Of a stretch of DNA of 64,000 nt, positions 1 through 64,000 are shown in pieces. The notes below the pieces were generated by a model, which made no database searches, was not told the DNA's origin, and worked only from the letters and a program-made list of their open reading frames with translations. The stretch comes from Priestia megaterium (GTDB lineage: Bacteria; Bacillota; Bacilli; Bacillales; Bacillaceae_H): NCBI RefSeq assembly GCF_023824195.1, contig NZ_CP085442.1, positions 4,316,001 to 4,380,000 of the forward strand, read 5' to 3'. Made by a program: the position numbers and the translations under genes. How positions within the stretch are numbered: the stretch's first letter is position 1; each line of letters opens with the position of its first letter.

Positions 1-75
1 CTCTCCAGCTATTACTTCACAGTTTACAAAATGTTTCCTTGTTAAAATCTCTGTTACTGTTAAATATGATTTCAA
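1..75 (-). CDS. PucR-family transcriptional regulator, N-terminal fragment
   Basis: Only the first 25 codons lie in the window and the gene continues off the left edge. The visible peptide includes YLTVTEILTRKHF followed by CEVIAGE. This resembles the start of the PucR N-terminal domain, which typically reads LTV.(D/E)(I/L)L followed by a (A/C)EV(V/L)AGE motif. I take a TTG start because it sits 5 nt after an AGGGGCGGTG ribosome-binding site and no ATG or GTG is available in frame. PucR-type regulators often sit next to purine, pyrimidine or hydantoin catabolism genes, which fits the preT-preA-hydA operon to the right. Family assignment from so short a piece is tentative. Confidence 0.55.
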   Translation of the reverse strand, partial: MKSYLTVTEILTRKHFVNCEVIAGE

Positions 76-213
76 GTCAACACCGCCCCTAGCGAATTTC
101 ACATCATGTCTCCTGAATCATTAACGCGTATTTCGCATATGTGTAGAACAAAAGCTATATCTTCTTACATTATATTAAATATTTAGAAGAAATAAAATAT
201 TTAATGAAAGAAA

Positions 214-250
214 CGAAAAAAGCTGTAACGATAATGGATCGTTACAGCTT
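214..250 (-). terminator. Rho-independent terminator of the small minus-strand gene
   Basis: A 13-bp inverted repeat (AAGCTGTAACGAT and its complement) with a 5-base loop is followed on the minus strand by a T-rich tract. The stop codon of the upstream small gene lies inside the stem. Confidence 0.8.
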
Positions 251-433
251 CTGAGCTGTTTGCTGTAATTTATTAAAAAAACCGTGGCGTTTAACCGCTT
301 GTTCTTTAATTCGGTGAATTTCTTTTTTATAAAAACGCAAATCTTGTAGTGACACTGCATTTAACATTTCCATTTTTAATTTATCAATAATTTTTGTTTC
401 TTCTTGTGTCATACACTGCGTAGCTTGATCCAT
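242..433 (-). CDS. small hypothetical helical protein (63 aa)
   Basis: I do not recognise this protein. It is short, charged and predicted to be mostly helical, with alternating Lys/Glu and hydrophobic residues (for example KLKMEMLNAV and FYKKEIHRIKEQ) and no membrane segment or signal peptide. The ATG chosen is 8 nt downstream of AAAGGGTG. An in-frame GTG three codons upstream would overlap that ribosome-binding site. A strong terminator overlaps its stop codon, which supports a real monocistronic gene. It lies between the PucR-like regulator and the pyrimidine operon, but nothing ties its function to either. Confidence 0.55.
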   Translation of the reverse strand: MDQATQCMTQEETKIIDKLKMEMLNAVSLQDLRFYKKEIHRIKEQAVKRHGFFNKLQQTAQKL

Positions 434-442
434 CCGTGTCAC

Positions 443-679
443 ACCCTTTTCGTATTTAATAGATTTATTTTGAAAACGTTCTACTATAATATTTACTACA
501 ATTTACTAGATAACTAAACCTTTTCTCTTTCGATGTAAACGAAATGTAACAACTGTAATACAGTGAATGGATAATATCTAGTTATTTTGCTTCACATCCA
601 AAACGAAAAAAACAAAAAAACGGATCACTTTTGTCAGCCAATATGGTAAAAAACTTATAGGTATTAGTAAACAAATAAA
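443..679. other. gene-free stretch, AT-rich
   Basis: This stretch lies upstream of the small 63-aa gene and presumably holds its promoter. I see no convincing ORF with a ribosome-binding site, no RNA-gene fold and no strong promoter match. A dispersed repeat begins at its right edge. Confidence 0.5.
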
Positions 680-823
680 GAGATTGAGACATAATTAAAT
701 TACTCCAATCAACAGCTAGAAGCACCTACATACATGAAACCTACGTTCACCCTACCAATAAAAAAATCCGAACGATTCATCGTTCGGATCTTCCTTCAGC
801 TAAAATAATTTTGTCCCAGCCTC
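680..823 (-). repeat. dispersed repeat with built-in terminator, copy 1
   Basis: About 140 bp shared with a second copy near 19.0-19.1 kb. Both contain ACATAATTAA, then CCTACGTT(C/T)ACC, an ATCCGAACGA hairpin arm, GGATCTTCCT(T/G)CAGCTAAAAT and a CCAGCCTC end. The ends form imperfect inverted repeats (GAGGCTGGGACAAAA on one side, a degenerate GAGATTGAGACATAA on the other). The central hairpin (10-bp stem, TTCA loop) is followed on the minus strand by seven Ts. It therefore works as a terminator for the gene that ends 6 bp away. No ORF is present, so it resembles a non-coding MITE-like element. Confidence 0.75.
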
Positions 824-828
824 CGTTT

Positions 829-1041
829 TTATACTTGTTGGATCAGTACGGATGAAAAATATTTTCTAGCATCCGCCGTCAATATATGAAGCGTTTCTTG
901 TTCGGTTTGGTTATTTTCGGTGCGTTCAAACGTCACAAATGCCCCGCTTAGATTCTCTGTTACGGCCGTTATTTTGAATCCTTTTTGCAGCAAAAAATCA
1001 ATCTTTTCTCGCTCTGCCATATATTCATGGTAACTTGACAT
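829..1041 (-). CDS. small hypothetical protein (70 aa), last gene of the pyrimidine operon
   Basis: I do not recognise this protein. It starts at an ATG preceded by a purine-rich GGGGGCAGGGAA and lies only 33 bp downstream of hydA on the same strand, so it is probably cotranscribed. The sequence is soluble, with an acidic N-terminal helix (EYMAEREKIDFLLQKGFK), a beta-rich middle containing GAFVTFER, and a helix-like end with TADARKYFSSVL. There are no cysteines, metal motifs or membrane segments. The dispersed repeat just after its stop supplies the terminator. A role in pyrimidine breakdown is suggested by position only. Confidence 0.6.
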   Translation of the reverse strand: MSSYHEYMAEREKIDFLLQKGFKITAVTENLSGAFVTFERTENNQTEQETLHILTADARKYFSSVLIQQV

Positions 1042-1074
1042 TTCCCTGCCCCCGATCTATTTCTTCATCTGTTT

Positions 1075-2493
1075 TTATAACATTAATTTTTCAGCTTCGT
1101 TAGCCGTGTTTAACTCATTAAACTTTGCTCTTTTTGTAAATTGTCCGTAGCCTTTTTGACCAACAAACTGCTTATTTTTTACGACAAATTCCCCGCGGCA
1201 AAGCACTGAAACCGGCTCACCTGTGACTTTCATTCCCTCAAATGCGCTATAATCGACTGCCATATGATGCGTGTTTGCTGAAATCGTACGTTCAACAGAA
1301 GGGTCAAATATAAGCAGATCTGCGTCTGCGCCAACCGCTATTGTTCCTTTTTTCGGGTACAGTCCGAACAGCTTAGCAATTTTTGTTGATGTTATATCAA
1401 CAAACTGATTTATATTAATTCGTTTCTTCACTACTCCTTCTGAAAATAAAATACTCATGCGATCCTCGATAATAGGGCCTCCGTTTGGAATCTTCGTAAA
1501 ATCTCCTTTTCCCAGATCTTTTTGACCGTTAAAATCAAACGAACACTGATCTGATCCAATCGTTTGCAAGTCGCCATTACGCAGAGCATTCCACAAAACA
1601 TCTTGGTTCCATTTTTCACGTAAAGGCGGCGACCATACGTATTTTGCTCCTTCAAAATTCGGTTTCTCTAAATAGGTTTGGTCAAGCGTCAAATACTGCG
1701 GACACGTTTCGCCCCAGATATTTACGCCTTTTTCCCTTGCTTCAGCAATCTTTTTAACCGCTTCAGCGCACGACACGTGAACAACATAGAGCTGTGAGTC
1801 AGCCAGCTCCGTTAGCACCGCGGCTCTTCCCGTAGCTTCTCCTTCTATTTCTGGAGGACGAGTCAGTGCATGATAGATAGGATCGGTTTGTCCTTGTTCT
1901 AGTGCTTTTGCCGTTAAATACTCAATAACATCTCCATTTTCAGCATGTACCATCACAAGCGCCCCTAGTTTTTTAGCTTGCACTAGCGTTTGATAAAGGG
2001 TAGCATCGTCTGCTTGAAAAACATTTTTATAGGCCATGAATACTTTAAAAGAAGTAATTCCTTCTTTTTCAATAATCGTAGGAAGTTCATTTAATACATC
2101 TTCCGTGATTTCTCCAATCATTAGATGAAAGCTATAATCGATAGCCGCTTTTCCTTTTGATTTTTCATGCCATGTGCCGATCGCTTTTTGCAGCGGTTCG
2201 CCTTTATTGGTTAAGCAAAAATCAATAACAGTTGTCGTACCTCCAAAAGCTGCTGCTCTTGTACCTGTTTCAAAGTCATCTTTTGTAACGGTGCCCCCAA
2301 ACGGCATATCTAAATGAGTATGAGGATCGATGCCTCCTGGAAATACATAGTTGCCTTTTGCATCAATCACTTCACAGCCCTGCTCTTCAAATGCCGAGCC
2401 AATTGCCGAAATAACTCCATTTTCAATTAAAATATCGGCTTTATACGTATCTGTTGCTGTGACTACCACACCATTTTTAACGATTTTTTTCAT
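1075..2493 (-). CDS. hydA: dihydropyrimidinase / D-hydantoinase
   Basis: This cyclic amidohydrolase opens the ring of dihydrouracil or dihydrothymine (and hydantoins) to N-carbamoyl-beta-amino acids, the second step of reductive pyrimidine degradation. At 472 aa it has the normal family length. Near residue 57 is the metal-binding motif GGIDPHTHLDMPFGG. Near residue 148 is SFKVFMAYK, whose lysine is the expected carbamylated bridge between the two zinc ions. Later metal-ligand regions include VMVHAENGD, VVHVSCAEA and TIGSDQC. It follows preA by about 20 bp with an AAAGGGGATGAGG ribosome-binding site, in an operon with preT and preA. Substrate preference within the hydantoinase family cannot be read from sequence, but the context favours dihydropyrimidines. 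Confidence 0.92.
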   Translation of the reverse strand: MKKIVKNGVVVTATDTYKADILIENGVISAIGSAFEEQGCEVIDAKGNYVFPGGIDPHTHLDMPFGGTVTKDDFETGTRAAAFGGTTTVIDFCLTNKGEPLQKAIGTWHEKSKGKAAIDYSFHLMIGEITEDVLNELPTIIEKEGITSFKVFMAYKNVFQADDATLYQTLVQAKKLGALVMVHAENGDVIEYLTAKALEQGQTDPIYHALTRPPEIEGEATGRAAVLTELADSQLYVVHVSCAEAVKKIAEAREKGVNIWGETCPQYLTLDQTYLEKPNFEGAKYVWSPPLREKWNQDVLWNALRNGDLQTIGSDQCSFDFNGQKDLGKGDFTKIPNGGPIIEDRMSILFSEGVVKKRININQFVDITSTKIAKLFGLYPKKGTIAVGADADLLIFDPSVERTISANTHHMAVDYSAFEGMKVTGEPVSVLCRGEFVVKNKQFVGQKGYGQFTKRAKFNELNTANEAEKLML

Positions 2494-2512
2494 TTCCTCA
2501 TCCCCTTTGTAT

Positions 2513-3793
2513 TTATACGTCTAATCGCTGTGCAGCCGTCGCTTGTAAAGCAGCTTGGCGTTCATTCCACGTCATTGGAGGCTGTTCATTTGGTAATTCA
2601 ACCATGGATATCGCCCCGTCCACCGGACATACAATCGAACATAAATTACAGCCTACACAATCTTCTTCTCTTACTTTTAAATAAGATTTCCCTGAAGGAT
2701 CTTTCAGCATATCAATACATTGATGAGAAGTATCTTCACAAGAAATATGACACTTATTGCAGTTAATACACGTATCCGGGTCGATGCGAGCCACTACTTT
2801 ATAATTGAGATCTAAGTTGCCCCAATCGGAATATTTTGAAACCGCTTTTCCTACAATGTCACTTACTTTTTCGATTCCTCTTTCATCCAAATAATAATTG
2901 AGACCTTGAATCATATCCTCTACAATGCGGAACCCGTGATGCATAGCAGCTGTACATACTTGCACACCTGTAGCACCCATGAGCATAAATTCGACGGCTT
3001 CCTGCCAGTTCGAAACGCCTCCCATACCTGATATTGGAACGTTAATAAACGGACTTCTTGCACATTCAGCGACCATGTTTAATGCAATCGGCTTAACAGC
3101 TGGGCCGCAATAACCTCCGTGAGCGCCTTTTCCTGCTACGTGTGGAATCGTATTCCATGAATGAATGTCTACTCCTGCTAAACTATTAATAGTGTTAATC
3201 ATACTCACAGCGTCAGCACCGCCTCGAACCGCTGCTTCTGCTGTAACAGTGATATCTGTGATATTTGGGGTTAATTTAACAATGACCGGCGTTTGGGCAA
3301 CTTCTTTAGCCCAATACGTTTGTTTTTCAACCAAATCAGGGACTTGCCCAGAGGCAGCACCCATCCCTCGTTCTGCCATTCCATGCGGACAGCCAAAGTT
3401 CAGCTCTAATCCATCCACTCCTACGTCTTCTACTTTTTTGACAATCTCATGCCATTTTTCTTGCTGAGGCTCTACCATAAGAGAGGCAATAATTGCGTGG
3501 TTAGGAAACTTCTTTTTCGTTTCATAGATTTCCTTCAAATTAACTTCAAGCGGACGATCGGTGATTAACTCAATATTATTAAAGCCGGCTACGCGCTGAC
3601 CGTTGAAGCCAACGGCAGCAAATCGAGAGGAAACATTTAAAATCGGATCACCAAGCGTTTTCCAAACTGCGCCTCCCCATCCTGCTTCAAATGCACGCTG
3701 CACTTGATAACCTGAATTGGTTGGCGGTGCGGATGCCAGCCAAAACGGATTTGGTGATTGAATACCTGCTAAATTTGTTGTTAAATCTGCCAT
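2513..3793 (-). CDS. preA: NAD-dependent dihydropyrimidine dehydrogenase, catalytic subunit PreA
   Basis: This subunit reduces uracil and thymine to the 5,6-dihydro forms with electrons passed from PreT. The N-terminal ~310 residues form an FMN-binding dihydroorotate-dehydrogenase-like barrel, with NFGCPHGMAERGMGAASGQ carrying the conserved active-site cysteine region and ISGMGGVSNW contacting FMN phosphate. The C-terminus carries two [4Fe-4S] motifs, CINCNKCHISC and CVGCNLCSIVCP. The length of 426 aa matches bacterial PreA. An AGGAGGAG ribosome-binding site precedes the ATG, and only about 20 bp separate it from preT upstream, so the two subunits are surely coexpressed. The fused ferredoxin domain distinguishes it from ordinary PyrD. 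Confidence 0.93.
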   Translation of the reverse strand: MADLTTNLAGIQSPNPFWLASAPPTNSGYQVQRAFEAGWGGAVWKTLGDPILNVSSRFAAVGFNGQRVAGFNNIELITDRPLEVNLKEIYETKKKFPNHAIIASLMVEPQQEKWHEIVKKVEDVGVDGLELNFGCPHGMAERGMGAASGQVPDLVEKQTYWAKEVAQTPVIVKLTPNITDITVTAEAAVRGGADAVSMINTINSLAGVDIHSWNTIPHVAGKGAHGGYCGPAVKPIALNMVAECARSPFINVPISGMGGVSNWQEAVEFMLMGATGVQVCTAAMHHGFRIVEDMIQGLNYYLDERGIEKVSDIVGKAVSKYSDWGNLDLNYKVVARIDPDTCINCNKCHISCEDTSHQCIDMLKDPSGKSYLKVREEDCVGCNLCSIVCPVDGAISMVELPNEQPPMTWNERQAALQATAAQRLDV

Positions 3794-3814
3794 AGATTTC
3801 TCCTCCTCCTGATT

Positions 3815-5176
3815 TTAAGCTGTTTCCATTGTTTCTTTTGTTAACTGCATATGAATATTTAACGCCGTTTGTTTTCCTTGCTGAGCAGCGGTCACAACCA
3901 TTGCTTCTCCTTGCCCTTTACCAAAAATAACGTCTCCGCAAGCAAATACTTTTGGATTTGATGTTTGAAACGTCTCTTGATTAATTAAGACAACTCCGTC
4001 TTCATGATGCAGCTGGAATTGTTGAATCAAAGACAGGTACCGTTCTTGACCAATTGCTTTAACAACAGCATCGACTGGAATGGTAAACGTTGAACCTTCA
4101 ACAGGAACAGGCTTCCTGCGGCCGTCTGCATCTGGATCTGTTAACGTCATTTTTACACATTCAATCCCGCTCACCTTACCATTTTCATCTCCAATAATTC
4201 GTATAGGAGCTGTTAACCAGCGGAATTCAACACCATCTTGTTTTGCAAATTCAAATTCAAAATCATAAGCCGTCATTTCTTCTCGTGTACGACGGTATAA
4301 AATTTGAACGTTTTCAGCCCCCAAGCGCACGGAACACGTAGCACCATCAATCGCAGTATTTCCCGCACCAATGACGGCAACACGCTTACCCACAAATTCT
4401 GTTGATAACGCTTCTGACTTCGTTTTTTTCACAAAATCAATCGCATCATACACACCGTCTAGCTCTTCACCTTCAACATGTAGAGAAGGCACCTTACTCA
4501 TACCAATAGCTAATACAACCGCATCATACGACTGCAGCAATTCGCTTGGAAGAATATCTTCTCCAATTCTTACGTTTGTTTTAATTTTTACATCTAAGCT
4601 TTTTACTTGTTCAACTTCCCAGAATGAAATCGCTTGAGGAAGACGAAACGACACGATTCCATATGTATTTAACCCTCCTGCTTGTTTTTCCGCTTCAAAA
4701 ATGGTTACGTCATACCCAAATCGCGCCAGTTCTCTTGCTGCAGAGAGACCAGCCGGACCTCCACCAACAATTGCTACCTTTTTGCCGTTTGCTTTTCCTT
4801 TCTCAAACAGCACCTGTTCATTTTGAATAGCCCAATCCGTTGCGTAGCGCTGCAAATCTCCAATCATAATTGGTTTGGTTGAATGGTTAAGCACACACGC
4901 TCCTTCACATAGTTCATCGGTTGGACAAACTCTCGAACAGCTTGCTCCTACGGGATTAGAAGACATAATCGTTTCGGCAGACCCCTTTAAATTGCCCGAT
5001 GCAATTTTTTTAATAAACGTCGGGATGTCAATTCCTGTAGGGCATGCCTGAATACAGGGTGCATCATAACAGTACAAACATCGATTAGATTCTTCGACTG
5101 CTTCTCTATTTGACAACCCTTTTTCTACTTCATTAAAGTTTTGAATGATGGACTGCAAACTTTCCGGTGATCGCAT
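3815..5176 (-). CDS. preT: NAD-dependent dihydropyrimidine dehydrogenase, electron-input subunit PreT
   Basis: This NADH-oxidising flavo-iron-sulfur subunit feeds electrons to PreA and is related to the glutamate synthase small subunit. N-terminal cysteine motifs (CLYCYDAPCIQACP, then CSRVCPTDELCEGAC) bind Fe-S clusters. They are followed by a FAD-binding GGGPAGLSAAREL motif and a second, NAD(P)-binding GAGNTAID motif. The frame stays open 47 codons further upstream. The start at MRSPESL is preferred because GGGAGG lies at proper spacing before it, giving 453 aa, and the upstream extension would read through the promoter. It is the first gene of the preT-preA-hydA operon. Confidence 0.9.
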   Translation of the reverse strand: MRSPESLQSIIQNFNEVEKGLSNREAVEESNRCLYCYDAPCIQACPTGIDIPTFIKKIASGNLKGSAETIMSSNPVGASCSRVCPTDELCEGACVLNHSTKPIMIGDLQRYATDWAIQNEQVLFEKGKANGKKVAIVGGGPAGLSAARELARFGYDVTIFEAEKQAGGLNTYGIVSFRLPQAISFWEVEQVKSLDVKIKTNVRIGEDILPSELLQSYDAVVLAIGMSKVPSLHVEGEELDGVYDAIDFVKKTKSEALSTEFVGKRVAVIGAGNTAIDGATCSVRLGAENVQILYRRTREEMTAYDFEFEFAKQDGVEFRWLTAPIRIIGDENGKVSGIECVKMTLTDPDADGRRKPVPVEGSTFTIPVDAVVKAIGQERYLSLIQQFQLHHEDGVVLINQETFQTSNPKVFACGDVIFGKGQGEAMVVTAAQQGKQTALNIHMQLTKETMETA

Positions 5177-5217
5177 TGCATCAACCTCCCAAGGATATCT
5201 GTTGATAAAAATCAGAT

Positions 5218-5231
5218 TGAAAGCGCTTACA
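5218..5231 (-). promoter_or_regulatory. cre site (CcpA operator) at the preT promoter
   Basis: TGAAAGCGCTTACA matches the catabolite-responsive-element consensus TGWAANCGNTNWCA at every position. It overlaps the -10 box of the proposed preT promoter, a location that normally gives carbon catabolite repression. This suggests pyrimidine degradation is shut down when preferred sugars are present. Confidence 0.75.
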
Positions 5232-5256
5232 TATTTTTTATATACGTTATTTTCAA
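5228..5256 (-). promoter_or_regulatory. probable sigma-A promoter of preT-preA-hydA
   Basis: TTGAAA, 17-bp spacer, TATGTA on the minus strand, about 50 bp before the preT start codon. The match is moderate, but the overlap with a perfect cre site raises its credibility. Confidence 0.5.
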
Positions 5257-5361
5257 CTTCTACTTTGGTAAAATGTATTACTAACTTTATTGTACAAAAC
5301 GACCGTCTTTTCTTCATTATACATTATGTTAAAAAATTCAGACTATTTACTATTCACTATG

Positions 5362-5394
5362 TAAAAAGCCTTGCTTTTATATAAAAGCAAGGCT
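5362..5394 (-). terminator. terminator downstream of the M20 peptidase gene
   Basis: A 14-bp perfect inverted repeat (AGCCTTGCTTTTAT and complement) is followed on the minus strand by a short T run. It separates the peptidase gene from the preT promoter region. Confidence 0.75.
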
Positions 5395-5401
5395 GCAACT
5401 A

Positions 5402-6520
5402 TTATTTTGCTACTTCTTTAATAATCGACACTACTAGTTCAGATGTCTTCACCAGTTCTTCTACCGGAATTTTTTCATTTGTTGTATGAATGTCTTCATA
5501 ACCAACTGCTAAATTTACTGTTGGGATATCAAAGCCTGCGATTACATTTGCATCGCTTCCGCCTCCGCTTTGAAGCAAGCGTGAAGGACGATCGATATTA
5601 GCCACCGCTTTTTTAGCAACTTCGACAACATGATCTCCATCGCCAAATTTAAAGCCTGGATACATCACTTTAATATCAACTTCTGCACGGCCGCCCATTT
5701 CTTGTGCAGCTGTTTCAAACGCTTCTTTCATTTTCGCTACTTGTGCTTCCATTTTTTCTGGAATTAATGAACGAGCTTCTGCTAAAATATCGACGCGGTC
5801 ACACACGATATTCGTTTGCGTTCCACCTTCAAAGCGTCCAATATTCGCTGTAGTCTCTTCATCAATACGTCCAAGCGGCATTTTAGAAATGGCTCTTGAA
5901 GCAATCGTAATAGCAGAAACGCCTCGTTCAGGAGCTACACCTGCATGAGCTGTTTTTCCATAAATTGTTGCATTTACTTTTGCTTGCGTCGGCGCAGCAA
6001 CGATAATGTCTCCCACTTTGCCATCGCTATCTAAAGCATAGCCGAATTTTGCCGTTACGAGACTAGAATCAAGAGCTTTAGCGCCCACTAAGCCAGATTC
6101 TTCTCCTACTGTAATAATAAATTCAATTTTGCCGTGCGCAATGTTTTCTTCTTTTAATACGGTGATTGCTTCTAGCATTGCTGCTAAGCCTGCTTTATCA
6201 TCCGCTCCAAGAATTGTCGTGCCGTCACTTTTAATATAGCCATCTTCAATAGATGGTTTAATACCGTTTCCAGGTACGACTGTATCCATATGAGAAGTAA
6301 AGTAGATTGTATCTACGCCTTCTTTTGTAGCTGGCAGTGTGCAGATTAAGTTGTTGGCTCCGTGGCCCGTTTTTTCTTTGGCATCATCTTCTACTACTTC
6401 GACGCCTAATGCAGTAAATTTTTCTTTTAGTACAACAGCAATTTTTTCCTCATGCTTTGTTTCTGAGTCTACTTGTACTAATTCAATAAATAAATCAACG
6501 ATTCGTTGTTCATTAATCAT
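5402..6520 (-). CDS. yqjE: M20 family tripeptidase-like metallopeptidase (YqjE/PepT-like)
   Basis: A zinc aminopeptidase of the M20 family, probably cytosolic and acting on short peptides. Metal and catalytic motifs are visible in order: TSHMDTVVPG (His ligand and Asp), TILGADDKAG (bridging Asp), TVGEESGLVGAKAL (catalytic Glu-Glu) and SGGGSDANV near the C-terminus. An inserted dimerisation domain follows the glutamates. The frame extends 30 codons upstream, but the ATG at MINEQRIVDL has a GGAGGG ribosome-binding site and gives 372 aa, the usual length. The gene is directly downstream of the carboxyltransferase gene, as in the B. subtilis yqjCDE cluster. True substrate is unknown. Confidence 0.85.
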   Translation of the reverse strand: MINEQRIVDLFIELVQVDSETKHEEKIAVVLKEKFTALGVEVVEDDAKEKTGHGANNLICTLPATKEGVDTIYFTSHMDTVVPGNGIKPSIEDGYIKSDGTTILGADDKAGLAAMLEAITVLKEENIAHGKIEFIITVGEESGLVGAKALDSSLVTAKFGYALDSDGKVGDIIVAAPTQAKVNATIYGKTAHAGVAPERGVSAITIASRAISKMPLGRIDEETTANIGRFEGGTQTNIVCDRVDILAEARSLIPEKMEAQVAKMKEAFETAAQEMGGRAEVDIKVMYPGFKFGDGDHVVEVAKKAVANIDRPSRLLQSGGGSDANVIAGFDIPTVNLAVGYEDIHTTNEKIPVEELVKTSELVVSIIKEVAK

Positions 6521-6545
6521 AATATGTAATCCCTCCAAAAATAAC

Positions 6546-8096
6546 CTACAATGGTATGTTACCATGTTTCTTTGCTGGACGCTCTTCCTTTTTATTGTGC
6601 AACATTTCAAGCGCTTGTATTAATTTTATTCGCGTTTCCCGAGGATCAATAACATCATCAACCATTCCAGCGCTTGCCGCTACGTAAGGATTAGCAAATT
6701 TCTCGCGATACTGTTCAATTTTTTCGTGTCTTGTTTCATCTGGGTTTTCGCTACCTCGAATGTCGTTTGCAAAGATAATATTTGCAGCACCTTGAGGACC
6801 CATAACAGCGATTTCTGCATTCGGCCACGAATACACAAGGTCCGCTCCAATCGATTTACTATTTAAAGCTACGTATGCACCTCCGTACGCCTTTCGCAAA
6901 ATCACCGTGATTTTCGGAACGGTAGCTTCGGAGTATGCATATAAAATTTTAGCACCATGACGTATAATTCCGCCATGTTCCTGCTTGATACCTGGGAAAA
7001 AACCTGTAACATCTTCAAATGTAATAAGTGGGATATTAAATGAATCGCAAAATCGAATAAACCTTGCTGCTTTATCTGAGGAGTTAATATCTAAACTGCC
7101 TGCCATTACTTTAGGCTGGTTACACACAAGTCCGACAACTTTTCCATCTATGCGGGCAAAACCAATGACAATATTTCTTGCAAAGTCTTTTTGCACTTCA
7201 AAAAATGAGTGCTCGTCCACTACTTGGTGAATGACTTGACGCACATCGTAAGGGCGCACGGCATCAAACGGGACAACGTCTAATAAATCCGGACGATAAT
7301 GATCACACTCTGCCTTTGAGGCTAAAGGAGGCTGCTCTTGGCTAGACTGAGGAAGATAGCTTAAGAGCGTTCGTACTTGTTCTAGCACCTCTTGTTCTGT
7401 TGCACCTCTAAAATGGGCATTACCGCTAATTTCGTTATGAACAGCTGCTCCTCCAAGATTTTCAGAGGAAATGCTTTCTCCCGTTACCGTTTCAATTACT
7501 TTTGGTCCTGTAATGAACATTTGACTTGTTTCTTCTACCATAAAAACAAAGTCCGTAATCGCCGGTGAGTACACGGCTCCGCCTGCACAAGGACCCATAA
7601 TAACAGATATTTGAGGCATGACACCCGAATAAATGGCATTTCGATAAAAAATATGACCGTATCCATCAAGAGACATGACGCCCTCTTGAATACGAGCCCC
7701 GCCTGAATCATTTAAGCCAATAAACGGCACGCCTGTTTTAGCCGCTAAGTCCATTACGTGCGCAATTTTTTTAGCATGCATTTCACCTAACGCGCCTCCG
7801 AATACTGTAAAATCTTGTGAAAACAAGTAGACTGAGCGACCGTTTATCTTGCCGTAACCTGTTACTACCCCGTCTCCTGGTCCTACTTGATTATTCATAC
7901 TGAAATCAGCACACCGATGTTCAATAAATGGATTTAATTCGACAAATGTATGGTCATCTAAAAGAATTTCAATTCGTTCGCGTGCCGTTAGTTTTCCTTT
8001 ATGGTGCTGTTTTTCAATTTTTTCGTCTCCACCGCCTAACTCGATCTTCCGGCGCTTATCGTACAATTCATTTAATTTATCATAAATGTCAACCAT
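6546..8096 (-). CDS. yqjD: acyl-CoA carboxyltransferase (propionyl-CoA carboxylase beta / MmdA-like)
   Basis: A carboxyltransferase subunit of 516 aa that moves CO2 between biotin and an acyl-CoA, most likely propionyl-CoA to give methylmalonyl-CoA. It shows the crotonase-like glycine-rich motifs of the family: GGALGEMHAKKI, DSGGARIQEGV, GPCAGGAVYSPA, then GFFPGIKQEHGGIIRHGAK and MGPQGAANI in the second half. It overlaps the methylmalonyl-CoA epimerase gene by 8 bp, so the two are translationally coupled. No biotin carboxylase or biotin carrier gene is adjacent. A partner must come from elsewhere, possibly the accB/accC pair about 36 kb away. A decarboxylase role (MmdA) cannot be excluded from sequence. 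Confidence 0.88.
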   Translation of the reverse strand: MVDIYDKLNELYDKRRKIELGGGDEKIEKQHHKGKLTARERIEILLDDHTFVELNPFIEHRCADFSMNNQVGPGDGVVTGYGKINGRSVYLFSQDFTVFGGALGEMHAKKIAHVMDLAAKTGVPFIGLNDSGGARIQEGVMSLDGYGHIFYRNAIYSGVMPQISVIMGPCAGGAVYSPAITDFVFMVEETSQMFITGPKVIETVTGESISSENLGGAAVHNEISGNAHFRGATEQEVLEQVRTLLSYLPQSSQEQPPLASKAECDHYRPDLLDVVPFDAVRPYDVRQVIHQVVDEHSFFEVQKDFARNIVIGFARIDGKVVGLVCNQPKVMAGSLDINSSDKAARFIRFCDSFNIPLITFEDVTGFFPGIKQEHGGIIRHGAKILYAYSEATVPKITVILRKAYGGAYVALNSKSIGADLVYSWPNAEIAVMGPQGAANIIFANDIRGSENPDETRHEKIEQYREKFANPYVAASAGMVDDVIDPRETRIKLIQALEMLHNKKEERPAKKHGNIPL

Positions 8097-8514
8097 GTTT
8101 CTTCTCCTCCTCTAGTGTTTTTTCACAGAGCTCATAAAGAACACCGTTTGCTGACTTTGGATGCAAAAAAGCAATGGATGCTTCCCCTGCGCCTTTTCGC
8201 GGAACATCGTCAATCATGTGTACACCCTTTTCCTTTAACTCGTTAATCCGTTCTTCAATCGTACGCACACCTAAAGCAACATGATGAAGACCTTCACCTC
8301 TCTTTTTGATGAACGCGCCGACTGCACTGTCTTCAAAGAGCGGCTCTAATAATTCAATTTTTACGTTGCCGCACTCAATAAAAGCAACTTTTACTCCTTG
8401 TTCTTCTACTTCTTCTACTTTTAATAAAGACAGTCCTAATACCTTTTCATAAAAAGGCAGGCTGCCTTCAATTGATTTTACAGCTATTCCTATGTGATCA
8501 ATTCCTTTTATCAC
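8089..8514 (-). CDS. mce: methylmalonyl-CoA epimerase
   Basis: A small metalloenzyme (141 aa) of the vicinal-oxygen-chelate fold that interconverts (R)- and (S)-methylmalonyl-CoA, supplying the isomer used by the mutase. Typical features are GIDHIGIAVKSIE at the N-terminus (first metal His), IELLEPL, GLHHVALGV (second metal His) and a C-terminal GVLYELCE glutamate. A GTG start with AGAGGTG upstream is chosen; the much longer open frame upstream has no homology. It overlaps the start of the carboxyltransferase gene. Together with mutAB it completes propionyl-CoA to succinyl-CoA conversion. Confidence 0.93.
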   Translation of the reverse strand: MIKGIDHIGIAVKSIEGSLPFYEKVLGLSLLKVEEVEEQGVKVAFIECGNVKIELLEPLFEDSAVGAFIKKRGEGLHHVALGVRTIEERINELKEKGVHMIDDVPRKGAGEASIAFLHPKSANGVLYELCEKTLEEEKKHG

Positions 8515-8662
8515 TTTCTCACCTCTTAAAAAAGCGTTTTCATTTACACATATTCTTGAAAACAAAAGAAATCTCCTGCTCGCGTATTTACAGAAAGTTG
8601 CTTGTCTAAGCAGCGGAAGACATGTAAAATAAGAAAAAAACGTGTAGGAGGACTTTGGTTGT

Positions 8663-8758
8663 ATGTCTAATAAGAAAATCCAAAAAACCATTGTGTTTTT
8701 AATGCTTCTTGTCATGTTAATATCTACGCTTTTAGCGGGACTTGCCATGTGGTTTTAA
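8663..8758 (+). CDS. prli42: stressosome-associated membrane miniprotein Prli42
   Basis: A 31-residue protein. Its lysine-rich start (MSNKKIQK) is followed by one hydrophobic helix (VFLMLLVMLISTLLAGLAMWF). This layout matches the Firmicutes Prli42 miniprotein, which in Listeria anchors the stressosome to the membrane through its basic N-terminus. An AGGAGG lies 11 nt before the ATG, slightly long spacing. It is divergent from the epimerase gene and shares a bidirectional terminator with the L,D-transpeptidase gene. Assignment rests on size, topology and sequence pattern. No stressosome genes lie nearby. Confidence 0.72.
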   Translation: MSNKKIQKTIVFLMLLVMLISTLLAGLAMWF

Positions 8759-8820
8759 TCGAGACTGATGACTAAAAACATAGATGCACTGCTGTTTCTG
8801 TGTGCAATGCAAACATATAA

Positions 8821-8850
8821 AAAAGACTGGTGACTAGTCACCAGTCTTTT
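8821..8850. terminator. bidirectional terminator between prli42 and the L,D-transpeptidase gene
   Basis: A perfect 15+15 palindrome (AAAAGACTGGTGACT and its complement) with A and T tracts at both ends. It ends the plus-strand prli42 transcript and the minus-strand transpeptidase gene, whose stop codon is inside it. Confidence 0.85.
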
Positions 8851-9358
8851 GCTGTATATTCACCATGCCTTTTTGAGCGGCTAACTCTTCAAAAGATTGA
8901 TCTGTAGATACAATCCATACTTTTGTACCTAACGGGACTTGATCATATAAATGGCTTACTTCACGATTTTCTACGCGAATACAGCCATTCGATACATATT
9001 TACCGATGGAATCCGGCTGATTTGTACCATGAATGCCATAAATACGTCCGTCAGTCTCTCTTGCATCAAACCCAATCCACCTTACACCTAGAGGATTTTG
9101 AGGAGCGCCTCCTTCAATGTTACTTCTCCGATAATAAGGATTAACAGCTTTTACTGTTACCGTGAACTCCCCTTCGGGCGTCAGATTAACTGTTTTCCCC
9201 GTTGCTACTTTAATAATTTGTTTAATTTCTTTATTTTGAATATAAGCAAGCTCATTGCTTTGTTTATTAATAATAATATAAGGATCATTTGGCAACGGAT
9301 TTTCTCCTAATGGCCAAACCGGAGATAGTAGTAAAAGGATAAAAGCAAACACATGCAC
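8834..9358 (-). CDS. YkuD-type L,D-transpeptidase, exported
   Basis: A cell-wall enzyme that makes 3-3 peptide cross-links with a catalytic cysteine. The first ~20 residues form a hydrophobic export signal (FAFILLLLSPVWPL). The YkuD domain holds YGIHGTNQPDSIG and the active site SNGCIRV, with catalytic Cys and Arg. Asn occupies the position before Gly that is often His; YkuD itself has Lys there, so this is not disabling. A GTG start is chosen because AGGTGGTG lies about 6 nt upstream; four further upstream codons are open. At ~174 aa it is slightly longer than YkuD and lacks a LysM domain, so wall attachment is not obvious. Confidence 0.85.
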   Translation of the reverse strand: MHVFAFILLLLSPVWPLGENPLPNDPYIIINKQSNELAYIQNKEIKQIIKVATGKTVNLTPEGEFTVTVKAVNPYYRRSNIEGGAPQNPLGVRWIGFDARETDGRIYGIHGTNQPDSIGKYVSNGCIRVENREVSHLYDQVPLGTKVWIVSTDQSFEELAAQKGMVNIQQKTGD

Positions 9359-9390
9359 GTAATCCACCACCTTACGTTAGTCCTAAGTAA

Positions 9391-9416
9391 AAGACAAGAG
9401 AGATATCTCTTGTCTT
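9391..9416 (-). terminator. hairpin downstream of yqjA
   Basis: An 11-bp stem (AAGACAAGAGA and complement) with a GATA loop lies between yqjA and the L,D-transpeptidase gene. The following T run on the minus strand is short, so termination may be partial. Confidence 0.55.
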
Positions 9417-9456
9417 ATTTAGTGTTCGTAAGCAAGATAAACAACATACATGCTGT

Positions 9457-10407
9457 TTAACTTATTTTTAAGGTTTGTTTAATAACCAAATATTGTTCAA
9501 TTTCTTTGACTACGTGCAGTAAATCGGCACGCGCTTCAAACTCTTCCCGCGTTTTGGGAAGCGGCATCTCTGCAAACGCTTCTCGTAAATGCTGAAGTTT
9601 GGCTAAAAATAATTTTGCTGTATTACCGGGGTGGATGGATAGACTTAATTCTTCAATGAAATCGGCAATCATGTAGCGCTGTTCTACCACCAAATCAATA
9701 GCGGTAATGAGAGGAAGCGTACGCTCAATAATTTCAAGCTGTTTTTCACGAATTTTAAAATAGCGGTAATAATAATTTTCCCCACGCACAAAATGATTTT
9801 CTACATCACGAAACGCAAGGCTTTTTGCTTTTTCTAAAATTTTTACCGTATCTGCAATTTCCTTACCGTCCCAACTGCTGTCATTGGTTCTGAGATACAG
9901 GGCAATTTCTTTTAACATCGACCGGAAATTTTCTTCAATTTCTTGCTGATACGTGCGAAGCTCTTGATCTAAACTTGGCATGTATAAATTCACAAGCAGG
10001 GCAACACCTATCCCAATTATAATTAAGCCAAGTTCATTAAAGACGATTCCCCACGTCATATTGCCTTTGGAGTAAATATGAAGCAAAATAACGGAGCTTG
10101 TAACAATGCCTGCATTAACTTTGAATATAACCGTAACCGGGATAAACAAAAGCAGCATCAGTCCTATAACAAGTGGATGATAAGCAATCCCTTCAAAGAA
10201 TATAAACGAAAACAGAATGGATAAAGAACAAGCAATAAAACGATCGCTTGCACTTCGCAGTGATTTTTTCTTTGAATTTTGAATGCATAAAATGGTGATA
10301 ATTCCAGCTGATACAAAAAACTCGAGGTGAAAGAACTGAGCTATAATAATAGCCAGTGATGTACCGACGGCTGTTTTAATTGTCCGGTACCCAATTTTAA
10401 ATTTCAT
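9457..10407 (-). CDS. yqjA: aromatic-acid-exporter-family membrane protein YqjA
   Basis: The first ~150 residues contain about five hydrophobic segments (for example TSLAIIIAQFF, GIITILCIQN, FIACSLSILFSFIFF, GLIIIGIGVALLVN). A ~160-residue cytosolic helical domain rich in Glu, Arg and Lys follows. This half-membrane, half-helical layout and the 316-aa length match the DUF939/ArAE_1 family, represented by YqjA in the same neighbourhood of B. subtilis. The family is related to aromatic acid exporters, but the substrate of YqjA is not established. A hairpin downstream of artR separates it from the arginine transporter operon. Confidence 0.8.
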   Translation of the reverse strand: MKFKIGYRTIKTAVGTSLAIIIAQFFHLEFFVSAGIITILCIQNSKKKSLRSASDRFIACSLSILFSFIFFEGIAYHPLVIGLMLLLFIPVTVIFKVNAGIVTSSVILLHIYSKGNMTWGIVFNELGLIIIGIGVALLVNLYMPSLDQELRTYQQEIEENFRSMLKEIALYLRTNDSSWDGKEIADTVKILEKAKSLAFRDVENHFVRGENYYYRYFKIREKQLEIIERTLPLITAIDLVVEQRYMIADFIEELSLSIHPGNTAKLFLAKLQHLREAFAEMPLPKTREEFEARADLLHVVKEIEQYLVIKQTLKIS

Positions 10408-10523
10408 TTTCTAGACTCCTACATGTTGGTTTCTTTTTAGTGTGATAAAATACTCTATTCTTTATTAACACGAATAGAAAAATAACACAACCTTAAATCT
10501 TGCTGTACCGTATAAATTTCAAT

Positions 10524-10566
10524 AAAAAAAGTGCAGAAAAGATCGTACTCTTCCTGCACTTTTTTT
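10524..10566. terminator. bidirectional terminator downstream of artR
   Basis: AAAAAAAGTGCAG and CTGCACTTTTTTT flank a loop of about 17 bases, directly after the artR stop codon. A and T tracts on both sides allow termination in both directions. Confidence 0.8.
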
Positions 10567-10567
10567 A

Positions 10568-11290
10568 TTATAAAATCTTTTCTAAGAAATCTTTAGCACG
10601 CTTGCTTTTAGGCGCTGAGAAAAATTCAGCCGGAGGCGCATCTTCAACAAGCACACCGCCGTCTAAAAACAGCACACGATCCGCTACTTCTCGTGCAAAT
10701 CCCATTTCATGCGTTACAATGACCATCGTCATTCCTGTTTCTGTTAGCGACTTCATTACATCTAGTACTTCTTTTACCATCTCTGGATCCAATGCTGATG
10801 TTGGTTCGTCAAACAGCATCACTTTGGGCTCCATTGCCAATGCTCTCGCAATAGCTACACGCTGCTTTTGACCGCCCGATAAGCGACTTGGAAACTCGTG
10901 GGCTTTTTGAGCAAGTCCCACTTTTTGGAGTAATTCTTTGCCTTTAGCAACAGCCGTTTCTCTTGACACGCCTTTTACCGTCATCGGAGCATACGTCAAA
11001 TTTTCAAGCACTGTCATATGTGGAAACAAGTGAAAATGCTGAAATACCATTCCTACGTTTTCACGCACGCGCATAATGTTTGTTTTTTTATCTGTAATCA
11101 CTTGACCGTTAATTGAAACTAATCCGCTCGTCGGTTCTTCAAGCAGGTTCATACAGCGTAAAAAAGTAGATTTACCAGAACCAGAAGGGCCAATAACAGC
11201 TACGACTTCTTTTTCCTTAATCGTAGTTGAAATACCTTTTAAAACTTCATTTTTACCAAATGATTTGTGTAAATTTTCAACGTTAATCAC
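10568..11290 (-). CDS. artR: arginine/polar amino acid ABC transporter ATPase ArtR (YqiZ)
   Basis: The 240-residue ATPase of an amino-acid importer. Walker A is GPSGSGKST near residue 33, the ABC signature is [15 protein letters not shown], Walker B is [12 protein letters not shown], and a switch histidine appears in IVTHEMGFA. This is the usual size and pattern of the polar amino acid (PAAT) family. Its start overlaps the end of the permease gene by 8 bp. Arginine specificity is inherited from B. subtilis ArtPQR at the same locus and is not readable from an ATPase. Confidence 0.9.
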
Positions 11291-11954
11291 CTTTTCTCAT
11301 TCTCCTCTCGACTGCTTTACCAAGGAGCGTTAAGCCCATTACCATTACATAATAAATCAACCCTGCAAAAATTAACGGTTCAAGGTAGGCGAATTTTTCT
11401 CCACCTACAATGTAAGCACGGCGCATAATGTCGAGTGCTCCAATAACTGTAACGATAGCTGATTCCTTTGTTAATGTAATGAACTCATTCATTAAAGCAG
11501 GTAAAATATTTTTAAGTGCCTGTGGCAAAATAATTTGTCCCATCATGCGGCGATAAGGAATTCCTAACGCTAATGCCGCTTCACGCTGTCCTTTATCAAC
11601 AGCTAAAATACCAGCGCGAATAATTTCAGATATATATGCTGCAGAGTTTAGACCGAACGCAGCAACGGCCGCTGGAAACGGGGCAATATCAAACCCGAGC
11701 AGCTGAGGTAATCCAAAGTATATTAATAATAATTGCAGTACAAGCGGTGTTCCGCGAAACACGGACGTATATGCATCCGCAAACCATTGAAGAGGTTTAT
11801 TGCGGCTGATTTTACATAAAGATAAAATAACTCCCAGCACAAACCCTAAAATTGCTGAAGCTAGGACTATCTGTACCGTTACCCCTATCCCTTTTAAAAT
11901 ATAAGGCATAGAAGGCACGATTTGCGAAAAATCCAAATTCATGCCTAGTTCCAT
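11283..11954 (-). CDS. artQ: amino acid ABC transporter permease ArtQ (YqiY)
   Basis: A 223-residue inner-membrane permease with about five membrane helices (for example [20 protein letters not shown] and [18 protein letters not shown]). The cytoplasmic coupling motif [22 protein letters not shown] follows the EAA pattern (EAA---G---------I-LP). The ATG at the given start sits almost on top of its AGAGAGG, while a second ATG four codons on (MNLDFSQ) is a little far from it, so the start is uncertain by 4 residues. It lies between artP and artR in one operon. Confidence 0.88.
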
Positions 11955-11973
11955 TCCTCTCTAACTATCATTC

Positions 11974-12783
11974 TTATTTTTGGTCGTCAAACCACTTAAC
12001 GATTAATTTATCTAATTCACCGTTTTCTTTCATTTTCTTTAATTCACGGTTAAAGTCATTCGTTAGCTTGCTGTCTTTAGGAAATGCGATTGCTGATCCT
12101 TTACTTGAATCTGGACGTCCTGTATCAGACATTTGCAAGCTTTTGTCTTTGTTCACATACCCTTTAGCTACTGTATCTTCAATAATCGCTGCATCGATAC
12201 GATTTGATTTCATTTCTTGAATTAGTTCTGGAATACGGTCACGCGTTGTTACATTTACTCCGTCAACTTCTTTTGCAATTTCTTTTGCTTCGTCTGCCTG
12301 AATAGAAGAAGTTTGTACACCGACTGTTTTTCCTTTTAGTTCTTCTGCATTTTTAATTGGCGCATCTTTCTTCGATACAATCATGTTTTTTGCTTCATAG
12401 TATACGTCTGAAAAGTCCACGTTCTTTTTACGCTTTTCAGTTGGCGTCATACCAGCTAAAACTAAATCGACTTTATTAGATTGTAAAGCTGGAATTAATC
12501 CGCCAAATTCCATATCCTTCACCTGTACGTCATAGCCTAACTTTTTACCGATTGCTTTTGCTAAATCTACGTCAAATCCGATTGCTTCACTATCACCTTT
12601 TGCCGTATCAATATATTCAAATGGTGGGTAATCTGCCGATGTTCCCATTACTAGTACTTTTTTATCTTTGTCGTCGCTGCTTGCTCCGCCATTAGACGTT
12701 CCTTCTCCTGCTCCGCATGCAGCTAAAACGCCTGCTGTTAAGAGACCAATTGCCGTTACCGATAACCACTTCTTCAATTTCAT
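11974..12783 (-). CDS. artP: amino acid ABC transporter substrate-binding lipoprotein ArtP (YqiX)
   Basis: A 269-residue extracellular solute-binding protein tethered by lipid. The signal peptide ends in the lipobox LAAC at residues 19-22, followed by a Gly/Ser/Asp-rich linker. The mature part is a type-3 periplasmic-binding fold with YPPFEYID, GFDVDLAKAIGKKLGY, LVLAGMTPTEKRKKNVDFS and a ligand-contact Arg in TTRDRIPELI. It is the first gene of artPQR. Ligand specificity within the polar amino acid group rests on synteny with B. subtilis artP, an arginine binder. Confidence 0.9.
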   Translation of the reverse strand: MKLKKWLSVTAIGLLTAGVLAACGAGEGTSNGGASSDDKDKKVLVMGTSADYPPFEYIDTAKGDSEAIGFDVDLAKAIGKKLGYDVQVKDMEFGGLIPALQSNKVDLVLAGMTPTEKRKKNVDFSDVYYEAKNMIVSKKDAPIKNAEELKGKTVGVQTSSIQADEAKEIAKEVDGVNVTTRDRIPELIQEMKSNRIDAAIIEDTVAKGYVNKDKSLQMSDTGRPDSSKGSAIAFPKDSKLTNDFNRELKKMKENGELDKLIVKWFDDQK

Positions 12784-13026
12784 CTTCGTTCCCCCTAGTT
12801 TATTCCTTACATTATTTTTTAAAAATTAATAATATTATGAAATAAGTTTTTTACTATTGCAAGTAAATGTCGAAATTTAAATATATATTCATATAAATGT
12901 ATTTTAACACAACATTATAAATATGCAATATCTTTTTTAAATATAAGTTTCACTATTTGAAAATACCTTTTCTCAACATTTTCCACTCGTTAGAAAGCCT
13001 GCATACAGATAGGTAAAAAAAACGCA

Positions 13027-13056
13027 TAAAAAAAGAAGCCGTTCAAAACGGCTTCT
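13027..13056 (-). terminator. terminator of brxB
   Basis: AGAAGCCGTT and its complement form a 10-bp stem with a 3-base loop, followed on the minus strand by a run of Ts. It begins right after the brxB stop. The ~240 bp from here to artP (12784-13026) are very AT-rich and hold no ORF or fold I can name; the artP promoter must lie there. Confidence 0.85.
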
Positions 13057-13059
13057 CTC

Positions 13060-13497
13060 TTACACTTCTTCACAATGATGTTCGAATGCTTCTTGCAGCT
13101 TCATCACAACTGACATTGGCTCATGGCCTTCAATTTCGTGACGCTCTACCATTGTGATAATTTTTCCGTCTTTTAATAAGGCGAAAGATGGAGATGAAGG
13201 CGGATAACCTTCAAAGTATTCGCGTGCACGTGCAGTTGCTTCTTTATCTTGCCCAGCAAATACTGTAACCAAGTTTGTTGGACGTTTATCATAATGTACA
13301 GCGTGCGCTGCAGCAGGTCTTGCAATACCTCCTGCACAACCGCAAACTGAATTCACCATTACAAGCGTTGTACCAGGCTTTTTAAACGTTTCATCTACCG
13401 CTTCAGCCGTCGTTAATTCTGTATAACCAGCAGCTGTAATTTCTTTACGGGCTTGACGAACAACGTCGTTCATAAACAAGTTAAAATCGATATTCAT
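13060..13497 (-). CDS. brxB: bacilliredoxin BrxB (YqiW)
   Basis: A small thiol-disulfide protein (145 aa) that removes bacillithiol from S-bacillithiolated proteins. The defining CGC active site is visible in [15 protein letters not shown]. The length, the N-terminal [14 protein letters not shown] and the final [11 protein letters not shown] are typical of the YphP/YqiW family. It is named BrxB rather than BrxA from its position beside artPQR. The second ATG is used because GGGAGG lies 7 nt before it. It has its own terminator. Confidence 0.92.
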
Positions 13498-13660
13498 TTT
13501 CATACCTCCCTTTTGCTATCTATTCTTTATCATAGCAAACGAAACCTAAAAAGGCGATTGCTTTGACTCATTTTTTCTTGGTAATCAAGATTAAACAAGA
13601 AAAGAAATGGTGATACTATTTTTACAGCTAGAAAACCATACTCTTAACTCCCTAGTGTAG

Positions 13661-13692
13661 AAGGATCCGCATAAAATGCAGGATCCTTTTTT
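13661..13692 (+). terminator. plus-strand intrinsic terminator near the meaB 3' end
   Basis: AAGGATCC and GGATCCTT enclose a second short stem (GCAT/ATGC), followed on the plus strand by six Ts. The minus strand lacks a good T tract, so the orientation does not suit meaB. No plus-strand gene is evident upstream; a weak promoter match (TTAAAC, 17 bp, TACTAT) at 13591-13619 could drive a very short transcript. Confidence 0.5.
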
Positions 13693-14689
13693 ATATTTCC
13701 TTCATCGCCTGCTGGTAGATTTTAATCAAGTGTTCGAGAGCTTCAGCCATTGTGACATCTCCCGTCATCATTTGTTTTTCAACATCCCCTAACGTTTGCT
13801 TAACTAAAGGATGTTCATAAAATGATTCTTGTAAATATTCATTAACACTTGCTTGTAACCATGCCTTCATTTGCTTTTGCCTTACTGCATAAAACAGATC
13901 ATTTTTATTCATCCATTCCTTATAGTCACAAATTATCTTCCACAAGTCTTGAAATGATGCTTCTTCATAAGCAGAAGTTGTGATAACCTGTGGGTTCCAC
14001 CCTCCAGAATGACCGTGAAGGAAACCGATGACGCTTTCGTATTCTTTTGCAGTCACTTCTGCTTTTAGCCGGTTATCCCCGTCTGCTTTATTTACACAAA
14101 TCAAATTAACCCATTCAAGCAGCCCTTTTTTAATTCCTTGCAAATCATCTCCTGCTCCGGTTAAAGCAAGCAGAACAAAGAAGTCTACCATCTCTTTTAC
14201 AATCATTTCACCTTGTCCAACGCCCATCGTTTCGACAAATATAATGTTATACCCAGCCGCTTCACAAAGAAAAATGGCTTCTCTCGTTTTAAGATGAACA
14301 CCTCCAAGCGTTCCTTGAGAAGGTGAAGGACGGACAAAAGCGTTCTCTTGTTTGGTAAGCAGCTCCATTCTGGTTTTATCTCCTAAAATACTTCCTCCAG
14401 ACAAGGTACTGCTTGGATCGACTGCCAAAACTGCAACGGAATGGCCATTTTTGCATAGGTACGACCCAAATTTGTCAATCAGCGTACTTTTTCCTGCTCC
14501 GGGTACGCCTGTAAAACCAATGCGCACTGAATGCCCCGTATGAAGATAGATTTCTTTAATCAGCTGTTGTGCTATTACTTTATGCTTCGGCGCTTTACTT
14601 TCAATTAAAGTAATGGCTTGAGCTAACGCTGTTCTTTTCCCTTCAAGCAGCCCTTGTTTATAATCTTGTACCGTTTTTAATTTCACCAA
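13691..14689 (-). CDS. meaB: methylmalonyl-CoA mutase-associated GTPase MeaB
   Basis: A G3E-family GTPase (332 aa) that guards cobalamin loading and reactivation of methylmalonyl-CoA mutase. The P-loop is GFTGVPGAGKSTLID near residue 60, a Walker-type Asp lies in VLAVDPSSTLSGGSILGDKT, the Mg2+ site in FVETMGVGQGE, and guanine specificity in CVNKADGD. Older annotation calls this family ArgK, but its place 14 bp downstream of mutB settles the role. The start is TTG or the next GTG, with GGTGAAGA upstream. Confidence 0.93.
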   Translation of the reverse strand: MVKLKTVQDYKQGLLEGKRTALAQAITLIESKAPKHKVIAQQLIKEIYLHTGHSVRIGFTGVPGAGKSTLIDKFGSYLCKNGHSVAVLAVDPSSTLSGGSILGDKTRMELLTKQENAFVRPSPSQGTLGGVHLKTREAIFLCEAAGYNIIFVETMGVGQGEMIVKEMVDFFVLLALTGAGDDLQGIKKGLLEWVNLICVNKADGDNRLKAEVTAKEYESVIGFLHGHSGGWNPQVITTSAYEEASFQDLWKIICDYKEWMNKNDLFYAVRQKQMKAWLQASVNEYLQESFYEHPLVKQTLGDVEKQMMTGDVTMAEALEHLIKIYQQAMKEI

Positions 14690-14702
14690 TTGTCTTCACC
14701 AA

Positions 14703-16853
14703 CTATTCTTCTAACCGTTTCTTTATTTCATATAAAACGGAAACGGCCGCTTTTGGGATTACTGTTCCAGGTCCAAAGATTGCAGAAGCGCCGTGTTCTA
14801 AAAGAAATGAGTAGTCTTGTTTAGGAATAACGCCTCCAACAATAACAACGATATCGTCGCGCTCTAATTTCTTTAACTCATCAACAAGCTGCGGCAGTAA
14901 CGTTTTATGCCCGGCTGCCAAAGAGCTTATGCCAATCACATGTACGTCGTTTTCTACAGCTTGCCTTGCTGTTTCTTGAGGCGTTTGAAATAAAGGACCG
15001 ATATCAACATCAAATCCAAGGTCAGCAAAGGCTGTTGAAATAACTTTCGATCCTCTGTCATGACCGTCTTGCCCCATTTTCGCGACTAAAATTCTTGGGC
15101 GTCTTCCTTCTTCCTCTAAAAATTCAGCCGTGAGCTTTCGAACTTCTTCGATTTGATCTCGATGCGCAAACTCCGCACTGTATACCCCGCTGACTGACTT
15201 AGAAGTAGCCTGATGTCTTCCAGCCACTTTCTCAATAGCTTCTGAAATTTCACCTAGTGTAGCTCTAGCTCTCGCAGCTTCAACCGCAAAAGCAAGGAGA
15301 TTCCCTTCACCTGTTTTGGCACAATTGGTCAGTCGATTAAGCGCTTCGATTATCGCTTGTTCGTTACGTTCACTGCGTATTTTCTTTAACTTTTCCAGCT
15401 GCTTCATTCGAACTGCTGTGTTATCAATATCAAGAATATCAAGCGGTTCTTCTTGCTCCGGCTGAAACTGATTCACACCTACAATAATTTCTACCTGCGA
15501 GTCTATTCTTGCTTGTCTGCGCGCAGCGGCTTCTTCTATCTTCATTTTAGGTACGCCTGCTTCTATTGCTTTTGTCATTCCGCCGAGCTGCTCTATTTCT
15601 TCAAGGTGCTTCCACGCTTTTATCATTAATTCATTCGTTAATGATTCCACATAATAAGAGCCTCCCCAAGGATCAATAACGGAACAAATCTCCGTTTCAT
15701 TTTGTAAGTAAAGCTGCGTATTTCGGGCAATTCTAGCTGAAAAATCAGTTGGAAGAGCAATCGCTTCATCCAGTGCGTTTGTATGAAGCGACTGCGTATG
15801 TCCTGATACTGCAGCCAGAGCTTCGACGCATGTTCTAATAACATTATTAAATGGATCCTGCTCCGTTAAGCTCCATCCGGACGTTTGAGAATGCGTTCTA
15901 AGAGCTAGAGATTTAGGATTATCCGGCTCAAACTGCTTCATTAGTTTTGCCCATAGCAGCCTCCCTGCTCTCATTTTCGCTACTTCCATAAAATAGTTCA
16001 TTCCAATTGCCCAGAAAAAGGATAGCCTCGGAGCAAATGCGTCAATTGTAATTCCCGCTTTCAAGCCGGTTCGTACATATTCAAGTCCGTCTGCAAGCGT
16101 ATAAGCAAGCTCTAAGTCTGCTGGAGCACCTGCTTCTTGCATATGATAGCCTGATATACTGATACTGTTAAATTTCGGCATGTACTCCGCTGTATATTTA
16201 AAAATATCCGCAATGATTCGCATTGACATCTCAGGAGGATAAATATATGTATTGCGCACCATATATTCTTTTAAAATATCGTTTTGAATCGTTCCAGCCA
16301 GCTTTTCTTTTTTTACGCCTTGTTCTTCAGCTGTTACGATGTAGAAAGCTAAAATAGGAAGCACCGCCCCGTTCATCGTCATCGACACGGACATTTGATC
16401 AAGCGGAATCCCTTCAAACAGCTGCTTCATATCAATCATTGAATCAATTGCCACACCTGCTTTCCCTACATCTCCAACAACTCTTGGATGATCAGAGTCA
16501 TAGCCGCGGTGGGTAGCGAGGTCAAAAGCAACAGACAGCCCTTTCTGTCCAGCAGCTAGGTTTCGGCGGTAAAAGGCATTGCTTTCCTCCGCCGTTGAGT
16601 ATCCTGCATACTGTCTAATAGTCCAAGGCCGATTCACATACATCGTTGCATACGGTCCTCTCACAAACGGTGGGACACCAGGTGCAAAGTGAATAAAGTC
16701 GAGGTTATCTCTGTCTTTTTTTGTATACACTGATTTTAATTCAATTTGTTCATTTGTTTGAAAAGCAGTGAATGAACTTTGAGTCACGTCATCTTCCCTT
16801 TGCTGCTTTGAAAATGATAATGGAATATTAGAAAAAGAAGGCTTTTTATACAT
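14703..16853 (-). CDS. mutB: methylmalonyl-CoA mutase large (catalytic) subunit
   Basis: The adenosylcobalamin-dependent subunit (716 aa) that isomerises methylmalonyl-CoA to succinyl-CoA. The N-terminal ~500 residues are the TIM barrel, with [39 protein letters not shown] and [19 protein letters not shown]. The C-terminal ~130 residues bind B12 base-off/His-on through [10 protein letters not shown], with SSLAAGH and IVGGVIP also present. The start codon lies within the last codons of mutA (8-bp overlap), so the two subunits are translationally coupled in a mutA-mutB-meaB operon. Confidence 0.96.
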
Positions 16854-18882
16854 GAACTTCTACCTCCAAAGCACATAATAACTTCTTAACGCATTGAATA
16901 ACATTCGTCTTAGGATGTATGACGCTCATTACACCTTTTTGCTGCCACTGCGTTTTGCGTGATACATGTTCTTCCCCTACTACGTACACATAAACGGAAT
17001 CTTCCTCAAAATAAGTCATCGCTTTTGTTAAGAGCTTTTCCACGAGTTCATCACTTCCACAGATCACATATGCTTCGTGCTTTTGTTCATTCATCCAATC
17101 TGCTATCTCGACATAGGAATCTATGTTTTTAATTGTTTCACACGCAAAGCCTGCGCTTTCAAATAAAGACCGGGCAATCTCAGCTTTTTTACGGCTGCTA
17201 GGATCGGTGAGCTCCATAATGCCAATGCTCATTCCCTTTGTATAAACCCGTATTTTTTCAAACTTCTCTGCTGCTCTCCACTTAGTGAGCGGCACAACAC
17301 TGTCAGGCTGTGTCTGCTTCGCCATTTGTTTTAGCATCCACCCTGCTGTTACCCCTTTAGATGCTAGCTTTGTATAGTCCTCTAGCGAAAGATTTGATGA
17401 AAATTCCGAAGCGTTCTGATCACTGTATTTATCCATTTTTATTTCTTCTTTTTTAAACGGCGTGCTTTTTATCTCTTGAGATACAGCCTGTTGCTTAGGA
17501 GCATAGTGTGTGACTCCGATCAAGCGCTCAATTCGGCACTCTATATCCTCTTGTCTTTTTACTCTCATTTGTTCAACTTCATCTTGAATTCGCCCTTGTT
17601 TTAAAGCTTCTTCCATGCCGCCGTGGTCTTCAATGTTGCCAAATAACTCCCAAGCTTTTGTCATTAATTCATGTGTGTAAGCTTCAACGTACCAAGAGCC
17701 TCCGGCAGGATCCATTACTTTTGATATATGTGTTTCGTGCTGCAAAATTAAGTGAGTATTACGGGCAAGGCGATGAGCGAACTGAGAAGATGAGGATGTG
17801 ACGGAATCATATGGTTCAATATGCAGACTATCCGCTCCTCCTACAATAGAAGCAAATGCTTGAACCGTGCTCCTTAATGCATTTGTATACATGTCTTCTT
17901 TAGACTGTGTAAGATGTGACGTTTCCGTATGGATAAACGGCACTGAAACGAACGTGTCATCAAAAGCACGAACCACATTTGCCCAAAGCATGCGAAAAGC
18001 ACGAAGTTTTGATATTTCCATAAATAAATGTGAGCTAACTGAAAAAGAAAAGGTCATGTGAGGTAAAACTTGATGTAAGGACAAACCGCGTTTTATGCAT
18101 TCATCAATATACTGCACCCCTGTAGCAAGCATATAAGCTAGTTCTTGAACAGCGTTTGCACCGCTGTTATGGTAAGGAATGCTTGATACAATGATCGTTT
18201 TGAGCTCTGGAACATTACTGTGAGCCAAACGCGTTGCGTAAGCTAAATGATCGTATAAATCTCGAGTAGAAAGTGGAACTCTTCCATATTCAGCAAGGGT
18301 GCCGAGCGGATCCATTCCAACCGTACCTGTTAGCTGTCTAATATCAAAGTTATGATCAACACAGTATGCTTTTAGAAACGAAAGAAGTGGAACGGATGTA
18401 CATCCCGTATTTAAAAATAAAGGCACAGCTTCAAGAGCTACATGCTGAAACAAATGAGCAACATCCTCTAAAGTAGAAATTGTAGCGCCTGAGGCTACTT
18501 CAGCTTCAGTTGCTTCATCAACGTCTTTTCCTTGCCTCATTGCTTCACTGCACGTAAAAGCGGCCGTATTTTGTCCATTTCTCAAACTGTGTAAAAGAAG
18601 TTTATTGCTTTCTTTAATAGAAGGTAAGTCGATTTTTTGGGTGATTTCCCATTCCCCTAGTATGTATGATTCTTTACCGGCTCCTCTTAAACAATCTATT
18701 CCCGCCGGACTCTGCTGCAAGTAGTCTAAATGTGCCGTATCACTTTCGGAATAAAGCGGTTTCAAAAAGATGTTTTCTAACGTTTCTTTTGAGCAGAGCG
18801 CGGTATTTTTGCTAACTTCCTGTGCCCAATCTTCTTTAGGTGTACGTGTAAATTCATGAAATGATAATGTATTTGTTTTCAT
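16846..18882 (-). CDS. mutA: methylmalonyl-CoA mutase small (non-catalytic) subunit
   Basis: The 678-residue partner of MutB. It keeps the barrel (for example [28 protein letters not shown] and [17 protein letters not shown]) but is diverged. Its C-terminal cobalamin-like domain lacks the DxHxxG motif, so it should not bind B12. This is normal for heterodimeric mutases. The second ATG is chosen because AAAGGGG lies 7 nt before it; the first is too close. It is the first gene of the operon, preceded by a probable sigma-A promoter and by a repeat that ends bkdB transcription. Confidence 0.94.
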
Positions 18883-18959
18883 TTCCATGCCCCTTTACAG
18901 TTAATAGCTGCCTGCTAAACCGAGATGATTACACTTTGAAGTTTGATGATTCTTCTTTT

Positions 18960-18989
18960 ATTTTAATACATCTTTTACAAATTGTTCAA
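18960..18989 (-). promoter_or_regulatory. possible sigma-A promoter of mutA-mutB-meaB
   Basis: TTGAAC, 18-bp spacer, TAAAAT on the minus strand, about 80 bp before the mutA start. I saw no cobalamin riboswitch in the leader. Confidence 0.45.
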
Positions 18990-19009
18990 TCATTGCTTCA
19001 AAATAAAAA

Positions 19010-19138
19010 GAGGGCGGGACATAATTAACCTACGTTTACCATCACCATAAAAAAATCCGAACGAGTTGGATTCTCTATCAAGAATCTCGATTCATCGTTC
19101 GGATCTTCCTGCAGCTAAAATATTTTTGTGCCAGCCTC
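19010..19138 (-). repeat. dispersed repeat with built-in terminator, copy 2
   Basis: The second copy of the element seen at about 0.7-0.8 kb, in the same orientation and likewise directly behind a minus-strand stop codon (bkdB). It begins with GAGGGCGGGACATAATTAA and ends with TTTTGTGCCAGCCTC, giving imperfect terminal inverted repeats. The central hairpin ATCCGAACGA/TCGTTCGGAT is enlarged by an extra inner hairpin (about 26 bases, GATTCT...AGAATC) and is followed on the minus strand by seven Ts. Confidence 0.75.
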
Positions 19139-19142
19139 TTTT

Positions 19143-20402
19143 TTAATAGACGGACGTATTCTCTTTAGAAGTAGATTCTAAAATCTCTTTAACTCTTGCC
19201 AAGAATCTGCCGCACACCAAGCCGTCTAACACGCGGTGATCAAGTGATAAACATAAGTTAACCATATCTCGAACAGCAATCATGTTATCAATAATAACCG
19301 GACGTTTTACAATAGATTCTACTTGTAAAATAGCCGCTTGCGGGTAATTAATAATCCCCATTGATTGCACGGAACCAAATGAGCCTGTGTTGTTAACAGT
19401 AAACGTTCCGCCCTGCATGTCTTCAGACTTCAATGAACCCGTACGAACTTTTTGCGCGAGCTCTGTAATTTCACGCGCAATGCCTTTGATTGTCTTTTCA
19501 TCGGCTTGTTTAATAACCGGCACAAATAAAGCATCGTCTGTTGCAACAGCAATGGATACATTAATATCTTTTTTCTGGACAATACGGTCTCCTGCCCACA
19601 TTGAATTCATTTGAGGGAATTCTTTTAAAGCCTGAGCCACTGCTTTTACGAAGAACGCAAAATAAGTTAAGTTAAAACCTTCTTTTTGTTTGAACTCCGT
19701 CTTTAATGCATCACGATAAGAAACTAAGTTCGTTACATCAACTTCAACCATTGTCCATGCATGCGGAATTTCGTGTTTGCTGCGAAGCATATTTGCTGCA
19801 ATAGCTTTACGCACGCCTGAAACAGGGATTTCTTGATCTCCTGCTGCAGACACAACCGGCGCGGATTGCTGCGTTTTTGGAGCAGCTGCCGCTACGGGTG
19901 CTTCTGGCTGAACTGTTGATGCAGGTGTTTCTTTCACTTCAGCAGCTCCACCTTTTTCAATAACAGCTAAAATATCTTTTCTCGTAATGCGGCCGCCCGC
20001 ACCTGTTCCTGTCACGGTATCTAAATTAATATTATGCTCTTGTGACAGACGCATAACAGCTGGAGAGTATCGGCTTTTATTGGATTGACTGTCCGCTGTT
20101 TTTGGCGCTGATTCTTCTACAGTCTTATCAGACGTTTTCTGTTCTTTTTGAGGTACAGTTCCTTCTACTTCAATTAAACAAATCACTTCTCCTACAGGCA
20201 AAGTATCATCTTCACCTGCAATTAACTCTTTAATTGTTCCACTAAAAGAAGAAGGCACTTCAGCATTTACTTTATCCGTCATGACTTCAGCTAACGGGTC
20301 GTACTTATTTACGTGATCTCCAACAGAAACGAGCCATTTGCTAATTGTACCTTCTGTTACACTTTCACCGAGCTGCGGCATCGTAATTTTTTCAATAGCC
20401 AA
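19143..20402 (-). CDS. bkdB: branched-chain alpha-keto acid dehydrogenase E2 (dihydrolipoyl acyltransferase)
   Basis: The core subunit (419 aa) of the complex that converts valine-, leucine- and isoleucine-derived keto acids to acyl-CoAs. The N-terminal lipoyl domain has MPQLGESVTEG and the lipoylated lysine in EVMTDKVNAEV. A linker rich in Ala/Pro/Glu follows, then a peripheral subunit-binding domain (SPAVMRLSQEHNINLD, GTGAGGRITRKDI) and the catalytic domain ending in SLDHRVLDG with its active-site His. A TTG start (MAIEKITMPQ) is taken, with AAAGGAG 8 nt upstream. It is the last gene of the bkd operon. Confidence 0.94.
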   Translation of the reverse strand: MAIEKITMPQLGESVTEGTISKWLVSVGDHVNKYDPLAEVMTDKVNAEVPSSFSGTIKELIAGEDDTLPVGEVICLIEVEGTVPQKEQKTSDKTVEESAPKTADSQSNKSRYSPAVMRLSQEHNINLDTVTGTGAGGRITRKDILAVIEKGGAAEVKETPASTVQPEAPVAAAAPKTQQSAPVVSAAGDQEIPVSGVRKAIAANMLRSKHEIPHAWTMVEVDVTNLVSYRDALKTEFKQKEGFNLTYFAFFVKAVAQALKEFPQMNSMWAGDRIVQKKDINVSIAVATDDALFVPVIKQADEKTIKGIAREITELAQKVRTGSLKSEDMQGGTFTVNNTGSFGSVQSMGIINYPQAAILQVESIVKRPVIIDNMIAVRDMVNLCLSLDHRVLDGLVCGRFLARVKEILESTSKENTSVY

Positions 20403-20417
20403 TTGATACAACTCCTT

Positions 20418-21401
20418 TTAAAATTGAGCTAATTCTCTCATTGCTTTTTCTACTTTATCTGGATTCACCATAAAATATTTTTCCATTGTTGGTGCATACG
20501 GCATAGCTGGAACATCAGGGCCAGCAAGGCGCTGAATTGGAGCATCTAAATCGAATAAGCAGTGTTCAGCAATAATAGCTGCTACTTCGCTCATGATGCT
20601 GCCTTCTTTGTTGTCTTCCGTTAAAAGCAGTACTTTACCTGTTTTAGAGGCTGCTTCAATAATAGCTTCTTTATCAAGCGGATAGACCGTTCTTAAATCT
20701 AAGATGTGTGTTGAAATACCGTCTGCTTCTAGTTTTTCAGCAGCTTGAAGAGCAAAGTGTACACAAAGACCATATGTAATAACCGTGATGTCGTCTCCTT
20801 CTCTCTTTACATCTGCTTTGCCAATCGGAAGTACATAATCATCTTCAGGGACTTCTCCTTTAATCAAACGGTACGCACGCTTATGCTCAAAGAAAAGAAC
20901 TGGATCATCATCACGAATAGCTGCTTTTAATAATCCTTTTACATCATAAGGCGTAGAAGGCATCACAATCTTTAACCCTGGCGTATTGGCAAATAGTGCT
21001 TCAACAGATTGAGAATGATAAAGAGCACCGTGAACTCCGCCGCCGTAAGGAGCTCGAATTGTAATTGGACAACTCCAATCATTATTAGAACGATAGCGAA
21101 TTTTCGCTGCTTCTGACACAATTTGATTGACTGCAGGCATAATAAAATCAGCAAATTGCATTTCAGCAATCGGACGCATTCCGTACATTGCCGCTCCGAT
21201 TCCTACCCCTGCAATGGCCGACTCTGCAAGAGGTGTGTCAATGACTCTTTCTTCTCCGAACTGTTCGTACAGTCCGTTGGTTGCTTTAAATACGCCGCCT
21301 TTTTTCCCTACGTCTTCTCCTAATACAAACACGCGGGAATCTCTTTCCATTTCTTCACGAATGGCCATTGTTACTGCATCAATATATGAAATAACCGGCA
21401 T
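20418..21401 (-). CDS. bkdAB: branched-chain alpha-keto acid dehydrogenase E1 beta
   Basis: The 327-residue beta half of the thiamine-diphosphate E1 heterotetramer. It has the expected VFVLGEDVGKKGGVFKAT, DTPLAESAIAGVGIGAAM, APYGGGVHGALYHSQS and, near the end, LTEDNKEGSIMSEVAAII. The spacing to bkdAA is 12 bp and to bkdB about 15 bp. E1 beta proteins of pyruvate dehydrogenase look similar; the gene neighbours (ptb, bcd, buk) mark this one as the branched-chain form. Confidence 0.94.
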   Translation of the reverse strand: MPVISYIDAVTMAIREEMERDSRVFVLGEDVGKKGGVFKATNGLYEQFGEERVIDTPLAESAIAGVGIGAAMYGMRPIAEMQFADFIMPAVNQIVSEAAKIRYRSNNDWSCPITIRAPYGGGVHGALYHSQSVEALFANTPGLKIVMPSTPYDVKGLLKAAIRDDDPVLFFEHKRAYRLIKGEVPEDDYVLPIGKADVKREGDDITVITYGLCVHFALQAAEKLEADGISTHILDLRTVYPLDKEAIIEAASKTGKVLLLTEDNKEGSIMSEVAAIIAEHCLFDLDAPIQRLAGPDVPAMPYAPTMEKYFMVNPDKVEKAMRELAQF

Positions 21402-21413
21402 ATGTTTTCCTCC

Positions 21414-22406
21414 TTACTCACCGTACACGTATTTTAAAGCTGATTCCGCTTCTGCATAAGGAGCGTTTTCAGCATAATCTGTTGCATCATTAACAATGTT
21501 CATAATATCATCAAGCATTTGTTTTTCTCGTTCATCGGTTAACACGTTAACCTCTTTTAAATAAGTCGCAAAGTACGCAAGCGGATCACTCTTTTTAGCT
21601 TCAGACAATTCTTCTGCTCCGCGATATGCACGATCATCGTCATCACTTGAATGGGCAGTCAAACGCTCTGAAACAGTTTCAATAAGAGTAGGCCCTTCTC
21701 CTCTGGATGCACGATCTCTTGCTTCTTTTACCACTCGGTATACTTCAAGGACGTCGTTTCCATCAATTGTGTAGCCTGGCATACCATATCCAATCGCACG
21801 ATCAGATACTTTTGCGCATCCTAGCTGCTTTTCAACCGGAACAGAAATCGCATACTTGTTATTTTCACACATAAAGATAACAGGAAGCTTATGAACACCT
21901 GCAAAGTTCGCGCCTTCGTGGAAATCTCCTTGGTTAGAAGATCCTTCTCCAAACGTGACAAACGTTACTAAGTCTTTTTTCTCCAATCGTCCTGCTAAAG
22001 CGATTCCTACTGCATGAGGCACCTGTGTTGTAACTGGAGAAGATCCTGTTACAATTCGCTTTTCCTTATGGCCAAAGTGACCTGGCATTTGACGACCTCC
22101 TGAGTTTGGATCTTCTGCCTTAGCAAACCCAGAAAGCATTAAATCGCGCGCGGTCATTCCAAATGCTAGCACAACACCCAGATCGCGGTAATAAGGTAAT
22201 ATGTAATCATTCTCTCTGTTTAAGGCAAAAGCTGCGCCAACTTGAGCAGCTTCTTGACCTTGACATGAAATAACAAAAGGCACCTTCCCTGCACGATTTA
22301 ATAGCCACATACGCTCATCAATTTTTCGTGCAAGCAGCATAGTGCGGTACATTTCAAGTACTTGTTCATCAGTTAATCCTAATGATTCATGACGGTTTTT
22401 TGTCAT
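21414..22406 (-). CDS. bkdAA: branched-chain alpha-keto acid dehydrogenase E1 alpha
   Basis: The alpha subunit (330 aa) that binds thiamine diphosphate and carries the phosphorylation-loop region. The TPP motif runs from FGEGSSNQGDFHEGANFAG to CENN, and the loop is RLTAHSSDDDD. The ATG at MTKNRHESLG is chosen because AAAGGAGG lies 7 nt before it; eight more upstream codons are open but would overlap that ribosome-binding site. It sits between lpdV and bkdAB in one operon. Confidence 0.94.
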   Translation of the reverse strand: MTKNRHESLGLTDEQVLEMYRTMLLARKIDERMWLLNRAGKVPFVISCQGQEAAQVGAAFALNRENDYILPYYRDLGVVLAFGMTARDLMLSGFAKAEDPNSGGRQMPGHFGHKEKRIVTGSSPVTTQVPHAVGIALAGRLEKKDLVTFVTFGEGSSNQGDFHEGANFAGVHKLPVIFMCENNKYAISVPVEKQLGCAKVSDRAIGYGMPGYTIDGNDVLEVYRVVKEARDRASRGEGPTLIETVSERLTAHSSDDDDRAYRGAEELSEAKKSDPLAYFATYLKEVNVLTDEREKQMLDDIMNIVNDATDYAENAPYAEAESALKYVYGE

Positions 22407-22426
22407 GTTTAAACCTCCTTTAATCA

Positions 22427-23848
22427 TCAAAAATGAATCGCTTTTCCATCTACAGCTAATGAAGCTTCTCCCATCGCTTCTGAAAGGCTAGGGTGAGGAT
22501 GAATGGTATGAGCAATTTCCCATGGTGTAGCATCCAATACCTTTGCAAGACCTGCTTCAGAGATCATATCCGTCACGTGAGGTCCAATCATATGCACACC
22601 AAGGACATCATTTGTGTCGGCATCAGCAATAATTTTAACAAATCCCTCTGCCTCTCCATATACAAGAGCTTTTCCAACGGCCTTAAACGGAAACTTTCCA
22701 ATCTTCAGCTGAAACCCTTGCTGTTTTGCTTCTTGTTCTGTTAATCCTACACTTGCTGCCTCCGGGCTGCTGTATACGCATTTAGAGATTGTTGTATAAT
22801 CAATCTTCAAAGGCTTTTCACCATGTAAATGCTCAACAGCTACAATTCCTTCGTGAGAAGCTACATGTGCAAGCTGCAGTCCGCCAATCACATCTCCAAT
22901 TGCGTAGATATGAGATTCTTTCGTTTGATAAAAATCATTCGTGGCAATCACACCGTTTTCTACTACAATATCGGTATTCTCGAGACCAATTCCTTCGACA
23001 TTCGCTTGACGCCCTACAGATACAAGCAGCTTTTCTGCTTCATATTCTTGCATATCGTCTCCTACTTGAGCCGAAATTTTCACCTGACCACCAATAGACA
23101 GTGTATCAGCCATTACTTTAGCAGAAGTAATAATGGTAACTCCTTTTGCTTTTAAAAGCTTCGTCATTTCACGGGAGATATCTTGATCTTCTGTTGGTAA
23201 AATTCGATCGCTGTATTCAACAACCGTTACATCAACATTAAAATCTGTGAGCATTGACGCCCATTCAATTCCGATGACGCCGCCTCCCACAATAATAATA
23301 GAAGCAGGAAGTGTTTCCATCTTTAATGCTTCATCTGAAGTGATTACTTTCTCTCCGTCAATCGTTAAACCAGGTAATGTTCTAGGACGAGACCCTGTTG
23401 CGACAATTACATTCTTTGGAATAAGCATTTCGTTTTCTTCACCGCTTTTTAATTCGACGGAGATGGTTCCTGGCATAGGAGAAAAAATAGAAGGTCCTAA
23501 AATACGTCCAATTCCTTCATATACGTCAATTTTACCTTTTTTCATTAGCTGTTTGACACCATTATGTAACTGTGAAACAATTTCTGACTTTCGTTCTTGT
23601 ACACGTGCATAGTTCAATAGTACATTGGAAGTTTCTACGCCAAATTCACTGCTTTTCTTAGCCGTTTGATAGACTTCTGCACTTCTTAGTAAAGCTTTGC
23701 TTGGGATACACCCTGCGTGCAGGCATGTGCCGCCTAACTTATTTTTTTCCACAACCGCTACCGATAGACCTAACTGAGAGGCACGAATAGCTGCTACGTA
23801 CCCTCCGGTTCCACCGCCGAGAATGACCAAATCATATTCTTTTGCCAC
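22427..23848 (-). CDS. lpdV: dihydrolipoamide dehydrogenase E3 of the branched-chain complex
   Basis: A 473-residue FAD disulfide reductase that reoxidises the lipoyl groups of BkdB. The FAD site is ILGGGTGGYVAAIRA, the redox-active pair is in GGTCLHAGCIPSK (Cys-x4-Cys), the NAD site is IIVGGGVIGIEWASM, and the catalytic His-Glu pair is in HTIHPHPSLSEAMGE. Its place between buk and bkdAA makes it the dedicated E3 (LpdV in B. subtilis) rather than the pyruvate dehydrogenase E3. Confidence 0.94.
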   Translation of the reverse strand: MAKEYDLVILGGGTGGYVAAIRASQLGLSVAVVEKNKLGGTCLHAGCIPSKALLRSAEVYQTAKKSSEFGVETSNVLLNYARVQERKSEIVSQLHNGVKQLMKKGKIDVYEGIGRILGPSIFSPMPGTISVELKSGEENEMLIPKNVIVATGSRPRTLPGLTIDGEKVITSDEALKMETLPASIIIVGGGVIGIEWASMLTDFNVDVTVVEYSDRILPTEDQDISREMTKLLKAKGVTIITSAKVMADTLSIGGQVKISAQVGDDMQEYEAEKLLVSVGRQANVEGIGLENTDIVVENGVIATNDFYQTKESHIYAIGDVIGGLQLAHVASHEGIVAVEHLHGEKPLKIDYTTISKCVYSSPEAASVGLTEQEAKQQGFQLKIGKFPFKAVGKALVYGEAEGFVKIIADADTNDVLGVHMIGPHVTDMISEAGLAKVLDATPWEIAHTIHPHPSLSEAMGEASLAVDGKAIHF

Positions 23849-23876
23849 ACTGCTTCACACCTTTCTGCAAACGCTA

Positions 23877-24965
23877 TTAAGCGCCTTTATATTCCTTCAC
23901 TTCTTCTTCACCTGTAAGCACTCGGAGAGCCCCTTCAGCTAGCGCTTGAAGCTCATTTTCTCCAGGATAAACAATGACATCTGCAATCCACTTTACATGA
24001 TTAATAATCAGCTCAACAAACGCTTTTGAATAAGCAATGCCTCCCGTTAAAATAATGGCATCTACTTTTCCATGCAAAACCGTACTGGCAGCTCCAATTT
24101 CCTTCGAAATTTGATAAGCCATTGCTTCGTAGATAAGCTTAGCTTTTTCGTTTCCATTTTTCACTAGCGCTTCGACTTTCTGCACGTCAGATGTGCCCAA
24201 ATAACCGACAAGCCCGCCTTTTCCTACAAGCATTTTCATAATCTCCTCGCGGTAATACTGACCTGAAAAGCAAAGACGAACTAATTCACCAACCGGTACA
24301 CCCCCAGCGCGCTCTGGACTAAAAGGACCGTCGCCGTGCAGGCCATTGTTCACATCAATTACTTTTCCGCGTTGGTGAACTCCAACTGTAATGCCTCCAC
24401 CCATATGGGTAACAATAACGTTCATTTGTTCATATGTGCTATTCATTTCTTTAGCCACTTTTCGAGCAACCGATTTTTGATTCAGCGCGTGAAAGATGCT
24501 TTTCCTTTCCATAAAAGGAGTTCCTGAGATACGAGCGATGTCACTTAGCTCATCTACCACCACTGGATCAACAATATACGCTGGAATATTTAATCCAGAC
24601 GCAATCTCAAACGCTAAAATCCCGCCTAAATTTGAAGCATGATGGCCGGCATAACCGTCTTTTAAATCTTTGAGCATGGCTTGATTTACTTCGTATGTGC
24701 CGCCTTCAATCGGGCGTAAAAGCCCTCCTCTTCCACATACTGCACTTAATTTAGATAAATTAATCCCTTCTTCATCAAGTGCCTCTAAAATCGAGTTTTT
24801 ACGGAACTCATACTGTGCATATATCGTCTCAAACTGATTCATTTGCTGTGAATCGTAGCGGATTGTTCGATCAAAAATTGGTTTATCGTTGTGAAACACG
24901 CCAATTTTTGTGGACGTTGAACCCGGATTTATTATCAGCATTCGATATTCGTGCATATCCAACAC
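23877..24965 (-). CDS. buk: butyrate kinase
   Basis: An acetokinase-family enzyme of ~362 aa that converts butyryl- (and branched acyl-) phosphate plus ADP to the acid and ATP. It shows the ASKHA phosphate motifs [13 protein letters not shown] at the N-terminus, [13 protein letters not shown] in the middle and ILTGGIAYS near the end. With Ptb it gives ATP and branched short acids from acyl-CoA. The start is GTG or the next TTG, both close to AGGAGG; an internal ATG is possible too. A strong hairpin lies between its start and bcd. Confidence 0.92.
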
Positions 24966-24995
24966 ATGTCCTCCTACCTTATCATTCTCATAAAC

Positions 24996-25042
24996 GAAGG
25001 CTAGGTCGAAAGGATTTCATTTATTCCTTTTGCCTAGCCTTC
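24996..25042 (-). other. strong intercistronic hairpin between bcd and buk
   Basis: GAAGGCTAGG pairs with CCTAGCCTTC (10 bp), and an inner AAAGGA/TCCTTT stem extends it. On the minus strand no T run follows, so it is unlikely to be a full terminator. It may mark an RNA processing or stability point that sets different levels for ptb-bcd and buk-lpdV-bkd. Confidence 0.55.
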
Positions 25043-25052
25043 AGCTCAAACA

Positions 25053-26156
25053 TTAGCGCGTATGACGTCTACTTAAAATATGCTGTCCATTTTGTAAAAA
25101 TTGACTGCGTGAACGACGCAGCTTTTCAATTCTTTCTTCAGCTAAGCGATCTGCTGCTAGATAGGTTGGAATGCCATCTCGCTTTGAGATTTCAACTACC
25201 TTTTCAATATTATCATAAATACCTTCAACTTTTTTCAGCGCACGCTCACGGTTATATCCAACTAGCTCATCAGCTACGTTAATAACGCCTCCTGCGTTAA
25301 TAACATAGTCCGGGGCATATACAATGCCTAATTCATGAATTAAATCACCATGACGCGTTTCTTTCAATTGATTATTAGCTGCCCCTGCAATAACTTTTGC
25401 TTTTATTTGAGGGATCGTTTCATCGTTAATCGTTGCTCCGAGTGCACAAGGAGCATAGATATCACATTCTACACCATAAATATCATTCGGGTCTACTGCT
25501 TGCGCACCAAATTCTTCTACCGCACGCTGAACAGCTTCTTTATTAATATCCGTTACGATAAGTTTCGCTCCTTCTTCGTGAAGGTGGCGGCATAAATTAT
25601 ATGCTACGTTTCCTACACCTTGGACAGCTACTACTTTTCCTTCAAGCATATCTGTTCCAAATGCTTCTTTTGCTGCTGCTTTAATTCCTCGGTATACGCC
25701 GTAGGCTGTGACTGGTGATGGATTGCCTGATGAACCAAAAGCAGGAGATACACCCGTTACATAATCCGTTTCCTCATATACAATATCCATATCCTCTACC
25801 GTTGTGCCCACATCTTCTGCTGTAATATATCGACCATTTAACCCTTGAATAAAGCGACCAAATGCACGGAACATCGCTTCATTTTTGTCTTTGCGAGGAT
25901 CTCCGATAATAACCGTTTTCCCTCCTCCTAAATTCAAGCCTGCTGCTGCATTTTTATAAGTCATTCCGCGTGATAGACGAAGCGCATCTTCAATTGCGGC
26001 CTCTTCTGATTCATATGTCCACATTCTCGTACCGCCTAGAGCTGGTCCAATTGTTGTATCATGAATCGCAATAATGGCTTTTAAGCCTGAATCTTTATCT
26101 TGGCAAAATAATAACTGCTCATAATCGTATGTTTCCATATAGTCAAAAATTTTCAT
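25053..26156 (-). CDS. bcd: leucine dehydrogenase
   Basis: An NAD-dependent dehydrogenase (367 aa) that deaminates leucine, valine and isoleucine to their keto acids. Substrate-binding and catalytic residues lie in [26 protein letters not shown] (Lys) and TAEDVGT; the NAD fold is marked by [17 protein letters not shown]. This is the standard family length and layout. It follows ptb by about 12 bp in the sigma-54-driven bkd operon and feeds the keto acid dehydrogenase encoded downstream. Confidence 0.95.
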
Positions 26157-26168
26157 TGTTAGTGCCTC

Positions 26169-27080
26169 CTAAGAATTCTGTTGAGCGACGCTGATAGCAA
26201 GCGCCAGTGAGTATAATTTACTTTCTGATGAATCTGCTCTGGATGTTAAGACGACCGGAGCTTTTGCTCCCGCTAGAATAGCTCCAACTTTTGCTTTAGC
26301 AAAATAAATAAGGGATTTATATAAAACGTTCCCTGTTTCAATTGCTGGAACGAGTAATATATCTGCTTGACCGGCAACTTCACTTTGAATGCCTTTTTGC
26401 TTGGCTGCTTCTATGTTAATGGCATTGTCGAGTGCTAAAGGTCCATCAATAACGCAGCCTTTAATTTGTCCTCTGCGGTTCATCTGTGTAAGAAGTGCAG
26501 CCTCTACTGTTGCAGGCATCAAAGGGTTCACAACTTCAACCGCTGCAATAGGAGCTACCTTTGGCACCTCTATCCCAATCGAGTGGGCAACGTTCACCGC
26601 ATTTTGAATGATTTGAACTTTCTCTTCCAGAGATGGCGTAATATTCATAGCTGCATCTGTTACAAGAATCGGACGGTCATAGTGAGGAACGTCAAACACA
26701 GCTACATGTGATAAAACATTTCCCGTACGCAAACCATGCTCTTTATTTAACACAGCTTTTAAAATAAGCGATGTGGATAAATTCCCTTTCATTACGATAT
26801 GAGCTTGACCTTGCTGAACTGAACGCACAGCCAATTGAGCCGCTTCTAAAACGGACTCCGTATGTACGACCGTCACAGCCTTATGAGTGAGTAAGGATGG
26901 GCGGTACTGCCTGAATAATTCATTAATTGTCGTTTCGTTGCCAAACAAAATAAATTCAGAAACTTCCCTTGACACAGCTTCATACACTGCCTCAATTGTT
27001 TCTAAGTCTTCAGCTGCAGCAACAGCAACAGTCAAAGAAGACTGCTTAGCAACCTGAGATAAGATGGTAGCAAGAGTCAT
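26169..27080 (-). CDS. ptb: phosphate butyryltransferase
   Basis: A 303-residue acyl-transferase that swaps CoA for phosphate on butyryl- and branched acyl-CoA. It has the Pta/Ptb fold with HIVMKGNLSTSLILKAVLN, LSHVAVFDVP, VTDAAMNITP and ILVPAIETGNVLYKSL. It is the first gene of the ptb-bcd-buk-lpdV-bkdAA-bkdAB-bkdB operon, which begins about 75 bp downstream of a sigma-54 promoter. It corresponds to B. subtilis YqiS. Confidence 0.94.
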   Translation of the reverse strand: MTLATILSQVAKQSSLTVAVAAAEDLETIEAVYEAVSREVSEFILFGNETTINELFRQYRPSLLTHKAVTVVHTESVLEAAQLAVRSVQQGQAHIVMKGNLSTSLILKAVLNKEHGLRTGNVLSHVAVFDVPHYDRPILVTDAAMNITPSLEEKVQIIQNAVNVAHSIGIEVPKVAPIAAVEVVNPLMPATVEAALLTQMNRRGQIKGCVIDGPLALDNAINIEAAKQKGIQSEVAGQADILLVPAIETGNVLYKSLIYFAKAKVGAILAGAKAPVVLTSRADSSESKLYSLALAISVAQQNS

Positions 27081-27166
27081 GGAATGTTCGACCTCTCCTT
27101 TTTCATTCTTTCTTTTGCTCCGTTTTAAAGAGCATACTGCGCGTTTATGCAGTCACCTAAAATACA

Positions 27167-27182
27167 TGCAAGATTTGTGCCA
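27167..27182 (-). promoter_or_regulatory. sigma-54 (SigL) promoter of the bkd operon
   Basis: On the minus strand TGGCAC, 5 bp, TTGCA gives an exact match to the -24/-12 consensus, about 90 bp before the ptb start. The adjacent bkdR encodes a sigma-54 activator, as in B. subtilis, where SigL and BkdR drive this operon with isoleucine or valine. Confidence 0.92.
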
Positions 27183-27292
27183 TCCCCTGCATATATTACA
27201 TAATATAGCTGCTTATATCCGTTCTTACACACAAAAAATTTTTTTTATTGATTCTAACGACAAATAAAAAAAAGAATACCTCTCTATTTATA

Positions 27293-27325
27293 TGCAATAA
27301 ATTGCACACCATGCACTTTATTGCA
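27293..27325 (-). promoter_or_regulatory. probable BkdR upstream activating sites (two palindromes)
   Basis: TGCAATAAATTGCA and, 5 bp further, TGCACTTTATTGCA. Both fit TGCAA-N4-TTGCA (one mismatch in the second), with centres 19 bp apart, about two helical turns. They lie about 110-160 bp upstream of the -24 box, the usual distance for an enhancer-binding protein; the second overlaps the last codons of bkdR. A third copy precedes bkdR itself. Confidence 0.65.
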
Positions 27326-29387
27326 TGCTGTTATTTGCAAGATTGTATTTTTCCAACTTATAATACAGAGAACGCAGGGAAATATTGAGCTGTTTTGCTG
27401 TTTTCGTTCGGTTATACTCGTTTGCAAGCAGCACTTTTTGAATAAGTTCCGCTTCATAATTTTCCATCATGTGCGCTAAAGTCTTCCCTTCGAACACTAC
27501 CTCTTCATTCACCTGATTTTTTTCTTTTTTGCCCTTGCCTTCAAGCGAAGGGAGATGAACAGAATCAATCATTGTTTCTGTATAGTGCATATAAATAATG
27601 GCTCTGCCTAATATGTTTTCAAGCTCTCTGACGTTTCCTGGCCAGTCGTATGATCTTAATGATTGTAAAGCCCCCTCTGTTACTCCTTCAACATGCCGGC
27701 CGTAATCTTGATTAATTTTTGTAATTAAGTGTGTAACAAGCGCACCAATATCCTCTTTTCTCTTCCGAAGAGGAGGTATGTGAATCGGAATTTTGTTTAG
27801 CCGATAATACAAGTCCTGTCTGATGCTTCCATCAGCCATTCCTTTTTCTAAATTCACATTCGTAGCTGCAATAACGCGAACATTCACCGGAATAGGAGTC
27901 GTTCCTCCAACGCGAATAAGCTCTTTTTCTTGAAGCACCCGAAGCAGCTTAGCCTGCATATGAGCTGAAAGCTCCCCGATTTCATCTAAAAAGATGCTAC
28001 CGTTATTGGCTTCTTCAAAAACGCCGCGTTTCCCGCCTCTTTTTGCCCCGGAAAAAGCTCCTTCTTCATACCCAAAAAGTTCACTTTCAAGCAAAGACTC
28101 AGAAAGCGCAGCACAGTTAATCCGGACAAATTTATTAAACTTTCGGCTGCTCGCATTATGAATCGCATGTGCAAACAACTCTTTACCAGTCCCAGATTCA
28201 CCTCTAAGCAAAACAGTAGCTGGTGTTTTAGCAGCAAGTCTAGCCTGCTCAATTGCTAACTGAAACTCTTCAGATTGACCAATGATATCAGCAAATGAAT
28301 ATTTCGCTTCAAGCGTTCGGATAATTTGACGCGCTCTTTTGAGTTCATTTGTAAGCTCTTGAATTTCAGACATATCATGAATAACGCCAACGCTGCCTTT
28401 TAATTTTCCATCGACAATAACGGGGGCAACATTGACAACTACGTCTCTTTTACTCGGACCAAGCCTCATTCTTACACCTCGAACGGGACGCCTTGTTTGC
28501 AGCACCTTCATGTGCATACTGTCTCCTTCAGAGATATCGGCAGTCGCGGGCTGACCAATAATATCCGTCTTTTTTAAACCCGTAATTCTCGTATAAGCAG
28601 GATTAATTAAAATCCCTCTTCCTTCTTCATCGACAACCGAAATAGCTTCTTCAGAAGATTGAATAATAGCTTGAAGCATAGTTTGTACTTCTTTTAAATT
28701 CGTAACTTCTTCTGCCAATCCGACAACGTCCGTAATATCTTTAAAAATCGAAAAGGCCCCAAACAGCTCTCCATTCTCGTCGAGTATTGGTATTCTAGTC
28801 GTAATTACCTTCCGTCCGCTATCTAACACAAATTCACTATTTTGATCAATCGTTTTTGTATGAAGAACATCAACAAGTTTACTATTTGGAATGACTTCAT
28901 GAAGATGCTTACCAATTACATCTCTGTGTGAAAAGTTCGTCAAACGCTCGGCACTTTGATTAAATAGCGTAATATATCCATTCCTATCAATCACGACCAT
29001 CGCATCATGAGCCGCGTTAAAAATAAGATCATATTTATACGATTCTTGCTTTAACCGCTGAATTAACTCTTCTTTTTCCTCCATCAGATTTGCCATAATT
29101 TCAGCAACCAATCCCGGCACTACCAGTGCATCAGCAGGTTTGCTTCTTTGCAATTGTTGAAAGACGCCTTGTTTACCTGTTGTTTCAACAATGACATCGA
29201 GCTGCTTTGTCATATAAGGCTCCCAATTCATTCCGGTTGAAATATCTTGTTCTTGCGCATACAAAACAGCCGGCGCGTTAGCTCGTACGTCTACTACACC
29301 AATCACTTTCATAAATTCGGTTTCCAACAAGATTTTCAGAATAGCTAATCCGCCTTTTCCTCCTCCAACGATCAACACATTTTGCAT
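27318..29387 (-). CDS. bkdR: sigma-54-dependent activator of branched-chain amino acid catabolism, BkdR
   Basis: A 689-residue enhancer-binding protein. The N-terminus is a Rossmann-like segment ([17 protein letters not shown]), then two PAS-type sensor regions (around [21 protein letters not shown] and [20 protein letters not shown]). The AAA+ domain has Walker [12 protein letters not shown], a sigma-54 contact loop written GAFSGA instead of the common GAFTGA, Walker [12 protein letters not shown], and an arginine-finger region. A Fis-type helix-turn-helix ends the protein ([19 protein letters not shown]). No terminator separates it from the ptb promoter region. Confidence 0.93.
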
Positions 29388-29425
29388 ATTTTTTCACCTT
29401 TTCTACTTAATATGTACATATTCCG

Positions 29426-29439
29426 TGCAAAATATTGCA
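29426..29439 (-). promoter_or_regulatory. possible BkdR site in front of bkdR
   Basis: TGCAAAATATTGCA is a third palindrome of the form TGCAA-N4-TTGCA, about 40 bp before the bkdR start codon. Its likeness to the two sites ahead of the bkd operon suggests autoregulation by BkdR. This is inferred from sequence likeness only. Confidence 0.5.
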
Positions 29440-29563
29440 TATACCTATCATATAAAAAAAGAAACGCTCTTGACAATTTATTTAGTTCTTTTATGATTCA
29501 AGTATAACGGTTTCATAATGTAAACGCATTCATTTTTAAAAAAGAGAAGCGAAAGGAGCAGTT

Positions 29564-29815
29564 ATGGTTCGAATTATCGCACTGCTAATCTTACTTATTC
29601 CTGGTATACTCGCTGGCTATGGCATTAAACTTATGAGAGATATGATTTTTGGCATCCTGCAATCCCCGTTCCCTTCTTTATTTTTGCAATTTTCAGTCGG
29701 TCTTCTATTATTTTTAATCGGCCTTGGATTTGTTGCTGGCTTTATTCTGCACAGAGACCGCAAGCGAAACAAAGTTCAAAACAGATTTCAAAAAGATAAA
29801 AAAACATCGCATTAA
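29564..29815 (+). CDS. yqzF: DUF2627 family small membrane protein YqzF
   Basis: An 83-residue protein with two hydrophobic helices (IIALLILLIPGILAGYGI and FSVGLLLFLIGLGFVAGFIL) and a basic, soluble tail rich in Lys/Arg. GAAAGGAG lies at normal spacing before the ATG. It matches the small YqzF/DUF2627 protein found beside bkdR in Bacillus. The function is unknown. It is divergent from bkdR and convergent with the glycerophosphodiesterase gene. Confidence 0.75.
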   Translation: MVRIIALLILLIPGILAGYGIKLMRDMIFGILQSPFPSLFLQFSVGLLLFLIGLGFVAGFILHRDRKRNKVQNRFQKDKKTSH

Positions 29816-29829
29816 TGCGATGTTTTTTT
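29799..29829. terminator. bidirectional terminator between yqzF and the phosphodiesterase gene
   Basis: AAAAAACATCGCATT is followed directly by its reverse complement. The convergent genes on both sides share it. Confidence 0.9.
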
Positions 29830-30556
29830 ACGAAAAGCGCCCCCCAAATTGCTTCACCATTTTTTCTGGATAATCGGTAATAACGGATTCACATCCATAT
29901 TTCCGAAGCTGCTCAGCTACTTTTACATCATTTACTGTGTAAGGTCGCACTGGAATTTGACAATCTTTTGAAGCGGCTACATTTACTTCATTAACGGTAC
30001 GCTGATTAGGGTGAAGAGCTTTTGCGCCAAGATGCTGAGCATATACCCAAGGCTCATACATCGGATAAGAATATAAAATAGCTGTTTCGATCGTAGAATC
30101 CAGGGAACCAATTCGGGCTAAGCTGTTATGATTAAAAGATGAAATCATCGTTCGATCCTTCATCTTGTATAAATAAATTAAATCCAAGACTTTCATTTCC
30201 AAGTATGGATAGTCAAATATATTGTTTTTCAACTCAATATTTACACTAATTCCTTCACTTGAAGCCCACTCCATTACTTCATTTAACGCGGGGATTTTAC
30301 ATACTCCATACTTTTTTTTGAACTTATAGCTCGCATCTAATTTTTGTAAATCTTGATACGTAAAATCTTTTACATACCCTTTTCCATTCGTCGTTCGATC
30401 TACTTTTTCATCATGAATTACAGCAAGTTCCCCATCCTTTGTCATATGCACATCAAGTTCAATTCCGTGTGCTCCAACTCTCGCTGCTTCTTTGAAGGAA
30501 ATCATCGTATTTTCAGGAAACGTTCCAGCTGCGCCGCGATGACCTATTACAAACAT
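29828..30556 (-). CDS. yqiK: glycerophosphodiester phosphodiesterase (YqiK-like)
   Basis: A 242-residue GDPD-family TIM barrel that hydrolyses glycerophosphodiesters to glycerol-3-phosphate and an alcohol. The catalytic motifs are GHRGAAGTFPENT at residues 5-17, IELDVHMTKDGELAVIHDE (metal Glu/Asp and second His) and NIELKNN. It has no signal peptide, so it acts in the cytosol, unlike exported GlpQ. It matches the position of yqiK near yqzF in B. subtilis. Confidence 0.9.
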   Translation of the reverse strand: MFVIGHRGAAGTFPENTMISFKEAARVGAHGIELDVHMTKDGELAVIHDEKVDRTTNGKGYVKDFTYQDLQKLDASYKFKKKYGVCKIPALNEVMEWASSEGISVNIELKNNIFDYPYLEMKVLDLIYLYKMKDRTMISSFNHNSLARIGSLDSTIETAILYSYPMYEPWVYAQHLGAKALHPNQRTVNEVNVAASKDCQIPVRPYTVNDVKVAEQLRKYGCESVITDYPEKMVKQFGGRFS

Positions 30557-30680
30557 ACTTGCTCAACTCCTCTATTATCACTTATTATTAACTTTAGCAT
30601 TACTTAATAGTGAAAGCACGAATTTACTGTTTATACTTCTTCACTTTCATTACTTTATATGCAAAAGGAGGTCGTTGTGT

Positions 30681-30833
30681 ATGAGACCACTGCAAATTTC
30701 ACCGGATACAGCCGTAAAATTAGCGGAACAATTGAATATCCCTCTCGAGCAATTAATGCATATGCCTCAGCATATTTTGCTGCAGAAACTTGCTGAATTA
30801 AATGCGGGCGAAGATAAAAAAGGATCTGAATAA
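30681..30833 (+). CDS. yycC: YycC family small protein
   Basis: A 50-residue protein. AAAGGAGG lies 9 nt before the ATG and a terminator follows the stop. The sequence RPLQISPDTAVKLAEQLN followed by MHMPQHILL is the hallmark of the YycC family, tiny conserved Bacillus proteins of unknown function. It is mostly helical and soluble. Confidence 0.8.
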   Translation: MRPLQISPDTAVKLAEQLNIPLEQLMHMPQHILLQKLAELNAGEDKKGSE

Positions 30834-30846
30834 CAGATCCTTTTTT
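30816..30846 (+). terminator. terminator of yycC
   Basis: AAAGGATCTG and CAGATCCTTT with a short loop, then a T run on the plus strand. It overlaps the end of the gene. Confidence 0.85.
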
Positions 30847-31146
30847 CTTTCAAATTTTCATTTCCAAAAATAGTATTACCTTCTCACTTCCTTCCCCCTA
30901 ACATATATTAGAATATTTAATAATATAAATGTATTTTTAAAAATGCTTTTAAATAAGTAATTTAATACTTTTTTGTGTATATTTAATTATTTTTTGATTT
31001 TTCCATATAATTTTATTGACGAAATTATTGTTTTTCTACTAAAATAAAAATACATTATATTTATTCCAGTACTTATATTCTGATTTTTTGATCAATTCAA
31101 ACAAAAGAATTAAATAGTATGAGAAAAATTTTAGGGGGACTTCATT
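30847..31146. other. AT-rich gene-free leader of the peptide transporter gene
   Basis: About 300 bp with very high A+T. It holds a probable sigma-A promoter (listed separately) and a ~100-nt untranslated leader. I see no ORF with a ribosome-binding site and no clear riboswitch fold. Confidence 0.5.
31016..31045 (+). promoter_or_regulatory. probable sigma-A promoter of the peptide transporter gene
   Basis: TTGACG, 18-bp spacer, TAAAAT on the plus strand, about 100 bp before the start codon. Confidence 0.55.
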
Positions 31147-32478
31147 ATGCAAGCAGCTGTACAACACGAAAATCAGCAGCCAAATGAGTCTAGGAAAAAA
31201 CACCCTCCTGGACTGTACTTATTATTCGCTACTGAGGCATGGGAAAGATTTAGTTATTATGGAATGAGAGCCATTCTGGTTCTTTATTTAACTGCTACCG
31301 CTGCTCAAGGTGGACTCGGGGTAGATAAAGCAACTGCACTGAGCTTATATGGAACATTCACTAGTGCTGTTTACATTACGCCGATGATTGGCGGATATTT
31401 AACAGACCGCTTCCTCGGAAGAAGGCTAGCCATCACTATCGGTGGTGTGATTATGGCACTCGGGAATTTTTCCATCTTCATTCATCAAAGCGTAGCCGCT
31501 TTGTATATCGGACTTGCTTTATTAATTATCGGAAACGGATTTTTCAAACCAAATATCTCCACATTGGTCGGAGATCTGTATGAAGAAAATGATCCTCGCC
31601 GTGACGGTGCTTTCACCATTTTTTATATGGGTATTAACTTTGGTGCATTTTTCGCACCGTTAGTTGTTGGATTAATGAGTTACAAATACGGATTTTTAAC
31701 AGCAGCTATTGGAATGGTTGTTGGACAAATTTTGTTTAACCTACTGGCTAATCGCTATTTAGGCGATATCGGGAAAGAGCCTACAGGAAAAGTACACGCA
31801 GCGGCATCTCAAACATCAACTGCTCCGCTGACAGCACGAGAAAAGAAAAGAACGGTTGCTATCGTTATTCTAGCCTTCGTTGTTATTGCTTTCTGGACAG
31901 CTTTTGAACAGGCTGGAAGTTCTTTAACACTATATGCTCAAGATCAAATTAATCGTCAAATAGGTAGTTTCACGGTTCCAACAGAGTGGTTCCAATCATT
32001 GAATCCGCTGTTTATCATGATTTTAGCACCAATTATGTCACTAGTTTGGTACAAGCTAGGAAATTCAAAACGCGGTGATTTCAAAACACCAACAAAAATG
32101 GGTATGGGACTTGTAACAGTCGGATTAGGATTCTTAATTTTAATTCCAGCCGTTATGTATACTGGTAATGACCCAGCTTTAAAAGTAAATATCCTGTTCA
32201 TGATTTTCACTTACTTCCTGCACACGCTGGCTGAGCTTATGATTTCGCCAGTAGGGTTGTCTATGGTAAGTAGACTGGCTCCATTAAAGCTTGCTTCTCT
32301 TTTAATGGGCGTATGGATGGCAAGCTCTGCTGTTGCTAATAAGCTAGCGGGTGTTCTTGCATCTTATACACAGTCTTTAGGTTATTTCGACATCTTCAGC
32401 TTAATCGGAGCTGTAACAATTGTACTTGGAATTATCGTTCTGTTCCTTTCAAAACCGATTGCTAAATTAATGGATTAA
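31147..32478 (+). CDS. POT/PTR family proton-coupled di-/tripeptide transporter
   Basis: A 443-residue major-facilitator membrane protein of the oligopeptide (POT) family. The ExxERFxYYG proton-coupling motif is seen as EAWERFSYYGMRAIL near residue 30. The family signature FTIFYMGINFGAFFAPLVVG lies near residue 155, and GGYLTDRFLGRR is the MFS loop motif. About a dozen hydrophobic helices are visible, with a charged central loop. AGGGGGA precedes the ATG. It resembles bacterial DtpT/YclF; the exact peptide preference is unknown. This gene is not part of the B. subtilis order here and runs against most of its neighbours. Confidence 0.92.
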   Translation: MQAAVQHENQQPNESRKKHPPGLYLLFATEAWERFSYYGMRAILVLYLTATAAQGGLGVDKATALSLYGTFTSAVYITPMIGGYLTDRFLGRRLAITIGGVIMALGNFSIFIHQSVAALYIGLALLIIGNGFFKPNISTLVGDLYEENDPRRDGAFTIFYMGINFGAFFAPLVVGLMSYKYGFLTAAIGMVVGQILFNLLANRYLGDIGKEPTGKVHAAASQTSTAPLTAREKKRTVAIVILAFVVIAFWTAFEQAGSSLTLYAQDQINRQIGSFTVPTEWFQSLNPLFIMILAPIMSLVWYKLGNSKRGDFKTPTKMGMGLVTVGLGFLILIPAVMYTGNDPALKVNILFMIFTYFLHTLAELMISPVGLSMVSRLAPLKLASLLMGVWMASSAVANKLAGVLASYTQSLGYFDIFSLIGAVTIVLGIIVLFLSKPIAKLMD

Positions 32479-32512
32479 AAAAAGCAGCCTTTTCTGAAGG
32501 CTGCTTTTTTTT
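32477..32512. terminator. bidirectional terminator after the peptide transporter gene
   Basis: AAAAAAAGCAGCCTT and AAGGCTGCTTTTTTTT form a stem with a 4-base loop. It can also end the candidate small gene on the minus strand. Confidence 0.9.
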
Positions 32513-32517
32513 ATAAT

Positions 32518-32682
32518 TTAATTATCCATATCCCATTTAAAATATGTAGATAAATTTTTTAATGCACCTTCTAAATCTTCTTTCAAACACAAAACCCTCA
32601 TAACAATTAAATAAATTATTTCAATAAAATACACCACTATGGATATGAAGAGAAACAAGATGCACGTTCCATTAACCTCAAT
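32518..32682 (-). CDS. candidate small membrane protein (54 aa) with a non-standard ATT start
   Basis: I do not recognise this. An uninterrupted 55-codon frame has AAGAGGTG five bases before an ATT codon and a terminator right after its stop. It would encode an N-terminal membrane helix (CILFLFISIVVYFIEIIYLIV) and a soluble tail (KEDLEGALKNLSTYF, then KWDMDN). ATT is a rare start; the only in-frame ATG is at codon 28 and would remove the helix. It could instead be a decayed gene. The tail looks protein-like, but real expression is unproven. Confidence 0.35.
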   Translation of the reverse strand: MEVNGTCILFLFISIVVYFIEIIYLIVMRVLCLKEDLEGALKNLSTYFKWDMDN

Positions 32683-32700
32683 ATTTTCACCTCTTAAAAC

Positions 32701-32739
32701 AAAATAAAAGGACCAATGAATGATTAAAATTCATCGGCC
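32701..32739 (-). terminator. terminator of spo0A
   Basis: GGACCAATGAAT and ATTCATCGGCCC pair at 10 of 12 positions, followed on the minus strand by a T-rich tract. It lies about 130 bp after the spo0A stop; the intervening 32740-32870 shows no ORF. Confidence 0.65.
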
Positions 32740-32870
32740 CTGCAGTAAAATGTTTATTGGTTTTCAGTTTACTATCTAGTGTAAATTCCAAAAGTTTATC
32801 GGCATGTACTCTGTATTACAAAAGGTATCAGCTCACTCAAAACCCCGTAATTCCAGCAGTCCTATCCCTT

Positions 32871-33659
32871 TCAACTCGCTTTATGTTCAAGGCGTAATTT
32901 ATCCGCAACCATGGCGATAAATTCACTATTTGTCGGCTTCGCTTTTGACATGCTGACAGTATATCCGAATAATGAAGAAATGGAATCAATGTTTCCTCGG
33001 CTCCATGCTACTTCAATGGCATGACGAATGGCGCGCTCAACGCGGCTTGCCGTTGTATTATATTTTTTTGCAATATCAGGATACAGTACTTTTGTAATCG
33101 ACCCAAGCAGCTCAATATCCTTATATACCATTGAAATGGCTTCTCTCAAATATAAATAGCCTTTGATATGAGCAGGTACACCAATTTCGTGAATGATGCT
33201 CGTAATGCTTGCATCTAAATTTGCTGGTTTGCTGTCGCGATGTGAACGCATGGAAGAAGATGAACGTTGCATAAATGAAGATGTTTGTCCGCTAACTTGA
33301 CGAATATGATTCACTAAGTTTTCCATATCAAACGGCTTTAGAATAAAATAAGCAGCTCCTAAATCAACCGCTTTTTTCGTTACGTCTTCTTGCCCAAATG
33401 CTGTTAGCATAATGACATTTGGATAATTTTCTTTTTTCATTTCTTTTAACTGACCTAAAACTGCTAATCCATCTAGATGCGGCATAATAATGTCTAATAC
33501 AAGAACATCCGGATCTTTATCTTTTAAAATGGATAAACACTCTTGTCCATTGTAAGCTACTCCGATTACTTCCATGTCTTCTTGCTCTGAAATATAATCT
33601 TCAAGCAAACCAATTAGTTCCCGATTATCATCAACCAAGCATACTTTAATTTTTTTCAA
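32871..33659 (-). CDS. spo0A: stage 0 sporulation response regulator Spo0A
   Basis: The master regulator of sporulation entry (262 aa). The N-terminal receiver domain has the acidic pocket (VDDN), the phosphorylated Asp at residue 56 in [13 protein letters not shown], and the Thr/Lys switch residues in VIMLTAFGQ and ILKPFD. A Ser/Arg-rich linker leads to the C-terminal DNA-binding effector domain ([47 protein letters not shown]). It lies directly downstream of spoIVB, the universal Bacillus order. A sigma-H promoter with an overlapping 0A box lies upstream. Confidence 0.98.
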
Positions 33660-33730
33660 TGCAGCTTCCTCCTCAGTCCTTTATGTTATACGTCGTTTCC
33701 TACGTGTCTCTATTCTTTATTCTAAAGGAC

Positions 33731-33759
33731 AAATTCGACAATGCAACATTATTTCCTTT
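33731..33759 (-). promoter_or_regulatory. sigma-H promoter of spo0A with an overlapping 0A box
   Basis: AAAGGAAAT, 11 bp, GTCGAATTT on the minus strand fits the sigma-H consensus RnAGGAwww / RnnGAATww. TGTCGAA, the Spo0A recognition core, overlaps the -10 region (33734-33740). This matches the known autoregulated sporulation promoter of spo0A in B. subtilis. Confidence 0.75.
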
Positions 33760-33862
33760 ATTTTTTTAGAAAAAAGTCTTTTAAATGGGATTTATTCGAT
33801 TTTCTCTTATTTTCTTTGTTTTTCGACGTTTTTCTCTTACATTTACGACAATAATTTTTATC

Positions 33863-33902
33863 AAAAAAAGCGAACTAATGACAACATTAGCTCGCTTTTT
33901 TT
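33863..33902 (-). terminator. terminator of spoIVB
   Basis: AAAAAAAGCGA..CTAATG pairs with CATTAG.CTCGCTTTTTTT around an ACAA loop, overlapping the spoIVB stop codon. It separates spoIVB from spo0A. Confidence 0.85.
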
Positions 33903-35167
33903 CGATTATTTTTATAAATATCGATTCCTGCTTCGTTAAGCATCCATTCAATATGGACACCGTAACCCGAGGTAGGATCATTTACAAAAACATGGGTAAC
34001 CGCTCCAACGACTTTACCGTTTTGAATAATCGGGCTCCCGCTCATTCCTTGAACAATTCCACCTGTTTTCTTTAGCAGTTTAGGATCTGTAATTTTAATA
34101 ACCATTCCTTTAGTAGCCGGAAACTTTTGAGGTATAGTACTCATAATTTCAATATCAAATTCTTCCACTTGATCATCATCTACTACCGTTAGAATTTTAG
34201 CCGGTCCTTCTTTTACTTGATGAGATAGGGCAATTGGCATTGCTTTATCCATTATTCCGTTTTCCATCGTTGAAGACAATTTTCCAAAAATACCAAAAGG
34301 ACTATTTCGTGTAATATTTCCAATGATTTGTCTATCTTCAGAAAACCTTGCTAGCTTTTCGCCGGGAACGCCGTTAGAACCTTTCTCAATTGATGTAACG
34401 GTCGAACGGACAATTTGTCCATCTTCTACTACGATTGGCTTTTTTGTATCCATATCCGAAATAACATGGCCTAAAGCGCCATATTTTTTAGATTTTGGAT
34501 CATAAAAAGTCATTGTGCCAATTCCTGCAGCTGAATCACGGATGTATAAACCGATTCTGTAAGCATAATCTTGCTTATCTTTTAACGGATACAGCTTAGT
34601 GTCAAACTGCTTTTTTTCTCTTAAAATATGCAGATTTAATGGTTCACCCGTTTTTCCTGCCTGCTGAATAAACGGTGTAATATCACTCATTTTTTCAATG
34701 GTTTTACCATTAATCTTCGTAATCATATCTCCAACTTGAATACCCGCAATTTCACCAGGAGATCTTTTACCTTTTGCTGTATCTACCTGATGATAGCCTA
34801 CAACAAGAACACCTTTTGAATTTAATTTCACACCGATTGATTGTCCACCTGGAATGACTTTAAAATCAGATAATACCTGCACGTCTACACGCTTTACAGG
34901 AATACCGGCCAAATGAAGCATCAACTCTTCTTTGCCTACCTGTTTGCCTGCTACGGTCAGCTTCGCCTTGTTACTTGTTACATCGTAAACAGGTGATGAA
35001 GCTGCTACGCTAAGCGGTAATGTCGTATTAATTTTTTCTTTTTGCTGTTCAAATAAGACGATTTGTTTTGGAATGTGTATATATTGTTGCACAACTGGAA
35101 TAAATCCTACAAAAATGAACGAAACAAGGAGAATCGCACCAATTATATGTCTGTATCGATTTTGCAT
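33887..35167 (-). CDS. spoIVB: SpoIVB serine peptidase (sigma-K checkpoint signal)
   Basis: A 426-residue forespore protease of family S55 that is secreted into the intermembrane space and cleaves SpoIVFA to release pro-sigma-K processing. One N-terminal membrane helix ([19 protein letters not shown]) is followed by a PDZ domain (around [18 protein letters not shown]). The peptidase domain holds the catalytic His region (ALGHVISD) and the nucleophile in [15 protein letters not shown]. It sits between recN and spo0A, as in B. subtilis. Confidence 0.96.
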
Positions 35168-35302
35168 GTTTTCACTCTCCTCGCTTCCTCGCCTAAATGG
35201 CTACACATTTAATTTAGCCTTCTTAAAGCGCATTTATAACAGAAGTTCAGAGAAAAATGAAAAGAAGTGCAAGGAAACATTTTCAGTTCCTCCATTTTGT
35301 AT

Positions 35303-35352
35303 AAAAAAACACCTTTAACACATACTGTTACGTGTTAAAAGGTGTTTTTTTA
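35303..35352 (-). terminator. terminator of recN
   Basis: AACACCTTTAACAC pairs with GTGTTAAAAGGTGTT around a 10-base loop, with A/T tracts outside. It begins at the recN stop codon. Confidence 0.85.
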
Positions 35353-37077
35353 AATGGTGTGCTTCATCTTATCCGCTAAATCTAAAAGCTCTTTGGCATG
35401 TTCCTTCGTTAAGCTTGTAATTTCAGCTCCTGCAATCATTCGACCAATTTCTTTTACTTTTTCATCAAGAGTTAATGGAAGAACAGACGTCGTTGTACGA
35501 TCACCTTTTATCTCTTTAGCAATAAAGAGATGAGTATCTGCCATAGCTGCTACCTGCGGCAGATGAGATATACAGAGAACTTGTGAATCAACGGAAATGG
35601 CATGTATTTTTTCACCGATCGATTGAGCTACTCTTCCACTTACGCCTGTATCAACTTCATCAAAGATAATGGACGTCACACCTTGATGCTTAGAGAATAT
35701 GCTCTTTAACGCCAGCATAATTCTTGACAGTTCTCCTCCTGATGCTACTTTTGCAAGAGGCTTTAACGGTTCACCAGGGTTGGTAGAAATATAAAACTCT
35801 ACGTTGTCAATGCCGTCTTTGGTGAATTTTATTCTTTCTCCATTTACTTCAACGTCATTTTTACCTGCATTTACAACAGAGAATTTAATTTGAAATACGG
35901 TCTTAGCCATATACAGTTCTTGAAGCTCATGATGGATGCTGTCCGTTAACTCTTGAGCAAGTTTTTTTCGAATAGCTGAAACATTGTTAGCTTCTACTAA
36001 TAAATCCTGCGCTACGCTGTTTAACTGCTCTTTGATCTTACTCACATGCGTATCTCGATTTTCAATACGATCAATTTCATCTTCAATTTGTGCTGCATAT
36101 TCTAGAATTTCGTCTACACTTTGACCGTATTTACGCTTTAAGTGATTAATTTCATTTAAACGCGCTTCAATAAAGTCTAAGCGTTTGGGATCAAATTCTA
36201 ATAAATCAAGCTGCTGACGAATTTTATAAGACGCGTCTTCTAGCTGATAGAAACTCGATGAAATGATTTCAGAAATATCGGCATAGTTTTTTTCCAGTGA
36301 AGAAATATCCTCCGTATGATTCATTGCTACGCCTACCCAATCTAAACCTTGATGTTCACCGTGCAGCGCATTGTACGCATCGTTTAGTGAAGTATAGATC
36401 TTTTCAAAGTTAGAAATCTTCAAACGCTCTTCATTTAGTTCCTCGTCTTCGTTCAGCTGCAAATTTGCCGCTTTAATTTCATCTAATTGAAATTGAATAA
36501 GATCTAGGCGATGTGCCATCTGCTGTTCATTTTCAGTTAATTGATCTAACTGTTTTTTGAACGATGTATACCTAGAAAATACCTCTCGATACTCCGTTAA
36601 AGCCTCTTCTACTTTTTCTCCTCCATATTGATCAAGAAGAGTTAAGTGACGATCTTGATTCATTAAATCTTGGTGTTCATGCTGTCCATGTATATCAATT
36701 AACGTCTGTCCAACTTCACGTAGGATAGCTAACGTTACGAGCTTACCGTTGATCCGGCAAATACTTTTCCCATTTGTCGTAATGTCTCGGCGAAGCACAA
36801 TCATTCCATCTTCCACTTCTAAACCGACTTGTTTAGCTTTTTCGTGACTCGGATGCTGTTCTTCATCAAATAAGAAAAGCCCTTCAATTTCGGCTCTGTC
36901 TGTTCCGTGGCGGACAAACTCTGAAGAGCCTCTTCCACCTACTAACAATGAAATGGCATCAATAATAATTGACTTTCCCGCTCCTGTTTCGCCTGTTAAT
37001 ACCGTTAAGCCTTTTTCAAATGAAACAGAAAGTTCATCAATAATCGCAAAATTTTTAATGGATAATTCAGCTAACAA
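35350..37077 (-). CDS. recN: DNA repair ATPase RecN
   Basis: An SMC-like double-strand-break repair protein (575 aa). Walker A is VLTGETGAGKSIIIDAISLL near residue 30. Long coiled-coil stretches in the middle surround an SMC-type hinge-like turn (LNEINHLKRKYG). The ABC signature LASGGELSRIMLALK and Walker B TSIIFDEVDTGVSGRVA follow near residue 440-480. It lies 16 bp downstream of argR, so the two are probably cotranscribed, as in other Bacillus genomes. Confidence 0.96.
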   Translation of the reverse strand: MLAELSIKNFAIIDELSVSFEKGLTVLTGETGAGKSIIIDAISLLVGGRGSSEFVRHGTDRAEIEGLFLFDEEQHPSHEKAKQVGLEVEDGMIVLRRDITTNGKSICRINGKLVTLAILREVGQTLIDIHGQHEHQDLMNQDRHLTLLDQYGGEKVEEALTEYREVFSRYTSFKKQLDQLTENEQQMAHRLDLIQFQLDEIKAANLQLNEDEELNEERLKISNFEKIYTSLNDAYNALHGEHQGLDWVGVAMNHTEDISSLEKNYADISEIISSSFYQLEDASYKIRQQLDLLEFDPKRLDFIEARLNEINHLKRKYGQSVDEILEYAAQIEDEIDRIENRDTHVSKIKEQLNSVAQDLLVEANNVSAIRKKLAQELTDSIHHELQELYMAKTVFQIKFSVVNAGKNDVEVNGERIKFTKDGIDNVEFYISTNPGEPLKPLAKVASGGELSRIMLALKSIFSKHQGVTSIIFDEVDTGVSGRVAQSIGEKIHAISVDSQVLCISHLPQVAAMADTHLFIAKEIKGDRTTTSVLPLTLDEKVKEIGRMIAGAEITSLTKEHAKELLDLADKMKHTI

Positions 37078-37093
37078 CCTGCTTCACTCACCT

Positions 37094-37543
37094 TTATAAC
37101 ATTTCTAAGAATCGATCTGATATAATTTGCGTATCTTCAGGAGTACGGCAAATAATCAAACATGTATCGTCTCCACAAATTGTTCCTAATATTTCATCCC
37201 AGTCCAAATGATCAATTAATGCACCAATCGCATTTGCATTTCCCGGCAATGTTTTCATCACCAACATATGCCCGGCTGAATCAATTTTTACAAATGCGTC
37301 CATAAGAGAGCGCTTTAACTTTTGTAAGGGATTAAAACGCTGATCTGCAGGCAAGCTGTATTTGTATCGACCGTCCATCAAAGGCACTTTGACTAAGTGC
37401 AATTCTTTAATATCACGAGAGATTGTTGCCTGTGTTACATTAAAACCTTGGTTTTTTAAAATATCCACTAATTCATCCTGTGTTTCAATATCATTATTCG
37501 TGATAATATCACGAATTTTAATATGTCTTTGCCCTTTATTCAT
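37094..37543 (-). CDS. argR: arginine repressor/activator ArgR (AhrC)
   Basis: A 149-residue arginine-responsive regulator. The N-terminal winged helix ([18 protein letters not shown], then [19 protein letters not shown]) binds ARG boxes. The C-terminal domain, with [15 protein letters not shown] and the arginine-binding [15 protein letters not shown], forms the hexamer. It controls arginine biosynthesis and catabolism. It could also control artPQR 25 kb away, but I did not find a convincing ARG box there. Confidence 0.95.
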
Positions 37544-37704
37544 GTTGGCACCTCACATTAATATGTAATCTTCTTTTTGTTTTGTTGTTTATAAGTCTTT
37601 CACTAATTAAGTATCATAATGTGTTCAACTTGATTATGCACCTTTTGTATAAAGAGTCATAATCAAATCGCCAATGCTAAGTCTTTGCTTAACATTGGCC
37701 ATTA

Positions 37705-38532
37705 TTACTTTTTCTCTTTTAACGTCTTATGTGCTTCTTCGACCACTTCACGCACAGTAAGCGGAGCTTGATTTTCACCAAGTTCACGCTCGCCTTTCCA
37801 GCGCAGATGAAGAAGAAATTCGATATTTCCATCTCCTCCTGTTATCGGTGAATACGACATGTTATATACATCGTATCCTTGATGAAGGGAGAAATCCACC
37901 ATGCCTTGAAGGACTTCTTCATGCACTTTTGAGTCACGCACGATTCCTTTTTTCCCAACTTGCTCTCTTCCAGCCTCAAACTGTGGCTTAACGAGCGCAA
38001 CAACATCGCTGTGTGGAACAAGAAGCGTTTTTAACACAGGGAGAATGAGTCTTAAGGAAATAAATGATACATCAATAGAAGCGAATTCAGGCAAGCCTCT
38101 TGATAAATCAGCTGGCGTCACATAACGGAAATTTGTTCGTTCCATTACTTCTACCCGTTCATCTTGACGAAGCTTCCAAGCTAGCTGATTATAGCCTACG
38201 TCTAGCGCATAGGACATCTTCGCTCCATTTTGAAGCGCACAATCGGTAAAGCCTCCAGTAGAAGAACCAATATCAATCATAATTTTATCGGCTACATGAA
38301 CATTAAATTCTTTAATCGCCTTTTCAAGCTTAAAGCCGCCTCTGCTGACATAGGGCATCACTGCACCTTTAATTGTCAGCGGCGTATCGCGTTCAATTTT
38401 CTCTCCCGGCTTATCCAAACGAACTTCATTGGCATAAACAAGTCCTGCCATCACTGTACGCTTTGCTTTTTCTCTTGTTTCAATCAAACCTCGTTCTACT
38501 AATAATACATCTACTCGTTCTTTTTTTGTCAC
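37705..38532 (-). CDS. yqxC: TlyA family rRNA 2'-O-methyltransferase / S4-domain protein YqxC
   Basis: A 275-residue protein with an N-terminal S4 RNA-binding domain ([20 protein letters not shown]) and a FtsJ-like methyltransferase domain. The SAM motif is [19 protein letters not shown], with [12 protein letters not shown] and [12 protein letters not shown] following. The GTG start overlaps the dxs stop in a GTGA arrangement, indicating translational coupling. A partial hairpin lies after its stop (about 37666-37700) without a good T tract. Confidence 0.92.
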
Positions 38533-40430
38533 TTAACTTCAAGCCTCTTTTGTGTTGGTGTTACGAGTTTTTTAACTCGATTTATAATCTCTTCTTTGGT
38601 TAAGCCAATTTCTTCTAAAAGTTTTGTTACGCTACCATGCTCGATAAAGCGATCTGGAATCCCCATACGTTCAACGCGCGTATCGTAATAGCCGTGCTCT
38701 GATGCAAACTCTAACACTGCGCTTCCAAAACCGCCTTGAAGTACCGCTTCTTCTACCGTAATCACAGGCTTATTTGTTTGGAAGATCTCATGAAGCATTT
38801 TTTCATCCAGCGGTTTAATAAAACGAGCATTTACCACTTTGACGCTGATTCCTTGCTTCTCAAGTTCTTGTGCTGCATCCATCGCCATTGAAATCGTTGT
38901 ACCAAACGTTAAAATGGTTGTATCTGAACCTTCTTTTAATACGTCCCATGTACCAATCGGAATGTTTTTCAGTTCTGAATCTAGTTCAACACCTAATCCG
39001 TTTCCTCTAGCATAGCGCATGGCAACCGGACCTTCTTCATAAGTCAAAGCAGTATGAACCATGTGCTGGCCTTCATTCTCGTCTTTTGGCATCATAATAA
39101 CAAGGTTAGGCAAATGACGTAAGAATGCAATATCAAACACGCCTTGATGCGTTTCACCATCAGCACCTACTAGCCCAGCGCGATCAATCCCAATAAATAC
39201 ATTTAGCTTCTGACGGCAAATATCATGAACCACTTGATCGTATGCACGCTGTAAAAACGTAGAATAAATAGCTAAAAAGGGCTTCATATTTTGAGTTGCA
39301 AGACCCGCTGCCATTGTTGTTGCATGCTGCTCTGCAATCCCAACATCAAACATGCGATGCGGAAACTCTTTTTGAAACGCTTCGAGTTTTGAACCCACAG
39401 GCATTGCTGGCGTTACGGCTACAATGCGATCATCTTCCCTAGCCATCTTCAATACCGTATCACTTACTAGTTTACTCCAAGCAATCGGAACATTTTTGTC
39501 TTTAATAAAGTCACCGGATTCAATTTTGTAAGGGCCTGTACCATGCCATGCTCCGCTTTTATCGCTTTCCGCCGGCAAGTACCCTTTCCCTTTTTTCGTA
39601 ATAACGTGAATCAGTACCGGTCCTTTTGTTTTCTTTGCATATTGTAACGTTTCCAATAAATCGTCATAGCTATGGCCATCAACCGGGCCTAAATACGTAA
39701 AGCCAAGGTCTTCAAAGAACATGCCTGACACGACCATATACTTTAGGCCATCTTTTACACGTTCTGCCGTTGCCGCAAGCTTACCGCCTACTGCAGGCAC
39801 TTTTTTCAGCAAGACTTCAAGCTCATCTTTTACCCAGTTGTATTTGCCCGCCGTGCGCAAACGTCCTAGAATACTGTGTACAGCCCCCACGTTAGGAGCG
39901 ATAGACATTTCATTGTCATTTAAAATAACGGTCATATCCGTTTGCTCGTGCCCGATGTGGTTAAGCGCTTCAAGAGCCATACCACCTGTTAAAGCCCCGT
40001 CACCAATGATAGGAACAATATGAGCTTTTGTTTTTTGCAAATCTCTTGCAGCAGCCATTCCCATTGCGGCTGAAAGAGATGTAGAACTATGTCCAGTTTC
40101 CCATACATCATGCTCACTTTCGTCACGCTTTGGAAAACCGCATAATCCTTTATATTGACGGATTGTATCAAACTCTCCCGCTCGTCCTGTTAAAATTTTA
40201 TGGACATACGACTGATGACCGACGTCCCATAAAAATTTATCTTTTGGGCTATCAAATACTTTATGGAGTGCAAGCGTTAACTCAACGACCCCCAAATTTG
40301 GTCCTATATGACCACCAGTTGCAGAAAGCTTTGTAATTAAAAACCGACGAATCTCTTCACTTAGTTCTTCTAATTGTGTTACTGACATTTTCTTTAAAAA
40401 CTCAGGATTTTTTATCGTTGTAAGATCCAA
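38529..40430 (-). CDS. dxs: 1-deoxy-D-xylulose-5-phosphate synthase
   Basis: The first enzyme of the non-mevalonate isoprenoid pathway (633 aa), joining pyruvate and glyceraldehyde-3-phosphate with thiamine diphosphate. The TPP motif is [15 protein letters not shown] through ILNDNEMSI; catalytic His regions include [13 protein letters not shown] and VGIAEQHA; the C-terminal transketolase domain contains [15 protein letters not shown]. It lies downstream of ispA but is separated from it by about 320 bp with a terminator, so it probably has its own promoter, unlike the tight order usual in this cluster. Confidence 0.97.
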
Positions 40431-40750
40431 GGTGGATCACTCACTTTCGTACTTGTTATAAAGTTACCTTAATACATTGTCTATTGTTTTATACGTATAG
40501 TCAATTTTTAGTATTTCCTTATTACTTACAATACCTTTGATATTCTATCAGTAAACCAGTGATATTCAAAGGAAAACAGTGAAAAAATAGCCGCTAACAC
40601 AAATGTGATAACGGCCACCAAGATATTGTATATGTCTTTCAAACCTATGCACTACGCTTTTATACAGTAGTAAAATCATTATAGCATAGCCCCTATTGGG
40701 ACTCAATCTTATTTTACTGTATCACTCAAAAAACCTGACAGAAATCGTCA
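40431..40750. other. gene-free gap between ispA and dxs
   Basis: About 320 bp without an ORF. It includes the terminator listed separately and AT-rich sequence that should hold the dxs promoter. I see no named RNA fold. Confidence 0.5.
40583..40616 (-). terminator. terminator between ispA and dxs
   Basis: GCCGTTATCACA and TGTGTTAGCGGC form an imperfect 12-bp stem with a 2-base loop, followed on the minus strand by TATTTTTTC. Confidence 0.7.
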
Positions 40751-41647
40751 TTAACTATCACGTCTTGCTATATATAAACAAATTTCTTCTAGTAATCCGT
40801 GCTTAATTTGAGCTTGACGTAACGAGAGAAGTGCTTGTTCAACATGATACTGTAACTTTTCTTTGGCCGCTTCCATACCTAATAAAGAAGGATATGTCGT
40901 TTTTTCATTTTCTGTATCACTGCCAATTGGCTTTCCTAATTTTTCTTCAGAACCTTCCACATCTAAGATATCATCTTGAATTTGAAACGCTAATCCTACA
41001 TGTTTACTGAATTCTTCTAGTAGTTCTTGCTGTAGAGGAGTAGCTTTTGCAAGAATAGCTCCTGCTCTTACACAAAATCCTAGCAGCTTCCCAGTTTTGT
41101 GAAGATGAATATATTCAAGCTCGTCTAGCGTAAGCTGCTTTTTTTCGCCTTCCATATCCGCAACCTGTCCGCTAATCATACCTTCTGTTCCGCTGGCTTT
41201 TACCAGTTCTGTAATGAGCTGAAGCTTCATATATGATGTAATTTCAGGATGTGCCGCTTCAGAAATGAGCTGAAAGCTATTTGTTAAAAGAGCATCCCCA
41301 GCTAATATAGCCGTTGCTTCGCCGTACACTTTGTGATTCGTCGGTTTTCCTCTTCTTAAGTCGTCATCATCCATACTAGGTAAATCATCGTGAATGAGAG
41401 AATATGTATGAATCATTTCCACTGCACAGGCTGTCTCTAATCCCATGCTCTCGTCTTTTCCAAACGCATGTAGCGTGGCAAATAACAGCACTGGGCGAAG
41501 TCGCTTTCCTCCTGCCGTAAGAGAGTAAAGCATGGATTCTTTTAAGTTAACGGGAGCGTGTAATGCTTTTACCACTTCAGGCAAGCGTGTTTCTACTCGA
41601 TCTTTTGTAAAAGAAATATACTCTTTTAAATTCATTTCACTCACCAT
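40751..41647 (-). CDS. ispA: farnesyl diphosphate synthase (polyprenyl synthetase)
   Basis: A 298-residue all-helical synthase that adds isopentenyl units to make farnesyl diphosphate. The first aspartate-rich motif is DDLPSMDDDDLRRGKPTNHK, the second is QIQDDILDVEG, and KLRP-type binding appears as GGKRLRPVLL. The ATG overlaps the xseB stop by one base (TGATG) and AGGAGG lies 7 nt before it. It shares an operon with xseA and xseB. Confidence 0.95.
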   Translation of the reverse strand: MVSEMNLKEYISFTKDRVETRLPEVVKALHAPVNLKESMLYSLTAGGKRLRPVLLFATLHAFGKDESMGLETACAVEMIHTYSLIHDDLPSMDDDDLRRGKPTNHKVYGEATAILAGDALLTNSFQLISEAAHPEITSYMKLQLITELVKASGTEGMISGQVADMEGEKKQLTLDELEYIHLHKTGKLLGFCVRAGAILAKATPLQQELLEEFSKHVGLAFQIQDDILDVEGSEEKLGKPIGSDTENEKTTYPSLLGMEAAKEKLQYHVEQALLSLRQAQIKHGLLEEICLYIARRDS

Positions 41648-41880
41648 CACTCTTCCTCCTGTACGGAGAATGGCTCAAGCGTTCCGTCTTCACGTAAAAT
41701 AGTTTCCATTTGCTTTTCAATATGCTGAAGACGATCGTGACAGAATTTTGAAAGAGTCATTCCTTCTTGGAATTGTTGAATTGCTTCTTCTAAAGGCACG
41801 TCGCCTTCTTCTAGCTTGTTTACGATGGTTTCTAACTGTTCCATCGCCTCTTCAAACGTATACTCTTTATTTGTCGCCAT
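41647..41880 (-). CDS. xseB: exodeoxyribonuclease VII small subunit
   Basis: A 77-residue helical protein with the family pattern [20 protein letters not shown] followed by [13 protein letters not shown]. It binds XseA in exonuclease VII, which degrades single-stranded DNA from both ends. It follows xseA by 3 bp and overlaps ispA by one base. Confidence 0.95.
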
Positions 41881-41883
41881 TTT

Positions 41884-43224
41884 TCATCGCTCCTCTATTT
41901 TCGAAACTTCACACTGCAATTGTCCATCCGTCAAACGAACGTTTACCACATCGCCTTCGGATACTTGTTTGGTTGATTTAATTAACTCTTTTTCGTCATC
42001 GTATACTAAGCTGTAGCCTCTTTCCATTGTTTTTAATGGACTAAGCGTATGTAATTTTGAAGTTGCCGTGGCAAATAAAAGCTGTTTTTGCTTTAGCAGC
42101 TGCTGCATCTCTTTTGTCAGCATTTTCGTCAGCTGCTGTTGACGCTCCGCCGCTTTCGTTAACTGATGCTCGGGATGATTGCGCAACAAAGCGGCTGTTA
42201 GCTGCTCATAGTTCGTCCGTTTATGTTCAATGTACCTTCTACCTTCACGATAAAAACGCTCCATCAACTGGTCTAACTGCTGCTCTTTTTGCTCGACCAA
42301 CTTTTGAGGATAACGAAAAGCATATGATTTCTGGGATCGTTCAAGCCTGCGGCTACTAGACTGAAGCATCTCTTTCATCGAACGAAGAAGACGGATATTT
42401 CGCTGAGTCAATCTTTCTGTAATTTCACTGATATGAGGCACAGCCAATTCCGCAGCACCCGTTGGAGTAGGAGCGCGAAGATCTGCTACAAAATCTGCAA
42501 TTGTAAAATCGGTTTCATGTCCAACCGCTGAAATAACAGGAATAGTAGAAGTGAAAATTGCACGAGCAACGCTTTCTTCGTTAAAAGCCCAAAGCTCTTC
42601 AATTGACCCACCACCGCGGCCAACAATTAATACGTCTGCTTCTTTACGACGGTTTGCTTCTTCAATTGCCTTAATGATAGACGGTGCCGCATTCACTCCT
42701 TGAACAAGAGCGGGCATAACAATAATGTTCGCGTTATATCTGCGCTTTAATGTCGTAATAATATCACGTACGGCTGCTCCAGTTGGAGATGTAATAACAC
42801 CTATTGTTGTTGGATACTTCGGCAGTTTTCGTTTCCTAGCAGGATCAAATAAGCCTTCTTTTTCCAGCTTTTTTTTCAGCTGTTCGTAGGCCAAGTATAA
42901 GTTTCCAACGCCGTCAGGCTGCATTTCTTTTACGTACATTTGATAATTTCCGCTTGGTTCATAAACCGAAATTTCAGCTCGAATGAGTACATTCATTCCT
43001 TCTTCAGGCTGAAAATTAAGCTGACGGTTATGCCCAGCAAACATAACGGCTGCGATACGAGCATTTTGATCTTTCAAGGTGAAATACATATGTCCCCGAC
43101 TATGACGTTTAAAGTTAGAAATTTCTCCTTTAATCCATACATCTTGCATATGAGGGTCTACATCAAACTTGCGCTTAATGTATCGTGTAAGAGCCGTAAC
43201 GGTTAGATAACGCACTTCACTCAT
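41884..43224 (-). CDS. xseA: exodeoxyribonuclease VII large subunit
   Basis: The catalytic subunit of exonuclease VII (446 aa). An N-terminal OB fold ([24 protein letters not shown]) leads to the catalytic domain with [28 protein letters not shown] and [23 protein letters not shown] motifs (each only partly quoted here), then a long coiled coil and a GYSLV tail. Two ATGs stand in tandem; the second has AAAGGAGG at 7 nt. In B. subtilis folD precedes it, but here nusB is only about 80 bp upstream. Confidence 0.95.
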
Positions 43225-43308
43225 CATTTTGCCTCCTTTGGAGTCACCCTCTCCCCTTTATATAAAGGAGAGAAGCATTTTGGTCACTTGATTTGGCAAG
43301 ATGAACCT

Positions 43309-43701
43309 TTATTTAGATAAAGTTGTTAACACTTTAGACAATACGCCATTGATAAACTTGCTTGATTGATCATCGCCAAACGTTTTCGCTAATTCAATCG
43401 CTTCATTTAACGTAACGCTCGTAGGAATTTCTTCTTCATACTTCATTTCGTATACGGCAATACGTAGGATAACGCGGTCTACAGTAGCTACACGATCTAA
43501 CGTCCATTTTTCTAAATGATTGCGTAAAAGTTCATCAATTTCTTGCTGATGTTCAACCACACCTAGCACGAGACTTTCTAAAAATTGATCAGACTTTTCA
43601 TTTTGTACAACATTTCCGATTGCCTCCATTGGCTCGGTCTGCCCTAAATCATGCTGAAATAGTGCTTGTAGTGCTTTTTGGCGTGCTGTATGTCTTTTCA
43701 T
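43309..43701 (-). CDS. nusB: transcription antitermination factor NusB
   Basis: A 130-residue all-helical RNA-binding protein acting with NusE in rRNA antitermination. [18 protein letters not shown] at the start and [19 protein letters not shown] followed by NGVLSKV near the end are typical. AAAGGAG precedes the chosen ATG; ten further upstream codons are open but unneeded. It is separated from yqhY by a terminator and directly precedes xseA. Confidence 0.95.
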
Positions 43702-43803
43702 TATTTTTGCTCCTTTATTTATCTTCTTCAACTAGTATACCTAGATAATAGCATAGTTTATGAAACGATACTTCATTGTTCTTATACGAAGTTTGTAGAA
43801 CAC

Positions 43804-43839
43804 GAAAAAGACCGTCTTTATGACGAGACAGTCTTTTTC
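43804..43839 (-). terminator. terminator between yqhY and nusB
   Basis: AAAAAGAC.GTCT pairs with AGAC.GTCTTTTT around a short loop. It lies about 85 bp after the yqhY stop. Confidence 0.75.
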
Positions 43840-43922
43840 ACTTTACCATAGCTTGTGTTGAAAAGGAACAAGTAATCATACGTTATTCCATTTTAGCAAC
43901 AGCCGTTAGGTAAACGTTTGTT

Positions 43923-44324
43923 TTATTCAACTTCTTCAATATCAGTTTTTTGCGTATCAAACTGAATCCCTACGATATGAATGTTTACTTCATCGAGATC
44001 AATAGCTGTCATATTTTTAAGGGCTTGACGAATGTTATCTTGTACTTGTTGCGCTACGTTTGGAATAGACACCCCAAACTTCATCATACAAAATACGTCT
44101 ACTTTTATCCCGTTTTCTGTTAAGTCCACTTTTACACCTTTACCGTGGTTTTTCTTTCCTAGTTTCTCCACAACGCCAGCTGCAAAATTTCCTCTCATTG
44201 CAGAAACGCCTTCTACTTCAGAAGCAGCAATACCCGCAATGACTTCAATAACCTCAGGAGCAATTTCTACTTTGCCAAGAGAATTTGGGTGTTCTTCCAT
44301 TTCTAATACATGATTTTCATTCAT
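43923..44324 (-). CDS. yqhY: Asp23/Gls24 family envelope stress protein YqhY
   Basis: A 133-residue DUF322 protein. It has the Asp23 pattern GKVEIAPEVIEVIAGIAASE, VEGVSAM and a C-terminal helix with QQVQDNIRQALKNMT. AGGAGGTG lies 6 nt before the ATG. In B. subtilis YqhY is cotranscribed with accBC and influences acetyl-CoA carboxylase activity; here it follows accC by about 30 bp, so the same link is likely. Confidence 0.92.
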   Translation of the reverse strand: MNENHVLEMEEHPNSLGKVEIAPEVIEVIAGIAASEVEGVSAMRGNFAAGVVEKLGKKNHGKGVKVDLTENGIKVDVFCMMKFGVSIPNVAQQVQDNIRQALKNMTAIDLDEVNIHIVGIQFDTQKTDIEEVE

Positions 44325-44353
44325 GTACAGCACCTCCTATAGTTTATATTATA

Positions 44354-45706
44354 CTAAGAATTCATTACGTCATATAGCTCAAGAAACTTCGTGTTAAATT
44401 CACCGCTAACAAATTTTTCATGATTTAATAGTTTTTGGTGAAAAGGAATAGTGGTCGCAACGCCGTCGATAACAAATTCATCTAACGCGCGCTTCATTCG
44501 TTCAATAGCTTCCTCACGAGTTGGCGCATGAACAATCAATTTAGCCACCATTGAATCATAGTAAGGTGGGATTGCATAGCCCGGGTATGCAGCAGAGTCT
44601 ACGCGCACTCCGTAGCCACCTGGCGGCAAGTACATTTGAATCGTACCTGGTGATGGCATAAAGTTTTTCTCTGGGTTTTCTGCGTTGATTCGGCACTCAA
44701 TTGCCCATCCGTTAAATGTCACTTCTTCTTGCGTAAACGGTAAAGTTTCACCATTTGCAACTTTGATTTGTTCTTTAATTAAGTCAACTCCTGTCACCAT
44801 CTCTGTAACAGGGTGTTCTACTTGGATACGCGTATTCATTTCCATGAAGTAAAATTTGTTTTCACGGTAATCATAAATGAATTCCACTGTTCCGGCTCCT
44901 GTGTAATTAACGGCTTGAGCGGCTTTAACAGCAGCATCGCCCATTAATTCACGCGTTTTTTCGTCTAACGCTGGAGAAGGCGTTTCTTCAATTAATTTTT
45001 GAAGACGGCGTTGAATCGAGCAATCACGCTCTCCTAAATGTACAGTATTTCCATGAGAATCAGCCAACACTTGGATCTCAACGTGACGGAAATCCTCAAT
45101 GAACTTTTCAATGTACACACCAGGGTTACCGAAAGCTGTAGCAGCTTCTTGCTGTGTAATTGTAATACCTTTGATAAGCTCTTGTTCATTTTTCGCAACG
45201 CGGATTCCTTTTCCTCCGCCTCCTGCCGTTGCTTTAATAATAACAGGATAGCCAATATCATTAGCGATTGACATACCGTCTTCCACTGACTCTACAATTC
45301 CAGTTGAACCAGGAACAATTGGGACACCCGCTTCACGCATCGTTTCTCTCGCTACGTCTTTTGTTCCCATTTTGTTAATGGCTTCAGGACTTGGTCCTAC
45401 AAATGTAACGTTACACTCTCTGCATAGCTCTGCAAAATCAGCGTTTTCAGCTAAAAAGCCGTATCCAGGGTGAATGGCGTCACAGCCCGTTAGCATCGCA
45501 ACGCTCATAATGTTTGTAAAGTTTAAATAGCTGTCTTTAGATGACGTTGGTCCAATACAATACGCTTCGTCTGCTAATTGTACATGCAAAGAATCGCGAT
45601 CAGCTTGAGAATGAACAGCTACTGATTCTACACCTAACTCTTTACACGCTCGAATAATTCGAACCGCAATTTCTCCTCGATTCGCAATTAATAGCTTTTT
45701 AATCAT
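44354..45706 (-). CDS. accC: acetyl-CoA carboxylase, biotin carboxylase subunit
   Basis: An ATP-grasp enzyme (450 aa) that carboxylates biotin on AccB for fatty acid synthesis. The N-terminus is [18 protein letters not shown], the ATP loop [16 protein letters not shown], the catalytic region [20 protein letters not shown]. It follows accB by 12 bp. It is the only biotin carboxylase in the window and could in principle also serve the orphan acyl-CoA carboxyltransferase. Confidence 0.97.
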
Positions 45707-45718
45707 ATTTACCGCTCC

Positions 45719-46225
45719 TTATTCAGGCTTTACTAAGAAAAGAGGTTGACCGTATTCTACAAGTTGTCCATTTTCAACTAATACGTCAACGATTTCACCT
45801 TTAACTTCTGCTTCGATTTCATTAAATAATTTCATTGCTTCTACGATACATACAACCGAATCTTTTTGTACTTTATCTCCAGGAGTTACGTATACATCTG
45901 ATTCTGGCGATGATGACGCATAGAATGTCCCTACCATCGGAGATGTGATTTTATGTAAACTTTCATCAACCGCTGGGGCCGCTTGTTCTTCTTTTGGTTG
46001 AGCAGACTGTGCTGCTGGGGCTGGCGCTGGAGCCGCTGCTGCCTGCGGTGCAGGTGCTGCCGCTTGTTCAGGTGCCGAAACCACTACTTGCTGCGCTTGT
46101 TTGGAAACAATTGCGTCTTTTTTCTTCATCTTGATTTTGGAGCCTTCGTGCTCATAGGTGAACTCCTCGATTGATGATTGATCAACTAGTTTAATGATCT
46201 CACGGATCTCTTGAATTTTTAACAT
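45719..46225 (-). CDS. accB: acetyl-CoA carboxylase biotin carrier protein
   Basis: A 168-residue carrier. The C-terminal biotinyl domain has the attachment lysine in [13 protein letters not shown], and an Ala/Pro/Gln-rich flexible linker (around [15 protein letters not shown]) precedes it. AGGAGTG lies before the chosen ATG. It heads the accB-accC-yqhY operon. Confidence 0.96.
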
Positions 46226-46270
46226 ATTGAACACTCCTACCTCATGAAAATAGAATTCTCTACAATGTTA

Positions 46271-46300
46271 ATAATACGACAGATGGCTACAGCCATTCAA
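46271..46300 (-). promoter_or_regulatory. probable sigma-A promoter of accB-accC-yqhY
   Basis: TTGAAT, 18-bp spacer, TATTAT on the minus strand, about 45 bp before accB. The rest of the gap to spoIIIAH (46301-46519) is AT-rich with no ORF or RNA fold I can support. Confidence 0.6.
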
Positions 46301-46519
46301 TTCGTTTGGCAAACATTAAAAAGAAGTTCCACTTACTCTATAATAACTTTTTAGCGTTATCGTTTTATAAATGGAAACATAGCTTTACAGATGACAATAC
46401 TTATGAAAACATTTGTCACCTAGTACTAATATAAGATTATGAAACCTATTATAACCGAAGTAAAAAAAGAAAGCCATGTTAAAATTTTTACCGTCTCGCT
46501 TAGATTTTAGTCATTTCAT

Positions 46520-46570
46520 AAAAAAAGAAGTGTAAACAACCCCAATTTATGGCTGTTTTACACTTCTTTT
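46520..46570 (-). terminator. terminator of the spoIIIA operon
   Basis: AGAAGTGTAAA and TTTACACTTCT flank a ~20-base loop, followed on the minus strand by a T run. It lies just after the spoIIIAH stop. Confidence 0.85.
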
Positions 46571-46577
46571 ATTCCCT

Positions 46578-47222
46578 TTATTTAGTTGGCTGAAACTCTA
46601 CCGCTACTTCTTTTGGTCCCATTTCTTTTTTGACTAGCTGAATGATTTGATTTGCTTTTGTTTTCGAGTGTTTTTCTGTCTTAACCGTAATTTGTACTTG
46701 CTTTCCGTCTGCTCTTACTAGCGCGTCACTGTATCCTTTTGCTTTAATTAATGTTTCCAGCGTGGCTTCTTTTTCCCCGAGCTTTGATAATTCATCAATT
46801 TTATCCATCGCCTTGCTTACTTCCGCAGGCGTCACATTTTTTGATGCAGCTACTTCTTGATACTCTTCTTTTAATTGACTTCTTTCATCATTTAATTCCA
46901 AACGAAGCGCCGTAAATAGCTCGTCGCTATCTGTGCTTGATACAACCGCTGATTCTTTTGCATTTTTAGCCGTTTCCTTCTTTACATCTTCTGCTGAGCC
47001 TTCAGTTTTTGAATCTTCTTTTGTTCCCGATTTCTCATCTGCCTGTTGTTTTGTATCTTCTGCAGGAGCCTTGTCATCAGCCTGCTTTTCGCTTTGTTTT
47101 TCATTGTCTACTAGCGCAACATTACTCTGAGGATTTTCTGGCGTTGTCATATAGTACACCGATAACACAACAACTAAACTTAACATTGTTAATAACCAAA
47201 CCGTTTGCTTTTTTAATAACAT
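46578..47222 (-). CDS. spoIIIAH: stage III sporulation protein AH
   Basis: The mother-cell protein (214 aa) that meets forespore SpoIIQ across the septum to form the feeding-tube channel. One membrane helix (VWLLTMLSLVVVLSVYYM) follows a short basic start. Then comes a long acidic, Lys/Glu-rich linker and a ring-building-motif domain with ETLIKAKGYSDALVRADGK. The second ATG suits the GAGGGGG ribosome-binding site. It is the last of eight genes. Confidence 0.93.
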   Translation of the reverse strand: MLLKKQTVWLLTMLSLVVVLSVYYMTTPENPQSNVALVDNEKQSEKQADDKAPAEDTKQQADEKSGTKEDSKTEGSAEDVKKETAKNAKESAVVSSTDSDELFTALRLELNDERSQLKEEYQEVAASKNVTPAEVSKAMDKIDELSKLGEKEATLETLIKAKGYSDALVRADGKQVQITVKTEKHSKTKANQIIQLVKKEMGPKEVAVEFQPTK

Positions 47223-47235
47223 ATTCATTTCCCCC

Positions 47236-47898
47236 TCATCCTTTTTTCGCTAATACTGCTACTCTATGACTTGGTATATCGAGCGCTCTTGTCACGGCTT
47301 CAATAATAGATTTCTTTACCTCGATATTATCAGCTCCTTTAGCGACAACTAACACACCTCTTACTTTTGGCTTTTCGGTTTTAACTACAACAGGCTTTTC
47401 TTGTTCTCCACTTCTTACAATGACCAGCTGTTCATCTGTTGAGGAATCTTCAACTTTACGAGTCCCTCCTTCACGGTCCGTTTCGTTGGTCGTTTGCGAT
47501 TTTGTGACGCTGTTTTTTTCATATATTTTGGATTCTGTTGCATCTAGGTTCACAATTACTTTTACCTTACTTACGCCTCTAACTTGATCCAAAATATCTT
47601 TCAATTCTTCCTCATACCGCTCTTCATAACCTGTCATCGTTGTTGTCTTTTTGGAGCTAAAAGCGGGAACATCCTGTGATACCGGTGGTGCGCTGGTTTC
47701 TTTGCTTGCACTCTTTAATAATCCGCCTGAATTCATAGATGTTGTGAGTGAGTTGCTAAATACCATAAAGATAACGCCTGCAGCTAGTAAAATGCCTATA
47801 TACATTAACTTTGAAGGTTTCTTCGTAGTTGATGACTGTTTAAGTGAAAAGAACCGCTGAAAAAATGATGGGTCACCTTTTTCTGGCTTTTGACTCAT
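47236..47898 (-). CDS. spoIIIAG: stage III sporulation protein AG
   Basis: A 220-residue ring-forming component of the SpoIIIA-SpoIIQ complex. One N-terminal membrane helix (YIGILLAAGVIFMVF) leads to an extracytoplasmic domain with YEERYEEELKDILDQVRGV and a C-terminal ring-building fold (VRGVLVVAKGADNIEVKKSI). The ATG lies in an ATGA overlap with the spoIIIAF stop and follows GGAGGGAG. It is similar in fold to secretion-system ring proteins. Confidence 0.93.
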   Translation of the reverse strand: MSQKPEKGDPSFFQRFFSLKQSSTTKKPSKLMYIGILLAAGVIFMVFSNSLTTSMNSGGLLKSASKETSAPPVSQDVPAFSSKKTTTMTGYEERYEEELKDILDQVRGVSKVKVIVNLDATESKIYEKNSVTKSQTTNETDREGGTRKVEDSSTDEQLVIVRSGEQEKPVVVKTEKPKVRGVLVVAKGADNIEVKKSIIEAVTRALDIPSHRVAVLAKKG

Positions 47899-48515
47899 TT
47901 CGTGTCTCCCTCCTCCATATTCACAACAACTTGGCCTTGTTTTACATCCCATTTTGCTGCTAAATAGTTGGATAATTTCTTGGATTCTGTTGGTTTGTTT
48001 GTTTCGATCGGTGTGGAGGTATCAATAGAAATAACTTTCACAGCTGAAACAACCTCGGACTCATCCGATGCTTTTTTACTTACGGCAACTGAAATGGATT
48101 TAATATTATCAGCGGTAGGTTCGTCGTTCGGCTTTTTTGTTTCAATGTGAATTCGATCAATTGCTACACCATACTGATCCATCAACTCCTCTTTTACATC
48201 TGCCTCCATTTGGACAGCCATTTGTTCTAAAATATATGCACGTTGTGAAGCTTGTATTTCTTTTTTCTGATTTTCTATTGAATTTTCTACCTGGTGATCG
48301 GATCGAATAGATGATAAGCTAAGTGATTTCAGCATTTGATTAACATCTACTTTAAAAATTTGAAAAACGGGTGTAATAATAATCAGCATTAAAAGAAGTC
48401 CAACCACCAGCTTTGTATATTTTTGAAAACTAGAATTGGGCAACAGTAAATTAATAATGGTAGCTAATAAGATAAAAAGAACGATATTAGTAATCCACGT
48501 CGTTAAGGCCTGCAA
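47895..48515 (-). CDS. spoIIIAF: stage III sporulation protein AF
   Basis: A 206-residue membrane protein with two N-terminal helices (WITNIVLFILLATIINLLLP and LVVGLLLMLIIITPVF) and a C-terminal ring-building-motif domain. A TTG start (MQALTTWITN) is chosen: it follows AGGTGA at 5 nt and lines up with the known AF N-terminus. A GTG three codons earlier is possible. Confidence 0.9.
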   Translation of the reverse strand: MQALTTWITNIVLFILLATIINLLLPNSSFQKYTKLVVGLLLMLIIITPVFQIFKVDVNQMLKSLSLSSIRSDHQVENSIENQKKEIQASQRAYILEQMAVQMEADVKEELMDQYGVAIDRIHIETKKPNDEPTADNIKSISVAVSKKASDESEVVSAVKVISIDTSTPIETNKPTESKKLSNYLAAKWDVKQGQVVVNMEEGDTK

Positions 48516-48520
48516 TTTCT

Positions 48521-49705
48521 TCACCTCACCATCATTGTGACGTTGCTCGCTGTAATGATGACCGTTAAACATAAGAAAAACATAAGCGAGACAACCGCAA
48601 GCGCCGCAAAAATATAGATGACGCTTTTGCTGATAATGCTCAAGCAGGAAATAACCGGTCCTCCTCCAATGGGTTGAAGAAGAGCTGCTGCTAGCTTATA
48701 GATAAAAGCGAGCGTTAACACTTTAATAGCCGGAAACGCGACGATTAACAGTAAGACTGCTACTCCAGCAATCCCTACTGAATTCTTTAATAGAAGCGAG
48801 GCACTGATGACTGTATCAGCCGCATCCGTGAACACACGCCCTACAACAGGTATAAAGTTCCCTGTGACAAACTTTGCCGTTCGAATCGTAATACCGTCGG
48901 CAACAGCTGACGTGGCCCCTTGAACGGATAGCACTCCTAAAAAAACAGTTAGGAATATTCCAAGCACGCCAATGCTTATATTTCTCAACAGCTGAGCAAG
49001 TTGTGTAACCTTATGCTCATCTGAAATCGTACTCACAATGCTAAGCAGTGCTGAAAGAAAGAGTAACGGCATCACTACGTATTGAATAAGCAAACCGCTT
49101 GTGTTCATTAAAAACAAAATCATCGGATGAAAAAAGGCTGCCGATACAACTCCTCCTGATGATGCCATTAAGGCAAGCAGCAGCGGCACTAGAGCTAAAA
49201 TGAATTTGGTCATGGTCTCAATCGCTCCCGTTGCATAAGAGATAGCAATTTGAAAACTATTAAGAGCAATGATGATCAAAACCATATATACAAGCGCATA
49301 TGCTACTTTACTTACGGTCTGCTGATTAAACGCACTTTGGAGCGTTTGCAAAAACACGCTAAAAACCGTTAGCATAATGAGCGTACCGAGGAGCTTTCCA
49401 TTCGCTAATACTTCATGAAATAAAAACTTTACAAGACCTCCTAGCCATTCTTTAAGAGAGAACTCTTTTTCTCCTTTTAAAAAATCGACTAAACTTCCCT
49501 TCTGACTCTCGGGTAAAAAGCCGCCGTATTGGGTAATAATATCGTCCCAAAATTGTTTGACTTCATTGATACCGAGCTTATCAATTTGTTCATTGACAAG
49601 TTCTTGCTGCTTCGGGGGTTCGGAAGCTTGTACATTTTCTGGAAAGAAAAAAAAGAGGAACAAAAGAAGAGCGAGTATATTCACTTTAAACGTCCACCGC
49701 TTCAT
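48521..49705 (-). CDS. spoIIIAE: stage III sporulation protein AE
   Basis: A 394-residue polytopic membrane protein with a signal-like N-terminus (VNILALLLFLFFFFPENVQA) and about seven further hydrophobic helices, including the repeated LLLALMASSGGVVSAAFFHP region. It is the largest membrane component of the complex. It has the normal length and place between AD and AF. Confidence 0.93.
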   Translation of the reverse strand: MKRWTFKVNILALLLFLFFFFPENVQASEPPKQQELVNEQIDKLGINEVKQFWDDIITQYGGFLPESQKGSLVDFLKGEKEFSLKEWLGGLVKFLFHEVLANGKLLGTLIMLTVFSVFLQTLQSAFNQQTVSKVAYALVYMVLIIIALNSFQIAISYATGAIETMTKFILALVPLLLALMASSGGVVSAAFFHPMILFLMNTSGLLIQYVVMPLLFLSALLSIVSTISDEHKVTQLAQLLRNISIGVLGIFLTVFLGVLSVQGATSAVADGITIRTAKFVTGNFIPVVGRVFTDAADTVISASLLLKNSVGIAGVAVLLLIVAFPAIKVLTLAFIYKLAAALLQPIGGGPVISCLSIISKSVIYIFAALAVVSLMFFLCLTVIITASNVTMMVR

Positions 49706-49729
49706 TTCGTCACCTCATATTAAGTAAAA

Positions 49730-50113
49730 TTAATTGGGCAGCATTGAAATAATCGTTTCAATAATGACCGTTAAAATAGGAATTGCCATGGAGAGAATCA
49801 GCACTTTTCCACCTAATTCAATTTTAGAAGCAATGGCACCTTGCCCTGCATCTTTCGTAATTTGAGCACCAAATTCGGCGATATAGGCGATACCAATAAT
49901 TTTCAAAATGGTTTCCACATAAATCATGTTAACGTGGGCATTAATCGACAGCCGCTCGACCATCTTAATAATCTCGTAGATTTGATCAATTAAAAAAAGA
50001 AAGATCACGGATCCCACAAATACAACAAGTAAAAAAGCAATAGGTGATTTATGTTCTTTTAAAATAAGAGCCAAAAACGTAGCTACTAATCCTAAGCCCA
50101 CAATTTGAAGCAT
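49730..50113 (-). CDS. spoIIIAD: stage III sporulation protein AD
   Basis: A 127-residue membrane protein with about four hydrophobic segments (IVGLGLVATFLALIL, IAFLLVVFVGSVIFLFLI and others). The conserved core IGIAYIAEFGAQITKDAGQ is typical of AC/AD proteins. It is encoded between AC and AE. Confidence 0.93.
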   Translation of the reverse strand: MLQIVGLGLVATFLALILKEHKSPIAFLLVVFVGSVIFLFLIDQIYEIIKMVERLSINAHVNMIYVETILKIIGIAYIAEFGAQITKDAGQGAIASKIELGGKVLILSMAIPILTVIIETIISMLPN

Positions 50114-50133
50114 TTCAATGGCAACTCACCCCT

Positions 50134-50340
50134 CTACCCTTGAAATAAAAAAACCGATTTGATTTTTTGAAATAAGTCCTCTACAATCGAAGCAACCATA
50201 AATAAAATATAAATAAAACCGATGAGGGTAACCCAGTTCGCGTAATCTTTTTTTCCCATCTGTTCGAGTACGGTGACTAAAAAAGCTACGACGATACCAA
50301 TCCCAGCAATCTGAAAAATGGTGTTCATATCAATTCCCAC
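50134..50340 (-). CDS. spoIIIAC: stage III sporulation protein AC
   Basis: A 68-residue protein with two membrane helices (IFQIAGIGIVVAFLVTVLEQ and WVTLIGFIYILFMVASIVED) and a short tail ending KSVFLFQG. A GTG start is taken because GGAGGA lies about 6 nt before it and it gives the typical 68-residue length. Confidence 0.93.
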   Translation of the reverse strand: MGIDMNTIFQIAGIGIVVAFLVTVLEQMGKKDYANWVTLIGFIYILFMVASIVEDLFQKIKSVFLFQG

Positions 50341-50359
50341 ATTCAATCCTCCTCCATCG

Positions 50360-50872
50360 CTACATCAATAGAATGACCAGTAGCAACCCAGATAGAAAGC
50401 CTAAACTTTTAACCATTTTTTCATAGCGATTCTGCTTATCAACTGCATCTTGTTCTTCGCGTTCAAGATGATTCAGCGTCAGTAAGATATGCTTTTGCTG
50501 CGAATAACGATCATGCTGACCAAGCGTTTCACCAAATTGTTTTAAGATTTCTAGTTCTCCCGTTTTAAGTGCGGTTTGTTTCCAAAATTGGTCTAACGTC
50601 TTTTCCCAAGCTTCCTTGACACTTTCAGTACCTTCTTTTAATTTCATTGAAAACTCATTAAATAAAGAGGCCAAAGGATTAGGAAGCTGTAGAGATAACA
50701 AATGAGCAACTTCTTGAAGAGGCCGATTGCTGTACATAATTTCCGCTTCTAACGACCGCAGAGCCGTTTTTAATTGCCTGAGCTGCCTAGGTCTTGCACT
50801 AAGCTGCTTTGCAAACTCAAAACCTGTGTAAGTGGAAGCAAATAAGATAAAGATGGCACCAAACAGTTTCAT
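50360..50872 (-). CDS. spoIIIAB: stage III sporulation protein AB
   Basis: A 170-residue protein with helices at both ends (IFILFASTYTGFEFA and LGFLSGLLLVILLM) around a mostly helical soluble part (LRSLEAEIMYSNRPL, QKHILLTLNHLEREEQ). It resembles secretion-system GspF-type scaffolds and is thought to partner the AA ATPase. Confidence 0.93.
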   Translation of the reverse strand: MKLFGAIFILFASTYTGFEFAKQLSARPRQLRQLKTALRSLEAEIMYSNRPLQEVAHLLSLQLPNPLASLFNEFSMKLKEGTESVKEAWEKTLDQFWKQTALKTGELEILKQFGETLGQHDRYSQQKHILLTLNHLEREEQDAVDKQNRYEKMVKSLGFLSGLLLVILLM

Positions 50873-50878
50873 ACACCA

Positions 50879-51826
50879 TCACCCTTTACTATTTTCAATA
50901 AGCGACTTTTCAGCGGACGTTTTCATGGAATTATAGTTCTCATCGTAGATAGCCTGAAGTGTTCCAGGCCCCCGGCTGTTTGATAGCACAATATACCGTT
51001 TGAATACGTGAAGTTTCATTAAAGCTTGCAAAGTGGGACGCTTCATTAAATCGTCAATGTCATAGCCATGAACAGTCATAATGACACGAACGCCAGCATT
51101 AACGGCTTCAAGTACGGCCTTACAATCTTCTTCATTTCCAACTTCATCCACGATCAGCACATCGGGGCTCATGGAGCGAATCATCATCATCATGCCTTCA
51201 GCTTTTGGGCAGCTATCTAATAAATCCATTCTAGATCCGAATGTATGCTGAGGAACCCCTTTAACAGCCCCAGCAATTTCTGATCTTTCATCTACAATTC
51301 CCACTTTAAACGGCGGAATCTTAGAACGCTCTATGCCAGTACTTATTACTCTGGCTAAATCGCGAATCATGGTTGTTTTTCCTGTTTGAGGAGGTCCGAT
51401 AATTACCGTACTTTGCCAATAGCGATTGTATAAAAAAGGAATAAGCTGATTCGAAATACCAATTTTTTGTTTAGCAATCCGGATATTAAAGGATGATACA
51501 TCTCGAATCACACGAACCTGTCCATTTTCCGTTACAACTTTTCCCGCTAGTCCAACCCGGTGCCCGCCTTCAATGGTGACATATCCTTTTTTCAGCTCTT
51601 CTTCAATCATATAAATCGAAAACTGGCTTAATTTATTTAAGATAAATAAAGCATCTTCTGCACTTGGAAGATACGATTCGAAATATGGCTGATTGTTGAT
51701 TGTAAATTCGACAGGTCTTCCTATGCGCACTCGAATTTCTTCTAGTACATGAGAATGGTTTGTGACATAAAATTCAACAGTCTTTTTTAAATTAGGCGGA
51801 AAGAGTGCAAGTATTTCGTTTAACAT
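50879..51826 (-). CDS. spoIIIAA: stage III sporulation protein AA, secretion-type ATPase
   Basis: The ATPase of the feeding-tube complex (315 aa). Walker A is VIIGPPQTGKTTMIRDLARV near residue 140, with VGIVDERSEIAGAVKG and VLIVDEVGNEEDCKAVLEAV (Walker B) downstream. The second ATG is chosen since GAGGGG lies at better spacing from it. It is the first gene of the spoIIIA operon, behind a candidate sigma-E promoter. Confidence 0.95.
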   Translation of the reverse strand: MLNEILALFPPNLKKTVEFYVTNHSHVLEEIRVRIGRPVEFTINNQPYFESYLPSAEDALFILNKLSQFSIYMIEEELKKGYVTIEGGHRVGLAGKVVTENGQVRVIRDVSSFNIRIAKQKIGISNQLIPFLYNRYWQSTVIIGPPQTGKTTMIRDLARVISTGIERSKIPPFKVGIVDERSEIAGAVKGVPQHTFGSRMDLLDSCPKAEGMMMMIRSMSPDVLIVDEVGNEEDCKAVLEAVNAGVRVIMTVHGYDIDDLMKRPTLQALMKLHVFKRYIVLSNSRGPGTLQAIYDENYNSMKTSAEKSLIENSKG

Positions 51827-51855
51827 ATTCATCCCCTCATATTTGAACTCACTTC

Positions 51856-51885
51856 AATGTATTATAAGCTTGACCATTTTATGCC
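51856..51885 (-). promoter_or_regulatory. candidate sigma-E promoter of spoIIIAA-AH
   Basis: GGCATAAA, 14 bp, AATACATT on the minus strand, 30 bp before spoIIIAA. It matches the core of the sigma-E -35 (GKCATATT) and -10 (CATACAMT) elements with some mismatches. The operon is sigma-E dependent in B. subtilis. Confidence 0.5.
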
Positions 51886-51891
51886 TACCTT

Positions 51892-52173
51892 TTATTTAAA
51901 AACACCGATTAAAATGAAGAGCACTCCTACTACAATCATGATTAATTTCCCAAAAGATAATTGATCGGCTACGGACACTAAACCTATGGTAAAAGAACTC
52001 ACCATTACAATCGGACCAACAAGCGCTAACATTCCATTAATCATTAATGCTTTTTTCACATCATTGTTTGTGACAATTAAAATAGCGGCAATAAACTCAA
52101 TAAATGAAGAAATAAATCGAAGGCACGCCATCGTTAATACCGTACCGTTTAAATGATCCAACCATTGCTTCAT
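51892..52173 (-). CDS. yqhV: YqhV family (DUF2619) membrane protein
   Basis: A 93-residue protein with three hydrophobic helices (ACLRFISSFIEFIAAILIV, MLALVGPIVMVSSFTIGLVS and IMIVVGVLFILIGVF). It matches YqhV, found between efp and spoIIIAA in B. subtilis and of unknown function but part of the sporulation neighbourhood. Confidence 0.85.
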   Translation of the reverse strand: MKQWLDHLNGTVLTMACLRFISSFIEFIAAILIVTNNDVKKALMINGMLALVGPIVMVSSFTIGLVSVADQLSFGKLIMIVVGVLFILIGVFK

Positions 52174-52240
52174 AAGCCCCTCCTATATCTCTGCGTTGTT
52201 TAGTACAACCTATGCAAAATAAGGAAGAGTTAGCACAAAA

Positions 52241-52289
52241 AAACACACAAAAAAGGCAGAGAATGATTCTCTGCCTTTTTTGTGTGTTT
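52241..52289 (-). terminator. terminator of efp
   Basis: A perfect 23-bp inverted repeat around a TGA loop, with core AAAAAAGGCAGAGAA and complement. It is unusually long and perfect for an intrinsic terminator and works in both directions. Confidence 0.9.
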
Positions 52290-52311
52290 GCAGCTTGCTT
52301 ACACGACCGAA

Positions 52312-52869
52312 TTATGCGCGTGATACGTAGCTGCTGTCTGTTGTGTTGATAATTAATACGTCGCCTTCGTTTACGAAGAACGGAACGTTTACTGTTAAGC
52401 CAGTTTCAACAGTTGCCGGTTTTGTACCGCCAGAAGCTGTGTCACCTTTAATACCAGGTTCAGTTTCTGTTACTTTAAGCTCAACTGTGTTTGGAAGTTC
52501 AACACCTAATGTCTCACCTTGGTACATCATAATTGCTACTTCCATATTCTCTTTTAAGAATTTTAGCTCATATTCAATTGCACTTGCCGGAAGCTCTAAT
52601 TGCTCATAAGACTGGTTGTCCATGAATACGTGCTGATCGCCGCTTGCATATAGATATTGCATTTTACGGTTATCAATTTGTGCTTTTCCTACTTTTTCAC
52701 CTGCACGGAACGTTTTTTCTTGCACAGCTCCTGTACGAAGGTTACGTAGTTTTGAGCGAACGAATGCAGCGCCTTTACCAGGCTTTACGTGTTGGAAATC
52801 CATTACACGCCAAATACCTCCGTCTACTTCTACTGTCAAACCTGTACGAAAATCATTTACTGAAATCAT
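52312..52869 (-). CDS. efp: translation elongation factor P
   Basis: A 185-residue tRNA-shaped factor that rescues ribosomes stalled at polyproline. The three OB/KOW domains are intact. The loop [10 protein letters not shown] places Lys32 at the tip, the residue modified in B. subtilis EF-P. It follows the yqhT gene by about 20 bp. Confidence 0.97.
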
Positions 52870-52888
52870 GAAGAAATCCTCCTACATT

Positions 52889-53947
52889 TTATAAAATAAT
52901 GAACTCTTTTGATGAGTGCGATAATGCCTCATTACCTTCTACTGTGACGATCGTATCATCTTCAATACGAACGCCCCCTAAGTCTGGTATGTAAATACCT
53001 GGTTCAACGGTTACAATCATACCTGGCTGCAGTACATCTGTAGATTTCACAGAAAGTGATGGGCCTTCATGTACTTCTAACCCTACGCCGTGACCGGTCG
53101 AATGTCCAAAATACTGGCCGTATCCGTGTTCTGTAATATAATCACGCGTTAGCGCATCTGCTTCTTTACCCGTCATACCTGCTTTGATGCCGCTCATTCC
53201 GTTAAGCTGCGCTTGCAGTACGACATTATAAATTTCTTTTAGCTTATCACTTACTTCACCGACGGCAAATGTTCGTGTGATATCTGAACAGTAACCATTA
53301 TAGTATGCGCCAAAATCAAGCGTTACAAGTTCGCCTTTTTCAATAACTTTGTCAGAAGCAACACCATGCGGTAAAGCCCCGCGATGCCCTGAAGCAACAA
53401 TTGTATCAAAGGATGAAGATGTTGCACCTTGTTTTCTCATAAAGAACTCCAGTTCATTAGATACTTGAAGCTCTGTTAAACCAGGACGAACAAAGGTTAA
53501 AATATGTTCATATGCTGCATCTGCTATTTTTGCAGCTTCCTTTAATATCTTAATCTCTGAGTCACTCTTTATCAAGCGTAAGTTTTCGATTGCGTGCGAG
53601 ATTGGAACAAGTTCCGCGCCGATATGCTTATCAAATAATTGATGCTGTCCATATGTAACATAATTCTGTTCAAAACCAAGCTTTTTAATTCCAAATTGTT
53701 TCACTACATTTGCTACTTCTTCTACAATAGGACCCTTGTGCTGAACGATATCAAAACCTTCTGTTTGACTAGTTGCTTGTTCAACATAACGAAAATCTGT
53801 TACAAATGCCGCTTTGTCTTCAGAAATGATAACGACACCAGCAGATCCTGTAAAATTGGTCATGTAGCGTCTGTTATATTCACTTGTAATTACAACACCG
53901 TCTACATTCAACTTTGAAAACTGTTCGCGTAGTTTTTCGATTTTCAT
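52889..53947 (-). CDS. yqhT: M24 family Xaa-Pro peptidase YqhT
   Basis: A 352-residue metallopeptidase with a creatinase-type N-terminal domain and a pita-bread catalytic domain. Metal ligands lie in LVTLDFGAYYNGYCSDITRT (two Asp), GHSTGHGVGLEVHEGP (His), MIVTVEPGIY (Glu) and GGVRIEDD (Glu). The class is proline dipeptidase or aminopeptidase P-like; its place next to efp, the polyproline factor, is conserved. Confidence 0.93.
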   Translation of the reverse strand: MKIEKLREQFSKLNVDGVVITSEYNRRYMTNFTGSAGVVIISEDKAAFVTDFRYVEQATSQTEGFDIVQHKGPIVEEVANVVKQFGIKKLGFEQNYVTYGQHQLFDKHIGAELVPISHAIENLRLIKSDSEIKILKEAAKIADAAYEHILTFVRPGLTELQVSNELEFFMRKQGATSSSFDTIVASGHRGALPHGVASDKVIEKGELVTLDFGAYYNGYCSDITRTFAVGEVSDKLKEIYNVVLQAQLNGMSGIKAGMTGKEADALTRDYITEHGYGQYFGHSTGHGVGLEVHEGPSLSVKSTDVLQPGMIVTVEPGIYIPDLGGVRIEDDTIVTVEGNEALSHSSKEFIIL

Positions 53948-53948
53948 T

Positions 53949-54386
53949 TTATTTCCCCCTTAATTGTAAAAGTGCCTGCAGGGCAAGCTCGTATCCGTAT
54001 AAACCTAACCCGACAATTTGACCATGTGTAACAGGTGCCGTCACCGAATGGTGGCGAAACTCTTCACGCTTATGTACGTTCGAAATATGCACTTCAATAA
54101 CAGGAACAGATATACTAGCAATCGCATCTCGAATGGCATAACTGTAGTGAGTAAAAGCACCAGGATTGATCATAATTCCATCAAATTTCTCATCCGCTTC
54201 GTGAATCCAGTCGATAATTACACCTTCGTGATTAGACTGTACGCACTCAACTTCTACCCCATGGTCTCTGCCTGCTCGCTGAAGCTTCTCTTCAAGATTT
54301 TGAAGATTATCTGTCCCATATACCGCTGGTTCGCGTACGCCTAAACGATTTAAATTAGGACCGTTTATTACTAAAATCTTATTCAT
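53949..54386 (-). CDS. aroQ: type II 3-dehydroquinate dehydratase
   Basis: A 145-residue shikimate pathway enzyme. Motifs are VINGPNLNRLGVREPAVYG (active-site Arg/Tyr), QSNHEGVIIDWIHEA, INPGAFTHYSYAIRDA and EVHISNVHKREEFRHHS. It stands 1 bp from yqhT. It corresponds to YqhS. Confidence 0.95.
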   Translation of the reverse strand: MNKILVINGPNLNRLGVREPAVYGTDNLQNLEEKLQRAGRDHGVEVECVQSNHEGVIIDWIHEADEKFDGIMINPGAFTHYSYAIRDAIASISVPVIEVHISNVHKREEFRHHSVTAPVTHGQIVGLGLYGYELALQALLQLRGK

Positions 54387-54507
54387 CTTAATTCAACACT
54401 CTCCCCTACTACGAACCCTTTATGCAGCTCACTTGTGTGAATTTGCACTTTATTTTTCTTTTTAAATCATTATATAGAATATATTAGCATACGTTGGAAC
54501 ATTCACA

Positions 54508-55044
54508 CTACTCATTCGCCGTTTGAAAATCTGTAGATTCATCTTTTGTTTGAAGCTCTGCAGCTTCAAAAGAAATGGAATATCCGATGAATACACCATA
54601 TAAAATATAAATACAGAGGGATGAAATAATCGTGTTGGCTGGAAGCTCTCCAATTGTTTTTAAGTTGGGAAAGAGCGGATTCAAAACAACGAATACAATT
54701 GCCCACCATAATAAGCCGTAAGCAAAACCTATCCAAATTGTTTTAAACTTCTTTAATAAGACGTAGTATAACAACCCGACAACAATAGATAATACCCCTA
54801 TAAGAAAAATACTGACGATAACACCTATTCCTTTATCCTTCCAATCACCTAATGCCCATGGATCTAAAAGCATATTTGGATTGATGACACTAAAGCTGAA
54901 CAGATAATTTAAATAGCCAATAAAGCTCCAGAAAATCCCTCCAAAAAAGGAAATAAAGATGGCTTTAAATAAAAAAGACATTTCCTGTTTATGCGTAGGG
55001 TGGTTATCCTGTTTTTTTTCATGCTGTTCTTTAGGTTCTGACAT
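54508..55044 (-). CDS. yqhR: YqhR family membrane protein
   Basis: A 178-residue protein with four hydrophobic helices (for example FIGYLNYLFSFSVI, VIVSIFLIGVLSIVVGLLYY and GLLWWAIVFVVLNPL). A charged, Lys/Gln/His-rich start and a soluble acidic tail flank them. AAGAGGTG precedes the chosen ATG; 13 more upstream codons are open. The function is unknown. The ~310-bp gap to yqhQ holds divergent promoters; a 27-codon TTG ORF there is not convincing. Confidence 0.8.
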   Translation of the reverse strand: MSEPKEQHEKKQDNHPTHKQEMSFLFKAIFISFFGGIFWSFIGYLNYLFSFSVINPNMLLDPWALGDWKDKGIGVIVSIFLIGVLSIVVGLLYYVLLKKFKTIWIGFAYGLLWWAIVFVVLNPLFPNLKTIGELPANTIISSLCIYILYGVFIGYSISFEAAELQTKDESTDFQTANE

Positions 55045-55357
55045 ATTAATCACCTCTTGATGTAGTATGAACTTTTTTCTCATTTCCTACCGACTCATTT
55101 CTAAGTTTTTACGTTTATTACTCTTCCTATACGCAAGAAGGGAGCCTGATATCAAAGAGACATTTTAAAACTACTTCGCACAGAGTTTCATAAACAAATT
55201 TTATAAGTGAAAGGAAAAAAATTCATAACAAGGGTGTGGAGATGAAAAATATTGGCTAAACTAGATAACATGCATCCGCCTAGAGGTTTATTTGATTTTG
55301 CTGTAGAATATAAAATACTAAGAAGTCTAGTCTAGTTAAGTTAGGTCGGTGCCTGAA

Positions 55358-56314
55358 ATGTCTAAATTACAAAAACCTGCGTATGGTGGTCAAGCCGTTA
55401 TAGAAGGTGTCATGTTCGGTGGCAAACGTATGATGGTGACGGCTATTCGCCGCAAAGATCAATCTATTGATTATTTTCATTCAAAAAGAAAATCAAATTC
55501 CGTACTCACTGCTTTAAAAAAAATTCCTTTTTTACGAGGAATTGCTGCTATTGTTGAAGCCAGTGCAAACGGTACGCAGCACTTGAACTTTTCCTCTGAA
55601 CGCTATGACGTGAATCCAGAAGATGATGCTCAAGTAGCAGCAGAACAACAAAAAGAGAAAAAAGAATCAAAACTATCTTTAATATTTGGCGTTGCAACTA
55701 TTGGTGTAATCTCCTTTCTTTTCGGGAAAGTACTATTTACATTGATTCCTGTGTTTTTAGCACAATTGACACGTCCTGTTTTCACTTCAAGTTTAGCTCA
55801 AGTTTTTATTGAAGGAGTATTTAAACTATTATTGCTCCTTGGCTATATTTATGTGATTTCACAAACGCCACTTATTAAACGGGTGTTTCAATATCATGGA
55901 GCAGAACACAAGGTCATTAATGCATATGAAAACAATGCTGAACTTACGGTAGAAGCCGTGCAAGCACAATCTCGACTTCATTATCGCTGCGGAAGTAGCT
56001 TTATCCTCTTTACCGTAGTTGTAGGAATGTTTGTCTACCTACTAGTTCCAACGGATCCTCTTTGGTTACGAATTGTGGATCGCCTTGCATTAATTCCAGT
56101 TGTCCTTGGTTTATCATTTGAAGTGTTACAGTTAACCAATAAAGTTCGTCATGTCCCACTTCTTCGCTTTTTAGGTTATCCCGGTTTATGGCTTCAGCTT
56201 TTAACAACCAAAGAACCAAAAGATGATCAAGTTGAAGTTGCGATTGCTTCATTTAAAGAACTTTTACGCGTTGAAAATGAACTTTCTTCTACCACTGACG
56301 AACAAGTTGTCTAA
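55358..56314 (+). CDS. yqhQ: DUF1385 family membrane protein YqhQ
   Basis: A 318-residue protein. The hallmark AYGGQAVIEGVMFGGKRM lies at the N-terminus, followed by several membrane helices (TIGVISFLFGKVLFTLIP, LLLLGYIYVISQ, SFILFTVVVGMFVYLL) and the conserved YHGAEHKVINAYE with its His-Glu-His. The ATG after AGGTCGGTG is used; an in-frame GTG is three codons earlier. The family is widespread in Firmicutes; the biochemical function is unknown, though the conserved acidic/His motif suggests metal binding. Confidence 0.9.
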   Translation: MSKLQKPAYGGQAVIEGVMFGGKRMMVTAIRRKDQSIDYFHSKRKSNSVLTALKKIPFLRGIAAIVEASANGTQHLNFSSERYDVNPEDDAQVAAEQQKEKKESKLSLIFGVATIGVISFLFGKVLFTLIPVFLAQLTRPVFTSSLAQVFIEGVFKLLLLLGYIYVISQTPLIKRVFQYHGAEHKVINAYENNAELTVEAVQAQSRLHYRCGSSFILFTVVVGMFVYLLVPTDPLWLRIVDRLALIPVVLGLSFEVLQLTNKVRHVPLLRFLGYPGLWLQLLTTKEPKDDQVEVAIASFKELLRVENELSSTTDEQVV

Positions 56315-56362
56315 TCCACACCGTTTTGCTTTCTTTTTTTACTATTTTAGGAGGTGAACAAA

Positions 56363-56761
56363 ATGAGACGTCCATTCGTGAAACCACTTGTATATGGTCT
56401 AATCGGGTTAGGAGTCATTGGCTTTGCATTTACGTTGATTACAGATCCAGCTGTTTTATTACGTCAAGCAGGTTATATTTTTCTGTTTATCATTTTGTTT
56501 TACTTAGTTTATCGGTTTATTCTCCGCCCTTCTCAGACAAAAGGTCAAGATAGAGGCTATGTGCGCGCAGTAAAACAATCAAAACTGCGTCAAAAAGAAA
56601 AAGAGCGAGGAAGCAACAAAGTTGATATGCATACGTATCGAAGCTCAAATAAGCGCCCGGTATCCAAATCAACGAAACCGCTAAAGAAAAAGAAAAACAA
56701 CTCACACTTGACCGTCATCGAAGGTAAAAAAGGAAAAAAGAAAAATAGAGCATTCTTTTAA
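56363..56761 (+). CDS. SA1362-type small membrane protein
   Basis: A 132-residue protein with two N-terminal hydrophobic helices (LVYGLIGLGVIGFAFTLI and YIFLFIILFYLVYRFIL) and a very basic Lys/Arg-rich tail (for example KPLKKKKNNSH, KGKKKNRAFF). GGAGGTG precedes the chosen ATG; three upstream codons overlap it. It sits in the yqhP position behind yqhQ. The tail might bind nucleic acid or anionic lipid, but the function is unknown. Confidence 0.75.
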   Translation: MRRPFVKPLVYGLIGLGVIGFAFTLITDPAVLLRQAGYIFLFIILFYLVYRFILRPSQTKGQDRGYVRAVKQSKLRQKEKERGSNKVDMHTYRSSNKRPVSKSTKPLKKKKNNSHLTVIEGKKGKKKNRAFF

Positions 56762-56793
56762 AAAAAACAAGGAGAAAAACCTCCTTGTTTTTT
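56761..56793. terminator. bidirectional terminator between the convergent genes
   Basis: AAAAAAACAAGGAG pairs with CTCCTTGTTTTTTT around a short loop. It ends both the plus-strand gene and yqhO. Confidence 0.85.
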
Positions 56794-57674
56794 TAATAGC
56801 ACCATTTTTTCAAAAATGCCCTTGTACGCTTTTTGCCAAACGCAATCAGCTCTTCCTTCCGTTCTTCTGTGAGGGTAAATTCTGTCGCAAAAACTTGATT
56901 AACAGGTAAAAAGATAATATTTTTTTCGTGACGTTTTGAAATATGTCTTGCATCGTGCGCATCTTTCATCGTCTCAAAAAGCGCACTGAATAAACCAACG
57001 GCATTCTTAATTTTATTCCGTTCCCTCTCTTCGTCCTTCGGGCTCAGCTTCACACCAATTACCGGTCGTTTCTTAAGACTTTTATCATCATCAAATAGAA
57101 AAATTGGAAAGTTGCTTAACACGCCCCCGTCAACTATTAAACTGCTTGGGGCAGATTTTAATTTAACCGGCTCAAAAAAATATGGAATGCTGCAGCTCAT
57201 TCGAACGGCTCTTGCTACAGAAAAGCGATTCGGGTCGATTTGATATTTAGGCAAATCATCTGGAAGAACAAGCATCGTACTGTTGGTCAAATCTGAAGCA
57301 ATAATACGAAGCGACTGATCAGGCAAATCAGCAAATGTACGAATTCCTCTGCTCCGCAATTTCTCAGCAATCCACTTTTCAAGCCTTTCTCCTTTATATA
57401 ATCCCATTTTCCAATATAAAAACAGCCACTTTGTCAAGCTTGATGGTAAAAAAGACATTCTTTGATCTAAAAAAGAAGATAACTCAATTTCATTCATCAT
57501 TTCAACAATTTCTTCACTTGTATAACCGGCTGCTACAAATGCACAAATAATGGAACCCGCACTCGTTCCGGCTAACCGCCGAAAGATCAAGCCTTTTTCT
57601 TCTAGAGCTTGTAACGCGCCAATCAGTGCAAGCCCTTTAATACCGCCACCTGAAAACACTCCGTCGACGTACAC
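56793..57674 (-). CDS. yqhO: patatin-like phospholipase YqhO
   Basis: A 293-residue serine lipase-type acyl hydrolase. The oxyanion loop FSGGGIKGLALIGAL starts at residue 8, the nucleophile elbow is AGTSAGSII (GxSxG), and the catalytic Asp lies in VDGGVLSNFPI (DGG). There is no signal peptide, so it is probably cytosolic. A GTG start follows GGAGGAGAG. Its substrate is unknown. Confidence 0.9.
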   Translation of the reverse strand: MYVDGVFSGGGIKGLALIGALQALEEKGLIFRRLAGTSAGSIICAFVAAGYTSEEIVEMMNEIELSSFLDQRMSFLPSSLTKWLFLYWKMGLYKGERLEKWIAEKLRSRGIRTFADLPDQSLRIIASDLTNSTMLVLPDDLPKYQIDPNRFSVARAVRMSCSIPYFFEPVKLKSAPSSLIVDGGVLSNFPIFLFDDDKSLKKRPVIGVKLSPKDEERERNKIKNAVGLFSALFETMKDAHDARHISKRHEKNIIFLPVNQVFATEFTLTEERKEELIAFGKKRTRAFLKKWCY

Positions 57675-57738
57675 AGCCTCTCCTCCAAACTACCCACTCT
57701 ACATTTGTAGTCGACTCAGCAACAAGTTATGATAAAAA

Positions 57739-57776
57739 GAAAAAAAGCAGTGACGCTATTGGCCGCTGCTTTTTTC
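57739..57776 (-). terminator. terminator of mntR
   Basis: AAAAAAGCAG pairs with CTGCTTTTTT around a GC-containing loop, immediately after the mntR stop. Confidence 0.75.
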
Positions 57777-58208
57777 TTATAATTTTTGCTCTTCTTCATT
57801 TCGTTTTTGTACATTGCGAAGATCTTGAATACGGTTATGATTTTCTTCAAAGTATTGAACCAAATCTCCAATTCGATCAATGGAATTCCAGCTTAAATGA
57901 TGTTCAATTCCTTCTACGTCATCATAAATATTTTTCTCATCTACGCCAATGATGCGCAGCAGCTGCTCTAAAAGCTCGTGGCGATAAACAAGACGTTTTC
58001 CAATCTTCTGCCCCTTAGCTGTTAAAACAAGGCCTCGATATTTTTCATAAATTAAGTACTCATCTTTGTCTAGCTTTTGAACCATCTTCGTTACAGATGA
58101 GGGGTGAACCGCCAATGCATCAGCAATATCAGACACTCGAGCGTATCCTTTATCTTCAATTAGCATATATATTTGTTCAATATAATCTTCCATACTCGGT
58201 GTAGGCAT
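57777..58208 (-). CDS. mntR: manganese-responsive regulator MntR
   Basis: A 143-residue DtxR-family repressor. It has the N-terminal winged helix ([21 protein letters not shown]) and the metal-binding dimerisation domain with [16 protein letters not shown] and GIEHHLSW. It represses manganese uptake genes when Mn(II) is abundant. In B. subtilis it lies next to lipM (yqhM); here nrdJ is inserted between them. Confidence 0.94.
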
Positions 58209-58443
58209 GAAATCTCCCCCAATTAATATTATGTATTGCTAATAATAAGTCATAAATGTCTGTTTCTTATAGTGATATCGTGTTCATGTTTGATAATCTA
58301 TGTGAAAAAAACGTGTAAATAAAGCGATGTCATAAGATAAAACTGGATAAAAGACATTCAATTAAAATCATACTACAATGCTTATTCAAATACAAGAACC
58401 GTTCGATCCCGCTTCTTATTTATGCCCCATTTTTATACATAAT

Positions 58444-58471
58444 AAAAGCTGACTCGTTTGAGTCAGCTTTT
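58444..58471 (-). terminator. terminator of nrdJ
   Basis: AAAAGCTGACTC and its complement form a perfect 12-bp stem with a GTTT loop. The remaining sequence to mntR (58209-58443) is AT-rich and must hold the mntR promoter; nothing else is clear. Confidence 0.88.
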
Positions 58472-58492
58472 ACTAGTCAATCATGTTTAAAA

Positions 58493-61432
58493 TTAAAGGC
58501 CACATTTCAGCTGTGCACCACAGTTTGTACATGTGTTGCATCCGCCCATTTCTTCTACCGTTCCTTGACGGCAAACCGGACAAGTATTACCTACTTCAGA
58601 ACCGATTGTTACATCAGTTGAACGAATTTCATTAATTGTATCAACTAACACAACGTGCGGTTTCGTTTCTTCTTTTGGCGCTTCAATTTCTTCATCAAAC
58701 GTATTTTCTTCTGCTTTTAGCGTTAAGACTTGTGCATCACGGCTGCCGTCTACGTACACCGTACCGCCTTTTGCTCCGCCTTTATACAGACGCTCGTACA
58801 CTTTTTGAACTTGCTCTACTGTGTAACCGCGAGGAGCGTTTACTGTTTTACTAATTGAACTGTCAATCCAGCGCTGAATCACACATTGCACGTCCGCGTG
58901 AGCTTGTGGTGCAAGTTCCATAGCTGAAATGAACCATTCAGGAAGGTTGTTTGGATCTGCTTCTGGATGCTGATCTAAATATTCTTGAACGATATCAGCT
59001 TTTACTTCAATGAACTTACCTAAACGGCCGCTTCGGAAGTATGAGAATGAGAAATAAGGTTCAAGACCCGTTGATACCCCAACCATTGTTCCAGTACTGC
59101 CTGTTGGCGCTACTGTTAATAAATGAGAGTTTCGGATACCGTGCTCTTTAATGTTTTCACGAATATCTTCAGGCATTTTTTTCATGAAGCCTGTATTTGT
59201 AAATGCTTCACGTAAAGAAGCCGTTTCAGCATCTGTTTCACCCACTAAGAACGGGAAGCTTCCTTTTTCTTTTCCAAGCTCTACAGACGCGCGGTAAGCC
59301 GTCGTTGCAATTGTTTCAAACACTTTATCTACTAACTCATTGCCTTTGTCAGAGCCGTACTCTGTTTCACAATAAATAAGGAGATCGTGAAGACCCATTA
59401 CACCAAGGCCAACGCGGCGTTCGCCAAGCGCTTGCTTTTGGTTTTCTTCTAAGAAATAAGGAGTTGCATCAATAACGTTATCTTGCATTCTAACGCCTGT
59501 TTCAACCGTTTGACGTAACTTTTCAAAGTTAACAGTTTTCGTTTCTTTATCTGCCATTTGCGCTAGGTTAACAGCAGCTAAGTTGCAGACAGAGAATGGT
59601 GCAAGTGGTTGTTCACCACATGGGTTTGTTGCAACAACGTGCTGACCATATGCTTGAGCATTTGTCATATCATTAGCATTGTCAAAGAAGAAAATGCCTG
59701 GTTCAGCTGAGTACGTTGCACAAATATTAATTAAGTTCCATAGCTCTTTTGCACGGATAGTACGGTACGTACGAACTTTGTTTCCTTGTTTTGCCCATTC
59801 GCGCACATCGCCTACTTCGTGCCAGTTTTCGTTGTAATTAGCCATTTCTTCTTTTGAATAGCTTTCTACATCTGGGAAGCGAAGTTCGTATTCACCGTCG
59901 TTTTCAACAGCATCCATAAAATCTTTTGTTAAGCATACAGAGATGTTTGCTCCTGTTAAAAACTCTGAGTTATGAACGCTGTACGTTCCGCCGGTTTGTA
60001 GCTTTTCTTCTGCATCTTTAATGATTTTTTCATTGAATCCACCAAGACCAGGAATTTGTTTATAGTTAATGATTCCTTGGTACATTGCTTCTTCAGACTC
60101 TGTTAGCGGTGTGAACTTCAATTTATCTTGCGCATGTTTTTTAATCATTTCGTCATTTGTGTTTTCAATTAAGAAACGTAAAATGCGAGGGTTTTGCATT
60201 TTAGAAATAATAAACTCTACAATGTCAGGATGCCAGTCGGCAAGCATGATCATTTGAGCCCCCAATTTGTTACTCTTCGTTAAGAAGGGTACGGTCATTT
60301 CTGCCGTACTCTTACACTTTCATGTAAGATCAGACTATATCATCAAAGAAGAAAACTCCCTTGTCTCGTGCCCCGTAACCACGTTGCCGTTTGCTATGGT
60401 TTACTCCTTCCTTTGCTTCCATCATAACACCTACTTTATTCACTAAAGTTTTATTACATTAGAATTTTTAGGAAGTTTCAATAGTCGTTGAACCTTTATC
60501 TTCGTTTCCAAAGACACTTGGCTGCTGATTGCCCAATCTTTCCCCTTTTCTAACCATCACGCTCATCGTTGCCGATCACGTTGTGGTGAAGAAAGCTCTA
60601 AGGGTGTTCCAGCAATTCACGAGATTACGTCGCCGGTTTGTTAACGACGTGACCCACCTTGCTCAACAAGATGCGTCAGTTTGGCAATATCATCCAACCA
60701 TGAAACCGAACCAGATGATTTGCCGTTTACACCGCGAGCCAGCGTGTTGCGCGGGCGAAGAGTTGAACCATTCGTTCCAACACCGCCTCCACGGCTCATG
60801 ATCTCCATTACTTGTTTGCGGTGTTCTGAAATACCTTCACGTGAATCTTTTACATAAGGCATTACGTAGCAGTTGAAGTACGTTACGTCTGTATCAGCGC
60901 CTGCACCGTAAAGAACGCGGCCAGCTGGTACAAAGTTTAGCTGAACAAGCTCTTGATAGAACTTTTCAAACCACTCTTTGCGCTTTTCTTCTGTTTTTTC
61001 CACAGAAGCTAAGCCTGTTGCATTACGTTTTGCAATTTGCTCGTAGAAGACCTCTAGAGGCTTTTCAATGACATCTAACGAACGAGTAATTAACCCGTTT
61101 TCTGCTTCTTCAGGCGATAAAGCACCTCTAAACTCATCCTCTACCTTGACAACAGCGGTCTTTTGCTCAAAATTAATGCTTTCCACATAGCCAAGTCCTC
61201 GTGCTGGAAATTTTGGATCTTCCTTTACAGTTAGAACAACAAAATCTCCTTCTGATAACGTTAATTTTTCCGTGTCTTTAAAAGCATAGCGGTCTAACAT
61301 TACCAATCTTGAAACACCTTTATGAGTCAACTTCATATCCGGTGTAATCGGATGTACTTGCGGAAAGCGTTCAATATCTGAATTGAGCTTTTCAACATTC
61401 ATATTCACTTTTTGATTTAACAAAACAGTCAT
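58493..61432 (-). CDS. nrdJ: adenosylcobalamin-dependent (class II) ribonucleotide reductase, interrupted by a group I intron
   Basis: Reduces ribonucleotides to deoxyribonucleotides with a B12-derived radical, independent of oxygen. The reading frame is join(exon 1: 61432 down to 60644; exon 2: 60262 down to 58493), 263 + 589 = 852 aa. Exon 1 ends VEQGGSRR and exon 2 resumes GAQMIMLADWHPD, restoring a conserved motif. Other marks are the redox cysteine in YFNCYV, NPCGEQPLAPFSVCN with catalytic Cys and Glu, APTGSTGTM, and a C-terminal zinc ribbon (CPVCRQGTVE, CNTCTNCGA). The ATG lies 8 nt after AAGGAG. The gene is inserted between lipM and mntR compared with B. subtilis. Confidence 0.93.
60263..60643 (-). 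ncRNA. group I self-splicing intron in nrdJ
   Basis: A 381-nt insertion without an ORF. Exon 1 ends in U; its ACGUCGU end pairs with an internal guide GGCGACGU (60627-60634), giving a U-G pair at the splice site (P1). The intron ends in G. P7 is a 6-bp pairing of GACTAT (60481-60486) with ATAGTC (60333-60338), within typical core text (TTCAACGACTATTGAA and GATATAGTCTGAT). A P4-like GGGCAATCAGCAGCCAAG lies upstream, and a P9-like hairpin (CTTACAT-GAAA-GTGTAAG, 60311-60328) follows P7. An in-frame UAA is the very first intron codon. Confidence 0.88.
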
Positions 61433-61547
61433 TCTCACAACTCCTTACTTATCGAACATCTATAAATTTATTAACTCTTTTTCCTTTTAAAGGAAAAAGA
61501 GTTTTTCAATCAACTATCAATAACTTACCACAGGGCTTGGACGAATT

Positions 61548-61557
61548 CAATATATAG
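61548..61557 (-). promoter_or_regulatory. NrdR box 1 upstream of nrdJ
   Basis: On the minus strand CTATATATTG matches the NrdR-box core CwATATwTwG-type consensus exactly. It lies about 115 bp before the nrdJ start codon. A second box is exactly 32 bp away. Confidence 0.7.
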
Positions 61558-61579
61558 TATTTGGCACTTATCCAAACAT

Positions 61580-61589
61580 CTACATATAG
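61580..61589 (-). promoter_or_regulatory. NrdR box 2 upstream of nrdJ
   Basis: CTACATATAG on the plus strand (CTATATGTAG on the minus strand) fits the NrdR core with one or two differences. Its 32-bp spacing from box 1 equals three DNA turns, the known arrangement of paired NrdR boxes. The rest of 61433-61690 shows no ORF and no cobalamin riboswitch that I can support. Confidence 0.6.
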
Positions 61590-61690
61590 AAAGGTGTCAA
61601 GTGAAATATTTTTTTTTTCGTAAAAAAAGTGTTTGACTTTTCTTCCCTATGTATTCTATTAGCCAAGCATTATTTCTAAAAATTCCAATA

Positions 61691-61720
61691 AAAAGTGCAA
61701 CTTATAGAAGTTGCACTTTT
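61691..61720 (-). terminator. terminator of lipM
   Basis: AAAAGTGCAACTT and its complement form a perfect 13-bp stem with an ATAG loop, just after the lipM gene. It isolates nrdJ transcription. Confidence 0.88.
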
Positions 61721-61743
61721 ATCTATTTCTCATCCGCATTCGT

Positions 61744-62577
61744 TTAGCGCTTAAAGTTCCATTCATCCGATCCATACTTTGTGCGCGCTAGTTCTTCTAC
61801 GTATGCTTCCTCTTCTTCAGACAGTGTATACGGTTCTAAATCAATATCAAGAGCCGAAGCAAATCCTTTATAAAACGCTTCTTTCGCTTCTTCGATAGAA
61901 ATTTTGCGGCCCGCAATTGCATTGATGGCTACCGCTTTAGAACGAAATGCGCGCTGCATTCTTTCTTTCACGCGATCATTTGGATAATTAAACACGCTGA
62001 ATAATTTATCTTCATCAATCTCTAACAGAATAGAGCCGTGCTGTAGAATAACTCCTTTTTGTCTAGTTTGGGCACTTCCAGCAATTTTGCGGCCCTCTAC
62101 AACTAGTTCATACCAAGAAGGCGCGTCAAAGCACACGGACGAACGAGGGTTTTTTAAGCTATTTTTTTCTTCTTCTGAACGAGGAATAGCAAAATAAGCC
62201 TCGAGCCCTAACGAACGAAATCCTTCCAGTAAACCTTCAGAAATTACGCGATATGCCTCTGTAACTGTCTTAGGCATGTTAGGATACTCTTCAGATACAA
62301 TTACGCTGTAAGTAAGCTCTTCATCGTGAAGTACTCCCCTGCCGCCTGTTGGACGTCTTACAAAGCCTAGTCCTAATTCTTTTACTTTATCAAAGTTAAT
62401 TTCTTTTTCAGCTTTTTGAAAATAACCGATCGACAGCGTTGGAGGGTTCCATCCGTAAAAACGAATCGTAGGTGGAATTTCTCCTTTACTATGCCATTCT
62501 AATAACGCTTCATCTAACGCCATATTGTAATAAGGCGAACGGTTGTTGGAATCAATAAATCTCCACTTTGCTTTCAT
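61744..62577 (-). CDS. lipM: octanoyl-[GcvH]:protein N-octanoyltransferase LipM
   Basis: A 277-residue member of the lipoate ligase fold that moves octanoyl groups from acyl carrier protein to GcvH, the first step of lipoate synthesis. [19 protein letters not shown], the Cys nucleophile in [19 protein letters not shown] and the Lys-containing [19 protein letters not shown] are present. It serves the lipoylated complexes encoded here (Bkd, glycine cleavage). It corresponds to YqhM and is divergent from yqhL. Confidence 0.9.
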
Positions 62578-62807
62578 CTACCTCATCCTCAGCTATATGT
62601 AATATAAAAAATAAATCCGTTTTTTAGTCTACCAAAAGATTGGGCTAAGGAAAAGCAAAGAGCAACATAAAACTGTGAATTCAAATGTGGTAGTTTTTTC
62701 ATTTTGGGGAAGAAATCCGCTAGATTCAAGGCAAAATCGCTTTACTTCTAATTTCATTCACTTATATAATAAGAGTATGGATTTTGTCGAAGAAAGGAAG
62801 AATCAGC

Positions 62808-63191
62808 ATGTCAGCAATTACAGCAGTACTCATTTTACTTGGAGTAATCATCATATACTCTGTCGTTATGTTCTTTTACCAACGTCGCATTATGAAAACG
62901 TTAACTGAAGAAGAATTCCGCACCGGCTACCGCAAGGCACAGCTAGTTGATATTCGTGAACCGAATGAATTTGAAAACGGACATATTTTAGGCGCACGAA
63001 ATATTCCTCTTTCACAGTTCCGTATGCGCATTAAAGAATTTCGTCCAGATCAGCCTGTCTACATCTATTGTCAAAGCGGAATGCGCACAGGACGTGCAGC
63101 ACAAATGCTTCGTCGCCACGGTGTTCAAGAAATCTATGATTTAAAAGGCGGCTTCAAAATGTGGAACGGTAAAGTAAAAAAGAAAAAATAA
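62808..63191 (+). CDS. yqhL: membrane-anchored rhodanese-like protein YqhL
   Basis: A 127-residue protein with one N-terminal membrane helix (VLILLGVIIIYSVVMFFY) and a rhodanese domain. The active-site loop is YIYCQSGMRTGRAAQM with the sulfur-carrying Cys. The ATG after AAAGGAAG is chosen; eight upstream codons are open. The likely role is sulfur transfer near the membrane. YqhL has this place beside gcvPB in Bacillus. Confidence 0.9.
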   Translation: MSAITAVLILLGVIIIYSVVMFFYQRRIMKTLTEEEFRTGYRKAQLVDIREPNEFENGHILGARNIPLSQFRMRIKEFRPDQPVYIYCQSGMRTGRAAQMLRRHGVQEIYDLKGGFKMWNGKVKKKK

Positions 63192-63205
63192 TGGTATGTA
63201 TATAG

Positions 63206-63234
63206 AAAAACCTCGCCTTTGGGCGAGGTTTTTT
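63206..63234. terminator. bidirectional terminator between yqhL and gcvPB
   Basis: AAAAACCTCGCC and GGCGAGGTTTTTT form the stem. The genes on either side converge on it. Confidence 0.9.
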
Positions 63235-63235
63235 G

Positions 63236-64000
63236 TTAGACGTTTTGAACAGCCTGTTCTTTCTGGTAGCGAAGAACTGGCTTTCTCGCTGCCAGCGTTT
63301 CGTCAAGGCGCTTCACAACCGTTGTATGCGGAGCTTCCTGTACGACTTCAGGCGTTTCTTCTGCTTCTTTTGCAATTTGAATCATCGCATCAATAAACGC
63401 ATCTAGCGTTTCTTTCGACTCCGTTTCCGTTGGTTCGATCATCATGCACTCTTCTACGATAAGCGGGAAGTAGATAGTCGGCGGATGATAGCCAAAGTCA
63501 AGCAGTCGTTTCGCGATATCCAATGTGCGCACGCCAAGCTTTTTCTGACGTTTTCCTGATAAAACAAATTCGTGCTTACAGTGACGGTCAAACGGCAGCT
63601 CATAGTGTTCTGCTAAACGACGCATCATATAGTTGGCATTTAGCACAGCGTTTTCCGTCACGGCTTTTAAGCCGTCTGGACCCATTGAACGAATATACGT
63701 ATAAGCGCGAACGTTGATACCGAAGTTGCCATAAAACGGCTTTACGCGTCCAATTGACTGAGGACGGTTATAGTCAAAGTGATAGCCTTGTTCTGTTTTC
63801 ACAAGCACTGGTTTAGGCAAATACGGAATTAAATCTGCTTTTACCCCTACCGGACCAGAACCAGGACCGCCTCCTCCATGAGGGCCTGTAAACGTTTTAT
63901 GAAGGTTTAAATGAACAACGTCAAACCCCATATCTCCAGGGCGAGCTTTACTTAATACTGCGTTTAAATTTGCACCATCATAATAAAGCTTTCCACCTGC
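63236..64000 (-). CDS. gcvPB: glycine dehydrogenase (decarboxylating) subunit 2, 3' part
   Basis: The visible ~254 C-terminal residues of the PLP subunit of glycine cleavage P-protein; the gene continues past the right edge. [10 protein letters not shown] and [20 protein letters not shown] (PLP lysine in NLHKTF) mark the active site. GSGPVGV follows, then the substrate-entry region [18 protein letters not shown]. An internal ATG near 63931 is not the start, since the frame stays open with family sequence to the window end. Its H-protein partner needs lipoate from LipM. Confidence 0.95.

Follow-up and report, generated by a model that had tools for sequence, protein, structure and literature searches.

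The accessible part of the review PMC3984707 names flagellin genes, recA and nrdE as the protein-coding hosts of group I introns in bacteria. The introns known from nrdE/nrdF and recA of Bacillus and its phages, which often carry homing endonuclease genes according to excerpts of PMC3984707 and PMC3653736, resemble the intron analyzed here in occupying DNA-metabolism genes in the same host class; the latter differs from them in its host gene, a class II nrdJ, and in the deletion of its endonuclease gene. Flagellin-gene introns of thermophilic Bacillaceae (cited in PMC3984707, accessible part), and paired introns in presumed flagellin genes of the genus studied here, have cores 70-80% identical to that of the present intron over ∼145 nt but lie in another host gene and at other sites. 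Among reductase genes, nrdA of Salinibacter contains a group I intron (PMC3019208, in excerpt) and more than 100 group I introns were recorded in RNRdb by 2009 (PMC2795772, in excerpt). For nrdJ itself, the available sections of PMC3653736 count two split genes in phages, one of them with a 12-nt gap, and cite inteins in two nrdJ genes from ocean metagenomes. No description of a chromosomal nrdJ group I intron was found in the open-access literature searched (PMC, outside which most subscription papers lie), and nrdJ introns may already be present in RNRdb. The element described below, located in a 64-kb stretch of DNA (the window), is of a known kind and new as a member of it; the main novelty lies in a codon-step shift of the insertion site and in the number of sites occupied in nrdJ.

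The nrdJ gene of the window is carried by the reverse strand in two exons. Exon 1 (60644..61432, codons 1-263) starts at ATG 61432, which is preceded at 8 nt by AAGGAG, with GTG 61438 as an alternative start, and exon 2 (58493..60262) provides codons 264-852 and the stop. Both are open reading frames that match the NCBIfam family NF005991. Exon 1 covers positions 3-264 of 858 with 489.8 bits, below the whole-protein cut-off of 854 as a fragment must be, while the exon 2 frame, taken from 60298, covers positions 263-858 with 1197.1 bits, above that cut-off. By this curated family the exons encode a class II ribonucleotide reductase, and among solved structures the B12-dependent reductase 1xje is the best relative of the joined NrdJ. 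With 60644 joined to 60262, the frame has 854 codons from GTG 61438 or 852 from ATG 61432 and no internal stop. Elsewhere the same genome has an nrdE frame of 754 aa and an nrdF frame of 348 aa, so that NrdJ need not be essential.

The 381 nt between the exons (60263..60643, reverse strand) begin with an in-frame TAA and end with G. The Rfam family RF00028 matches at 60680-60311 of the same strand over its full model (positions 1-253 of 253) with 76.2 bits and an E-value of 1.5e-17, for a gathering score of 50; it is the sole Rfam family found in the window at gathering scores, and a covariance search of the genome gave no second match. Exon 1 ends with CGT CGT, the intron starts with TAACAAACCGG and ends with AACAAATTG, and exon 2 starts with GGGGCT. 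An exact empty site is provided by L043 (genome G001), a locus of the same genus whose nrdJ has no intron and aligns gap-free with the joined exons across 2565 nt at 97.4% identity. By sequence and structure, the segment 60643-60263 is therefore a real group I intron. The first-pass annotation had proposed a group I intron in nrdJ within these limits, had predicted a hit of the covariance model in this interval and had placed the splice junction so that removal restores a single frame of 852 codons, all of which is borne out by the RF00028 match, the joined frame and the G001 alignment. Toward its 3′ end the intron has no stop in the reading frame of exon 2 (60298-58493), and an ATG at 60298, inside the intron, begins a 601-aa frame that continues into exon 2; annotation pipelines may therefore wrongly call this frame as a gene of its own.

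The secondary structure contains the elements expected from the initial reading, namely P1 with a U-G splice site, P7 formed by GACUAU and AUAGUC, P9 with a GAAA loop and a terminal G. In P1, the exon strand ACGTCGT (60644..60650) pairs over 7 bp with the internal guide sequence GCGACGT (60627..60633, intron bases 11-17), as ACGUCGU/GCGACGU, the final U of the exon making the U-G pair at the 5′ splice site. For P10, the CC at intron positions 8-9 can pair with exon 2 positions +2 and +3, a weak helix of 2 bp that reaches 4 bp in the related introns of loci L178 and L180. The pseudoknotted core, with both P3 and P7, is present in an alignment of 19 introns shorter than 460 nt, taken from the 32 introns found at the sites A1 and A2 defined below, of which A2 is the site of the window intron. 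In these 19 introns, P3 (5′ strand TCTCGTG, 60618..60624; 3′ strand CACGAGA, 60364..60370) is paired in 133/133 cells and P7 (5′ strand GACTAT, 60481..60486; 3′ strand ATAGTC, 60333..60338, placed by the covariation alignment) in 113/114. The P9 hairpin with its GAAA loop (60311..60328) is paired in 129/133 cells with several pair types, the P9.1 hairpin (60289..60309) in 114/114 with as many as six pair types in a single base pair, and the P5 extension in 151/152. As drawn, P5a (62/76), P7.1 (61/84), P7.2 (76/108) and P9.2 (55/92) are poorly paired across the set. Altogether, standard pairs occupy 91.8% of the cells of the 73 named pairs, a count that leaves out P1 and P8; 500 shuffles average 82.1% and never exceed 84.2%. 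Displacing the partners by 1-3 positions leaves 37-45% of cells paired, a comparison that favors the true partners because the window sequence served to draw the structure; the compensatory changes are independent of this bias. The minimum-energy fold, which excludes the P7 pseudoknot, has a z-score of −5.33, and none of 100 shuffles folds as low.

The best explanation of the whole, which we regard as very probable on these sequence comparisons, is that of a self-splicing nrdJ group I intron derived by deletion from a LAGLIDADG homing intron and now passively inherited. The nrdJ transcript would fold into a P1-P9.1 ribozyme, in which a guanosine bound in P7 would attack after the U of the second arginine codon; a second attack, by exon 1 after the terminal G, would link CGT to GGG and restore NrdJ. 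On unspliced RNA, ribosomes would halt at the junction, where intron base 1 opens the in-frame TAA, and would thus be kept off the ribozyme. Removal of the intron from the transcript is argued for by the compensatory changes in the 19 introns and by purifying selection on the exons. Synonymous differences number 67 and non-synonymous ones 5 between the intron-bearing nrdJ of the window's genome (G000) and that of G003, against 46 and 3 between G000 and G006, with no internal stop in either comparison; in the more distant G005, 205 synonymous and 93 non-synonymous differences are counted against the window gene in the first 481 codons. From the excess of synonymous changes and the absence of stops we infer that NrdJ is made and used, and hence that the intron is removed.

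Two other accounts of the intron in its gene bear on this point. Splicing might be under regulation, with growth state or cobalamin as possible signals, making the intron a switch on the supply of NrdJ. The junction stop would indeed leave unspliced RNA giving a dead fragment, and a c-di-GMP-controlled group I intron, mentioned in the accessible part of PMC3984707, offers a general precedent. Yet no riboswitch or other Rfam family appears at gathering score in the window, and a relative whose nrdJ is 97.4% identical does without the intron, which makes such a switch improbable. Still less probable is an intron that no longer splices, in a decaying nrdJ pseudogene whose work is done by NrdE and NrdF: both of these genes are in the genome and the intron endonuclease is already gone, but the core helices are intact and the ratio of 67 to 5 between two intron-bearing alleles free of stops speaks against decay.

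The reading of a spliced intron of homing ancestry also accounts for a short coding remnant in its core. At 60360..60425 (reverse strand), 22 codons (MMEAKEGVNHSKRQRGYGARDK), recognized by blastp-short and by comparison of frames, are what is left of a LAGLIDADG endonuclease gene of which the rest is deleted; they contain the bases of P3′. The 22-residue peptide matches the N-terminal part of 13/13 members of the endonuclease group described below, with E-values of 4e-13 to 0.004, and its three further hits have E-values of 4 or more. A full-length counterpart is found at the same site in L178 (genome G236), in an intron that shares with that of the window an identical insertion point and the guide GCGACG, and differs from it by its complete LAGLIDADG frame and by a core 83% identical. 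This frame measures 294 codons from stop to stop and matches LAGLIDADG_3 (PF14528) with an E-value of 6e-10 when tested from an internal methionine; it has no ATG before the conserved N-terminus, TTG being a possible start. It starts before P3′ and stops at a UAG within P7′. In L180, an endonuclease remnant is present. The claim that the window intron has no homing endonuclease frame thus stands for an intact gene, since 22 codons were all that was found, and has to be amended for the relic. The accompanying view that its mobility would need another source does not hold for past mobility, which would need no outside source given the full-length frame at the same site in G236.

These comparisons suggest that the window intron arose by deletion from an intron that carried a LAGLIDADG gene. 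Its ancestor would have been a homing intron whose endonuclease gene overlapped P3′, P8 and P7′, and reduction of that gene to 22 codons would have left an intron that is passively inherited. LAGLIDADG_3 has no match in G000 or in the nine other genomes of the genus; with respect to this family, the intron appears immobile now. In the set analyzed, the same site is occupied by introns in three other genomes of the genus, G003 and G006 (98% identity) and G005 (85%), as well as in G236 and G299. Five positions flanking the site (−7, −4, −3, −1 and +2) differ between the window and the intron-less G001, in a gene otherwise 97.4% identical, and all but −7 also separate the intron-bearing G003 from G001. 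This is as expected if the flanks entered together with the intron by co-conversion. The cluster is small, since as many differences are found in 99 of the 2445 segments of 120 nt in the same comparison, and it may reflect selection on guide pairing instead.

Relatives of the L178 endonuclease were not found in viral contigs. The core of the window intron matches 281 phage records, none over more than 80% of the intron length; among the best 20 of the 281, none is annotated as nrdJ and six have no annotation, and in the best-matching record the match lies between two annotated lysin fragments. Six plasmid records match 9-40% of the intron. In the genus, group I introns also occur in pairs, 442-454 nt from each other, in genes that we take, from our own reading of the frames, to encode flagellins (L002-L005, L008, L010, L012 and L014-L016, in G003, G006, G008 and G009), G008 having two such loci with paired introns. 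Another group I intron (L009, G006) lies in what is presumably the tape-measure gene of a putative prophage.

The distribution of nrdJ insertions was surveyed in 397 genomes of the order, searched with the joined protein. Matches at an E-value of 1e-20 were obtained in 354, seven of them weak (5e-25 to 2e-22) and probably due to other reductases. Outside the full-length rows listed, 152 genomes with at least two matches were hand-picked and requeried with a 72-residue piece, which matched in 151/152. From these, 120 stretches were taken, on account of a short frame, an overlong one (G282) or a contig end (G030), and 31/152 genomes were left out; with the window, the set comprises 121 loci. Insertions occupy at least one of six exact sites, all within 1.2 kb of nrdJ coding sequence, in 115/121 loci. 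They total 152, which equals the number of hand-picked genomes by chance only, with 26 at A1, 6 at A2, 40 at A3, 18 at B, 46 at C and 16 at D. The frequency of at least 115 interrupted genes in 354 genomes is a lower bound, genomes with a single match or a full-length row being taken as uninterrupted. The base before the insertion is T in 152/152 cases and the last base of the insertion is G in 150/152. Six loci have no mapped site (L228, L251 and, some of them at contig ends, L172, L199, L234 and L252). Two or more insertions are present in 31 loci, six of which have three. Combination of A1 and B leaves an exon of 30 nt in eight loci (L149, L152, L165, L188, L190, L194, L198 and L210), and that of A3 and B an exon of 24 nt in L144.

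RF00028 is detected at its gathering score in 12/20 loci tested. In L178, the match corresponds to a site D intron, the long A2 intron being unmatched at that score. A laxer search of nine loci brought L158 above the gathering score and L214, L154, L231 and L186 below it, with no match at an E-value of 0.01 for L216, L219, L226 or L251. Insertions at site C are group I-like on our reading of the alignment. Frames of at least 90 codons are found in 57/152 insertions. Among seven endonuclease frames tested against Pfam, LAGLIDADG domains were found at A1 (L186), A2 (L178) and one A3 locus (L144), a DUF559/Vsr-like domain at another A3 locus (L154), HNH domains at B (L133) and D (L147), and NUMOD3, below the curated cut-off, in the internal part of a site C frame (L134). 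By blastp, the LAGLIDADG group contains 13 frames (nine from A1, one from A2 and three from A3), and 43 other endonuclease frames form one linked group (single linkage, E-value 1e-3). A division of the endonucleases of A3 (main type), B, C and D into cleanly separate families was considered and abandoned, all being linked within the group of 43. Other kinds of elements also occur near site C. In L251 (G282), an in-frame, intein-like insertion of 1125 nt lies near codon 480 at NPC|C, a motif that also hosts site C, and group II introns of ∼2.6 kb (RF00029, boundaries GTGCG...GAC) lie two codons after C in L149 (G151) and L228 (G109). A stretch of about 9 nt in nrdJ thus hosts three kinds of insertion, group I-like, group II and intein-like.

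An in-frame stop is found at the very start of 50/50 introns at sites A1, A2 and B, and is delayed by at most 11 codons at A3, 10 at C and 12 at D. Such stops fit the view, expressed in the accessible part of the review PMC3984707, that stalled ribosomes may favor folding. The survey also bears on a split nrdJ, in which the exons would be translated separately, exon 2 from ATG 60298, and the halves would assemble: this has in its favor the 601-aa frame opened by that ATG, the gene-in-pieces nrdA of phage Aeh1, which stays functional (PMC3653736, available sections), and an in-frame start with a Shine-Dalgarno-like motif before the downstream exon in 15/46 introns at C, 3/18 at B, 2/26 at A1 and 2/16 at D, but is highly improbable for the window, as none of the six A2 introns has such a motif before an exon 2 start, two of the six have no exon 2 start at all, and compensatory changes maintain a core that a split gene would not need.

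The window element can be compared with those at neighboring sites. Three consecutive codons of an SRRG motif are each followed by one of the sites A1, A2 and A3, A2 lying one codon after A1. The A1 introns (26 loci) belong to the same ribozyme lineage and the same LAGLIDADG family as the window intron, and differ from it by their position one codon upstream and by a guide that starts with GCGGGA in 24/26 loci. Core trees were built without P1 from 90 A and B rows and from 43 of these; alignment to the A-type core was possible for 0/46 C and 2/16 D insertions. In these trees, the A2 introns are placed among the A1 introns, and a single A1 clade that leaves out A2 is rejected (p-AU 0.00768). 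The window core is 90.9% identical to that of L186 over 197 columns and 90.4% to that of L166; L186 and L171 are A1 introns with cores close to that of the window. The L178 endonuclease groups with those of L186, L171 and L204 (support 95/99), and L178 and L166 have identical 3′ core segments. The guide reads GCGACTT in the A1 introns of L196 and L198, where the exon ends with AGT CGT, and GCGACG(T) at A2. On the evidence of these trees and guides, P1 claims being restricted to A1 and A2, one lineage holds both A1 and A2, and its insertion point has moved with a change of guide.

At least one codon-step move is needed to account for these relationships, and the data conflict on a second. The six A2 rows as one clade are rejected (p-AU 0.0152), and the four A2 rows of the window's genus as one clade are not rejected (p-AU 0.249). 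Two origins of A2 are not claimed, since the L178 endonuclease groups with A1 ones and its 3′ core segment is that of L166; parts of the introns have probably recombined. Five A3 introns fall into the A1/A2 lineage (branch 96/83), three of them also by endonuclease family. A second origin of A3 is not claimed either, as one clade for the nine A3 rows used is not rejected (p-AU 0.143). For most A3 introns the P1 finder fails, the best run being 4 bp in 31/40 and mostly on the P4 strand. The requirement for U before the splice site, together with the mostly third-codon position of T in the motif, would explain the three-base spacing of the sites, and the step itself could have occurred by misaligned repair at tandem CGT codons or by reverse splicing.

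In this order, nrdJ may be a principal host gene for group I introns, in which one LAGLIDADG lineage moves by whole codons along Ser-Arg-Arg-Gly, from A1 to A2 and A3, with rewritten guides, a proposal to which we give even chances. The gene is a striking hot spot with an ordered set of six intron sites, several endonuclease types and up to three group I-type insertions per gene, and its intron-bearing copies risk annotation as two or more broken genes. Introns with an endonuclease gene, with a relic or replaced by an empty site, together with adjacent-codon sites and rewritten guides, form a natural series in which gain, loss and shift can be tested. If the proposal is true, the insertion points of homing introns would be able to creep and would not be fixed.
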